Below, piece after piece: positions 1 through 64,000 of a DNA stretch of 64,000 nt. A program made the translations under genes and the position numbers. Each line of letters starts with the position of its first letter. Within the stretch, counting starts at the first letter, position 1. Source of the stretch: Selaginella tamariscina (lineage: Eukaryota > Streptophyta > Lycopodiopsida > Selaginellales > Selaginellaceae); the NCBI GenBank assembly GCA_003024785.1, contig PUQB01000102.1:414168-478167 (forward strand), read 5' to 3'. The notes under the pieces are model-generated. The model was not told the DNA's origin and searched no databases. It was given only the letters and a program-made list of their open reading frames with translations.

Positions 1-958
1 GAGCAAGTTCTTTATCCGGAGCCTGATTTCCAACAAAGTCAAGCAGCTTCACCGGAGGAATATACAAAATAGTCTGTCCTTTCGCCTCAAATAACGACTC
101 TGTCAAAGTAGCCATGAACTTATCTAGCTCCCCAGCGAAATCCTTAGTAATATTCGCCCGTAAAGTCTCATCTTCAAGCATCAAAGGAAGATACATATCC
201 TGCATTGTATTGTATGATTTATGAGAGCTTGGTTTAATACAAGTTTACACACGCTATCTATAGACAATATATAAACACGAAGTAGTGAATGGATACAAAA
301 ACAAGTACATTTTTGTATGTGTCGTTGTGTCTATGTATTGCATTATGTGTGTGTGTATAGAGAGAGAGACACACACCACACGCACACACCCATATATACT
401 GATTACAGAGGTATCGAAGTACATATGCTGGATTCATTCGAATCATAAAACAACTGCTCTACATCTTACATTCAAATACACATGAAATATATACAAATAC
501 GTGCATGTGTGTGTATGTATACCTGCATCAAATGGAGCATTGCATCACCCGGACTACCCTTAATAACTTGGCACTGGATGAGCTTCTGCACATTACGTGC
601 TTTGACAGCTTGTGTTGTGTCCCGCATGAAGACCAGCACCTGAACATAAGAAAACATCTCTCACATACAACAATATAAGATGTGTGTGTGTGTGGCTTCA
701 TTAATTTATATGTAAGTCATGTGCCTGTGTGTACAAATATGTATGTGTATATACCTCGGTCCATTTGCTGGGAAGTGTAGAAGTGCAATGTAGCTGCCCA
801 TTTCGATTCAAGTAAGCAAACATCCTTGCATTCTCGTTTTTATGTAGAAAATCAAACACGATCCTTGAATGTTCTTCTGTCCACACAGAGTCCGCCGCAA
901 TCAGCCGTATCTTCCTCCGTACCCATGCTACCTCCTCCTTCTCCCGTCTTCCTTCCAT
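1..958 (-). CDS. Axonemal dynein heavy chain, N-terminal exons (partial)
   Basis: Three minus-strand exons join in phase: 958-755, 639-523 and 199-1, where the gene leaves the window. Exon 1 starts MEGRREKEEVAWVRRKI; its Met at 958 is the chosen start because it opens the conserved block. Exon 2 carries VLVFMRDTTQAVKARN. Exon 3 has DFAGELDKFMATLTESLF followed by GQTILYIPPV, the block preceding the DHC_N1 tail of axonemal dyneins (compare KDF-x-GQLHKFMASLTE and TVLYIP in that family). All borders are GT-AG, and no frameshift is seen in the visible part. The full protein should be over 4,000 residues and power ciliary bending. Land plants with swimming sperm are known to keep inner-arm but not outer-arm dyneins, so an inner-arm role is inferred. 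Intron 1 contains CA/TG runs. Confidence 0.85.
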
Positions 959-1151
959 ATGTAAATATGATAGAATGTACAGATTTTCTATGGATCATCT
1001 ACAACAGAACACTGGATTGAAGAAAATGGAGGAGAATTCAAGTGTTCTGAAAGAAAATGTAGAAATTTCTGCGGGATTCATGGGAGAAGAAGAGAATTTT
1101 TGAGAATGTGGATACTGGAGGATCAATCTCCCCCAATGCCGGCTTGAACCC

Positions 1152-1161
1152 AAACCCTAAA
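1152..1161 (+). promoter_or_regulatory. Telo-box motif upstream of the dynein gene
   Basis: AAACCCTAAA lies about 195 bp upstream of the dynein start codon. Telo-boxes are common in promoters of plant housekeeping genes. Similar CCCTAA/TAGGGTT motifs occur near the starts of EDR2-like (~11991), COX6A (~22148), SNM1 (~26560-26582) and choline kinase (~26702). A role here is inferred only from this recurrence. Confidence 0.4.
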
Positions 1162-1273
1162 ATTCCGTTGAACAAAAAAAGCATATTCGGTGCATCTTTA
1201 AATATATAAAATGTAAATTCAAAAAGTGAATTTAAGAAAAAAAAATTTGAAAATTTTGAAGATTAATAAAATC

Positions 1274-1315
<42 letters not shown>

Positions 1316-1651
1316 TCTGACATGTAGCATAATAACTTTTTAACTCTTAATTATTTCTTTAAATTAAAATTATGATAACAAATAACTATACAGCCTCTCT
1401 AGTTTTTTATCATAGAAAAAAAACATCAAGATAGTTGAATATTAATATGGATTTTTCTCTATAATTTAAAAATATATCTCTAAGTTTTTTACATAACATC
1501 GAACATTAATTTATTTCATTATTGATAATTGTAAATCTAGTAAGCCAGATCCAACGGTGCAAATTTAAATTGGAACGCAATAGCAAAATAATGTGGCAAC
1601 GACGCTGAGGCGCCAATCACACACATATGCATCCCCACAGACATAAAACTC
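1162..1651. other. Intergenic spacer between divergent dynein and PPR genes
   Basis: AT-rich spacer with a compound microsatellite at 1273-1315, about 12 CT units running straight into about 8 CA units. No conserved ORF is seen. It separates the minus-strand dynein from the plus-strand PPR gene, so it must contain the 5' flanks of both. Confidence 0.6.
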
Positions 1652-2963
1652 TTGACATCTTTAATCCGAGAATGCGCAGCACAGAGAGACCTCTCAAAGG
1701 CAACACAAACACACAACAAGATCCTCCACAGCAGGCACTCCACAAACACATTCCTCGCCAATCATCATAGACATGTACACCAAATGCGGCAGCCTCGAAC
1801 ACGCAAACACGTCTTCGATCACATCTCCTCCCCAAACACATACTCCTGGAATGCAATGCTCTCCGCATATGCCCAGTTCCGTCACTGCACCAAGCAATAC
1901 ATCTCTTCAACAGAATCCCAGACCCAGATGTCGTTCCTGGAACATAATTCTCAAGGCATATGCCCAGAATGGGCATTTACAAGGCGCCAAGTTCTGCTTC
2001 GATTCTATGCTTTCCCGGAACGTAATCTCCTGGACAGCAGTCTTAGTCGGATATGCCCAAGCCGGACATCTCGCCGGAGCACAGGCGGTCTATATCAGAA
2101 TGCCACAACACGACGCAGTAGCCGGAAATGCAATGCTTACCGCATATGCCCAGAATGGGCATCTCATCTCCGCTTTAGAGACTTTCCAAGACATACCATG
2201 TAAGGATATACTCTCCTGGAACTTGATGTTGCAAGCTTACGGGGCAAACTCTAAATCCGATGAGGCACTGAACTTCTTCAATAAGATCCCGATAAAGAAC
2301 GTCGTATCGTGGAACGCTGTACTTGCTACATATGCCCAGAAGGGGCAACTGCAGCAAGCAAGGAGGGTGTTCACAGCGATGCCACACACAGAGCTCGCGT
2401 CTTGGAACACGATGATGGCGGCGTTCGCGAACCACGGGCATCTGGCAAGTGCAAAGGAGGTCTTCGAGTTGATGCCAGACCGGGACGTCATCTCGTGGAA
2501 CACGGTGATATCCGCATTTGCCGAGGGGGGTTCTTACAAGACCGGGCTGGAGCAGTTTGCATATATGAACCTCGAAGGGCTCCTTCCAACAGGTAACACG
2601 TTTATAGGACTTCTTATCGGATGCAACCGGGGCGGGAAGGTGAAGAAGGCACACGAACTCTTCACATCAATGATCACGTTATATGGTTTGCTACCCGAGC
2701 CGGACCATTACGGTTGCATGGTGGAGGTACTCGGCCGGGCAAAGCAACTGGAAGAAGCCGAAGAACTCATTCACACGATGCCTTTTGTCCCCGGGACCGT
2801 CGTGTGGACGAGCTACTTGAGCTCCTGCAGAATGCATGGGAGTTTCCAGAGGGCCGCACGGGCTTCTGAGCGTCTTATCGAGCTCGATCCTGAGAACGAG
2901 TCATTATATCTGCTCTTGTCAAATATGTACTCAGAAAAGTCCCTTAGTTCGTCTCCTGACTAA
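1652..2963 (+). CDS. PLS-type pentatricopeptide repeat (PPR) protein, frameshifted N-terminus
   Basis: About ten PPR motifs are readable, with signature strings such as SWNIILKAYAQNGHLQGAK, DVISWNTVISAFAEGG and HYGCMVEVLGRAKQLEEAEE. Such proteins bind organellar RNA for editing or processing in plastids or mitochondria. The conserved reading changes frame four times in the first 280 bp: frame 2 to 0 near 1765 (FLAN then MYTKCGSLEHA), back to 2 near 1810, to 1 near 1890 (IHLFNRIPDPDVV) and to 0 near 1930. From there it is open to 2963. The 1930 change looks like loss of one T in gtcgtTcctgg. The C-terminus stops soon after LLLSNMY, where an E motif normally continues, and no DYW domain follows. 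Intronless. Either a decaying gene or one damaged by sequencing indels; the family assignment is firm. Confidence 0.85.
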
Positions 2964-2980
2964 GTTTTTCAAGTTCACCA

Positions 2981-4748
2981 TCATCTTTCTTTCACGGAGC
3001 CGTAAATGTTCGCAAGCAGCATTCGCACCCCGTCATCCTCGGGGTTCACCTTCAATGCGTTCTCCGCCGCACGTTCCCCGCGGTATACATCACGGTGTAT
3101 CCCACACCCGCCGAGTAACGCTCCCCACGTCTTCGAGTCCGGCTCAAAAGGCATGCAACTTATAAGCTCCTCTGCCTCCTGTAGCTGACCGGCACGTCCC
3201 AGGAGGTCTACCATGGAGTTGAAGTGTTCTACAATCGGTACAACCCCGAAGTCACATGTCATCGACCTGAAATACCTCAGTCCGTCCTCGAACAACCCGG
3301 CATGACCGCATTTACTAAACACACATATAAACATGATCTCGTCAGGACTAAATACGCCTTCTATGTTCATTCTATGGAAGTAACCCATTGCTCTCCTGCC
3401 TTCTCCAACATCCCCAGTCTGGGCATTTGCAGCAACCATTATCGTCCAAGACAGGCAGCTCCATATAGGCATTCTCTGGAAGAGCAACCGAGCCTCATCA
3501 ACGTGCCCACTCTGGGCGTGCACCCCAACCATGACATTCCACGAGACCGTGTCTCGCTCCGGCATCGAGTTGAATGTTTTCCACACGTCTTCTATATAAC
3601 CATGTTGCGCATATCCCACAAGCAATGCGTTCCACACTATTATGTCCTTCTCCATCATACCATCGAAGGCCTCCTCGAGAGAGTACATATGTAAAACCGC
3701 AGTCGCTAAAAGCATGTCGTGCTCCGGCATGGTATCGAACAAGCGTCTGGCCTTCTCGCATTCTCCATTCTGTGCGTAAGCCATTACAAGTGAACTCAAA
3801 CAAATGTGGTCTCTCTCAGGCATATTGTCGAATATCTGTTTCGCTAGCTTTGTGTCGCCCTTGTGTGCATAAGCGGTCAGGAGAGAGGTGGATGACAGTG
3901 TTGTGAAGCGGCATTTGCTTGAATATGAACACTGCCTCCTCAAGCTGGTTACTTTGTGCATATGCGTCGACCATTACAGACTGAGAGATTATGTCATGGA
4001 AAGGAATGTAATCAAGCACTTCCTTAGCTTCGTTAAGCTGCCCAGTCTGTGCGTATACCATAACTATCAAGGTGACCGAGACGAGATCGTGCTCCGGCAT
4101 TGTATGGAACATGGCCTTGGCCATCTCCAGATGCCCGTTCTGGGCATATGCAGCTAACATGGAAGTCCAGGCAATGAGGTTCCGCTCCGGGAGACTCTCA
4201 AAGATATCCCTTGCTTTCTCTACACAAGAGCTCTCGCTAAACGCCTGGATCATTGTAGTAGACGTGACCACGTTCCATTCCGGCATGGAGCGGAACAACG
4301 CTCCGGCCTCCTCGATATGCCCTTTCTGGGCATATGCTTGTATGACTGCAGTACAAGAGATGACATCTCTCTGTGGCATGCACTGGAAAAGCCCGGTGGC
4401 TTGTTTGAGATCCCCGTTTTGTGCGTATGCTGATATCATGGTGTTCCAACAAGCGAGGTCCTTGTAAGGAATTCTATAGAACGTTTCCTCCGCTTTCTGC
4501 AGATGCCCATTCTGGGCATATGCCTGGAGCAGTATGTTCCAAGAGAATGTATTGGGTTGTTGAATTGTCTCGAATGCGGCATGAGCGTATTCGATTGCAC
4601 CGCATTTTCCGTACATTTCTACGCATAGATTGGCGAGCATACGGTCTCGGGAGCACAATGGGTCGCCTATAAGCTGGGAATGTATTCTTCTTCCCTGCTC
4701 TAAGTCCCTGCATGATCTCAGGCGCTCGGCATAAGAGTTTGCCCGCAT
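2981..4748 (-). CDS. PLS-type pentatricopeptide repeat (PPR) protein with one frameshift
   Basis: Starts at Met 4748 (MRANSYAERLRSCRDLEQG) and contains about thirteen PPR motifs with AYAQNGHL, AYAQKGHIEEA and similar helices. It ends LLANIYGSVKER at 2981. A single frame change near 3890-3900 splits the reading: KQMPLHNTV continues as SSTSLLTAYAHKG one base over. One repeat near 3680 (AVLHMYSLEEAFDGMME) is shortened. As in the convergent neighbour, the protein stops just after the NIY of the presumed E-type region, with no DYW deaminase domain. The two PPR stop codons are only 17 bp apart, and the genes may be an inverted duplicate pair. Expected role is organellar RNA binding. Intronless, as usual for PLS genes of lycophytes. 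Confidence 0.85.
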
Positions 4749-7208
4749 TATAGATTGTGTATGTGGTTAGCTAATTTAAATATTTAACTTTTTATTTTTT
4801 ATTTTTTAAATCAGTTCAAATTCTATATTTTTATATATATGCCACTTTTTATTTTTCATTTAAAATTCCACTAAAATGTTTTAATTTCAATAAGCAATTT
4901 AAAGATAACAGACTGTAATTCTGGTTACAACTTTTATAGAATCATACAGAAGTTCAATATTTTATATATACAAAGTTCAATGTAATTATTTTTCATTTTC
5001 ACTCATTTATTTATCTAAATTTATTTCTCAATTTACTTGATATGTACACGCACTTTGTTTTAACCGTTTCTCATTACGCACTATCTATTAACTATTTCAT
5101 TAAACGTATTATTCATATTGGAATTAATATTATCATTGAGCTTATTATTACTAACCAAGATAATTACTTGCGTCTAGGCTTACCACGCATGTGTATGTAA
5201 ATAGTGAAACATTGAAATGCATGTATATATAACACATAAATGTACATCATACAGTGCAGTGTAAAATTTCAGTGTATATTTGCAATGCGTGTGGAGGAGC
5301 ACAGATGAACACTCAAACTTGTGAATACTCTTAGTACTCCAAATGCCCCAATCTCCTTTTATAAATATATATTGATTGTGTGTATGTGAGAGAGTGTGTG
5401 TGCATCGATTGTGATCTTATAATTTAAACACTGTAATTTAAATATGTAACTACTACGGTAAAACACTCACGTCCTTACTAGTTATAACTTAAAATTAAAC
5501 TATATAATATTTTTAATAACTTAAAATAAAATAACCAATAATTATATAATTAAAATACTATGCATCTTATTTAATATTTATAAGTAAATATCTAATATAA
5601 GCCTTTAAATGGAACAACGATGGAGGAGATGGAAGTCTTGGCTGATTTGGTGACAGGTCTCACATTAGCATCTTAAGGGGTCTAGTGACTCAAACCTTTA
5701 GAGGTTAATTTATGGTTTAATGTACCACGAAAGGGGTTGTACCTTGGAGAAAGGTAATTCCTTAAAAGATAAGTGACAATACCTTAACTCTATCATAGGA
5801 GTATGTATGGGACATGTCTTTTCTTGGTGGGTTAAGAGCATGAGCATTGTCTCAGTCTCATAAAGCAGGATCTTAAAGTCTACTTCAGGTTATCTTTTGG
5901 GTTTTAAAGGATAGTCATTTTAAAGTCTCATGCCTATTTAGGCATTTAAGTTGGACTTTCAGGGTTGTCTTAAAAGACTTAGAGTTACTTATATAAGGTG
6001 TTCACAGTAGATAGTCATTTGGCATTCACATGTTGTCACATATTAGCCTTTCAAGTTAAAACTTTGACAATCTTGATTTACATCAATTATGAATTTTACA
6101 GAGAGCAAATGACATTTACATCAATTATGATTTATACAGAGAGCAAATGACATTTTTAAGGTCTAGCACTGGAAAACAAAAAGAGGAGGTAAGTTTTACA
6201 TTTTAGAGTGGAGAGTTGAAAGTTTAACTCTAAACATTTGAAAGCAATGCTTAAAACAAAATTTGCATCTATATGAGTAGTGAAACAAGGCCTACCATAG
6301 AAGTTGTTCAAGCATTGAAGAAATGAAAAGTAGTTTATCTTAAAATGATGGACCTTTCATTTTGAATAGATGAGACTTTTATTACATTTTGTTTTTGCAT
6401 AGAAGACAAAAAAGAGAAGTAAGAACAAAGACTAAAGAAGAACAACGTGCAAGACAGAGTGCAAGATTGAGTAGGGTAAGGACAAAGAGCATGATGAGGG
6501 CGAGGATCAATAAGAGGATGGGGTCATTTTATTGTGTACTTGCTTCATTATTTGAGATTCATTATTAAAATTTAATGTTGAACAATCACAACAACTTGAG
6601 TTGCCCCCTCCTCCAAGCAAAAACATGAGATAAATTTCTTTGTGCTAGGTCTTATCACATACTTGCTTCCATGTTTATTGTTCTTTGTCAAGATGCGAAT
6701 GTTGAACAAGGAAATAAAAAAGAAATAGAGAGATAAGGAGTAAGGTCAAAGAGGAACAACTTATAAAACTTTGTGAAATAGTTCAAAGGAATGAGGAGGG
6801 TAAGGATAATACTCGCACTCACAATCATGTTACGTACTTGTTAGACACTTAATGTTAAACATTCAAAGAAGGATCAAGAATAACTAAAATTTAGTTTGCT
6901 AGTTTTTTGATTTTTTTAAAATTTTTTTTTTTAATTTGTAGAGAAAAGCTATTGGTGGTCCATTATAGTTTTTGGGAGAACTTTAAATACATCGCATGGT
7001 GATGGTTTATTAACTAGGATGTTCTAATATAATAAGAATTGTTAAAGAAAGATTTTCAATGAAAATATATACAAAAGTATGAAGAAACTCATGCCATTCA
7101 TGAAATATGCAATAAATGCTTTAAGAAGTGTTATTGGGTATGAATTTTGTTGGTTAAAATGTAAATGCAACATTTTATAAATTTGTAACATAAATATTCT
7201 TAGTTTGA
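4749..7208. other. AT-rich intergenic DNA without recognisable genes
   Basis: No ORF of note and no conserved protein signal on either strand. A 38-bp segment is tandemly duplicated at about 6076-6151 (ATTTACATCAATTATGA ending GAGAGCAAATGA). The purine-rich stretch 6400-6830 has repeated AAGAG/AAGG tracts but no open frame. A short TG-rich run occurs at 5378-5402. Confidence 0.6.
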
Positions 7209-7280
7209 TGTTTAATGTTTAGCAATCGACATTGAAAGTTGGTCATAAATGTGTGGGTTATGCGTCACATAAAGTTTTGG

Positions 7281-7395
7281 TGTACCTTTAGTGTGATAAC
7301 TATAATAGTAGTCATTAAATATTCTAGAAGTGTCTTCGTGTACTTTCAGTGTCACAACTATCATAGTAGTCATTGAATATTCTAGAAGGGCTTCT
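7281..7395 (+). repeat. 58-bp tandem duplication
   Basis: Two adjacent copies of TGTACnTTnAGTGTnAnAACTAT with TAGTAGTCATT-AATATTCTAGAAG, offset 58 bp (starts 7281 and 7339), differ at a handful of positions. They lie within copy 1 of the larger duplicated segment and are absent from copy 2. Confidence 0.75.
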
Positions 7396-8015
7396 CTTCA
7401 CTGCCAAACTATGAAAGAAGCAGTACAAGTGGCTCAAAAACACATGAAGCTACCCTTAGGTCATTGTGCATGTGAAGATGATTGCAAGAGAAAGCTGTTT
7501 GAAGTCCAATGTTGAATGTAAAACAAAGAACATGAAGAGGATAACATTTACATTACATGTGGTTTCATCTTTACATAGCTCCTCATGTAAAATTTTTTTG
7601 GCTAGTATAGCAAAACCACTTACTAAATTATTGAAAAAAAATCATTCATTTTGATGGACATTGGAATGTAAATAAATCAAATCTCTCGCTTGGCTCCTTA
7701 ATGCTCCGTCAGTAAGTTCATTATCTATCCTCCTAAAGTAATACAATTGGTAAGAATTCTGTTTCTTATGTAATGTTCATAGCCAATTAGGAATGTACTA
7801 GTTATTGATAACGTGTTGGATGGAAGCCCTAATGGGAAAACATGCTAAAAATTGAACTCTCTCTCTCATTAAAAGCTAAACACAGTTCTTCTAGCTTTCA
7901 ATTGATTTTGTTATTATCCATAAATGTGTGGGGCGTGTGTCACAAAAAGTTATGTTAAAAAACTCATGAAGTTGCCCTTAGATTGTTGTGTGTGTGAAGA
8001 AGAGTGCAAGAGAAA

Positions 8016-8902
8016 TGTTAGAGTTTTTACTTGGTGCCCAAAGGCGGCTTGCCAGGTGCCAACCATGAAATCCCCTCTTTAGAAACCTCACGAAGTCTGA
8101 TAAAGTAATCCATATTAGAAACCCAATTCTTAGGAACTTAAACCCTCAGCTGACCAAGTCCACAAATGAGGCTCACCTTGTGAATCAAGATACTCTAACT
8201 AGCCGGGCTACTACAAGCATTGTTCCTAGCTTGGCGTGGTTGAGGCGGCCAGAGTAAGGTCTTAACCATTAGTTTTACGGAATGTGAACTCGGACAATGC
8301 CTTTGAGCTTACAAGTAGGTTTTTGGACCAAGTAAGTTGACTAACTCCTTGAGAGTGATGTACCTGATCACAAAGGCGAGATCCTGCCAACGATAAGGAT
8401 AGTTTAACCTAAAGCTGGGGCGTACCCTATTAAGGCGGCACAACAGAGGGTTGCGCCTTAACAACACAAGTTTAGCTTGCTAACGAGCTCTTTTTTGAAT
8501 CCAGGAAGCCTCACTACACATACTCTACTTTATTTATGTGACGGAGCCCCCCCCATGAGCTTGTTTTCCTAAATGAGTAAGTGGGCTGGCACGGAAATGC
8601 TAGCCCTTAATGAAATGAGGGAGGGGCGTGGGGTTAAGGCAACCCTAGGGGTGTTCCTAACCCTTATTTGACAAGCTATACATTTTGGAACATTAAACTG
8701 AGGATGAGTTTTTTAAATGGAAATATTAACTTTGTCTAAAGTTTCTTGTAAATACCTAATGAAACCCGGTTGGATCATCACTAAATATCCAAGTGCACTA
8801 TGCCGGCCTGTTTCTTCTACATTTAGGGTTCGTTACACAACTCGGTAAGTAACAATAGTCAAACCCTAAAGTAAAGGTTGAGTCATAGTAAAAACTATGA
8901 CA
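8016..8902 (-). mobile_element. Internally shortened solo LTR (same family as 40539-47637)
   Basis: Starts TGTTAGAGTTTTTACTTGG and ends with the family-typical hairpin GTCATAGTAAAAACTATGAC plus A. It carries the shared blocks GCGGCACAACAGAGGGTTG and GAGCCCCCCCC. At 887 bp it is about half the length of the other copies (1.69-1.84 kb) and lacks most of the first half. Flanks are AGAAA before and CGAAA after, a 4/5 match that fits a worn 5-bp target duplication. The homologous empty site near 7490 supports insertion here. Orientation follows the full-length copy. Confidence 0.8.
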
Positions 8903-9150
8903 CGAAACACAACATACAAACCCTTTGATGTCTAACTTTGAATGTCAAACACAAAATGGAAAGAGAATAACATTTACATTACACATGATTCCATCTTTAC
9001 ACAACTCCACATATTATGAATTTCGCTTGTTTCCCATGTGATAGGTAGTTTTATAATATAAATGTCCATTGTTGATATTCAATCTCATGCTATAGACATT
9101 AAAAGTTGAACATAATTCTTTTGGCTTTTTGTTGATTTTGTTATTAACCA

Positions 9151-11979
9151 TAAATGTGTTATAGGTTCATTAAATAGTATATAATATCTTAAAAGCTTTT
9201 GATGAAATTATATAATATATTACTAGAAAGCCTAAGTTGCTTGTTCAAAAGAGTTGCTTAAAATGGCACTTACTCATTTTACCTACATGCTTATTATTAT
9301 TGCTTAGATGATTTAGAAGAGATGTATTAAATGATTTAAGACAATTGGTGATATAAGTATTTTCAAAATGATTTTTTACGTCACAAGGTATTCATATTGC
9401 ACAAAGACTTCTCGATGAGAATTTTTTAAAGTGAAGAAATATTTTCTAGTTTTATTTTTGAAACGATGGATATAATAGTGAAGAGTTTGCATAATGTTGT
9501 AAAGAATTACATTATTGATATGATTTATTATTAGAGAAACATTATTAAAGATTTATTATTAAAAAAATATTGTTCGAAAAAGAAAACAATGCAATATATG
9601 ATGCATCGTATGAACAGCATTTACCTTTAATTTGATATCCTTAAGGGCTATTAATAATTGACAAAATTATCTTATGTTATATTGTAATGATGAACTCAAG
9701 ACCAAGTTAAGTGTTCATTTTAATGTTTTTGTTTTTCAAAACAATATTAAAAAGCTATTAAACAAAGATCTTGTCAAGAGTAAATAAAAGAAATTTTTTT
9801 CTACGAGTTAATGAAAAATCATTTGGTTATCATATACTTAAATACTTCTATGCTTCACTCTATGAAGGAAATTCATTTATTAGTTTGAATTAAACTCAAA
9901 AAAATTTTAATTGGTTACAATTTATAAACATATAAAAGTTAGTGTATAATATAAAGACGGTGAACAATATAAGAAATAAGGGATTTAAGATATTAGAAAT
10001 TGATTTGTAAGTTGACTTTAATTATTAACATTATTAAAGTTACAAGATTGTCCGTAGCACTTTAAAGAACACCAAATTAATTCATTTCAAGTTCAAGTTA
10101 CATAGAAAAATATTAAGTAAAAGTTTATGCTATGTTTAATTTATATTATGTTGTTTCTTTAGGTTTCTTTGTAATTTTTCTTGTAACAAAAACTTATTCA
10201 CAGGTGTTTTGTATTAAAATCAATTTTGCTTAATCATAGGGTTTTTAAATATGATTAAAATACTGTACATTGATTATAAATGTACAATTAAATAAGAACA
10301 ATTAATGTTATTAAATTTATTTGAAACACTATTAATATTGATATTTAATAATAATGTATAATTTAATTTTACATTAATTTTAATAAATATATAAGGCATT
10401 AACAGTATAAATATTACTTCATGAAGTAATATTTATTTTATATTGAGTTACAAGGGATGATAAACAGTTCATTATTCACTAAACTCACTTTTAATTTTAG
10501 AAAACATAAAATTAAAAAAAGAAAAAACATTACTATATTATTAGAGGAATTTGAGATTAATTGATGTTAAACAGTTAGCCTTGTCCTTATGCAGCTCTTT
10601 TGAAGTATTTATAATTTGTAAGGTTACACAAACACTCATTGACCGTGTTGTAGTTAAACCTGGTGTGTGTGTGCCTATATATATATAGACACACACACAC
10701 AAAATATATTATAATATTAAAAAAAACTCATATATAATGTGCACTTATAACATGCCATTCGTTGTGTTAGCCTTTTCGAATAAGTATAAAAATAATTGTG
10801 ATTTTTTTTATTTATAATAGAAATTATAGAAATTTATATAGATATATGCATTCATAGTAAATTGACATTTTAAACTTAATATACAATGCTATGTTATTTA
10901 AAGCTAACAAAAAAGATTTGTTTGCAATCTAATAGTTCTTAAACAAGCATTGAATATGTGTATACTAATACTATTTAATCACGCATAATTAAATATACAT
11001 GTATCTATATTCTAGTAGAGTTCTAATATATAAGTATCAGTATTCTAATATATTTACAATTGTTTTTTTAAGGAAATTTTTATGCAGGTGTATTTGTAAA
11101 TTGTATATGCATATAGTGGCTATACATATGATTAAAAGCCAAATTATATATAAATATAATCGTGTACATAAATGGATCGAAATATCTCTTGTTTCTCTGA
11201 TTAAAGTGAGCTTCTTAGTTCTCTTGCATTTTAAAATATAAAAATAAAAACTGGTCTTATAATTATACAATGATGATATGAAACATGATTTAACTAAAAT
11301 ATAACACATACATTGGCATTTGTTTAGTGTATCTATACGTTGAATATATTAACTAAATTATGTTAATATTATTTAATACGCAACACGAAATATTCAATAT
11401 ATTCATAATGCACACATACACTACGTAGTAATCTTTGTACAGATAAGTCATTCTTTTGTTTTGCTTGCTTAATCGTTTTCAAAATCCTTGTATATATACA
11501 TATACTGAGCTTGAATATTATTAAAACTAAGAAAAAATATAGTTTAACTTGTTTAAGAATTACTAAATATAAAATCTAAACCATTAATTATTAAATTATA
11601 TTAGAAACGGATTTGCTATCTTCTATATAACCACCCTATGATCCTTTGCCTCTCTACACACTTTACATAAAGAGCATCATTAACGGTTTTACCAGTGTTG
11701 AAAACTTCACGTTTCAACACGTAGTTCGAATTTTATATAAATAATTTTTTTTAATCTCAGAATTAATTTATAATTTGAATAATTTGATTAATCAATGTTC
11801 TTTACGTTTTTATGTAAAAAGTTAAATTTCATATCAACAAACGTTCCAGATTGACGGAGAACGTCTGCAGTTCTATATCTGTTTTATTTCTTTAGAAATT
11901 TTCATTTAACAGATTATTAAATAATATTTCCTTAATGCTGTTAGGACGGTTAATTGCAACTGCCATGGTTAAGTGGTGT
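9151..11979. other. Very AT-rich intergenic DNA
   Basis: No gene, RNA or transposon could be recognised. It consists mostly of A/T homopolymer-like tracts with short palindromes. A perfect inverted pair, AATATTACTTC / GAAGTAATATT, sits at about 10408-10433. TG/CA runs occur at 10664-10700. Confidence 0.6.
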
Positions 11980-12663
11980 TGTTAAACTCGGAGCCCTAGT
12001 TTTTTTCTAGCTATGGCCATCTGCTCCATATATGCAATGTGATTTCTGGTAAGCTGCCTACATTTCACACACATGTATATGTATATATGTGTATGTGTAT
12101 GTTGGATGGTTTCTCAATATCTCTTTATTATGTTTAAACATTTGCTTAAATATAAATATAATGCATTTTATTATATAATTTAATGAGCACAACATATTAT
12201 TTTACATGGTAGTCGTATAAATAAATGTGACTAATTTTTTTGTATATTTAGGCTGTTAATTAAGCTGCTTTATATACACGAATATCAAAAAACTGAAAAA
12301 TTATAGAGTTATTAAACTAGAAATTTTTTATAATTTATATATCCTTGGAGCGGTAAAGGTTTTAATTTGCTTGAATTCCGCAATATAAATGTATGAAAAA
12401 CATTCACCCATAGTATTTAATATTTAATATATAGCTCACTAATTTATACAACATATATAGATATATTTTAAAACCTTATAGTGTTTGAATTAGCCTATAT
12501 GCAATCTCTTAAGCAGTAATGTATTTCTTAACTATTTAAACTTTTTATTAAATTTATATTAATACACATAGAACGAACTTGGTGTATAAAAGAATAATAA
12601 ATATTAAAGATTTATAAAATTTATATTTATATATATTTTGACCAGGAAAATCATATAATTAAA
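11980..12663 (+). promoter_or_regulatory. Probable 5'UTR exon and leader intron of the EDR2-like gene
   Basis: GAGCCCTAG at 11990 is followed by a pyrimidine-rich stretch and a donor-like site G|GTAAGC at about 12049. The acceptor TTTTGACCAG ends at 12645, 18 bp before the ATG at 12664. The proposed leader contains a short upstream ORF (MAICSIYAM, 12013-12042). This is inference from splice-site quality only. Confidence 0.45.
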
Positions 12664-14089
12664 ATGGCACAAGCAGAGGCATATGCATATGCCGGTTGGG
12701 TTACCACGTTGGGATAAACTCTAAGGACCTTCAATATTGTCATGCACGTTATTTGGTTATCAAAGGGAGGTGTGTAGACATGTATAGAAATGATCCCCAG
12801 GAAGAGCCCGGCCTAGTGAGTTTTTTAAACATCTTTTATTATATAAATTATTTTTATTCAATAAATGATATTTTTAATTAAGTTATACTTTTAGTTATAA
12901 TTAATACTTAAATAGTAATAATAATTTAATTAATTATATTGATGTTTAATGTTTTCTTCTTTCAGCAACCTATGAAGAAGGGGATTGTGAAACAGCACTT
13001 GACGGTTGCAGAGATTGGCCGTCAGATTGTTATGGGAGAGTATGTTCAAATAAAATAACTAAGCTAGATTTTTAATAATGTTATTGTTTATTTTTTATTA
13101 TATTGTATACAGGTGTTATACGGTTTCAAGATTTACAGCAAGAGGAATCACAACAAGACTGTTCAGGTAAATTCTTTCATATATATTAATAATTTACTTG
13201 TTTTAACCGTGTTGTATCGCTCTGGTTATTTATTTTATATGCTAAAATACAGGAAATAAATTTAAATGAAATTAAAAGATTAAAATACATAAAACAGATA
13301 TCCTCGTGTCTATACAACTTAACATATAAAATATTAATAAGAGTTAAATATGAGTTTATTGGTTGTTGTTGAATTTTAAATATGCAGTTTGCTTGTTCAA
13401 GTGCGGAGGAATTGAGAAATGGATGGCGGCATTTCGACATGCCAAAGATGAGGTACAAACCTTATTAAATTTATCATTGTTCATTTAAAAATTACTAAGC
13501 ATTATTATTAAGATTATTATTTACTAATTAAGAATTATTTTAAACCTTGCTACTAGGCTACAGTTGAAGCCCGAAAAACAGCACCATCACTTACCGAGGA
13601 CGAGTAAGTAAATCATATCTAACTCATAAGGATACATGTACACCACGTATATGTGTATACACACACATATGTGTGTGTGTGCGTGTGTGTGTGTGTGCAC
13701 AGAGGAACTAATCAGAAGCACTGACAGGAACAAACAGACTTTACCTCGAGTTCGTTCTAAATCAAGATTAAGCAGGCTTATCACCATTGGACGAGGTTTT
13801 TATTTTGAATAATAATTAATAAATTATTTAATAATTATTTATTAACTTTTTTTAAATATATTTTATTAAGTTAACCTTTATTGCAGGGCCTGATGTATTA
13901 ATGAGAACACGGACATCTGTGATACACCAAGAAGTTGGTACCGATGATTACTTTAATAAGCGGGATGGGGATGCTGTTGATCAAGCAGAATGGAGGTGCT
14001 TTCAAACACCAAACGGTATGCGTGTGTGTGTGTGCGTGTGCGTGTGCGTGCGTGTGTTTTTATGTAGTACATACATACATGAACATGGA

Positions 14090-14157
<68 letters not shown>

Positions 14158-14772
14158 TTCATAAATATATCGTGTTACGTTTTGTTCAGGTCTTCGCATG
14201 TTCGAGGATCTAGCAGCTCTTCAGGTAACAACATTACTTAGTCACAAACAACATTTAAGTAAAATATTCATTTTAATATAATAATAACTATGATTAATTA
14301 AGTTAGATTACTATATTTCATTAATAAATAATTTAACAATTATATTGATTAATGTGCAGGCTGAAAGGGGCACAATAATGAAATCTGTGGGTGTAGTGGA
14401 TGCTTCCCCAGATGCCATATTTGAAATTATAATGAGCTTAGACAAGTCGCAAAGACATCAGTATATTCCTAGACTCTGCATTTCTTTTAGTATTTATGAT
14501 ATATTTAATTAATATTGTTATTTTAAAATTTTATATTTAATTAATATTTTTATTTTAAAATTTATTTCCAGGTGGACGTTATTACAGGAGACTTGGAGCT
14601 TGTGGAGATAATAGATGGCCATGCAGATATTGTTTACGGAACCTTCGACCCCAAGTATTTTGAAAAGTGTGTAAGTGTGTGTGTGTGTGTGCGCGTGTGC
14701 GTGCGTGTGTGTTTTCCTTATTACATGTATATCATCTGAGTATTGCATGTGTGCATATAATGCACAAATACG

Positions 14773-14817
<45 letters not shown>

Positions 14818-15512
14818 GCATGTGCACACACAAGTGCGTTGCAGTTGGAGCTGGTTTAGGACGTATAAAAGGAGAGACTTTCTTATATCTCGTTACTGGC
14901 GGCGTGATCAAGATGGTTCTTACTGTAAGTTTTAAGTAAGATGAACTTTTCATTAATTAATTAAATTATGTACTGTAATTAATTATTTTAATCTGCAGCT
15001 ATTACGCAAATTAGTACTACACACAGAAATCGACCGAAACGGCATGGATTCAGACGTGTTATCTTAAACTGTAAGTTATATATGTGTGTGTGTGTGGTGT
15101 TGGTAAACTTTATGTACACTTAAAAATTATATTAGTTAATAATTAGATTAATTAATGTTAAACAGCTGGGATTTGGGAGATAACCCCGTTGCCAACGAGG
15201 CCAGGATCAACGGTTACGAGGTCACTTGTTACACAAGTGATGGAGATTGAATCAACGGGTTGGGGGAGATGGAAGAAGAGCTGGAATAGATGGAAAAAGA
15301 GCTACTATCCAGCCTTTCATAAGACCGTACCGTACATTTGCTTTGCCGTACTGCAGGTTTGTGTGTGTGTATGTATACAGTTGACTGTTAATATTTTATT
15401 TAATATATAACATAATGTATTCACCATACACGCGCACACACGCACACATCCATATTTTTTGTAGTTCTAATGAACAAAGTACGTGTACAGTTCAATATAT
15501 ATATATATATAT

Positions 15513-15560
<48 letters not shown>

Positions 15561-16334
15561 CAGTTACACACTATATATTTACTATATTATGTATATATTT
15601 TGATTAATTTATACGTTAAAGGGCTTAGAGAGTTTTTCAAAGCTGAGGCGGAGTTAAGTTTATTAGAGGATCGGATTTTAATATCAAAAGAAACTCCTAA
15701 ACCCTTAGAGAGCACCACAGATATGGAGGTTACAGAAGATTTTATAGATGCTATTGCCTCTGAAGACCCAGACGCTGGAGATGACACTGAGGGACTTATT
15801 AGTAATATCCCATTCCGGGTACGTATTATTAGTTAATTAATAATTAATAATAATTACAAATAATTAAAAAATTATTAAAATATTTTTTAATAAGTACATA
15901 TGTTAATTAAAATGAAAAAAAAATCTTAAATTAATAAATATACTTTAAAACACCAAAGTCTGTGTGTTATATTCAAACTAACATATACCTTTGCAGAGAG
16001 GAAGCCATAGGGTCAGCAAAGCTCCATGGACAGCAATGCTAGCTCATGCTACAGGTATAATATATTTAATTAATATAATTTAAATATTGTAATTAAATTA
16101 AATAAATACATTTCTGACGTGTATTTAACTTGTTTTTATTATAGCTCAACTAGAGAATCCACTGTTAGCTGATGAGCCGCGTATTAACTTGCAATTAAGC
16201 ATGTTTAAGGGGTCATTAGATCCTTTTCGTGAGTCTAAGAACTCTAACTGCTGGGAAGACCCAGGTGGCAAAGGTTTCATGGTTCGTGGTCGCACATACA
16301 CACGCGATAATCTTAAGGCACGTGCGTGCGTGTG

Positions 16335-16400
<66 letters not shown>

Positions 16401-17169
16401 GCTGTACAGCACACTAACAATCGCTACTATATATTATAAATATGTGTTTCTAGGTTCCTGGTGGTGAGCCTGTATTGAAGCTAATGGCAGTAGATTGGCT
16501 AAAGTCTACACATAGAATTGATTTACTAGCAAGACAGCCAAACAGCATAGTGCATGGTGAACAGGGCAAAAAATTACCATTTATTTTCATTGTTAACTTA
16601 CAGGTAAACTATAATATCTATATATTCTTATTAATAATTATTAAAGTTAATAATGCATTTTACTTAGTAAATAGCATTAAACTATTAAACACTAACATGC
16701 TAATTTTTGTTATATTTAAACATATTATATATAATTATTTATGTTATATATATTTAACTTGTATTAGTATGCTATTTGTGTGTAATTTGTGTGTATAAGG
16801 TGCCTGCGAAGCCTAATTACAGTTTAGCATTTTATTTTGCGGCAGACAGGTCTATAAGACCTGGTTCATTACTTGAGAAATTTGTAAATGGAGACGATTC
16901 TTTCCGAAACTCACGGTTTAAACTTATTCCAAGTATTGTAGAGGTAAATTAATTAATATTTAATGTAGTTTAATAAATTAAACAAAAAAAAATTGATCAT
17001 TCCATCATTTTTGAAATTAAAATTCCATCATTTGACAATTGTATTCAAAATACCGAGAGAGACGTCCTCCTAAGTTTATCAGTGAAATAAACTGTTAAAA
17101 TATATGTAGAAAATCTCTGTGGTAAAATTAATACTTATTATTCTTAATTGTTACTATTTTACTTGTAGT

Positions 17170-17210
<41 letters not shown>

Positions 17211-18144
17211 TAGTTTAAAATATACACATCTAAATACGTAATGCAGGGATACTGGGTAGTCAGAAGAGCTGTGGGAACAAAAGCTTGTCTATTGGGGAGA
17301 GCGGTAGCTTGCCATTATTACCGCAAGGTAATCTTTTGGAGGTACACAATTACTTGTTTTGTTACTTACGAAGGTAACTACGGTAAATACGTAGGTTACT
17401 TTAAAGTATAGACCTAATCATATTTGAACTATCTTATAAACTCATAATAAATTATCTTAATTATATGATTAACCTTGTATATACCTTAAAATAACCTATA
17501 TATTTACTGTAATTACCTTACACTAGTGTAAGGTAATTACCTTAAGGTATATACGGGGTTAATCCCATAATAAATATTTTAATTATAAGATTAGCTTCAT
17601 ATTAAATTATCTTAATTATAGGATTAGCCCCATTGCATATTACATAGTTACCTTACACTAGTGTAATGTAACTACGGTAAATATGCAGGTTACATTAAGG
17701 TATATAGGAGGCTAATCATATAATTAATATAATTTATTATGGGTTTATAGGAGTCTAAATATGATTAGCCTTGTATATACTTTAATGTAACCTACATATT
17801 TACCTTAGTTACCTTACACTTATAATTATTTATAATTAAATTATTCTCTTTGTAGGTTACGTGGATATTGGATCTTCCACAGTTACGTGGAGTTATAGGA
17901 TTGGTTCTTGGATATGTCACGAACCTTGTTGTCGATTTAGCTATTGTTATTTGAGGTAATCTTATAAATGTATCAATTATATATATATATATATAATAGT
18001 ATTATAATTTAATTAGTCCATTCTTCTGAGCAGGCTAAAGAGGATGATGAATTACCTGAGTATATATTGGGAGCAGCTAGAGTTAACAGGCTTGAACCGG
18101 ATTCAGCAGTTCATTTTTCAGTCTTAATTTTTCTATCTAAATAA
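12664..18144 (+). CDS. EDR2L: EDR2-like protein (PH, START, DUF1336)
   Basis: Twenty-one coding exons: 12664-12815, 12966-13039, 13113-13166, 13388-13452, 13557-13603, 13703-13795, 13887-14015, 14190-14224, 14360-14460, 14572-14670, 14845-14924, 14998-15070, 15166-15356, 15622-15818, 15997-16054, 16145-16317, 16454-16603, 16800-16943, 17247-17327, 17856-17955, 18034-18144. Order: PH domain (YAGWV, then CHARYLVIKG), START lipid-binding domain (LRMFEDL, VGVVDASPDAIFEI, ITGDLELVE, RYWRRDQDGSY), then EDR2_C/DUF1336 (GFMVRGRTYTRDNLK, LMAVDWLKSTHRID, KLIPSIVEGYWVVRRAVG, ending EYILGAARVNRLEPDSAV). Arabidopsis EDR2 restrains defence and cell death at membranes and binds phosphoinositide. At least six one-base frame breaks interrupt the conserved frame, for example GGTTGGGTTACC (one T short), TTGAGAAATGG, GTGGACGTT (one G short) and GTTATTTGAG (one T extra). 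The intron after 16317 has a GC-AG border. Confidence 0.88.
14021..14156 (+). repeat. Compound intronic microsatellite (GT, CT, AT, CA)
   Basis: An intron of the EDR2-like gene holds a GT/GC-GT tract, then CT repeats (14091-14126), AT repeats (14127-14148) and a CA tail. Comparable compound tracts lie in other introns of the gene at 13660-13700, 14671-14708 plus 14773-14818, and 15497-15555. Confidence 0.85.
16337..16400 (+). repeat. Intronic (CT)n-(AT)n microsatellite
   Basis: About 24 CT units followed by about 7 AT units sit in the GC-AG intron of the EDR2-like gene, some 20 bp downstream of the donor. Slippage here is likely polymorphic. Confidence 0.9.
17367..17820 (+). mobile_element. 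Three adjacent MITE-like foldback elements in an EDR2-like intron
   Basis: The intron 17328-17855 contains three consecutive arm-loop-arm units of about 140-155 bp (roughly 17367-17524, 17527-17664, 17665-17820). Arms read GTGTAAGGTAA-TACGGTAAAT and its complement ATTTACC-TTACCTTACAC. At the first junction two termini meet as TTACCTTACAC-TA-GTGTAAGGTAA, giving a perfect 32-bp palindrome at 17509-17540. At the second, ACCTTACAC-TA-GTGTAATGTAA. The shared TA resembles a TA target duplication, as for Stowaway/Tc1-mariner MITEs. No coding sequence. Confidence 0.75.
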
Positions 18145-18321
18145 ATGTAAATACAAAACTTTTCATTCTGTATGTACGTGTACACTCATATCCATAATAT
18201 ACATACTTCAGCACAATAATGTTAATTTTGTTGATAGTTTAAGATAGAAGTGGAGAGAATATTCCCATTGTTACTATGGGTACATGCAAACAATGTGAGG
18301 TATGCATTGCACAAACAATCG

Positions 18322-18329
18322 CTATATAA
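18322..18329 (+). promoter_or_regulatory. TATA box of the proline-rich/desiccation gene
   Basis: CTATATAA lies 51 bp upstream of the ATG at 18380, in a compact 235-bp spacer after the EDR2-like stop. Sequence and distance fit a plant core promoter with a short leader. Confidence 0.6.
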
Positions 18330-18379
18330 CACCAGCAAACCCTCTCCATACTCAAACTGTCTCATTGAAGTAGCATAAA

Positions 18380-20058
18380 ATGGCTTCTTGGTGGTTACTA
18401 ATAATGGCACTTCTGCTGTTTCCTAGCATTCTATCTACAAGTGCCCAACAATTTGGACGGTCTCCACCACCTTCAAGGCAACCACCACCACCTCCTTCAA
18501 GGCCACCACCTCCGCCACCGCCTGTCTCACCTCCACCTCCACCGTTAGTTTCATCACCACCGCCTCCACCTTCAGTCTCACCACCACCACCACCTTCAGT
18601 TTCACCACCACCATCACCCCACCACTCCACCACCTCCAGTCTCACCACCACCACCACCTCCACCACCACCACCACCACCTCCAGTCTCACCACCACCACC
18701 TCCACCTTCAGTCTCACCACCACCACTCCACCTCCAGTCTCACCACCACCTCCACCACCTTCAGTCACACCACCACCACCACCACCTTCAGTCACACCAC
18801 CACCACCACCTCCAGTCTCACCACCACCACCTCCACCTTCAGTCACACCACCACCACCACCTCCAGTCTCACCACCACCACCTCCACCTTCAGTCACACC
18901 ACCACCACCTCCAGTCTCACCACCACCACCACCTCCACCTTCAGTCACACCACCACCACTCCACCTTCAGTCTCACCACCCCACCGCCTCTGTCTCACCA
19001 CCCCCACCGCCGCCGCCATCTGTCTCACCACCACCACCTCCAGTCTCAACACCACCACCACCACCATCTGTCTCACCGCCACCACCTCCGTCACTATCAC
19101 CACCACCACCACCATTCTCTCCACCTTGTCCTGTCCCACCTCCGCCACCTCCACCACAGTGTCCGGCATCTCCACCATGTCCGTCGCCTCCACCGCCACC
19201 GGTGTGCACAAGACCACCACCAGCCACTTGCACGTCGCCACTGCCACCGCCGCCACGGAGCTGCCCACCAGTAACTCCTCCGTTCCAGTTGCACTCCATG
19301 CTACAACAGAAAGTCCGATCATGAGCTCCTGTCCACAATGCACCAAGTTCACTACTTGTTGCACTATCTCTATGCCACTGCAGCATCCAAATCTCGACTC
19401 ATCAACGCTACCCAGCCCGAAACTACAATCATGGACATGGTTTCTCACTTCCACACGCAGTCTCTGGCTCACTCAAAGTAAGCTGTGTGTGCGTGCGCGT
19501 GCGTGTGACTAACTGTTATTTTTCCAGGGTGCTACATGGTCTTCTCGGAGAACCCAGCCACACAATGAAACAGCTTAGTGTTTACAAACCTCTTGGATGC
19601 TGCATTCAACACCAAGCTCCACCCGGCTTTCGACCCCTTCTCGTCTCCCATGGCTCTCCTTGTTGCAAGCTCCACGATACCCCTCGCTACACCGTCTCGG
19701 TGGCCATCTTACCAGATCTCGACTCAAAATCCTCCAAAGCAGTAAGTAAATTATTTTTTATTAAACAAATGTGACTGTCTAATTAAACAAAATGCAGCCA
19801 GTGGCAGAGATGGTGGGAGCATTTGCAGGACAAGATGCAGCGGTCAAGGCATTAATACATGAATACCAAGCTGAAGTGGTGGTGCCCTACGGTTATACAT
19901 TGTCAAACTTCCACAGCAGGGTGGTAAACTTGTGCACAACTATGGAATTCCTAGAGGGTGTTACATATTATAACAAGTTTCACACTGATGGTGGAGTTTC
20001 ACATCTTACTTATCACCAGGCTCTCGGGGTGCTCCGAAGGCTGGGATTCCTACAATGA
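18380..20058 (+). CDS. Extensin-like proline-rich domain followed by PCC13-62-type desiccation-related (ferritin-like) domain
   Basis: Begins with a signal peptide (MASWWLLIMALLLFPSILST). Then come about 270 residues of PPPPPSVSPPPP / PPPVSPPPPP repeats and a Cys-containing PPP stretch, typical of secreted cell-wall extensin-like proteins. The open frame ends at 19324. One base over, homology to the PCC13-62 family starts at about 19318 (HELLSTMHQVHYLLHYLYA). It continues as DMVSHFHTQSLAHSK, LLDAAFNTKLHPAFDPF and, after an intron at 19742-19797, EMVGAFAGQDAAVKALIHEY, ending VLRRLGFLQ at 20058. A first intron runs 19478-19527. The family is induced by drying in resurrection plants. Within the Pro-rich part the CCA repeat slips into a TTT/HH reading twice and returns, so indels occur here too. 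Alternative: two genes, with the second lacking its own start. Confidence 0.72.
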
Positions 20059-20725
20059 GACAGTTCAGTAGCTGAATAATCTCCCAATGTCCTGATTTTA
20101 CTACATCATAAAAGATTTTTCATAAATGTGTATCTATATTACATGTGTATAAATGTGTATCTATATATATATATTATATTATATATAACTAGTGCTATAT
20201 ATTACGATGCTCATATATATTGTGTATATACACATACGCTGATATTCATACATCTTTATCTGGAAGAATAAACGCGTGAATTTTACAAAGTGTATAACAT
20301 AAATAAAACATAAAACATAATTCATTATAATTTTATTTTTTTAAAAGGATATTAAATATATGTCCAATTTTAAAGAAGGATATTAAATATAATGTCCAAT
20401 TTTAAAGATAAAAACAGTCTCCGTCTTTAAACAAATATATTGTATCAATATATAAATATTATAGTATAAAGGGTATACATATAGAGATGCTCTCTCTCTC
20501 TCTCGCACACACACACACACACACACCATTCTGTTTTAATATAAATCCGAGAGTGGTAACGCGGACGTAAGTAACACCACCAATCTTTTATGATTGATTA
20601 TAAATTAACTAATGCTCTTAAAGTCAAAATAGAACAAAAAATAAAGCAGGTTTCTATTAAATAGAATAGTTCAACCAGCAGACAAACCTCTTATATGCCG
20701 ATTATTTGGTGCGACTCTATTCCAT
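20059..20725. other. AT-rich spacer between convergent genes
   Basis: 3' flanks of the desiccation-type gene and of COX6A. A GATATTAAATAT-ATGTCCAATTTTAAAG segment is duplicated at 20348-20405, and a CT/CA microsatellite lies at 20490-20524. No ORF of interest. Confidence 0.6.
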
Positions 20726-22110
20726 TCAATGCTCTTCCTTCCCAAACAAGGTCTCAAATAGAGGATCCGGGCCTGTGAAACGGAAAAAACAAATAAGTAT
20801 ACATACACACAATCTCTCTCAGTCTCTCTTCTCCTCCCCACACACACACACAAAATAAAAGATACTCACCCCATGGAAAATCCTTGTTACGACGTTCATG
20901 TACGGGTACTCCTACAAGTAACGAATTAAGTCAGAAATGCGTACACACGCGTAATATACAACGGATTCTGTACATTATATATGTGTGTGAAAATGAATTC
21001 CCCACTTTTTTAATAATCACTCTTTTTCATCACAGAATATAAACGTTACTGTAATACATCCACATGTGTATAAACAAATGAGATATGTGTATGTGTCTCT
21101 AATGTATGCACGAACGATAAAAGGCATTATATGTTTATTAAGTCAGAATGTTCCTCCCATTCCTGTAGTTATACATATATACCTTCTGAAAAAAAAGTAA
21201 GAATATACCTTTCTGAGTTCATGAAACTCAGAAACAATATGCTACATATGCTATCATGTATATTTAAGAACAGTAAAAGGTTTATGTTTATTAAATCAAA
21301 ACGTTCCTAATGCATATATGTATATGCATACCTTCCCGGGTTCATGAACCTCATATACATTTATGTATAGAGAATACACGGATGACAAAAGGTATATTAT
21401 ATTTATACCTCAAAATGTTTCTCCCAAAACTAGCGTTGTATATGTATATGCAAAGAAATATATAGAAACACACCCAGTTGATTTAATGCGTATTCATATA
21501 TACGATAGACTAAAATGGCCGTCATAGTATGTATATAAAATTCCTGAAGGTATACTTCTTTTATCAAATATATAAATCCGAATATGCATAGGTCCATGAA
21601 CACAGAAAAGTCTTCTCAACATTTTTTGAGCTTATGAATTCGTCTGTTTATTTAATTTAAAATATTATAGTATAAGTACGAAACATGAACAGAATATGCA
21701 TTTATATAAACAGAAAAGCATACCTTTCTGGGTTCGTGAACCTCAGGGTTGTTGTATACATAAATCCCGTAACTGAGGCAGAGAATAGTCATCCCGAAGC
21801 TGATCTTCTTCCACTTGCCGATCTCATCTACATTTACATAAAAAGATTAACACCAACAAGAAAAAAGCCCCAAACCACTAAATTTATAGATACACACGCC
21901 ATCTATACACACGGATACACATAGAAATATAAAATTTATATGAATACATACGCAGATCGTGTTCCACTTCTTCCTGGCTCCTGAGAACGAAACGATTGAT
22001 GTTATTACCGGGAAGACATGCAACATTATGCTCAATGTGTGCAAAGCGCCGGGAATTGCATTTGTCGCCGATCGTTGTAGAAGACGCTGCCGCGCCATAG
22101 CCATCGCCAT
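20726..22110 (-). CDS. COX6A: Cytochrome c oxidase subunit 6a, mitochondrial
   Basis: Four exons: 22110-21952, 21827-21724, 20911-20870, 20772-20726. Exon 1 encodes a mitochondrial presequence rich in Met, Ala and Arg (MAMAMARQRLLQRSATNAIPG). Exon 2 gives EIGKWKKISFGMTILCLSYG with the single membrane helix, then NPEVHEPRK. Exon 3 gives EYPYMN-RNKDFPWG and exon 4 finishes PDPLFETLFGKEEH, matching the plant COX6a order of KWKKI, helix, YxYMxIRNKxFPWG and PDGLFE. It is a nuclear-coded subunit of respiratory complex IV in the inner membrane. Two one-base breaks interrupt the frame: in exon 1 near 21980 (before SQEEVEH) and in exon 3 at AACGTCGTAAC. An upstream in-frame Met at 22155 exists, but the presequence fits better from 22110. 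Confidence 0.85.
21206..21353 (-). repeat. Exon-2/donor fragments of COX6A duplicated inside its intron 2
   Basis: The end of exon 2 with its splice donor (plus-strand TACCTTTCTGGGTTCGTGAA at 21721) recurs in the intron at 21206-21231 (TACCTTTCTGAGTTCATGAA) and 21329-21353 (TACCTTCCCGGGTTCATGAA). Both copies keep a GT donor. Surrounding sequence (TATGTTTATTAA, then TCAnAAnGTTCCT) is shared too, so the unit is about 120 bp. Confidence 0.75.
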
Positions 22111-22782
22111 CTTGCCCTCGCTCCTGAACCCTGGAATGCTCTGTTTTAGGGACAACCCTAATCATTTTAATGACTAATTAAAAAAAATATAGATAATAAG
22201 TATTTGCCACGTCGTTAAACTCAGCCGGATATAAAAATTCCAAATTATAAAAATTAACTATATAAGTAAGATAACTAAAGATTAAAACTGATTAGAAACC
22301 TTAATTAAACAATAAAAATTAATTTTATGCTTTTGATTAAGTATCTGCTTTTATCTGGACCATATATTTAAATTCCTTGTATAATCTACGCAACACAACA
22401 CGACACACACACACATGGTGTGCACACGTATTGTGTGCACGAAACCACACATAGCGGTTAGATGTATGTCCTCATGCATAAATTTATAAGCTATATCAAA
22501 ATCTTAATGTCACGTTTATACGTCATTACACAAGTACACACCCAAGAGTGTCTGTGCATATATGCATAAAAGAACCGTAATCGGGCTATACACATTCAAT
22601 TATCTCTCTATATATATATATATATGATTAGTTGCGCATAATTTGCTAAAGTCAGTTCAAATAAAGTTCTCAAAAACTATTTAATAGCTAATTTACAGAC
22701 CATTAAGAAACACACACACGCACACATATTTAAATACCTTATGTGCGCTTAATTAAAGATAATGACCTCTAAGCATCCATTG
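22111..22782. other. Spacer between COX6A start and SNM1 stop
   Basis: Holds the COX6A promoter region on the minus strand, with CAACCCTAATC at 22152-22162 as a telo-box-like motif, and the SNM1 3' flank. CA runs occur at 22404-22413 and 22710-22718. No other gene seen. Confidence 0.55.
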
Positions 22783-24013
22783 CTACAGTAAGGAAGACAC
22801 CATAGATTGAGCAGCGTGGGGAGAGGTGTTATTCACGCTCGGAATTATTTTCACTGGATCCACCATCTTAACAAACTCTTTCAGCTCCGTGAAACTGCTA
22901 TGTTCGCTATATGGAACCTCATACCTGAAAACATGTGTGTGCGTGTGTGTGTGTGCGTTTATATGGCGTTTGTGTGTAAGTCAGATGATACATAACTAGT
23001 TCAAGAAATTTGTTGCTGGCAAATATATACGTCTATATAAGTGTGTGCGTGCGTGTGTGGAAAAGTTACCTAACGATTGTTCCCTGTTGCCATCTATTGC
23101 CTATATTTCTGCGCTTTCCTCTCCCAAAACTCCATCCTGTGGGCGAGAAACTGACAATGATGCTATATTTCCCCTGTACACAATTAAACATTTCAGAAGT
23201 GTGTACGTACTCTGCCATGAAATCTATATCTATTGATTGTGTGTTTTCGTAATCGCTATGTAGAAAGAAGATAATCTGCTCCGATAGTCCCCTCTCCTCT
23301 CTCTCTCTATCACACACACACACAATCCGAGAATGAAAATTTGTTATATAGAGTGGTAAGTGTGGTATTTTAATAATATATTACAAACTTTAAATGTAAT
23401 ATGATATATTTAAATCCATATGAGAAAGGTATATATACTTACATTATATATATACATATATCTGTGTGAGTACACATGTACATATACTTACGTGGTAATG
23501 TCTAGAAATGGAAGCCATGCGTTTGAAGCTCGCGATGCTCCACAAAGGTACAACGTGAATGCTGCTCTCCCAGTCATTAGTGGTGATTAAGCTTAAATCT
23601 TCTTTGTTTAGGTCAAGGCAGGCTAGCATCTTCCTTTTCACTGCCCCGACGTATATTTTCTTCTGAAGAACCCTTGCAACCTCTAGAAAAAGCCTCTCTT
23701 TTCCTGCTTAAGGAAAAGCAGGTATAAATGAATATATGATATATTATGCTTGTATAAGTTATGACACTTACCAAGACTGTAAGTTCCAATGAGAAAGAGA
23801 GTGTTTGGATTGAAGGACTCCGCTTGGATCACATCAATAACAAATTGTACAACAGCTTCTTGCTTTGGAAAGTCATACTACAAAACAATACTATCCAATT
23901 AGTGTGTGTGTGTGGTGTGTGAGAGAGAGAGAGAGAGCACATGAACACATTCAAGAAACAATCTACATAGAAAAAAGGTTAGAGTTTCTTATCCGAAAAG
24001 ACACATATAAGTG

Positions 24014-24064
<51 letters not shown>

Positions 24065-26539
24065 GTGTGTGTGTGTGTGTGTACAGTTAAACATACTGAA
24101 ATACTAAAAGAAGTTGGTAAACTAATGCTCACTTGAGGATTGCAGTACGTTGTATCTAGTATCAAAGTATGTATCCTGGACGGTAATGGAGCAATGAACT
24201 TTGCCATCTCCTCACAGTAGCGAAAATCACCTGTGTGCAGCACAATCTGCAAACCGATGATAGATAATAAATAACAACAATAATTTTTATAGGCAGGTGC
24301 ATGTTGTACACTAGTTTGATCATAATGGCATATTAATATATACTATACATATATACGTCCATATAGATGCATACATGGATATGTATGTGTCTTCCTTTAA
24401 GCGCACCTTACCGTCAGTTTCGAATAGGATCATTGCGGCACCGGGACAATGATTAGCATCCAAGAGAGTCACGTAAGTCCTATCGACTTCCGTCCTCTCA
24501 TTAAATCCCAGTGGATGAAGACGATCCCATGGAATCCCGATTCGCAAGTTGACAAGACGAGCTGTTATCATGGAGCAGTATATTTTGCCATATCTAAAAC
24601 CTTTGGTGAGACCTTGGTAGTCTGCATATGACAACGACGACATCAGATACTAATGTTCTATTAGGATTGTGATATCTGTGTGTGTTAACACATAATATAA
24701 GCACGTTCGGCGTACTCAAACAACATATATTCCATTTAATCTTGATATATTATTTCATGTATATTATCTGGTGCATATATAACACTTTAACACTTACGGT
24801 CACTGTGAAAGTGTGTGAGAAACCAATGAGAACAGTCGTTTGTTAGATGCTTGAATGCATCCTGCAGAGAAGTAAAAAACATAAACATTTGTAAAATATA
24901 TCGATATATATAGCTTGTTTGTAGTATAATGTCAGATTATAGATATATTTATGCATCATACACATACTATTACTTACCACTCTGAATTTTGTGCCAGGAA
25001 CGTTTTTCCATGCTGGCAATTCTGCAGAAGACTTTGACATTCCAACCGTCTTCCTCTGCTTCTTACCAGCAGGATTATCTTTGTGAGCTGACGTATTCTT
25101 TCCGGAAGGCATTTTTGAGGTTCCAATAGATATTCCTTTGGACGTCGTAGAAGACGCTCCATAGAAATCGGTAATATACTTCTTTACAGGTGAACTCTGA
25201 ACAGCTACCCCGATTCTTTCATTTTCTTTTCGTTTTTCCTCTTTGATCGCTGATACTATCTTCTTTCTCGGCCCAAAAGCTTCAATTCCCAAATTACATA
25301 AATCCTAAAAGAATGTTATAAGCTCCATACATGTATACAAGCAAAATGTGTTCGTATATGAAGGGGGGGGGGGGGAGGGAGGGAGAGAGCAAGGGAGAAA
25401 GAGACAGAGAGTTCTGCTATATTCTTAAAATGATACCAATCGTTAAGCTAGATACACGCTGAATTTATGCGAATGTTACTAGATATATGTATACACAGAT
25501 TGAAGAAAATATACTTACTTCTTCCGTTAGCCATTGTAGAGTATCCCAGTCGATCTCTTCTTTGATAAACAAAGAAGCATATTTGGAGAGGTTAAGCTTA
25601 TCCAGAAAGTCTACCACAGGAGCAACGTTTCCTGTACCCGACGTGGATCAGCCTAAAGATATCAATAATCAATTATAACAATCATCTCTGAAATGAACCA
25701 GATGCAAACATACCTTTGTTTGGTCCTTAAGAGAAGCACTATCAACCTTCAAAAACAATAACAAATCAAAACCTATATATAATATATGCAGACATACCTT
25801 TGGTTGCTCCACAAGCTTGTCTAAACATTCATTAGAATGGTCTTCACGTTGTTTTACCGATAATCCATCGATGTCGACATTGCAGATGGGGCAGAAAACG
25901 GAGCTTGACACACGTTAGTGATATCCTCAAGAACAGTCACGTGTGTTGGATCAACCTGAACTTGTGTCATAATTCCCACAATGTCCTCGTCACAATCATT
26001 CTCTTCAGGAACGTGTTCTTCAGGAGCTGCGTTTCTACAGAGACTCAATAGGGCATTCATCTCACTTCCTAAGCCCGACCCATGTCCGAAAACCCCAAAT
26101 CTCCACTTTCGGGCGATTCTGCGTCTACATATCTATACTCCGTTGCATCCATATGAGCATCACCGTGAACTTGTTCATCTACTTTCCTACAATTTACAGA
26201 TTGTGTCGCCGCTGCAATCTCCACACTTTCAAGAGAGTGTTTAGATAACCTAATTCCTGCTTTCCAACATACCGCTTCTCCATTGGGATTATCTGTTGCT
26301 CCTGCTGTCTCCTCTCCTACAGCCCGATTCAAAATTGTCCCATTTCTAATCTCTACTTTCCGACAATCCCACGCACCTGATTGTATATGGAGATTATTCG
26401 CTGCTGAACCCACCTCCTTGATCCGGCAGCGCTTCCGAGGCGGCTTTCTAGATTTCTGTTGTGTTCTTAATACAAAAACCGGCTGCTGGAAATCATCGTC
26501 GCTCACACCCATGATCGCCGCAGAAGGCCCTACCTGCAC
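22783..26539 (-). CDS. SNM1: DNA cross-link repair nuclease SNM1 (DCLRE1A-like)
   Basis: Eleven exons: 26539-25798, 25746-25714, 25652-25519, 25304-24978, 24861-24798, 24621-24407, 24246-24133, 23877-23772, 23703-23492, 23173-23070, 22924-22783. Exon 1 ends with a UBZ4-like finger (CPICNVDIDG, then HSNEC). Exons 3-4 form a SAM domain (LDKLNLSKYASLFIKEEIDW, DLCNLGIEAFGPRKKI). Exons 5-6 create the metallo-beta-lactamase motif THFHSDHYQGL across the splice. LLDANHCPGA, LHTGDFRYC, DTTYCNP, FLIGTYSLGKERLF and the DRMBL end PYSEHSSFTELKEFVK follow. SNM1A-type 5'-exonucleases trim DNA at interstrand cross-links in the nucleus. Frame breaks: near 26065 (DMGR / GLGSEMNALL), near 25900 before the finger, and in exon 3 after ADP. 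Another Met lies at 26512. Confidence 0.9.
24018..24082 (+). repeat. (TA)n-(GT)n microsatellite in SNM1 intron
   Basis: About 22 AT units followed by about 9 GT units lie in the intron between exons 7 and 8. A GA run sits nearby at 23921-23938. A separate G-rich low-complexity run lies in the intron between exons 3 and 4 at 25361-25386. Confidence 0.9.
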
Positions 26540-26735
26540 CTAGCTGCTGCTCTGCATTCTTAGGGTTCTTCAGATTAGCCCTAAACTTTCCCACCTAAAT
26601 TAAAGATTTTCAAATTCGATCGATGATGCCTTGTAAATTATTTTGTCATCAACAGCTGCCGTACACGTGTCTCGATATGAACTGTGACGTGGCGGCTCTG
26701 GCTAGGGTTAAAAGGATTTCTTTTTCAGGATCTCC
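26540..26735. promoter_or_regulatory. Shared bidirectional promoter of SNM1 and choline kinase
   Basis: Only about 200 bp separate the first Met codons of the two divergent genes. The spacer contains TTAGGGTT (26560), GCCCTAAAC (26578) and CTAGGGTTAAAAGG (26702), telo-box-like motifs in both orientations. No TATA box is obvious. Co-regulation is inferred from the arrangement. Confidence 0.55.
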
Positions 26736-29172
26736 GTGAATTTTATTCTTGCAATGGGAGCGATGGAATGCGTCACTATGAGATCGAATGGAAGCGAGAA
26801 GGCGGATTTTCAATGCGAGGAGCGAATCGTGACGACAGGGATGCCGGAGGAAGTTCTTCCCATTTTGCATAAGCTAGCTGGGAAATGGCCGGATGTTCTT
26901 GACGCACTGGATGTAGCGTGGAGGCCGCTAAAAGGCGCCATGACGAATCACATATACGAGTGTCGCTGGCCGGGCGGTCATGGCAAACGGGAGCGCAAGG
27001 CGCTGGTTCGGATTTACGGCGACAGTGTCGATATCTTGTTCAGGCGCGAGGATGAAATCCGCACATTCGAATTCATATCGCGCAAAGGCCAGGGTCCTCG
27101 TCTTCTTGGCCGATTCCCGAATGGCCGCGTGGAAGAGTTTATTCACGCCAGGGTTTGTATCTTTTGGCATTTTCTGTCCAAAATTTGCATCTTTTTGCTG
27201 TTCTTATCACTTGTTCTTGTCTCACGATTTCGCTTTCATTCTCTTCTTAGAGTGCGAAATCTACTGTGTTTCGTTTGTGCAAACATCTGTTCTGATGCAG
27301 GCGGTTTTCTTGTTTTCACTATAGACGCTCTCGGCTGCCGATTTGCGCGATCCTAAAATCTCCGCTAGCATCGCGGCAAAGCTCTGGGAATTCCACCATG
27401 TCGATTTGCCCATTTCGCACGAACCCATGCTCTGGAGTCGTCTCAGGTAAAACACAGCACACCGATGTTTGTATGACATTTCACGAAATTATTTGTTTTC
27501 TGCACAGGGACTGGCTGCAAAAGGCATTGAAATTGTGTACACCTGAATCGATGAGCGGTTTCAATCTACCGGAGATTTCCGACCTCGAGAGAAGAGCATT
27601 GCATTGCCTTCAGACCCGATTGGATTCTGTCACAACGATTTGCAATATGGGAATATCATGCACGACGACGAGACCGGCTCATTGACACTCATAGTGCGTT
27701 TTTCCCAAACAGTTTGTTTTTGTGCATACACACAGATATGGTGTGTGAGTTAGCAGTATTATTATGTATATCTTTGTGTGTTTTATAATGCTTGCTGCAA
27801 CACAAGTTTGTTAACTTCCAGGATTACGAGTATGCAAGTTACAATCCGGTGGCATTTGATATTGCGAATCACTTTTGTGAAATGACTGCTGACTACCACA
27901 CAGATTGCCCTCACCGACTGGATTACTCCAAATATCCAGGTTTGTGATAATGCATTATACATGATTTTAGACTTCATCATTTTTAGCTTGACTACTTGAT
28001 GTTTTGTGTTCTGACGCAAACCCGAATTTCTCTGTGCTTACGAAATGTAGTATCATATGGACGTAGTTCATGCCGTATGTCCGTATAAATGAAGTGTGTT
28101 ACAATCGTTTTGCATACACTTGAATTTTCAAATCCCAGTACGTAACTCGATATCGACCGCCTAATTTATAGTGTTTGACAAGTTCTTAACTGCAGTTTGT
28201 TTTCAATCGTAGACTACTAAACATGTGCGGAATCTCTAGTAAATTCGACACTTATCTTGTGTCATGATCTTACGCATTGTGACTGGTTACTTTCGAGAAA
28301 GTCATAGATGCTTTTGACATTGTTACACATGCATATGTAAATTAAACACTGTTTACTATCACTGTAATAGGTGTGGAGGAAAGAGAAAGGTTTATCAAAG
28401 AGTATTTAAGTGCATCAGGGGAGGCAGCAAGTCAAGCCACATAGAAGATATGATGCGTCAAGTGGATCGCTACGAGCTCGCAAGTCACGTACACTGGGGC
28501 CTCTGGGGAATCATCTCTGTAAGTCACACGGATGTCATTCCTTCTTGCGTGTTAGCTGAAAACATCTCTAAACTTTTTCATACATTTATATATATAGGAA
28601 GTATGATAGCTCATACTTCTAGTCACTTTGTACTCTTAGTGATCTCATACGCAAAGATAAACTTTTTCATACATTTATATATATAGGAAGTATGGTAGCT
28701 CATACTTCTAGTCACTTTGTACTCTTAGTGATCTCATACGCAAAGATAAACTTTTTCATACATTTATATATATAGGAAGTATGATAGCTCATACGTCTAG
28801 TCACTTTGTACTCTTAGTGATCTCATACGCAAAGATATATAAAGAATCAAGTTGTTAATTATTAGATTGTTTTGTTAACTTTCATAATTCATATATCACA
28901 ACACACTCAATTATAACGCAGTAGTATATACATGTGTTGAGATGTGTTGTATATTTATGTGTATGTATGTCTCCCTCTCATGTTTATGTAATGTGTGTGT
29001 GTCTGTGTATAAAGTATGTACTTGGTTGTGCGTATATACATGTAAATTAATTTATTTACTTACATATGAATATTTGCAGGCTGCTATTTCAGATATTGAC
29101 TTCGACTTTCTTGAGTACGCAAGGCAACGACTGGCTCGCTACGAAGAGAGAAAGCGTGAGATAAGATCATAA
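26736..29172 (+). CDS. Choline kinase (choline/ethanolamine kinase family)
   Basis: Six exons: 26736-27152, 27325-27446, 27508-27693, 27822-27939, 28371-28518, 29080-29172. The first in-frame Met is 26736; a second at 26754 (MGAMEC) is equally possible. Exon 1 contains the nucleotide-binding region ([33 protein letters not shown]). Exon 3 carries the catalytic Brenner motif [12 protein letters not shown], and exon 4 the choline kinase motif [20 protein letters not shown]. Exons 5-6 give [11 protein letters not shown] and [18 protein letters not shown]. It phosphorylates choline as the first step of the CDP-choline route to phosphatidylcholine. Frame breaks: in exon 3 before FCHND, and in exon 5 at GCCACATAGAAG, where a stop appears before [14 protein letters not shown]. 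Spacing and motifs match plant choline kinases better than ethanolamine kinases. Confidence 0.9.
28571..28837 (+). repeat. 89-bp tandem repeat, three copies, in choline kinase intron 5
   Basis: Units start AACTTTTTCATACATTTATA at 28571, 28660 and 28749. Each ends CTCATACGCAAAGATA, and they differ by only two or three visible substitutions, which suggests recent amplification. Confidence 0.92.
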
Positions 29173-29846
29173 CTAGACTATAGTTTTGTATTTTTTTTAA
29201 TCTATCAGATAATCATTAAAAAAAGATATACTGTAAATTGGGATGCTAAATAAATATAGTTACGTATAATGTTTATTTTAAAATATTAAATAAACAGAGC
29301 ATGGATTAAATCTTAATTTTATTAAAGCTCAAATGGACGGTGATAGAAAGATACGTATCAAACTGTTTATATATATACAAAGGCTTCTTTGCCGCGTACA
29401 GGTGTACTTTTAAAAGGTACGTGTCCGCGTTCACTATATTTCAATATATGACTATTTCCACATTCTATTTTATTACTTTAAATAAATTATTTTATTTTAA
29501 GAACAGTCGGTGTCTCACAATTATGTGAAGTGGATGTGTGTGTATTATATACACACTTATATACTTTACTTTTTATATCGATGTATGTTATCTTAAAATA
29601 TTAATTAGATAAAAGATTAACTAATATTGACTACAATATTTAAATATTTTAATTGTTAAACACTGTAAATTATAGGCTATGACATGTGTAAACACTAAAA
29701 CATACGTTGATGTTGTCGTATACAAAATCCATATTTCACAATAAAATCTATTATTAAACATAATAAAATAATATATAAGTAATACAAGCACATTTTGTAT
29801 ATTATTGTATTAAAACCAAAGAATATATTAATAACAACGAATAACA
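29173..29846. other. AT-rich spacer between convergent choline kinase and rhodanese genes
   Basis: 3' flanks of both genes. A short TA/CA run lies at 29538-29552. No ORF of interest and no repeat family recognised. Confidence 0.55.
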
Positions 29847-31066
29847 TTAATTCTTGAAAAATAACTCCTCAGCTTGTGTCGGAAATAGCGTTATGAAGAG
29901 GTAAGCCGCTGGAAAACAAGACATTAACAACTATACACACACACGTATGTATGTATGTACATGACACATAACATAAGAAGCACACACACACATGTACATG
30001 TATGTGTGTATGACTTACATATTAGTATTGTGGCAAGAACTGCAGAAAACTGGCTTTGTATAGTAACTAAACCGGCTTTGCCTGCATCCTCAAGCTTCTT
30101 TGGTCCTCCGCAGGAAACATGTCTACTTCCAGATATAAAACTTCATCTCTCTCTCATATATTTATAGATAGATATACCTATCTACATGTATATACAAATA
30201 CTATATATATATATGTGTGTGTGTGTGTGTATTCTACATTATAAATGGTATACACATAATACAACGTGTGTGTTTATTGTAGCTTACCTGACTTAACATT
30301 TTGTAGTCCCGAAGGTATGTAAGCTATATTTTGGAACCCGGCTTTATCTAGCATTTGAGCCGCTCTTCCAGATCTGATATAAACATTTACAAATATACAT
30401 TATAAATTATAAATTATAAATTATAAACAATAAATTACACTTTATTATAGATTTACATTATTATATACATCATAGTTTACCTCAATCCTTCTTGACAAAC
30501 TAGCAACAATCTGTCATCTTAGAGAATAGCTTCTCCACGTCCGAAACAAAATTTGTATTTGGTTTTGTAAATGCTACTCCGTAAACAAAAACCAGCAAAC
30601 CCATTATGCATTGCTCGTTTAATAGTTGTACCTATTAAAAACATATTAAACAAATAAATAATAATTATTATTAAGTTGTTAAAACATGGTTTTTATTAGT
30701 GTATTTTTAATAATATAATAATTTTACAAAAACTTACTAATATCATTATCAGTGTTTAATGTGAAAAGAGGGATGTGGCTTGAGGAAGAAATGTGTGCTC
30801 TATCATATTGCGATTTATCGCGAACATCAACAATCTTATACCCTTCATTAGCCATCAAATTCTTTGCCTCGTCTCCATCTACATACTTTATTGCAGCAAT
30901 TCTCCAATTCATCCTCCTGAGAATATGCTATTACACGCACACATATACACACGCATGCATATGAACACACATATTGAAAGTTTTGATAAATGAAATAAAG
31001 TATATAAAGTTTACCTTGTTGAGTAGGCGCTGCTTGAGAGTGTCCAAGTTAGAGGTGAAGAAACAA
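29847..31066 (-). CDS. STR10: Rhodanese-like domain protein, STR10 type, plastid
   Basis: Exons read from the minus strand: a first exon ending at about 31017 (VSSPLTWTLSSSAYSTR, Ser/Thr-rich like a transit peptide), then 30916-30738, 30632-30481, 30373-30298, 30122-30019 and 29908-29847. The body gives IVDVRDKSQYDRAHI, PNTNFVSDVEKLFS, LLLVCQEGLRSGRAAQMLDK, YIPSGLQNVKSG, GGPKKLEDAGKAGLVTIQSQ and, after a membrane helix, YLFITLFPTQAEELF. This order matches Arabidopsis STR10, a predicted chloroplast membrane rhodanese. The active-site loop CQEGLRSG keeps the Cys. Exon 3 uses all three frames in turn (two one-base breaks), exon 5 another. The start codon is uncertain because exon 1 has no in-frame Met without a frame correction. 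Confidence 0.8.
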
Positions 31067-31472
31067 AACCATAGCCGCGCAGACTAACGAAATTTGACAA
31101 ATAACATCTAGATGAGGATAAGGGTTTAAGTGGAACTTAATATACTTTTAAGTCGTTTTACTTAGTTCAAAAAATAAATACCACGTCATTAATCTTATCG
31201 TTTTCGGGATGCCAGATAAGTTATCTAGTATATATGTAAACGGTGCTGATGCTCAAGGAATCTACAATTTGTAAATATATTGTAGCATTTTTGTTGTGTT
31301 TGAGATATTTTTCTAATTTATGTTCTCTGGTCCTTTGAAAGTATATACTTAAATGCATCTGTAAAATAGATACTAAATTTATTTTATTTGGAGAAACCCT
31401 AATTACATAATCAAGTCTCCATGTCATGTGGAAAAGGTCAGGTCACCACTATGCATGTGGTACTGCATACAG

Positions 31473-31503
<31 letters not shown>

Positions 31504-31608
31504 ACTTTATATTATCCTTCCAAATCTCCAGAGTGTGTTCAAACATTTCCAATGAAGTTCTAATTATAAATCGTTTCATTTTAACCACAACAAAAATTTG
31601 ATTACTGT
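31067..31608. other. Rhodanese 5' flank and AT-rich spacer
   Basis: Contains the rhodanese promoter region (minus strand) and an AT microsatellite at 31479-31504. The stretch 31395-31480 (AAGTCTCCATGTCATGTGG, GGTCACCAC, TACTGCATAC) resembles 38755-38870, where some elements are in the same order and one is inverted, so it is probably a dispersed repeat fragment. Confidence 0.45.
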
Positions 31609-31974
31609 GGGGCTATTGGCACTTGAACTTATCCTAATATTAAAGTCATTTTTAAGTGTTTTTTCTATTCACACAAGCACTTTATTTTAAGTACACGTAC
31701 TTACCGTTTTTTAAAGTTTTTTTCTTAAGTATTCCAAGTTCGCACATCTGTACTTAAAATTTGTACTTTCCTTAAATTTAAGTTTTTTAGACCAATTTTT
31801 AAGTGGGGGGGGGGGTCATTTTAATTTTAAGAACTCACTTAAAAAATATTCGAAAAATATTCCAAAATGATTCTAATGAAATAGATTCGCACCAAGTGTT
31901 GGCGCTCCGGCAAAAAATTTTAGCAAATTGCAAGGATTTACAGGGATTTTTTGTGAGGTTTGAGGACCGTGTTT

Positions 31975-33208
31975 ATGGCGGACGATGGTAATAAAAGAAG
32001 AGTGGAGAATTTAGAGGAGGAAGAAGAGAACTTTTTGGTAGGGTTTGCTGAATCACCGATGGCGCCCGGAAGATCACCGGCCCTTGGATTGGGGGAACTC
32101 GTGGAGGCAGAGGAGGGCGAGCTAGTGGCCCAGGAGCTGGGCTTGGAGCGAGCATCAATGCAGGCCGTGGATTTGAGTATGCTGGAGCTGGGTGTGGACC
32201 AAGTGTGGAGCTCGGTGGTGCAGGTCGTGGATCTCAACACGGTGGAGCTAGAGGAGGGCACGGAGCTCCCACGGCTTCAAGGACTCGGCTATTTTCAGAA
32301 CTTGTAAGTTTTCATTCTTTTAGGGTAGAGGTTGCTTGAGTTTGAGTCGTTAGGTGTTTGTTAGGATGTGGAGGACCAGGAAGATGATGAGGAGCTCCCC
32401 GATGAAGAGGAAAACATTCTCGAGGGTGATGATGGTGGTGAGTTTGTGGATACCTCTAGGTTTGCAGCTGCTCCAGCAAAAAGAAGTCGAGGAAAAAACT
32501 GGAAATGGGAGGACACAGCGGTGCTGATTGACCTCATGAGGGAGGATTACTTAGCCAAGATCGCTGGGAACAAGCAGTGAAGAGGCTATGTTGAGTGGGA
32601 ATCAGCGATGGATCTTGCTGGCAAGAAAGATGAAGGAGGCTGGATACGATCGCGATCAGAAGATGTGTAAGCGTCGATGGCACAATATGCTAAGTGACTA
32701 TAGGTGCGTTGGAGATTTTCAGCGAAAGACAGGAAACCCAGAACTACTTTAGGTTGAATCCGACTGAAGCAAGGCAGCTTCTTCCTGGTTTGAACACGCG
32801 AGTGATGCCTCAGGCCATGTATGATGTGATGGGTGCTTTTCTTGGAAGGGATGCATCAACAACCCCCTCATTTCTTGCATATTCAGATGTAGTTCAAGAG
32901 AGGATGATCCCACGGAAGGAGATGATGCTCCTGGAGATGCTTCTCAGGTGCCTGGGAGCTCAGGGAAGAAGAAAAAGAAGTCGAAGAAGACAGAGCATAC
33001 AATGAGTAGTCTGCTCAGGGAAGGGAATGCCTTCTCTGCAGCTAGAAATGAGCTGAGTTTGGCATGGCAGCAGGAGACCCTTGCATGCCAGCGAGAGATT
33101 TGCCAAGCTGAGAAAGAGAAGGCTTCTACTACTACCAGCCTTGTTGGGGCAATTGTGAACATCTCTATGGCCTTGTGCAACTTTTTAAATGGTGCAGCTA
33201 CTCCTTAA
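31975..33208 (+). CDS. Harbinger Myb/SANT-like accessory protein (frameshifted)
   Basis: Met at 31975 (MADDGNKRRVENL) opens an acidic N-terminus. The next block, DEELPDEEENILEGDDGG, leads into the trihelix/SANT-like domain SRGKNWKWEDTAVLIDLMRE. That continues in another frame as RWILLARKMKEAGYDRDQ and CKRRWHNMLSDYR. The C-terminal part (MSSLLREGNAFSAARNELSL, ending NFLNGAATP at 33208) is in yet another frame, preceded by a Lys-rich run. In this superfamily the Myb-like protein helps carry the transposase to DNA ends. At least three frame breaks are present. Confidence 0.75.
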
Positions 33209-33459
33209 TTTTCTAGCTGCTAGCGAATCTAGATTTTTGCTCGTTTATTTGAGTCTACTTGTTTGCTGGTTTTTTAATATATTTTGGAAGTAATCAAAAA
33301 TTTTATTCTTGCTATTTTTCAGGAAGAAACCGAGCCACCCCCCATGGAGCCTTCATCACCTCTTCCTCAACAACCTGAACATGCAGTGGAGAAACCAAGC
33401 TAACACAACTTCAGTCGCCATCACCTGAGCCTCCAAGCCTCCAAGTTGAGCCCCCGATC

Positions 33460-34959
33460 ATGAGAAGATCCTTGAACAACCGCATAGCAGTGATTGATGC
33501 GGTGACAAGGAACAAAATATGCCTCATCATTTTTCAAGTTTGATATTTTGAGCACTTCAAAACTGCAATGTTTTACGTACATATTTCTATGCTAGGTTTT
33601 GGTTCTTATAGTTGAAGCTTTCAGATTGATTGCTAACGACAAGAGCCCTGCTTTACCAACTTTACCTGGTGAAGATGATGATGAGACGGAGCTTCGCTGA
33701 GCTGTGGCTACCAAGAGGTTTTGCACCAAGCTATGGTGGGTGAAGCCGAGGAACCTCACAGCTTGGAGCAAGTTCTTCATGGAGTATTATGAGCCTGGAC
33801 GGTGGAAGAGAAAGCTTCGGATGGAAAAGAAAACCTTCTTCTTGCTCTGTGGTATGTTAGAGGAGAACATCCGCAAGCAGGAGACGACATGGAGGAGAGC
33901 AGTTCCTATCGACGTTCGCTTGGGAGTCACCTTGGACAAGCTGTTCAAGAACACAGACTACTCGGGTCTTTAGATAAGTTTGGAATTGGTGAATCTACTG
34001 CTCATGACATTGTTTGTGAGACTACTGCTGCAATCGTCAAGAGCCTAGGATACAAGATTCGATTCCCGAGACAGCAGAAGAAGTTCAGGCTGTAGTTGCG
34101 AGCTTTCAGAGGGTGACAAGAACCCGGTTGCCCAATATTGCGGGGGCAATAGATTGTACGCATTTTGAGATAATCCGTCCTGCTGGCCTAGACGGTGAGA
34201 GCTACTACGATTGGAAGCAACGTTACTCCGTGATCATGCAAGGAGTGTGTGACGCTCAGAAGAGGTTCTTGAGTGTGTATGCAGGCTGGCCAGGTGAATA
34301 CTTTTTTTTTTACCAGGTTCTTATTTTTCTTTTTAATATTTTTTTTTGTTTCTAGGGAGTGTGCATGATATGAGAGTTTTTCAGAACTCTACTCTGAGAA
34401 ACAAGATTGTAGCAAGACAGCTACTCACAGCACCTCTTGAGCTTGCATTCGATGAGAGGATCGAGCCTTACCTGGTGGGAGATAAAGGTTACCAGCTCCA
34501 GCAACATATAATGATCCCTCACACAAGTAAGTGTTGTTTGATTTTTATTTACGTAAGTTGTAAAGTTGTCACAGCTCCCCACCTAACGAGGGGTGAGTCC
34601 GAGTTCAACCTCCAACACCACCTTGCTCGGATTGTTATTGAGCAAGCATTTGGACTTCTGAAAATGAAGTTCAAATGTCTGGATCAGAAACAAAAATTTG
34701 TTCGAAGTACCTCCCGAACATCATCAAGAGTTGTTGCATCTTGCACAACTTCTTGATTGATGTTGGTGAAACCGATCTACAGGCTGAGATACAAGCATGG
34801 AAAGAGGAGGTTAAAAAGTGGAAGAGGCTTAAAACATATGTGGATTATGGTGATCCTGTGCAAGCTGAGGGAGAGCCACTAGAAGACTTGCAAGGGTTGG
34901 AGGATGCTAGGGACATCTGGGAGAACCTCACCGACTTTCTCTGTTTGCGTTCTTATTGA
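33460..34959 (+). CDS. PIF/Harbinger DDE transposase (DDE_Tnp_4 type)
   Basis: The reading starts MRRSLNNRIAVIDAVTRNK, then RFCTKLWWVKPRNLTAWSKF and TTWRRAVPIDVRLGVTLDKL. The helix-turn-helix-like block FGIGESTAHDIVCETTAAIV precedes the catalytic core. First Asp is in IAGAIDCTHFEI, second Asp in PGSVHDMRVF, and Glu in LARIVIEQAFGLLK, so the DDE triad is kept. Introns at 34294-34355 and 34527-34574 restore PGSVHD and IPHTTPHLTRGESEF. Frame breaks occur near 33965, near 34090 and near 34703 (before YLPNIIKSCCILHNF). An intron is also likely between 33518 and 33595. The protein cuts and pastes DNA at the TIRs. Confidence 0.85.
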
Positions 34960-35248
34960 ATATTTCAAATACTCCCGGGAAATAAAAATTTGAATTTTAA
35001 GTTTGTTTTCAAGTATGTGAATGTAAGTTGTTTATGCAAATGATAAGTACGTGATGTGTGAATGAACTTGTATTTTAGCTGAAAAATATATGTTATAAAA
35101 CTAGGGTATGTGGAATAGAAAACACCTTAAATCTTTACTTAAATGTTTAAGTTTGCTCTTAAGTTCTATATGTGCGAACATGAAGTTCTTAAAATTTTAA
35201 GTGAGTAACTTTAAATTTTTAAGCTTAAGTTCATGTGCGAATAGCCCC

Positions 35249-38200
35249 TGTATTTTTTAAGTACTATGTAAGGACCTAACCACTTATACAGTAAATCAAT
35301 TACCAAATTAATCTTAATCATCCAAATATGGAAACATATAAATATTAAATTGTTGTCTCTGTATTCTAGCAAGGCTTGATGTTATTCATTTTAAAAAGAT
35401 TATTGATAGACTTAAAAGAAAAGGTAAGATAATATATAAGTGTTGAGTCCACATCTTATAACTTCACCGTGTGTTAAATTCAATAATAACCATTACTCAT
35501 TAAGCTCGTATTCATAAAATACTTTGAATATACTAATCAAGTTTTGAATACATGTTATATATGCAAACCTTAAACATCATTGATATTAACTCCAATCAAT
35601 TATTTAAAATTCATATATTGTCTTTAAATGTTTAATTCAATCATTTCATTAAATTATCACTTTATGGATCATAAGAAAAGAGGAACAATGTTTAATACTT
35701 ATTCAATACACAAAAATCTCAATACCCATGTGATGAAAGCCAAACTAATGTCCATGAGTATTTGCTTTGGACAAAAACATTACAAAATAATATAATCGAA
35801 TAAAAACATTGCCATTGCCATGACATTTTTATATGAAAGTGCATCAACCTTTACTCAATAAGTTATAGTAAAAGATACTAATTACTTTGGAAAAAGTACA
35901 AAATATTTCATCAATTAATTGCAATGAACTTAGAAAAGATTTCATCAATCAATTATAACTAACTCAAAAAGCAAGAAACATTGATAAACTCCAAATGAAT
36001 ATTGTAACTAAAATGGGAATGTTTATAGTCCCATTTTCTTAATAATTAACAATTTTAATTATTTAATTAGCATTTTTAAATATAAAAAAATAATTTTTAA
36101 AATAATATATATTTAAAGAAAAAATATTCTTTAAAATGTATGTTTAAATATTAATAATTGATACATAAGTATTAATTAAAGAGTTTTTTTTTATTCCCAT
36201 TTTCATGTATCATTCCCATTTTAGTTATAATGTTCATCTAATATACTTATTGCTCTTACCAAGTCTGGAAAGTTGGATAACTTTGAATATGCTTGACCAC
36301 AGGAACATGCATTTTTTATTAGTAAAATGAATGACAGAGTTTTTCCAATACACATTAATGATTAAGTGACCCTCAATCACAGGAGAGTCATGATATGCCT
36401 GTAAAAAATATGGAACATAAACAAATTGTATAGCCAATTGCAATTATTTTTTAGAATTTGTCCCCATAAAATATAACAAACCATCATCAAATTGGAATTG
36501 AACATGATATTACATGAGTTAAAGTTTTTATTTATAGAGAGAATTTCTAAACCCATCTTGTCCATGGCTTAAGTTCTTGTTCAACTCATAACATTTTCAA
36601 ATATGTTAAGTTGATATCAAACACCTAAGGGGTTTGCACCAAACCAAAACACTTAACAAAGTATATAAAGAATGTGCAAAAGATAACCATAAAAACATTA
36701 ATATTAATCGTTGTTTGTCTTAAACAATGTACCACCTTGAAACTATAAATTTAAAGTTGTAATGTTTATTATGCTGCATAACCTATTAAGTTCTTACGCT
36801 TCATTAAGAAGTTATTACAACATGATCACATTTAATAATGTTTTACTTGAAGACAGTCAAAACCCCAATAACAATAAGGGATTCTTATTTAATGGTCAAA
36901 TAGATTCATTCAACTCGTTGAAATGCTCAAATAATATAAATTATCAAATTTTAAATGAAGAATTGTTTAAATCTATTTGCATAAGAACTCCAAGGCTGAT
37001 ATTTAATGCATCCACTCATAGATAAATTGTCAAGTGAATTCAGCTACTAAAGTATATAAGGAATTGTTAATAATTCTTTCAGTTGATTAAAGATATGTTG
37101 ACACTTTTGCATCCACAAAAAGGTACATGTGAATAAATTAACTTTTGAAGAGGAGTTTTCCAATCTAACATGTGATCAATAAATTGTCCTAAATATTGCA
37201 CTTTGTTAATTAAACATTAAACCTCCTAAGATGTACAAGGACAAAAAAACTCCCATATTGCACATAACTTCACTAAATTTATTTGTAAAACCTCACGAAA
37301 AATGTGAAATCCTAAATAAGTGTGTTTGTTTAATCACATACACTTTTAGAATTTTAATTGCAAAACAATTTTTTAAAACCATTCTGAAACAGTCACACAT
37401 CATGGAAATGATTCTCCCATGCATCGTGAATAAAGTCAAGAATAATATATGGCATATTAATAAAAAGGTTGTTCTTCATGCAGTGAAAAGTGAATTGAGC
37501 CAAAGTAAACTCAAACGGCATAATTATAAATTCATAAATACAATTGTAATCTAATATAATATCAAAACCTTATGAAAGAATCACTTTGAATGAGTTGGAA
37601 GCAAACTTAAAACTATCACATAAAGGTAATGAAAATTATTTAACCAAGGATTCACATGTTAAAGACATAATGAAATCGGTATTAACCAATACAATTACCA
37701 GAATTTTACACTTGTGCAAAAGATGAAAATTGAATGATTAGGTGGAACTTGCAACCCTACCGAAAGAAGCATGGAGGTGACGTCTCCATTGCACAAGATC
37801 TTTTTGTCTTATGTGTCATTAATCATTTTCTGCAGTAGATTTTTTTGAAACTAAAAGTCATCATTAGCACCTTCATTGCTAAAGACTACAACAACTAAAG
37901 GAACAACTTCTAGCAAATATGGCCACCAAACTGGATGGTGACCACTAATTTAAATAAACATCACAAATGCATCATGTATATCTTGGGGTTCAATATTTCC
38001 AATAGTGAACTTAATTAGGCTAATTTATATTATTCTAATTGATTCTACCACAATTTTATTTATTTTTACCTTCACGAGCAAGAACACAAGCAATTGCAGG
38101 AGGTAGAGAATTGCGAAGGTGTTGTCTATGAAGTTGATCACAAGGCGAACCTCAAGTGGAGGATGACTTTGAAAAGGTGGTCACACTGGCACATACGTTA

Positions 38201-39871
38201 TAACAGGTTCTAACATATTAGAATATGTCTATCAAGCTAAATCTTTAATTACATCATAGACTTATTAAGTTGTTGATGATGTTGAAAATCATCATTTAAA
38301 TCCTTAACCTTACCAAAAGTTTTTTTAAATAATCTATCAAACACATATTATCTTACTAAATCTCTAATGCTAGTCCATTGTACCACTTGAGAGTGACCCC
38401 TTTCAAACATATGAAAAACTCTCAAAATGTATGTTCATCGAACTAATGATGATAATCAATAAACATATAGTAAATAGTGGTAAGCATTATCTCTTAGATA
38501 TCTTGAAAAGTTCATGAATGAATTCTTGAATTTGTAGAGTTAGTAAAAGATGAAGATGCAAAGTTAAATGACTCATGATCAACAAGTTGCTTTAAGAGCT
38601 TTCATTGTCAACATGAAAGACTACTTTTATATTTACGATCATGAGAAAATAGAAAGAAAAGAACAAAAATAAAAATATAAATGTACCTAACTTCTCCACC
38701 AATGAGAGATAACATAAACTACAAAACTTGATATATATTGTATTGGGAAAGCTTAAGTATATAGTCAAGTTTTCTTGCCATGTGGCACAAGTGCAACAAA
38801 TGGGATTGACACATGGAGACTAGGTCACCACCTGTGTGTCAATACACGTGTGTACTGCATGCAATATATACATATGCATATATTGTATGCTACTTTCAAA
38901 ATTACTTATTAATAATGTATATTATATAAATATAAATTATAAGTATTTATATATATGATTATGATTTATTACTATTTGTATGAACTACTACATAAATATG
39001 GCCTATGAAATAATAAAGGATACCAAAACAGTTCATCATTTTGAAAATCTAAGGGCAATATAAGAAAGGTCCATCAATTAACAAATCCAATTAAGATTAT
39101 TATTATGATGAAATAATAGCTTAATAATACTTTCATTTTCATTGTTGTATACATTAAATTTTTACCATTTCATACATGTTTTAAAAATTGTCATTACATA
39201 AGGTGTGACATTGTGTGTATGGAACAATTCATAACTATAAAAATAATATTAAAAACAATAGCCCAATTCATGCCTATCGACGTCACCTTGAAGTATACCA
39301 TGGTAATCACTTGGTGCTCATTCATAAACCAGCCTCATGAGACTATTATGAATGAATCTTAATCACAGAGTCCCTAAATATTTTTATAAATATAGCAAAT
39401 GACAAACCTTTCCAATCAAGCTTGAAAGAAGAAGCATGGAATGTACATAGTCTTTTAACATGGGCTTCATGCGTCTAGAATCACCATTTGACGAGTGACC
39501 AATAATTAGCCCAAGTAGGGCAAAAATTTGCAAGGGGATTGCAAAGCCTTGCAAATAAAAGCATTTCATAAAATTATTTTTTCAAATGAAATCTGAAATG
39601 AAAGAAAAAAATTTCATCATTAAATTTAAAATACTTGGATACTTTTCAAATGAAAGGCATATTCAAAATATAGGGTTTTCATATAAGTTGTATACATAAA
39701 TAATATTTTAAGATATACTATCTAAACTCTGTAAAATAGTATATTCTTTCCCTAAACCTAGGTAGAAAGTGATGGACAATGGCAGTGCAAAAGGGAGGGC
39801 TCTTGTGGGTAAATAGTTTTTTAAACTATCTTTGATAGCTAGAATCTACATTATCTATTTTCTTCTATGTA
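35249..39871. other. AT-rich intergenic DNA with a MITE, no recognisable genes
   Basis: Apart from the MITE at 36005-36227 I see no conserved coding signal on either strand. Short open frames at 36762-37025 and 37231-37554 have AT-driven composition and no recognised motif. The segment 38755-38870 partly resembles 31395-31480. Confidence 0.5.
36005..36227. mobile_element. MITE with 17-bp terminal inverted repeats
   Basis: TAACTAAAATGGGAATG at 36005 is matched perfectly by its complement CATTCCCATTTTAGTTA ending at 36227. The 223-bp interior is AT-only with no ORF. A related left end occurs at 51925 (TAATTAAAATGGGCATTTCTA). Superfamily not assigned. Confidence 0.8.
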
Positions 39872-40538
39872 GTGTTAATAGGGAAAAAAAAAGAGGCAAA
39901 ATCCACTCTTCAAGCATATTTTGCCATTTCTAACTCTAGACAAGATCAACATGAATTAATTTCAGCATCTGAACCAGCTTTAGCTTATAAACAAGATTCT
40001 AGGGCTTGGAAATCCTTATGGACATTACAACACCTATGGGCCTATTTATATAGAAATTCTGAAACATGTAAATCTCTATATCTTTTATGTTGTGTTTGAT
40101 TTTATATATTGTATTATGATATATCAGTCAATGCACTATTAAGTGTAAATTCTGTGAGGAGGCAAAAAAAAAATTGAACAGATTTACAAAGGAAGGATCT
40201 ATTACTTTTCAAGTAAATTCTCTTACCACTCATTCTCAATTCAAGGATCATTAGTAGCAACTCAAGTGGTTGCTGCTAATAAAAAGAGAAAAGAAGAAGG
40301 TCAAGGTCCTTTGAAGAAGCTTCAAAATCAGATTTTTAAGGCAAATCAGGCTAGAATCACTAAACTACTTAGCCTAGTGCATCATATGGCATATCAATGA
40401 TCCCGTTAAATAGAATCGATACAAAAGTGGATGTTATGTCTACCATGGTGCTATAGACTTCCCAACAAGAATGATCAATACTCTAGCTATGTGAACCTAG
40501 TTTTAGCTAGGGAAATGGTGATTACTATTAGTGAGTTA
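39872..40538 (+). pseudogene. 5' part of a hAT-like transposase gene, cut by the LTR element
   Basis: Fragments read STLQAYFAISNSRQDQHELI, then a CxxC finger-like CKFCEEAKKK, then NSLTTHSQFKDH, LVATQVVAANKKRKEEGQGP and QARITKLLSLVHHMAYQ, in changing frames. The order (TTF-type finger, HKxS-like block, helical linker) is that of DUF4371-type hAT transposases. The reading ends LVLAREMVITIS directly at the LTR boundary at 40538 and resumes at 47638. Frame breaks and a stop show decay. Confidence 0.65.
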
Positions 40539-42224
40539 TGTTAGAGTTTTAATTCGAAGGGCTAACATGTAGTAACACGTGGCTGCCAAGTGGCCATTCA
40601 GCGTCATCACCTTATGTGAGCAACGCTCAGTCTTTCAAGATAACCCTAAGAGTCTGACTCAGAGGCCCCAATTAGGCAGAAGACTTAGAGTCTTACCCTA
40701 AGTCCCCTAGAATGACCATCCCCTAAACCCTAGAGGATAACCTAGACTTTAGATCCTATCCTAGTAGACCTAGACATGCTCATGCCCTAACCCCACAAAG
40801 GAGATGTGTCTCATACATACCCCCGTGATAGAGCCAAGGCATCGTCACTTACCCTTAAGGAATCACCTTCATTTGGGAGTACAACCCCTTTAAGGCGACA
40901 AGGGGTACCTTGAACCACGACTAACCCTAAGGGTTTGAGTGGCCAAGTCATACCCTAGATCTAGGGCTAATACTTAGTGAGGACACAAGTGTGTGCATAG
41001 GTGAACACGAGTGTTCTGCTAAGCAAACTCCCTAAGGCTAGGTTTGGATATCCTAAGTACATGACCTTGTGAGTGCTTCACGAAAGGGCTCATGCTAACA
41101 GCTTAGGTTGTTCAACCTTTGGATTCTAAGGAGAACACTCCCTTAGCAAGTGTGCCAAAGCACACCTAGTTATGAGACCTAACCTCCCTCGAGCTAATGC
41201 CCAAGGCTTAGCACTCTAGTGCGAGCACAAGCATGCTTGTTTGCCACCCTTGGCGACAAACCCATGACACAACCCCAAAGGGCATGCCTCAGGCGTTGTA
41301 TTGTGTGACATCTAGCCCAGTGTCACATCTCCATGTGACACTGCCTTCCACAATGTGGGCTATCATGCCATAGCCCTTAGATTTAAGAGTTGCACCAAGT
41401 GCCACAAACGTGGCTCCTAAATGCCAACTCTAAAACCCCTCAATGAACCCTCAAGAACTAGGTAACGTGAACCTGTCAAACAAGATCCCACGTCCCAGTT
41501 GAACAAGGACACGAATGTGTCTGCTTAGCTGTGAGTGCTACACCTTGGAGGAGAGCCTGGAGATAAGCCTCAACCTCTACATTTTGTAACGTGCATTCTG
41601 ACAAGACCTCCCAGGCTTGGATTTGCCAACGTTAAGGGTAAGCTACCCCGAAGGTGGGATGTACCCTGTCATCTGGAAGTTAGGGCGGCATAATAGAGGG
41701 TTGTGCCTTGACGACACAAGCTAGAGCTTGCACCAGGAGAAGAGTAATAAGCTCAGTCATGAACCCAGGAACCCTCACTCCTATATACTACCTTATTTAT
41801 GTGACAGAGCCCCTCCCCCTGTTTTCCTATTACATAAGTGGGCTGACACGGAATCTCATTCCTAGAGAAATATACTTGGTGAGTTAATTAATGACTCATT
41901 AACCCCTAAACCTTAACCTGAGAGGTTTAGGGCGTGGGTTAGGGCAACCCTAGGGGTGTTTCTACCCATATCCGACTTGCGAACTCACTGGAACCACCCA
42001 AAAATCTAACTGGGACACGAAAAACTAGGGTAAGAGTTTAAGAAGTGCTAGCTTTGCTCAGAGTTTCTTGTAAATACCTAATGACACCCGGCCGAACCAT
42101 ACTAGATCCAAGTGCACTAAGCGAGCCTATTTCTTATTATACACCTAGGGCTTATTAACATAGTACAATAGGTAGCAACAGTCAATGTCCAAAGTAAAGG
42201 GGAGTCATAGTAAAAACTATGACA
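40539..42224 (-). repeat. 3' LTR of the retrotransposon
   Basis: 1,686 bp, starting TGTTAGAGTTTTAATTCGAA and ending in the hairpin GTCATAGTAAAAACTATGAC plus A on the plus strand. Aligned by eye with 45922-47637, it differs by scattered substitutions and small indels, such as TTCGAAGGGCTAACATG versus CTCGAAGGGCCAACACG. Confidence 0.88.
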
Positions 42225-42239
42225 CACTCCCTGCCTTTT
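42225..42239 (-). other. Polypurine tract
   Basis: On the minus strand AAAAGGCAGGGAGTG ends directly at the TGTCATAG start of the 3' LTR. It would prime plus-strand DNA synthesis. The solo LTR at 56779 has no tract of its own; the similar AGAAGG next to it is array sequence plus target duplication. Confidence 0.75.
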
Positions 42240-45200
42240 AAAATGTCAACGTCCTCATTGACGTCCAACTCCAAGACTAGATAATGTTAGAAAAAATTAA
42301 CCAAAACTAACATATCACTCTATGCGGAGTTAGCCAAAAGTTCACATAATTTCATTACCCCCTTGCATTACGCGAAGCCAAGTACTTCAGAACCGTCGTT
42401 CACTAAGTCATAAACCCAACTGCCGGAGGCACCACCTATGACATGAAGTCACCTGAAAACCTTTGCACGTCTGCAAAGTCTGTCACCCGACGCACACAAC
42501 ACTGGTTAATTTCTTTACTTAACTAGAATTTATATTGGAGGCCTCTAGTTAGTGTTGCTTGCTGGCCCCTTGGTTAACAAGAAATAAAGGCTTGTTTTAT
42601 TCCTTAATATCAAATGTTGTTGACGACCTTGTTGTCTTAGCACACAACAAGCACTTTGACGTCCATCTCCAAACGCCTTCACGTTTCTCCAATTGTTCCA
42701 CATTTCCACATGTCATGGTATTATAGCCTCATTTTTCTGTATCCTTTGGTGTTTCTCATTACCCCTTTACATAAGGGTCTGCTATATACCTATCCCTCGT
42801 TAGTATATAGTTACGTCAGACTAGGTATGAGACTTTATCGGAATCAAGCTCTTTTCCAATACTAGAGTACTATTCCCGAAACCCTGTTCTTTGTACACAT
42901 GTCAATCTGGCTAGAGGCGATCATAGAGGCGCATGGCTGTACACATGTATACAACAAGGTCATGCCAACCTGCTAAATGCCATCCACTTGGTGTGTCATT
43001 AACATAAATTTATTCCCGATAAGAATCAAATTCAGTCAAATCCGCGACAAAGTGTGATAGCACTACCATTCGTCTTTCGCAACCTAGCTTGTACTCTTTC
43101 ATAACATCGACCAGTTTAAGAACCAGATAAACTAACATACCTTTCTTTAAAAATCAATACTCATTTCTAAGATAGTACGTCTCTTAATTATTACTCTCAT
43201 TGTACTCATTCCCTAAAACAACATCATGTTAGATACCATTCAATAATTCCTAACTCTTTATCTCACTAAGTTTAAAATACCAAATTTCAAAACTTAGTTT
43301 TTATGATAAGAGTCTCCTTGAACTCATAATACTTCATGCCATTGTAACATCATATCTATTTTCAACTCTCAAACTGATTAAATAAATGTTCTGAAACACT
43401 ATACCAAAGTATAGCATTTCTACTAATTCAAGCAATTAGTGTTTTTGACAAACAAGTTCAACCTAATCCTTAATCCATAAATAATTGCAATTTCAATATT
43501 AATACTCTTGAATGGATAATGATCGTTTTAACGTTCAAATCCTAAGCTTACCAACTAGTTGTTATACTAGTAGATATAAACTTACTAATCATATCAATCT
43601 ATCGAAATGTTACAACTATAATATAAACATAGTCTTAGTTTACATGAACTGAACTTCAGTTTTGAAACAGAATATAATGTCACAATAGTATTCCAAGGAA
43701 CTTTATTCAGAGACTAAGAGGAATCATGAACTAGTATCTGGTTCATCTAACTGATTTAGTAAGATATCAACTTCCACATAAATGTTATCATAACACTAAA
43801 GTGTCATATTAACTTCATGTTTTAGTCATATTATAATTCAACAGATCTCCCCAAACATGAATAAGATATTTAATTCACACATTGAACTAAGATACATTAT
43901 TCATTAAACACCTAGTAATTCATAAAGTACCACATTACCCCTTAAGCAATGTATTGAGAAATGCCTCATTTCTCAACTAACTTAAAAAATGTTTCAAGTT
44001 ATAACACTAAGGTAGTGCCTTACCAAAGTGTCAAACTCAAGTTTGCTTGAGTTTTTTTTTATATGATTATGGCCACCTCATGTGATCATAACCAAATTTC
44101 GATATTGACCGTTCCAAACTCAATATTAAAGAGATATCATACCATATTTTAAAAGTCATTTATAACCAATCTTGAAAAGATTGTCACAAATTCTGCCAAA
44201 GTCTAGAATATAAATATTTCAATAATGAGGTGATATGAAATCTCATATTCTCAAACCGAATATTGGACCATATGTTAGGAACCTTGAACTATGATCATCA
44301 AGAAAAGAGACCATCTTCTTGAGCTAATCCTGTGACTCAATATCATACTTACAAGAGTATTAAACCAACTTAAGGAACACCATCAAACCTTGAGATAAAA
44401 CTAACAATTAACACAAGGAATACAATTAAACCTTGAGTCAAGAATAGTTTTATTTTTGATATTCCAAAGAACTAAAGATACCTATTTTATAAGTTCTTTG
44501 AGTGCCCACATTTGCGACCATGATGCAAAGTCAAGAAATCGTCTTTTGAATAATCGTATTCGACTCTAAAATGAAATCGTTATTGAAAAATAATACCAAC
44601 TTTTGATTCTCATCGAATACCGACTTTTGAAGAGGTACATGCACTTAAACCTCCAATAGAAATTCGATTGTTACTGGCTCACTAGTAATTCTCAACATAA
44701 GTTATCAAACTTAACAAGTTTCTTTACTTAGTCGATAAACAAAGTGGAAAATCCCAAATCATACTCTTCTTAACCAAGGAATCACCCTTGTTCAAGAGCT
44801 TATCCCCATATTGTAAACAACGTTACAGATTTCAAAATTAACTAACTAATAATGAAAATGCACAAGTGTGCACCGAACGCCGTCACTATGCAAGTCTTCA
44901 TTACTCAGTAAACTAAAATGTAAATGTATGTTTCCAACATTACTCTTTTGATAGATCACGCCATTCATCCAAAAGCTGCATTGATAGGGATGCAACATTA
45001 AATTCGTATACTGCCAAAATTTATTATTTTATTTCATTATGATTCCCATGAGATAACTTCATAATCAAGTTAGCCGAGCTAGCTAACTTGAATACAACGT
45101 GCATGCTCAAACCAACTAAGGTTTCAAGTTGTACTTTGTTCAAATTAGATAATTTAAATTTAGTAAACTATTTTACTTAATGTTACTTGTAGTTAGCGTT

Positions 45201-45613
45201 ATCAAAATATTGCGAACATCGGACTAATACTTTGATTACATTGGATCTTTGAACCAACTGCTTAACATATTCATCATATGTTAATATCCGATTTCCGTTG
45301 TATTACAAGTTCAACACCATAGTTTGCTTCTAGAGTTACACTCTCGGAAACATGCACTATAATGAGAACTTATTTTACATTTTATCTCAAAATGTAGTGT
45401 TCCCTTTATGTTTGAATATGCCCCTTCTCCCAAAGTCAAAGATGCACATTTAACATAAGCCTTTCCCGTTTGAACACTATAGTTGATTCAAACACCTTGA
45501 AGAAAAGAAAAAATTTCAATAATGTGTAGACTTAGAATATCACAAGACCTACTTCACAAGACTTAGTATGTAAACCAGAACAAACTAACACGCCACATCT
45601 TGTGGAAGTATAT

Positions 45614-45680
45614 GGTAAAGTAACCTAAACATCCATAAGGTAAAGTAACCTAAACATCCATAAGGTAAAGTAACCTGACA
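45614..45680 (+). repeat. 25-bp tandem repeat inside the retrotransposon
   Basis: GGTAAAGTAACCTAAACATC starts at 45614, 45639 and 45664. The first two units are identical and the third is partial. It lies in the 5' internal region of the element. Confidence 0.9.
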
Positions 45681-45907
45681 TACAACTTGGAAGTTGCCTT
45701 CCAAGTGCTATCTTCAACATTGTAGTCCATAACCCACCACCCACTTATTAAGTAGATGTTCTTTGGAGAGTTATAGATCTCAGGACCAACTCTCCATGCA
45801 GAATTCAGACGTGATAGCTAAAAGTGATAGAATACTTCAAAAATTTAGAGCTAAATAACCCTAAAATAAACTACACTTTAGGCAGTTCCTACTGACTGTA
45901 GAGACTT

Positions 45908-45919
45908 GCTTTGATACCA
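45908..45919 (-). other. tRNA primer-binding site
   Basis: The minus-strand reading TGGTATCAAAGC begins two bases from the inner end of the 5' LTR. The usual plant initiator-Met site is TGGTATCAGAGC, so there is one mismatch. It fixes the element's orientation. Confidence 0.85.
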
Positions 45920-45921
45920 AT

Positions 45922-47637
45922 TGTTAGAGTTTTAACTCGAAGGGCCAACACGTGTCTGCCAAGTGGCCATTTAGCGTCATCACCCTGTGTGAGCAATGCT
46001 AAGTCTTTCAAGATAACCCTAAGAATCTGACTCAAAGGCCCAATTAGGCAGAAGACTTAGAGTCCTACCCTAAGTCCCTTAGAATGACCATCTCCTGAAC
46101 TCTAGAGGATAACCCGAGTAGACTTTAGAATCCTATCCCAATAGACCTAGACATGCTCATCCCCTAACCCCACAAAGGAGATGTGTCTCACACATACCCC
46201 CGTGATAGAGCAAGGCATTGTCACTTACCCCTTGAGGAATCACCCTCATTTAGGAGTACAACCCCTTTAGGGCGACAAGGGTACCTTGAACCACGACTAA
46301 CCCCTAAGGGTTTGAGTGGCCAAGTCATACCTTAGACCTAGGGCTAATACTTAATAAGGACACGAGTGTGTGCCGTAGGCGAACACGAGTGTTCTGCTAA
46401 GCAAACTCCCTAAGGCTAGGTTTGGATATCCCTAAGTACATGACTTTGTGAATGCTTCACGAAAGGGCTCATGCTAACAAGCTTAGGTTATTCAACCTTG
46501 GATTCCAAGGAGAATACTCCCTTAACCAAGTGTGCCAAAGCACACCTAGTTATGAGACCTAACCTCCCTTGAGCTGATGCTCAAGGCTTAGCACCCTAGT
46601 GCGAGCACAAGCATGCCTGTTTGCTAGAGTATCCAACCCTTGATGACAAACCCATGACACAACCCCAAAGGGCATGCCTCAAGCGTTGTATTGTGTGACG
46701 TCTAGCCAGTGTCACATCTCCATGTGACACTGCTTTCCACGATGTGGGCTATCATGCCATAGCCCTTAGATTTGAGAGTTGCACCAAGTGCCACAAACCG
46801 TGGCTCCTAAATGCCAACTCTAGAACCCCTTTAATGAACCCTCAAGAATTAGGTAACGTGAACCTGTCAAACAAGATCCCACGCTCATAGTGGACAAGGA
46901 CATGAATGTGTCCTGCTTGGCCGTGAGTGCTACACCTAGCTTGACGTGGAGGAGGAGGTTGGAGACAAGCCTTGACCTCTGCATCTTGAAACGTGCATTC
47001 TGATAAGACCTCCCAGGCTTGGATTCGCCAATGTTAAGGGTAAGCTACCCCGAAGGTGGGACATACCCCTGTCATCTGGAAGTTAGGGCGGCACAACAGA
47101 GGGTTGTGCCTTGACAACACAAGCTAGAGCTTGCACCGGGAGAAGAGTAATAAGCTCAGTCATGAACCCAAGAACCCTCACTCCTATATACTACCTTATT
47201 TATGTGACAGAGGCCCCCCCTTGTTTTTCTATTTACATAAGTGGGCTAGCATGGAATCTCATTCCCAAAGGAAATATACTTGGTGAGTTAATTAATGACT
47301 CATTAACCCTAAACCTTAACTTGAGGGGTTTAGGGCGTGGGGTTAGGGCAACCCTAGGGGTGTTTCTACCCATATCCGACTTGTCGAACTCACCGGAACT
47401 ACCCAAAAACCTAACTGGGACATGAAAAACTAGGGTAAGAGTTTTCTAAATGGAAGTGCTAGCTTTGCCCAGAGTTTCTTGTAAATACCTAATGACACCC
47501 AGTCGGACCATCACTAGATATCCAAGTGCACTAAGCGGGCCTATTTCTTATTATATACCTAGGGCTTATTAACATAGTACAATAGGTAACAACAGTCAAT
47601 GTCCAAAGTAAAGGGAGTCATAGTAAAAACTATGACA
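45922..47637 (-). repeat. 5' LTR of the retrotransposon
   Basis: 1,716 bp, starting TGTTAGAGTTTTAACTCGAA and ending ACTATGACA on the plus strand. It contains many CCCTAA/TTAGGG words spread along its length, like the other copies. It abuts the 3' half of the hAT-like gene. Confidence 0.88.
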
Positions 47638-48718
47638 GGTTGTGAGGACTTACATAATCAGGTTCATGAAAGCCCATTTTTCTCACTATTGATTGATGAA
47701 AGAATTGATAGAACACTGGAGTACCATGTCATTTTGTATATCCAGTTTTTAAAAGATGATGGAAGAGGGAAGGCATGTTGTGTTTTCCTGAAGTTGCTGC
47801 CTATTTCCAACGGACATTAAAGGCTATTTTTACAACTATTTTGGGCTTGTTACAGGACCTCCAACTTAATTTGGATAAACTTATTGTAGTCGTTAGTGAT
47901 GGTGCAACATGTATGGTGGAGAATCGGATAGGGGTGGTTAGCAATTTCAAGGCTTTGCATCCAAAGGTTTTTGGGATTCATTGTATTGCTCATCATGAGG
48001 CATTGGTTGCCAAAGATGGATTTGTGACAGATCCTGACTTTTTCAAGCTTTTGGATAAGCTTGTTAACAAAGTCTATACTTGGGTTGGAGACAATGCATT
48101 ACGTAACAAGTCACTACATGATTTGAAACAGGCATATGGTCTACCTCGAACTTTGTAGTTGCTACAGATTCATCATGCCAGTTGTCATGTGGATAGGTTT
48201 TACATCAGCTGGTTGTAGTAATGCCTGCAATTTTACATCAATGAAAGATTGTAGACAAAGCTGCTTATAAAACAACTCACATGCTATCAAGTTCAATTTT
48301 CATACATTTTATGGTTAATGTTTTAATTGAGTTAAATGAACTCAATGAGAAGTTCCAGCATGACTTGATTGAATGCAGCAAGGTTGGTGCTTTTCTGGAG
48401 GTTGCAATAAAGATTTTAAGGAACATGTACCTCATATGATCTTTTGCAAATGACTCTCCTTTTTTAGTAAATTTTTGAGAAGATCTTCTATGGGAGAATT
48501 GGTTTATGAGGATGAATCATGGGTGGGAACAGTTCATAAGCTACATTATGCAATTGCTACAACTTTGACTAGCCAAAAAACAACAACATTGAATTTAAAT
48601 GTTGCAACAGGTGTAGAAGAGGTTGGTTATGAAGATTGTGCTAGTGGAGCTATGGCATATGTGCAGGCAACTATTAATGCACTTACTAACAGATTTCCAG
48701 ATGTGAAGTTAGTATGAA
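47638..48718 (+). pseudogene. 3' part of the LTR-disrupted hAT-like transposase gene (DUF4371 type)
   Basis: Reads CEDLHNQVHESPFFSLLIDE, then VILYIQFLKDDGRGKACCVF, LDKLIVVVSDGATCMVENRI and KVFGIHCIAHHEALVAKDGF. This is the RNase H-like core of hAT transposases of the zinc-finger/DUF4371 group, with the catalytic-region DE, SDGA and HCIAH blocks visible. The C-terminal half past 48160 is broken by stops; a late block (MRRSSMGELVYEDESW, ANSL-like) ends at 48717. Inactive. Confidence 0.75.
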
Positions 48719-50229
48719 GATTTTTGTTGCACAAGCATATCCTTGAAGTTATGTTTTTGAAGAAGACTAGCACACTAGAGTGGCTGGAAAACTTGCTTCT
48801 ATATTTAAACTTAAATTTCGTTAATAATGTTAAACAAACAAAACTTAATGTGTTTTAGATATGTTATATCTGATATATAGATACACATGCTATAAGATGG
48901 AAATATATATTATACATGTGCTTAAACTATTTCTGTGTATATTGTTTTCACTAGAATATTTTTGTCATTTATTTTTTATGGTACTTACCTTATATATGTT
49001 TCTTCATGTTTCACATTTGTATTGTTTATAATATGTATTATTTCATAATATTAACATCAAATTATATATTAAAATAATATATATAAATAATGTATGAATA
49101 TAATTATGCTTATATATAATATTATATATATATATATACATTAAGTATGTGCCAAGGATTTTTAAGAACTTTAATCAAGAAAACATATAAATATTCATCA
49201 GTATTACATTGGTTAAATAACACATGGCATGAATATACAATATCTTAATGTAACATACAGTTTATATAATCATTAAGATTAGTTGAATAATATTTTTATA
49301 AATTTACTAATTTAAGACAATAAATCAAAATGATAAGAGTTTAAAATAAGAAATTAAAAAAAAAATTATAAATAATAAATTATAATTATATAAATAAAAA
49401 TATTAATCTTCTTTTTAAAATATTATTTATTTTATATTATTTTGAGTATGAACAAATGTAATACCATCTAAGAGTTAATTTCTTTTGAATCCACTTAAAG
49501 CATCCACTCAGCTCTCTATTTGTGTTTTTAACACACAATTTTAGTTTTAAGGTTCTTTTTAGTACACCATCCTTATTCAAAACAATCTTAATCTTTCACT
49601 TTGCTCAACCTTGTATATATCTAGAGAACTTACTTCTTGTGAGCCGGAGAGACATTTTTCACTCTTGGATTCTTAGTTGGGCCACAATCTCTTATGAATA
49701 TCCTTAACTTTCTTGTGAAGACCTACAATTACATATTGTGTATAATTGAATGAACATTTTGCACCTCCTCATCGCTTTTAGATTCTTGTGTACTTGTCTT
49801 AGTCGAGAAGAATCTTTGTATTCCCACTTATACTTACTTAGATGTATACAACATCTCTTTTCTCAATTATATATGATTTGCAAATTATATAATACATATA
49901 TATAACCTACAAAGCATTACTTTTTATGTTGGAATCAACTAAGTTATTTCATAATATAGCCTTTGTGTTCCACTTATAATACACAATGTTATAGCATGGA
50001 AATATAGATTTAAAAATTGATAATTGTTATTTTAAACCATTAATAATCATAATGGTTTAGATTAATAAATTTTAAATTAATTTATGTAATGAATTAATAA
50101 TTTTTAACTATATAAAGAACACAAATTTATTTTACATCTTTTAATTTCAAAACACATATATAATTTATTATATATATATATATATATACACACACACGTT
50201 GGTGCACTTAATTATTTAATAATAATTTC
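48719..50229. other. AT-rich intergenic DNA
   Basis: No gene or element recognised. AT runs lie at 49115-49137 and 50165-50190. The stretch 49440-49760 is slightly less AT-rich with a 61-codon open frame, but shows no motif. Confidence 0.55.
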
Positions 50230-50975
50230 TTAATTATTGAACCTTAATTTAATTGTTATTCTTAACATGGTGAGTTTATTATTAATTTTTTAGGTTTATT
50301 CTAATTTTAATGTTCCTTAACCTAATTATTCTTTTTAATATTGTGAGTTTATTTTTATGTTGGACACTTAAAGTAGTTCTTATTCTTAATTCTTAAATTG
50401 GACCTTTAACCCAATTGTTATTCTTAATCTAGTGAGTTTATTATTAAGCGCTAAACTATTTAATAACCCTTAACCATAACTTAGCTATTTAATGACTCTT
50501 AACTCTGTTGTTATACTTAACCTGAGTTTATCCTTAAACTAAATCCTTAACCCAATTGTTATTTTTAATCTAGATTATTTTTAAATTTTTAACATGAATC
50601 CTTAACTCAATTGTTATCTTTAACTTGGTCAACTCTTAACCTAGTTGTTATACTTAACATGATGAGTTTATTTATAAGATATACCCTTAACTTGGTTATT
50701 ATCATTAATTTAGGCCCTTTAACCCGGTTATTATACTTAACCTATGCCTCATTTTAACTATTTAATCATCCTTAACTTGGTGAATTTGTACCTAATTTGA
50801 ATCCTTTAACGCGTGGTATTTAACGATCTTAACCCTATTGTTATCCTCAACTTGGTGAGTTTTTCCCTAAGTTGGACTCTTAACATTTATTCCTAAGTTA
50901 GACTTATTAACACAGTTTTATCTTTAACTTAGTGAGTTTACCATTAATTTAATTGTTATTCTTAACCTGGCTAGT
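50230..50975 (+). repeat. Degenerate 45-60 bp minisatellite
   Basis: About a dozen irregular copies of CTTAACCTAATTGTTATTCT followed by TAACnTGGTGAGTTTATTA run through this stretch with substitutions and length changes. Clear copies are at 50243, 50413, 50495, 50635 and 50950. No coding signal. Confidence 0.7.
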
Positions 50976-52324
50976 TAGCACCCCGTGTCATGTATCAATG
51001 AATGGTCATGCATCACCCATACCTATAGTGGTCGTAGGATGGGGCCACATAAGTTTAGAATGTAGGGATGAGATGTTCGATACACAAACGTCTCCTGCTA
51101 CCTTTTTAACTGTTTTAATTGTATTCACTACACTGGCCCACCACTCTCTTTACAAATATGTACATCTTTTACTTTCTTACTACATTTTTTTATTTCTCCT
51201 AACTCATTAAAAACATAATATTATGGTTGACATACATGCTTCATGTATATAATTATTAATTCATGGTTAATAAACTTCAGAATTAAACTTCCAATTGTTA
51301 ACATGACCCTATTACATTGTCTTGGAGAGGGTTAAACATTTTGGTAAAGATGTATATTTTAAATTTTAATTTAAAAGATGTAAAATAAGAAAATAAAAGA
51401 TGCTGTATTTATAAAGAATATGGTGGGGTAGTTAGTGCAATTAACCTAGTTATAAGGTAATGGGAAGACAAAACACACACTAAATAATTTTATTATTATT
51501 ATTATTATTATTATTTATGTATAAAATTAGGATTTACTATTTATGAAAAATAAAATCCTTGGTGTAAACTAAAATGGGTAAAGCTACGATAGTTATTGCA
51601 CTACTTTATATAGCATAATTTTCTTTTATGTATATATGTGGAGGAAATCATTATTAAAATAATTATATATAATATTAAAGAGTGAACATTAATATAAGGT
51701 AGATACATAATATATATTTAAAATGTTTATATATATCTTTTTTAGATATAACCTTAGGTTTACATAGACACACCATTTATACATGTACCAAAAAATTGGG
51801 ATTATGGATTTTAAATATAGACTAAGGTGTCTTAGAGACATGGAGGCTTTCCTAAAAAACTAAGAGGACTACAAAGTTTGAGAACCATGTGGACACTTGG
51901 GATTAGTGTGTATGATGCAAGTTGTAATTAAAATGGGCATTTCTATAGTCCCATTTTTTTAATAATTAACATTTTCTAATATTAAAAGAATATTCTTTAG
52001 AATAATATATGTTTAAAGAAAGATTATTCTTTTTCTTTAGAATATATATTTGAAGACAGAATATTCTTTAGAATATTCTATTTTGTAAGTGACCCTTTAA
52101 TAAATTATACCATTCATGGACCAAAAATTAATAAAATTATAAAAGTAGAAGGTATTAAGTTATATAATATATTATATTTAAAATTGTATGGGCCTAATAT
52201 AAAAATTAAGGAAGAGCATGAGAGGTACATTATATAAATATTAATGTTGTTTTTAAATTTTAATATTTAAATATAACATTAATTAAAAATTTGTACTATT
52301 AATAATATATATATAATATACAAA
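50976..52324. other. AT-rich DNA with a (TTA)n tract and a MITE-like left end
   Basis: An ATT trinucleotide tract lies at 51488-51514. At 51925 TAATTAAAATGGGCATTTCTA and the following TAGTCCCATTTT match the left end of the MITE at 36005, but no right TIR is found. The motif AGAATATTCTTTAGAATA recurs at 51980-52080. No gene seen. Confidence 0.5.
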
Positions 52325-53015
52325 TGGTCGTTGCGGACTCTGTAGGCCAGATGTGGTGCTTCTTATAAAGCCTCAGTGGTTGCCAAGATGTCGTAGACAG
52401 CATCCAATTCTAGGGGTCCGTGCCAGCTAGCCGGCCTTACCTTGGGTGTACTAGAAGGTGCTGAATGGCCTCTACCCGGACGCTGCAAGGGTCCATGTAT
52501 AGGGGTGGGGAAGTTCACCTAGAGCAGTGCCACCACTTGGTGGCAGAGTAGGTTGTTGGGCCTAGCAACAGAGCAAAGTAAGTATCATCGAAGAGATGGT
52601 GATTAGAAGGAACATGTATTTATATATGGTGCCTGCTTGAGTGCAAACTCCCTCAGAGAGGTGAAGCAAGATACAAGACAAAACTCCACTCGAAAAAGGC
52701 CCCGACCCACTACCAGCCTTCCTGCTTATATCGTGGGTCACCTAGCACTAGACCCTAGGTACAGGTGGCACTCCTCATTGGTTTGCCGCCATGTGATAGA
52801 GTCCTGTCTGTCATATTTATGCGCCTCCCTCGCACATGCTGTCCTAAACACCCTTGGTAGTTGATTCGGACAATTGGATTTACGCTTGATTACGCCGCTG
52901 CCTGACAGCTGTCGCTGTCAATCCATACCTGCAGTACCTTCCTTGCTCAGCGCTTCGTCCCGTCACTCACCCACTCTGGATGGCAGTTTGACGATGGTCA
53001 TACCATTGTCAACTA
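52325..53015. mobile_element. Candidate solo LTR or other insertion (GC-rich island)
   Basis: A 691-bp block of clearly higher GC than its surroundings is flanked by ACAAA on both sides (52320-52324 and 53016-53020). It begins TGGTCGTTGCGG and ends TTGTCAACTA. It has no long ORF and no similarity to the other LTR family here. The flanking repeat suggests insertion, but the end is not the usual CA. Confidence 0.4.
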
Positions 53016-53619
53016 ACAAAATCCTATATAGTCAATCTTCCATATCTTTTTATAAATTTATATAGCTAAGTAAACAATTTGGTACTATTATTAAAGAGTT
53101 TATTATAATTATGAATATTAAATATACTATATTTTATAATTTTGTAATTACTTTAAGCTTCAAAAAATATATATTCTCTTGCAGTTTTGTTAACCGTGAC
53201 TTTATCAACGCTTCTCGACATCCACCTATATCGAATGGATTTAACATTTATAAAACATGCTGGGTTTTTTTGATTGGGAGATCATGTTTTCTCTAAACAT
53301 CCCTTATATCTTTCGCTCTTCTTCTTATATCGCCTTTTTTGTGGTTTGAATTATGCAACCTTATAACCATATTTTTGTGATTACTTCAAGTGTGTTAATT
53401 ATTTGACCCATCCAAATAGGCTAATTATATGACACATCTAGAGTAATGAGGACCATCATCAATTTTTGAAGATCCTTTAGGTTTTTGGTTCCTTTGTCCA
53501 ACAAAGTGTGGAGTTTGCACTTCCACATCACTATTGGCTTTTATGTCGTTTGTGCTCATTGATGTTATTTCAATCTCCTCTCACCACCTTGTTTTAGGCC
53601 AAAAAGGGTGTTATAATTA

Positions 53620-56046
53620 TGTACTTGTGACAATAGGCCCTTCTAACTCTCGAACAATAGTCTCCCAATAGTTGACCACATGCATATATAGTTCTGAATA
53701 ACTAGTTGCCTTATCAAAATTTATTGGCATCGATTTTTGAACCCATGCCACATATTTTTTGATGCCATTAATAATAATCTCTTGTTCCTTCAGCTGGGCA
53801 CTCAATGGAATAGGGTCTGGTTATCCTTATGGGAGAAGTGGCTTTCCATCCTCTCCACTTTTGAAGAGCATTAAGCCCTCTTTTGGTAACCACTCCTGCT
53901 CTAATGGCTGTAACTTGTATTACATAATAGATATACCATCTCTTATGGAGAAAAAGAATTGTAGCGGCACAAGGTGACCAACTAAAGAATCACTCCCCTC
54001 TTTTATATACTCCTTGAGAAACTTTTTGAAGTCTAGCACCTCAGTCACAAACAAAGCACAACTTTTTTTGGAGATGCAATTTTTAAAAAGATCCATCATA
54101 TGTGGTAAGGTAAGTGCACTTGTCCTTTTTGTAGAGTTGGAGATCTTGCTAAAGAACGCATCAATATCTTCATAAGTGTGACCAACCATAAAGAAACTGA
54201 GCGTGATTGTCTCAAACACATTTTTGGCAAACAAGCATTGAGAAGTATGCTAGTACATATCTAGAAAATAAAAGTAATTATGAGTTTGAGAAACCCTTAA
54301 CTAAAATGATTTACCTATTTTTGTTTTGCTTGCACAATTATCCTCCACTGAACCAGAACTCTCAATAGGGCCATCTATTTTTTGTGCAGGCTACTGACAA
54401 TGCCTCTCATATTCCCAAGTAGCTTTAAGTGCAGACGTGTTCATGAAAGCATTATGTAAAGGTTGAAGGTGTTGTTTCTTCACTTTGAGATCACTCATAG
54501 GACTTATTTGTGAGTGGGCTTCAAGGTTTCTAAAACACATGGCCAACGACCCAATAGTGAAATTGGAGTCACTAGACCAATGTGGAAGTGAAAAGTGTCC
54601 ATATGATTCATAACCGTGTCCATGTGTTAACACACATGTTAATGAAATCGGAAGTTTCATGACATTTCCAAGGCACTTTGGTGTTGCAACGAGCTTTGGA
54701 ATGCTGGTCTTTGAATGATCCAGTTTGTCATGGATCAAGCATAGGTATTCTAATGGGTGTGACACAGAAAGCATGCGGTGTGCATAGTACTGAGACCGGC
54801 AAGTTTATTGTGCAATCATATGGGCCTCCATCTTCTTTTGAATGGTAGTGATCTCCATCAAGGTTTTTGCACAAGCCTATGCAGCCTTCAATGATGTACA
54901 AGTGTCACACTTGGAAAAGCTAGAGTGTTTTGCAATCTTCACATCCTTAAAATGAGTATTCCATGTTGTTGAAGGTACCAATGTAGATTACTTGGAGCTT
55001 CATCAAACTGAGGCACTTGTTCACATGTTCACACAGCTTAAATTGAGTGTAAATTGAAGGCAAGACCTTGAGATTTTCCTTGACCCCTGCATTTGTGGTT
55101 CGGCATTTGTGAGGCATCATGTATGCATTTGCTTCCACAAAAGCCTTGAGTATCTCTATGTATGCCATAATGTGAGAGCGGGTTTTGACCAAGCAAGTGT
55201 TCCCATATATTGAGGTGCGTGCTCCATCTAGCCACTCATCCCTCTGATGGTAGAACATGGTCTTTGGGATCCCGTATATAGTGTACCAAGCTTTGAAGCA
55301 GATGGCCACCTTATTAAATACCATGGATGTACTCTAATAACTTGTGTTTAAGGCCATTCCATCACTACACTAAGTTAGTGTAGCATATACAAACTTGTGC
55401 CTGTGCTTTTGGGTGAGCATACGAAAGGCATTTTTACATTGGGTAATTTCATTCCAATCTGTCATCTGATAACACTTCTTCTTGTAGCAATCAATTGTGG
55501 AAATGCTAATAACACTTGTCGAAGATGTAGGGTCCATCTTGACCCTCTTGCAGAAACTTGCAGGGGCATATCTGCAACTCATGAATTGCCTTTTTCTTAT
55601 TATAGGACCAATGCAAGGAACCTCTTCAAATATGGGTTGTCCTTCCGGGTTGTTATTATTGAAATTCAATCCTGAATATGTTAAACCATCTCGCCGTCTT
55701 AATTCAGATGTTCGCCACCTCATAAGAGATCCATGATGCAATGTGCTATTAGGTGAAACCTCTGTCACAACTACACCCACGAAGTAGGCCCCTAGTTTCT
55801 CTTTTGATACGGCTTCCATTGGATTTATTCTATGATGATGCCCCTCCTAACCTCGATCTCATGAAGAAAGAAAATCACCTCATCCATCACAGTAAGCAAG
55901 TCATCATCTGGTGAACTCGTACTACTATTTGTTTGTGACTCTGCATATTCTGTGTCAGCTTTGACTTCATCCACATTCCACAATACAGGAGAACCCTTTT
56001 CAAATTCCATTCTAGAAACCTTAACATGCTTGCAAATGGTGTTCAC
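53620..56046 (-). pseudogene. Decayed DUF7869-type gene, probably transposon-derived
   Basis: Minus-strand blocks in changing frames, in order: WNVDEVKADTEYAESQTNSS; CIGPIIRKRQFMSCRYAPAS; a Cys/Lys-rich segment to HRHKFVYATLT; IPKTMFYHQRDEWLDGARTS; LTCVLTHGHGYESYGHFSLP; FFMVGHTYEDIDAFFSKISN; KEQEIIINGIKKYVAWVQKS. The MVGHTxEDID box with the preceding THGHG-type block is typical of DUF7869 proteins, found in multicopy element-like genes of plants and animals. Function is unknown. Stops and frame breaks separate the blocks, for example at 55825, 54947 and 54391; some gaps may be introns. Confidence 0.6.
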
Positions 56047-56329
56047 CCATACATATACACAAAATCCTTAGGCAATATTGTGACATGATGCATTATCATC
56101 TCGAACTTTTACAGTTCCAGTGCCAATTATTTTGTTGTTCCGAAGAAGACATACTTTATCTCCAGTATTAAACATATTGTCCTACACATAAATAATTGTG
56201 TTATTTATGATATTTATTTATGCAATATTTTCAAAAAATCTGAATCGAGGGTGCTTAATATATATGTGTGTGCAATAATATATAATTATGTATAACTATA
56301 AATTATCATGCTTGATTAATACAACTGGT

Positions 56330-56778
56330 GACGGGATTAATTCCGCCACCCCTTTCCTGCCTAATAAAATGGTGGGCGGGATTAATTTTGCCCACGACTC
56401 CCTTCAACGAGGAAGAGTTAGCGAGAATAATCCCACCGCCAACTACTCCTCATCGGAGAGAGGCAACGGGATTAATCCTGCTGCCACTCTTTTTGACGAG
56501 GATGAGTCGGCGGGATTAATCCCGCCGCCGACTCTCTTCGACGAGGAAGAGTCGGCGGGATTAATCCCGCTCACAACTCTCACCGACGGGGAATAGATGA
56601 CAGGATTAATCCCGCCCACAACTCTCTCTGAAGTTATGATTTCAGAGAGATCTCGAGGGCGTGGCGGGATTAATCCCGCCAATGCTTTCCTGCTTCCTAA
56701 ACTAATCGGCATAATAAATCCTATTCACAAATCTTTAAAATATGGAAGTGGTGGCGAGATTAATCCCGCCACTCCTTC
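56330..56778. repeat. Palindrome array 1, GGCGGGATTAATCCCGCC, 45-bp period
   Basis: ATTAAT centres start at 56336, 56381, about 56426, 56471, 56515, 56560, 56605, 56669, about 56714 (degenerate) and 56759, so the period is 44-46 bp with one 64-bp step. Perfect 18-bp palindromes lie at 56509-56526 and 56663-56680. Spacers such as ACTCTCTTCGACGAGGAAGA are themselves partly self-complementary. Both strands stay open for 80-100 codons (GLIPP and GGINPA readings), a by-product of the repeat. The array is cut by the solo LTR at 56779. Confidence 0.92.
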
Positions 56779-58619
56779 TGTCAGAGTTTTAACCCAAAGG
56801 GCCAACACGTGGCAACACGGTGGCCATTCGGCGTTACCACCCTGTGTGAGCAACGCTAAGTTTCCCAGAACAACCCCAACGACCCCTAAGGTTAAACTCT
56901 AATGCCCAAGTGGACAGGAGACTTAGGGTTTAGCCTAAGTCTCCCTAGAGTGTCTACCCCCAAAACCCTTGAGGGATAACCCTAGTTGACTTAGGGTTTA
57001 GCCTAAGTCTCCCTAGAGTGTCTGCCCCCAAAACCCTTGAGGGATAACCCTAGTTGACTTAGGGTCTTGCCCTAGAAGACCTAGATAGGCTCATGATATA
57101 ACCCCCATCAAGGAGACGTGTGTTCCACACATACCCTAGACAGAGCTAAGGCATCGTCACTTACCCTTTGAGGAATCACCCTCATCCGGGAGTACAACCC
57201 CTTAGGGCGACAAGGGTACCCTGAACCACGACTAACCCCTAAGGGTTTGAGTGGCCAAGTCATACCCTAGACCTAGGGCTAGTACTTAGTGAGGACACGA
57301 GTGTGCACCGTAGGCAGACACGAGTGTTCTGCTAAGCAAACTCCCTAAGGCTAGGTTTAGGATAACCCTAAACACATGACCTTGCGAGTGCCTTACGAAA
57401 GGGCTTCTGCTAATGAGCTTAGGTTGTTCAACCCCTGGATTCCAAGGAGAACACTCCCTAGCCAAGTGTGCCAAAGCACACCTAGTTATGAAACCTAACC
57501 TCTCTTGAGCGGATGCCCAAGGCTTAGCACCTAGTGCAAGCACAAGCACCCTAGTGCAAGCACAAGCATGTCTGTTTGCTAGAGTATCCAACCCCTTAGC
57601 GACAAGCCCATGACATAACCCCAAAGGGCGTGCCTCGGACGTTGTACCATGTGACATTTAGCCCAGTGTCACATCTCCATGTGACACTGCCTTCCATGAT
57701 GTGGGCTATCATGCCATAGCCCTTAGATTCAAGAGTTGCACCAAGTACCACAAACGTGGTTCCTAAATGCCAACTCTAGAACCCCTCAATGAACCCTCAG
57801 GAACCAAGGTAACGTGAACCTGTCAAACAAAATCCCACGCCCACAGTTGGACAAGGACACGGATGTGCCTTGCTGGCCATGAGTGCTACACCTAGCTTAA
57901 CATGGAGGAGGAGGCTGGAGACAAGCCTCAACCTTTGCCTCTTGGAATGTGCATTCCAATAAGACCTCCCAGGCATGGATTCGCCAACGTTAAGGGTAAG
58001 CTACCCCGAAGGTGGGACGTACCCCTGTCGTCTGGAAGTTAGGGCGGTACAACAGAGGGTTGTACCTTAACGACACAAGCTGAATCTTGCACCGGCAGAA
58101 GAGCAACGAACTCAGTCATGAACCCAGGAGCTCTCCTACATATACTCTACCTTATTTATGTGACGGAGCCCCCCCCCCTCTTTTCCTATATGTGTTAGTG
58201 GGCTGGCACTGAATTTTAGCCCTTAGACAAATTAGCAGTATGAGCTTATAACTCACCCTTACTCCTACCCCTAAACCCTACCCAAGGGGGTGGGGTTTTA
58301 GGGCGTGGGTTAGGGCAACCCTAGGGTTAGGTCAACCCTAGGGGTGTTTCTAACCCTACTTAACACGCCGAACTCATCTGCAAAGACCAATCAGCCTATT
58401 CGGGACGTCAAAATTGGGGTGGGTTTCTAGAAGGTAAGTTTTAGCTTCGCTTAGAGTTTCCTGTAAATACCTAATGACACCCGGCCGACCATCATCAGAT
58501 ACCCAAGTGCACTAAGCGGGCATGTTTCCTACTACATCTAGGGTCCATCAACATAGTACAGTAGGTAACAACAGTCAACGTCCAAAGTAAAGGGTCGAGT
58601 CATAGTAAAAACTATGACA
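56779..58619 (-). mobile_element. Solo LTR with perfect target-site duplication
   Basis: 1,841 bp, TGTCAGAGTTTTAACCCAAA to ACTATGACA, homologous along its length to the LTRs at 40539 and 45922. It is flanked by CCTTC on both sides (56774-56778, 58620-58624), proving insertion as one LTR unit. It carries a private 68-bp tandem duplication at 56920-57058 (GACTTAGGGTTTAGCCTAAG). Orientation follows the full-length copy. Removing it with one CCTTC leaves exactly 45 bp between flanking palindromes. Confidence 0.95.
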
Positions 58620-58870
58620 CCTTCTCTGCCTCCTAGAATGGTGGATGGGATTAATCCCGCTGACAAATTTTTCTAATAAATTCTGTTAACTTTTCATTAT
58701 TTTAGAGAGTTGTCGGCGAGATTAGTCTTGTCGCCCTTTCTATGCGGCGGAAAAGCATTGGTCGGATTAATTCCGCCACGCTTCCATGTTTGAAAGAGTT
58801 GTGAACGGGATTAATCTCGCCACCTCTTCTAAGAGGCAAAAAAGAATTGGTCGGATTAATCCCGCCGCCT
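58620..58870. repeat. Palindrome array 1 continued, right of the solo LTR
   Basis: Palindrome centres at 58650, 58721, 58766, 58810 and 58855 keep the 45-bp step except for one of 71. Cores are more worn here, for example GGCGAGATTAGTCTTGTCGC and TCGGATTAATTCCGCC. The array stops at about 58870, before AT-rich DNA. Confidence 0.88.
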
Positions 58871-59529
58871 CGACTAACCAAGAATATTAATTAAAAAAGA
58901 TGTGTAAATGATATAAATCCCTAACGGAATATAATGTAATCCTAATGGATTCCTAAACCCTTACATTCTAATTTTAAGAGAGAATGTAAAAAAAGTGAAT
59001 TTTTATAAGTATTTCTAAATTTGTTTAAATATTTGTAAACAGCACTGAAGGCGCTGTGCTTTCCTATAAACAATAGTACCCAATTTAATGTTGCCCATGA
59101 GGTGATCACTATAAAAACAAAGAAGATCTGAAGAGAGAAAATTACAAAATGAAAAAACCCTTGTCAAAGAAAGAACTAGATCTGAATTTAAGTGGGAAAT
59201 TAAATGCATTTTTAAATTTACATGTCAGTCCGACAATATTTATGTCAGAATTTCAAATTTTTTGAAAAGAAAAGATAACAAAATCTAATATGAGTTGACA
59301 CAAATAACTGACACTTTGACATATATACTCTATAATTCCAATAATTTTTATAAATTACTTAATGTATTTAACATTAGCAAGTGATTCAAGTTGTTTAATA
59401 TTACAAAAAATTTTAGTAATTATTCTACATTCTTAATATTCTAGTATATATTATTAAGTATATATTATAAATATATATACTTATACAATAAATAAATTAA
59501 TATATATTATGTATCATTTAAAATATATT
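58871..59529. other. AT-rich intergenic DNA between palindrome arrays
   Basis: No gene seen. It contains ordinary AT-rich sequence with short AT palindromes near 59450-59480. Confidence 0.5.
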
Positions 59530-59950
59530 CATAGGTGTTTATTAATATTATTTTCTTAATTATTCAAGTAATTAATTTACATTTCTTTATATTAATGGGA
59601 TATTCTTTATTATTTTCTTATTATTCCAAGAATATTCCAATATTAAACCTAATTATCATAATTAAATTAGTATATATTCTTAATTATTTCAGTAATTATT
59701 CTACATTGTTTATATTAAATGGGATTTTCCCAATTATTTCCTTATTATTTCAAGAATATTCCAATGTTAACCTTATTATCAATATTAAATCAATATATAT
59801 TATTAAAATTATATATGACTATATATAGATAAAATGATATTTATGTATAATTAAAAATATGTTCATAGTGTGTTTATTAATATTATTTTTCTTAATTATT
59901 TGAGTAATTAATCTACATTTCTTTATATTAATGGGATATTCTTTATTATT
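59530..59950 (+). repeat. ~130-bp AT-rich tandem repeat
   Basis: CTTAATTATT-AGTAATTA, CTACATT-TTATATTAATGGG, ATTCTTTATTATTTTC and AAGAATATTCCAAT recur from 59550, 59677 and 59890. The last copy ends at the second palindrome array. Copies have diverged by scattered changes. Confidence 0.75.
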
Positions 59951-59968
59951 TTTATGAGGTCCATGGGC

Positions 59969-60600
59969 GGCGAGATTAATCCTGCTGCCCATGAGGTTAA
60001 CTAAAGAGCCTACGTGAAGGGCAGTAGGATTAATTCCGCCGCCCATGAGGCTAACCAAAAAGCTTGCGTGAAGAGCGGCAAAATTAATCCCGCCGACCAT
60101 GAGGCTAACCAAAGACCTGCATAAAGAGCAGCGGGATTAATCCCGCCAACCCTTGCATGCCTTGTGGGCAGGATTAATCTCGCCCCACACTTATTGAGAC
60201 ATAAAAGGTGGCAGGATTAATCCCGCCGACCCTTTCATGCTTGATGGGTGGGATTAATCCTGCTAACCGTTCGAGAAGACGTGGAGGTAGTTGGGAGGAT
60301 TAATCCCATTCATCGGGCATGGAAGGGGTGGTGGAATTAATCCCGCCACCCTTTATGTCTTAATGAGTGTGGGGCGGAATTAATCCTGCCCACCGTCATT
60401 ATCTATATGAGGTGTTATGGCGGGATTAATCCCGCCACCAGCATAAGGGGTGCGGGATTAATCCCGCCACCCTTCTCTGTCTTTTAAATTGGTGAGACAA
60501 ATCATCTCGACTTCTATCTAAGACGAAGAAGGGTGGCGGAATAAATACTGCACACCATTTCAAGGGACTGCAAAGGGTGGCGAGTTAATCCCGCCACCCC
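59969..60600. repeat. Palindrome array 2, same core with different spacers and periods
   Basis: Centres at 59975, 60029, 60083, 60136, 60173, 60216, 60253, 60299, 60336, 60379, 60425, 60457, about 60540 and about 60582. The first units step 53-54 bp with spacer GCCCATGAGGCTAACCAAA; later ones alternate about 37 and 43-46 bp with other spacers. A perfect 18-mer core occurs at 60419-60436, and CGGGATTAATCCCGCCA-type near-perfect cores at 60136 and 60457. Units not carrying the perfect core keep TTAAT plus most of the flanking arms. Confidence 0.92.
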
Positions 60601-60995
60601 TTCCATATGAGCAGTTGAGGCCAAGTGGACCAGATGTTCCCATGGTGAAGAAGTTGGAATGGATGTGCAAAAGCCACAAGCAATGGATCAAGGAGGAGCT
60701 ACAATGGCGCAAGAGTGGATCAATTAGCTCAAAGCACAACTTGCACAAGCTCAAGAACAAGACATAAGCATCACAACTAAGCTGCAAGGGGGCACCGAGC
60801 TTAGGACACAACGATAGCCGCACTAGAGCTTAAGTTAGAGGTGGTGGAGAAGGAAGCCGCCACATACCGCAAGCACTACATGGTGGGCCAAGGATGCTAA
60901 GAACATGGCTCGAGATATGATGGCCCTAGATGGAGGTCGAGACCCAGGACACTCAATTAACAAAGGGGACCACAGCATAGCGGCATAGGGGGGGA
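60601..60995 (+). other. Probable 3' internal end of an LTR element
   Basis: GC-richer than its surroundings with a helical-looking reading (AALELKLEVVEKEAATYRKH) in a broken frame. It leads to the purine tract ATAGGGGGGGA at 60985-60995, directly before TGTTGACG. Order and purine tract suggest the end of a retrotransposon body; no domain recognised. Confidence 0.4.
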
Positions 60996-61354
60996 TGTTG
61001 ACGCCGTTAGGTAGTGCTAACTTTGAGACAGGTGTCAAGTAGTGCTGACAACAGGCTAGATTCAATCATGGACCAACTACCAAGGTGCAAAGGATGGCAC
61101 CATGGGGGAGGCGCATTAAGACAATTGACCAGTGGTCTTATGAAGGACATCCAATGGGAGGGTACCACATGGCTATAAACAAGTATCACCCCACCCACTA
61201 TATAAGCAAGCATGCAAGTAGTAGGACGGGGGTTTTCTAGTCTCTTCTTCTTGTGTCTTGTTCAAGTGATTAGATAAAGATCTTGAGCAGTGGCCCCGGC
61301 CACATTGTAATTCTAAGCTACAATATATATATCCTTCTTCATATGCTTGTTACA
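60996..61354 (+). mobile_element. Candidate 3' LTR of a second retrotransposon family
   Basis: Starts TGTTGACGCCGTTAGG after a polypurine tract. It contains a TATA-like CTATATAAGC at 61199-61208 followed by a promoter-proximal-like CT-rich leader, and could end at GCTTGTTACA (61354). No partner LTR is in the window, and the right border is a guess. Unrelated in sequence to the 1.7-kb LTR family. Confidence 0.45.
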
Positions 61355-64000
61355 ACCAACCTTTATGGGGCTATCTTTCTCCCTCCCTCTTCCTTTGGAA
61401 CAAGTTTGCCTCCATGGTGAAACTCCAAACCACCTATATACAAACCCTTGTGGCATCAAGTTAGAGGCCACCCCACATCCCATACAACTCAAAGGCAATG
61501 ACCAAACTTTCGACTCGAAACTCCAGAAGACTAGACATTGGCAATAGCATCTAATGACCACTGAATCCACCTAAATTCACTTCATATCTAGCTTGTGAAG
61601 TTCCCAATGACCACTTGTCATCCTTTTCATACATTTGTAAAACCTGTCTAAAGAAAGTGTTGCATTTGCATAACAATTAAATATAATTGCCAATATAAAT
61701 AATGTTAAATTAATTGTTGTCTTTTGTTAGAGCCAAATATCCACCAGCTGATGAGTAAGTTTCTATTGATGGTAAAATGTTCAACTTAAGTATGAGTGTC
61801 TTTCATAGATGTGCAAAACAAAGAATTAAGATGAAAAGGAAGGTTACAACTAATTAGAAGTGTTGTTGTTGTGTTAATGCATTAAATAGTCATTGTATTT
61901 GTATTTATTATTTTGCCTAATTACTCTAATGGAACGGTTCGTTGGTTAAGGCAAAAACCAACTATCAAAGAATTCACAAAAGGAAGATGGAGCAAAAGAT
62001 ACTCAACATTTTACCAATGTGAATACTTTATATTAATATATAGAAGGTTAAAAACCCTTACTTATATACAAGGAAATTACCTTAATTTTAGACTCACTTT
62101 CCACTAGCGGATGGTTAATTACTTCAATTAATATAATTTAAAGAAAATATATTCTATTATGGATTTGTTTTTTACTTGTTATTATTTATATTTTACTTTA
62201 TGTGGTAGTTAAATAATTGAGCAATTTTTTATATAACCAAATATAAATTAACATGTGTATCAAAATTAATTCACTAATTAATTAGGGTTTTGTTTTTTTT
62301 CTAATAATAGAAATTCACCAAAATGTACATATAAGATATTATATAGATATATATATATATATATATACATATATACATACATACATACATACATATATAC
62401 ACACATATTTGAATTTAAGAACATTAACAAAGACATTAATATGAATAATATGCACGGTCTTTGGGAAGTCTCTCGCGTGTGACACACATATATAAATGAT
62501 TATATATAAATATTGTTTCATTCAGACTCAGCATGCATTTAAATTAAAACTCACATAATTTTTATAAGAGATTGATAAAACATGTACAACATTATATTTA
62601 AATTTAAAAATATACATATATAACATTAGTTTATATTGTACAAAATATACATATTTATATATATAGAGAGAAAATGAGTGAGAAGAGATCTCTTTATATG
62701 TTAATTAATAAACAATTGAAATAAACAATTCTTATGTATAAATAAACATACATAAATATGTACAGTAGTATATAATATTATATGTGTGTGTGTGTGTGTG
62801 TATGTATGTATATAAATGCACATTACATTGTCTATATATAATATATATATATATAGAAGAGAGAGAGGAGAGAGAGAGTGTGAGTGAGTAGTGAACTATA
62901 ACTAGTGACTCTATATAAAAAAATAACAACGAGAAGCATTAAAGAATTGGAGTTTTAATATATTTTTTTAATTAAAAATATTAAAGTAGGTGCACCTTTG
63001 CTGCGTATGTATTGTGTAACACACACACATACATACATACATACTATATATATATATATGAAAACACCTTCAATAAAATGAGTAAATAAAAATTATGCAT
63101 TGATTTATTTTTTTAATTTAATTAATTACTTTAATGAAGAACCATGGTAGTAGTTGTTACTAATGACTTTGACATTTTTTTAATTTATCATGGATAAATA
63201 ACCACCGCTAGTACAAAGTGAGCATTAATGCATTTCAATCTAATCACGATATCCTATATAGCATTCATGTCAGCTCCTACATGGCATCCATCTCAAACAC
63301 TATTTCCAACTCAATATAAATCCTTACAAGTTATCAGTATACTTATGGTTTACCTAGTAAACTACAGTTTCTCTCTATGGTAATGAACTAATAAATGAAC
63401 TCCACACGTACTTGAATTGTAAATGTAATTACTCACACAATGTTATGTGTACGTGATTACATTGTGATGCAAGCCTGTTCCAGAACAGAATTTTAGTGTT
63501 GAAATTTTTTTAACTTTGAATATTTGCCTTTGTAAGTTGGTGTATTAGGTCCAGAAATCAAGCTCTGAGAACTTGAGTAACACCATTATCTTGATTGAAA
63601 GTGTTCCAAATAAAGACTTGGCATATTCCTGTCATATTCTAGTTAATTGCTGGTTTCGTATGCTATAATATTATATATATATATAATTTATTTATTGTGT
63701 ATATTTATTACCGTGATAATGTGCACTTTTTGATTAGTTTTGAAGTATTTTCTTTTTGTTGTTCATAATATAATTAGCAATTAAATTTTCAAGATGGTTT
63801 AGGATACTTAGTCTTCCTTGGGTTGGTAATAAAGTTTAACTTCTTATGTTCGTGTTTACTGTATGTATTTATAGATATCGAGCAAAGGGATACATATACA
63901 GATGATAAGTAAATTTATTTAATTTTCTGATATATTTAACATATTAATTAATTAAATGTGAATATCCACAGTAATTGTTAGCAGGAATATTATATTATAT
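61355..64000. other. AT-rich intergenic DNA with microsatellites
   Basis: No conserved coding signal on either strand. AT plus ATAC runs lie at 62344-62403, GT at 62784-62802, AT/GA at 62838-62878 and CATA at 63019-63058. Small open frames are driven by these repeats. The window ends in AT-rich DNA. Confidence 0.55.

Follow-up and report, generated by a model that had tools for sequence, protein, structure and literature searches.

Arrays of an 18-bp palindrome in an abundant DNA transposon family of Selaginella tamariscina: putative binding sites of a dimeric protein

The 18-bp palindrome repeated in the analyzed window (64,000 nucleotides of S. tamariscina contig PUQB01000102.1) belongs to the regular makeup of a single, highly abundant DNA transposon family, and its arrays are probably cis-regulatory, offering sites to a dimeric protein with a regulatory or anti-silencing role. 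At up to three mismatches there are 70,550 palindrome sites genome-wide, compared with 11 for the reversed control. BLAST with the arrays masked shows that all 10 stretches checked for which palindromes are recorded, two of them overlapping, share one element outside the arrays.

The four mapped copies of this element are 13.8 to 14.8 kb long and end in terminal inverted repeats of ∼26 bp, with ATGCACGTTGTAACTAAAGTGGGCATG showing two differences from the reverse complement of the right end. The left and right terminal patterns are found at 3,883 and 4,134 places at up to three mismatches (reversed controls, 0 each), and these end counts put the family on the order of 2,000 copies. A 4-bp target duplication flanks 9 of 20 paired ends, compared with 4 of 380 mismatched pairs; the remaining 11 lack an exact 4-bp match, and none of the 20 has a 5-bp duplication. 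With both inverted-repeat ends and a target duplication of fixed length, the element has the termini of a TIR DNA transposon. The duplications are TCTT, TAGA, CGTT, ATAG, ATAA, ACCA, CAAT, AAAT, and TATG; piggyBac elements duplicate TTAA, and we reject piggyBac-like TTAA insertion, as none of the nine is TTAA.

From a central noncoding region, ORF1 and a NIF-phosphatase-like frame extend leftward and a DUF7869 gene rightward, and each of the two arrays is upstream of one of these divergent gene groups. Array A lies 5.2 kb, and array B 3.8 kb, inside the element ends, and array B ends 153 bp upstream of the DUF7869 start codon in all four copies. There are 39 to 47 palindromes per mapped element at up to five mismatches, one count in copy C being doubled through overlapping matches, and the outermost 3.3 kb on the left and 3.7 kb on the right contain none. 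In each of copies A to E a lone palindrome is separated from array A by 1,772 to 1,778 bp, and is therefore inherited. The TTAA center of the palindrome and the hairpin-like units would suit a palindrome that spreads on its own, an option raised in the preliminary description of this DNA, or tiny TTAA-flanked hairpin elements that do so, but we give this almost no credence, given the inherited lone site and the single transposon that accounts for every stretch checked.

The window carries a truncated, old, and probably dead copy in reverse orientation, in which the far half of the element with ORF1 and the NIF-like gene was not found. Its features are as follows.

51915..60595, minus strand: truncated old copy of the ∼14- to 15-kb transposon, reversed (BLAST to copy A, arrays masked)
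51915..51941, minus strand: right terminal inverted repeat (homology stops at ...CCCATTTTAATTACAACTTGCAT)
52318..53025, no strand: stretch that does not align with the element and was probably inserted later (gap between aligned BLAST pieces)
53026..56175, minus strand: decayed DUF7869 (transposase-like) gene (Pfam PF25273; 91% identity to copy A)
56330..56770, no strand: array B part 1, nine palindromes, period mostly 45 (palindrome scan)
56779..58619, no strand: LTR-like insertion of 1,841 bp with TGTCA...TGACA ends and a CCTTC duplication, splitting array B
58644..58866, no strand: array B part 2, five palindromes (palindrome scan)
58913..59952, no strand: central noncoding region between the arrays (79% identity to copy A)
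59969..60595, no strand: array A, 14 palindromes at 54- and then 37-/43- to 46-bp spacing, with an inverted duplication inside (palindrome scan)

The aligned pieces are 51915 to 52317 (79%), 53026 to 54343 (91%), 54342 to 56330 (91%), and 58913 to 59952 (79%). PF25273 matches at 53923 to 54249 (E 5e-22) and, below the cut-off, at 54394 to 54804 (E 1.2e-4), and the start codon is near 56175, judged by eye against other copies. At up to three mismatches the whole window has 21 palindromes (shuffle mean, 0.00); at up to five, 56330 to 60595 has 28, in agreement with the ∼28 of the preliminary description, the last (at 60578) with a 1-base deletion. Core spacings are 45, 45, 45, 44, 45, 45, 64, and 90 in the first cluster (56330 to 56770), 71, 45, 44, and 45 in the second (58644 to 58866), and 54, 54, 53, 37, 43, 37, 46, 37, 43, 46, 32, 84, and then 43 in the third, and the periods described earlier (45, then 53 to 54, then 37 and 43 to 46 bp) are thus borne out. 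The first two clusters are a single array B, because in silico removal of the 1,841-bp insertion leaves a core-to-core distance of exactly 45; the two neighboring arrays described earlier are those of the element, although they form three clusters in the window. The spacers had been called unrelated. They are far less alike than the cores, but some are related in the window, with six pairs in the same and one in the opposite orientation, and array A contains a 104-nt inverted duplication (60164 to 60267 and 60290 to 60393; 84%).

Persistence of the core among replaced spacers, also described previously, is confirmed between units. Pairwise core identity is 0.89, 0.83, 0.87, 0.87, and 0.87 in copies A to E, with a detection bias in that neighbor gaps of >60 bp (5 of 43, 8 of 49, 4 of 44, and 5 of 36 in copies A to D) may hide lost cores, and spacer identity is 0.43 to 0.46 (shuffled spacers, 0.38 to 0.40). 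A plain minisatellite, in which core and spacer diverge together, is rejected on these values. Similar spacers are present in both orientations (39 same and 20 opposite pairs), and 134 unique spacers fold only slightly more stably than their shuffled versions (mean z, −0.43; P < 0.05 for 15 of them). Spacer hairpins are given no main weight, with this small shift and with an end complementarity that is modest and missing from the window.

An ordinary tandem array without selected function could also generate such patterns, with unequal exchange spreading the units and a hairpin-held spacer mutating, inverting, and shrinking faster than the arms. The array length changes in copies B and C relative to A have breakpoints in midspacer (judged by eye), copies A, B, and C contain exact reverse-complement spacers, and spacer ends are weakly self-complementary in copies A to E (P 0.000 to 0.016), which those of the window are not (P 0.60). 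In chloroplast DNA, small inversions flanked by short inverted repeats have been described (PMC6444266). Pairwise comparison of copies also shows that after insertion the core is kept no better than the rest of the element, so that any constraint is visible only between units, over the history of the family. We nonetheless regard this explanation as rather doubtful, as it does not account for an exact 18-bp core in two arrays and a lone site amid differing spacers, or for a run in copy A in which all 11 cores are perfect and the spacers are 64% alike.

The perfect self-complementarity of the consensus could instead reflect selection for a folded RNA or DNA hairpin, and the preliminary description had raised this along with changes in one arm mirrored in the other. 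The mirroring does not hold up: among 27 of the 28 window palindromes (that at 60578 omitted), four base-pair cells are doubly changed and two of these are complementary, compared with shuffle means of 6.1 and 4.9, and 184 cells are paired, compared with a shuffle mean of 189, in a test weakened by the window copy being probably dead. Complementarity does not extend beyond the 18 bp: in six sets, the flanking bases pair no better than those of re-paired controls (P 0.16 to 0.80). Core decay in the window copy is mainly C>T/G>A, with 57 transitions and eight transversions, and with changes at 62 of 324 G/C positions and 3 of 162 A/T positions (27 of 28 palindromes). The lack of compensatory changes and this mode of decay argue against a selected hairpin, which we consider very unlikely, and leave a dimeric protein site. 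Decay is less one-sided among 126 cores of copies A, C, and D (maximum of four mismatches), where C>T or G>A accounts for 64 of 125 changes, and part of the remainder are probably 1-base shifts.

Clustered short sites are typical of transposase binding in DNA transposons, and the DUF7869 protein is likely a transposase, so the arrays could serve transposition itself, in the manner of subterminal repeats in CACTA or Ac elements. We think this unlikely, as the arrays are internal: in all four copies the first palindrome comes 3.4 kb in from the left terminus, and 3.8 kb separates the last one from the right terminus. In the 4 kb read, the internally deleted copy L073 has no palindrome, which counts against such a role only if it moved in that form. 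The En/Spm TnpA sites and CACTA subterminal repeats resemble the proposed palindrome sites in being repeated sites for an element protein, but CACTA elements have CACTA ends, 3-bp duplications, and subterminal motif arrays. Membership is rejected for the Selaginella element, which has ATGCA... ends, 4-bp duplications, and its nearest palindrome 3.4 kb inward. Foldback elements likewise have two sub-repeat arrays flanking a central region, but these form long terminal repeats built of tandem sub-repeats, and we reject membership here too, with terminal repeats of ∼26 bp and arrays that are not terminal. DNA transposon superfamilies with 4-bp duplications, such as Sola, resemble the element in this feature and in their inverted-repeat ends.

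Among the options raised earlier (unit spread, structure, or a dimeric protein site), the dimeric site is the best remaining, as the core is kept while spacers turn over and the distance from array B to the DUF7869 gene is constant. The 18-bp core would be bound by a symmetric dimer of a protein that the element itself most likely encodes. Many such dimers on both arrays may activate the two gene groups, hold silencing methylation off the region, or both, as VANC does in VANDAL elements. Between units the spacers change, invert, and shrink while the cores stay, and they would be free to do so because the core alone is read; with a palindromic core a spacer can invert between two cores without harm to either site; dead copies, such as presumably that in the window, would lose the core mainly through C>T and G>A. 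Of the homeodomain and E2F resemblances noted earlier, that to E2F is imperfect, each half-site differing from a plant E2F site. Detailed knowledge of transposon self-recognition and resistance to silencing comes from few systems, and with ∼70,000 nearly identical palindromes in a genome of 300 Mb, in paired arrays before two gene groups, the question is directly open to binding and methylation assays. The family also illustrates how sites can persist in an array whose intervening sequence is replaced and inverted.

The closest parallel is with the VANDAL elements of Arabidopsis, which have motif repeats in noncoding parts bound by the element-encoded VANC (PMC5735166); in the VANDAL21/VANC21 anti-silencing system, short motifs form tandem noncoding repeats that vary strongly between related elements (PMC5735166, PMC10398659). 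The Selaginella element similarly has motif arrays in noncoding regions that vary between copies. The VANDAL21 motif given there is nine bases (YAGTATTAY), in contrast to the 18-bp palindrome, and VANC is known and tested, whereas the Selaginella binding protein is predicted. The Selaginella element has DUF7869 and 4-bp duplications, in contrast to the Mutator-type transposase of the VANDAL class. We tentatively speculate that the DUF7869 family evolved self-recognition independently of VANC, with an element-encoded dimer reading ∼40 cores and keeping both divergent promoters active against silencing, and with spacers that invert and recombine at no cost in sites, letting the arrays change their bulk sequence, perhaps escaping host small RNAs, while the code is kept.

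In the subset of element frames scanned with Pfam, only DUF7869 (PF25273, to which Pfam assigns no function) and NIF passed the cut-off, and no VANC-like, recombinase, or DNA-binding domain did so; the DUF7869 frame matches HTH_psq and Transposase_23 weakly (E 0.14 each). ORF1 has no family match in Pfam or NCBIfam and none in PDB. A by-eye likeness of ORF1 to the ParB N terminus, with the palindromes as parS-like sites, is rejected, as neither the joined stretch nor the whole open frames match Pfam ParB, and PDB and NCBIfam are also without a match. Structure models of ORF1 (pLDDT 31) and of the N-terminal part of the DUF7869 protein (pLDDT 35) are of no use. Two exact palindromes 18 to 36 bp apart have no match in viral contigs or prokaryote genomes, the DUF7869 frame has none in phage records, and the literature collection searched contains no paper on the palindrome (three forms) or on DUF7869 by name. 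In a DUF7869 profile search, 150 of 4,249 candidates were scored, with the matches listed at 90 to 99 bits. None of the few read (L069 to L073) is another DUF7869 family with a different motif; L069 and L070 are of the same family as the palindrome element, as are L071 and L072, with 10 and 14 palindromes, respectively.

The window, at C25:414168-478167, is plant-like nuclear DNA carrying PPR genes and a choline-kinase fragment, and the 18-bp palindrome (the core) occurs in it 21 times at ≤3 mismatches, where shuffling expects none, and 28 times between 56330 and 60595 at ≤5 mismatches. The genome-wide search suggested in the preliminary description, with 3 mismatches allowed over 300.7 Mb in 1,391 contigs, returned 70,550 sites, against 11 for the reversed control pattern. 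Among about a hundred places listed, clusters are often paired, with ~3 to 4 kb between the pair members, and some are single. Pairwise comparison of ten palindrome-bearing stretches from contigs C1 to C3 (two of them overlapping) and ten neighbors shows a sharp-ended element common to the fetched stretches, with the left end ATGCACGTTGTAACTAAAGTGGGCATG and a right end that is its near reverse complement; with arrays masked, the element is matched elsewhere in all ten palindrome-bearing stretches.

The two terminal patterns occur at 3,883 and 4,134 places genome-wide (≤3 mismatches; reversed control, 0). With two bases distinguishing the element ends, either pattern should pick up both, and we infer a family of roughly 2,000 element equivalents. 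This gives some 35 palindrome sites per element, near the 39 to 47 counted at ≤5 mismatches in copies A to D (mapped end to end elsewhere in the genome), so most palindrome sites probably belong to one transposon family, membership being seen on the fetched stretches only, which come from a few contigs. Target duplication was assessed with the ends taken as ATGCA...TGCAT, on 20 pairs of exact ends 13.7 to 15.1 kb apart, chosen by eye among the matches listed, where more were visible; identical 4-bp flanks were found in 9 of the 20, versus 4 of 380 mismatched pairs, and identical 5-bp flanks in none of the 20.

Copies A to D are 13,789 to 14,848 bp long; the flank and first bases of copy B read N, and its left end was set by alignment.

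Features of the element, from its left end
Left part, minus strand: NIF-phosphatase-like frame (Pfam E = 3.8e-8)
Left part, after the NIF-like frame, minus strand: ORF1
About 3.4 kb from the left end: lone palindrome
From about 5.2 kb to 6.1-6.8 kb: array A
Between the arrays, 3-3.7 kb: central region
Between the central region and the DUF7869 frame: array B, 11-17 palindromes
Start codon 153 bp after array B in 4/4 copies, plus strand: DUF7869 frame (E = 1e-26 in copy C)

About 0.3 kb separates the near edge of array A from the final ORF1 frame (by eye), and a splice-acceptor-like CAG precedes the DUF7869 start codon (by eye). The two gene groups are divergent, and each thus has one array upstream of it; neither array is near an end, the last palindrome being 3.8 kb from the right end. 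In each of the copies A to E the lone palindrome stands among ORF1 frames, at a distance of 1,772 to 1,778 bp from array A, and in A and D it reads GGCGAGATAAATCCCGCC (positions in the stretches compared pairwise: A 9858, B 9664, C 9460, D 6498, E 14437).

By its sequence, the window copy is an old, reversed, truncated element, running from right end through DUF7869 remains, array B and central region to array A; comparison with copy A gave no match past array A for the other half.

Features of the window copy
51915: right end of the element
53026-56175: DUF7869 remains, 91% to copy A
56779-58619: LTR-like insertion splitting array B, 1,841 bp, CCTTC duplication

Removal of the insertion in silico leaves the flanking cores exactly 45 bp apart. 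The two arrays with different spacers of the preliminary description therefore belong to a single element, as its arrays B and A. The insertion is GC-rich and contains a 68-bp tandem repeat as well as telomere-like stretches of CCCTAA/GGGTTAG, and 60600-61300, past array A, resembles an LTR retrotransposon 3' end (purine tract, then TGTTGAC; by eye). Two further genome stretches hold rearranged copies. The copy in L073 (2736-4001) is internally deleted: its left end, up to about 1.15 kb, is fused to the DUF7869 part, and the arrays are missing. Near position 232 of L070, two copies on the same strand meet, the right end of one adjoining an internal position (about 14.3 kb) of the other, and one copy seems to have inserted in the other.

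The claim that cores are kept while spacers are replaced is borne out: pairwise identity in copies A to E is 0.83 to 0.89 for cores and 0.43 to 0.46 for spacers (little above the 0.38 to 0.40 of shuffled spacers), the copy B set taking in palindromes of other fragments within its 30 kb, and the window copy gives 0.77 and 0.44. In copy A, the 10 spacers within a run of 11 perfect cores average 0.64 identity. Spacing is 43 to 46 bp in 63% of 292 cases (spacings under 400 bp, nine stretches). The two flanks of a core pair with each other no better than with the flanks of other cores (P = 0.16 to 0.80, six sets), and the palindrome thus stops at 18 bp. Between copies, where only alignments at or above 90% identity were used, sequences differ in four young pairs by 3.6 to 9.1% in spacers, 0.55 to 2.8% in the core, and 0.4 to 0.6% in the rest of the element, and in the older pair A-D by 13, 3.5, and 3.0%; part of the spacer excess must be misalignment of non-matching units. 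The core is no better kept than the rest in these comparisons, which argues against strong selection after insertion.

Core decay in the window copy (27 of the 28 palindromes) is strongly biased, with 57 of 65 changes being transitions (56 C>T or G>A) and with 62 of 324 G/C positions changed versus 3 of 162 A/T positions. This bias can explain the apparent conservation of ATTAAT, and the pattern would be as expected for methylated, silenced DNA; C>T or G>A accounts for only 64 of 125 core changes in copies A, C, and D. The proposal that changes in one arm are mirrored in the other is not upheld in the window copy, where both arms are rarely changed together and matching is no commoner than chance.

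Similar spacer pairs over six sets number 39 in the same and 20 in the opposite orientation (same/opposite: A 7/4, B 5/8, C 6/6, D 13/1, E 2/0, window 6/1), including exact reverse-complement spacers in A (27 bases), B (28 bases), and C (27 bases); these three copies are closely related and have some pairs in common, so there are fewer events than pairs. Array B length changes in copies B and C relative to A have breakpoints mid-spacer (by eye). Spacers could invert without a special enzyme, since in chloroplast DNA small inversions are reported to be flanked by short inverted repeats (PMC6444266), although an enzyme encoded by the element may be involved. The fixed length and sequence of the core, its loosely spaced repetition, and its placement upstream of both gene groups suggest that it is probably a binding site for a symmetric protein. 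Among systems studied in detail, VANC of Arabidopsis comes nearest: this element-encoded protein binds a 9-base motif, which is repeated in non-coding regions of VANDAL elements, and causes loss of methylation (PMC5735166; PMC10398659). A comparable role is proposed for the palindrome arrays. Domain-family and PDB searches found no family for ORF1, and structure models of ORF1 and of the DUF7869 N-terminal part gave no usable prediction.

Elsewhere in the window, PIF/Harbinger-type transposase remains lie at 33701-34956 (DDE_Tnp_4, E = 9e-9, in frame 34020-34352), a long repeat rich in CACCACCAC at 18481-19125 codes for a proline-rich stretch, and three 89-bp tandem units, 98% identical, occupy 28569-28837.
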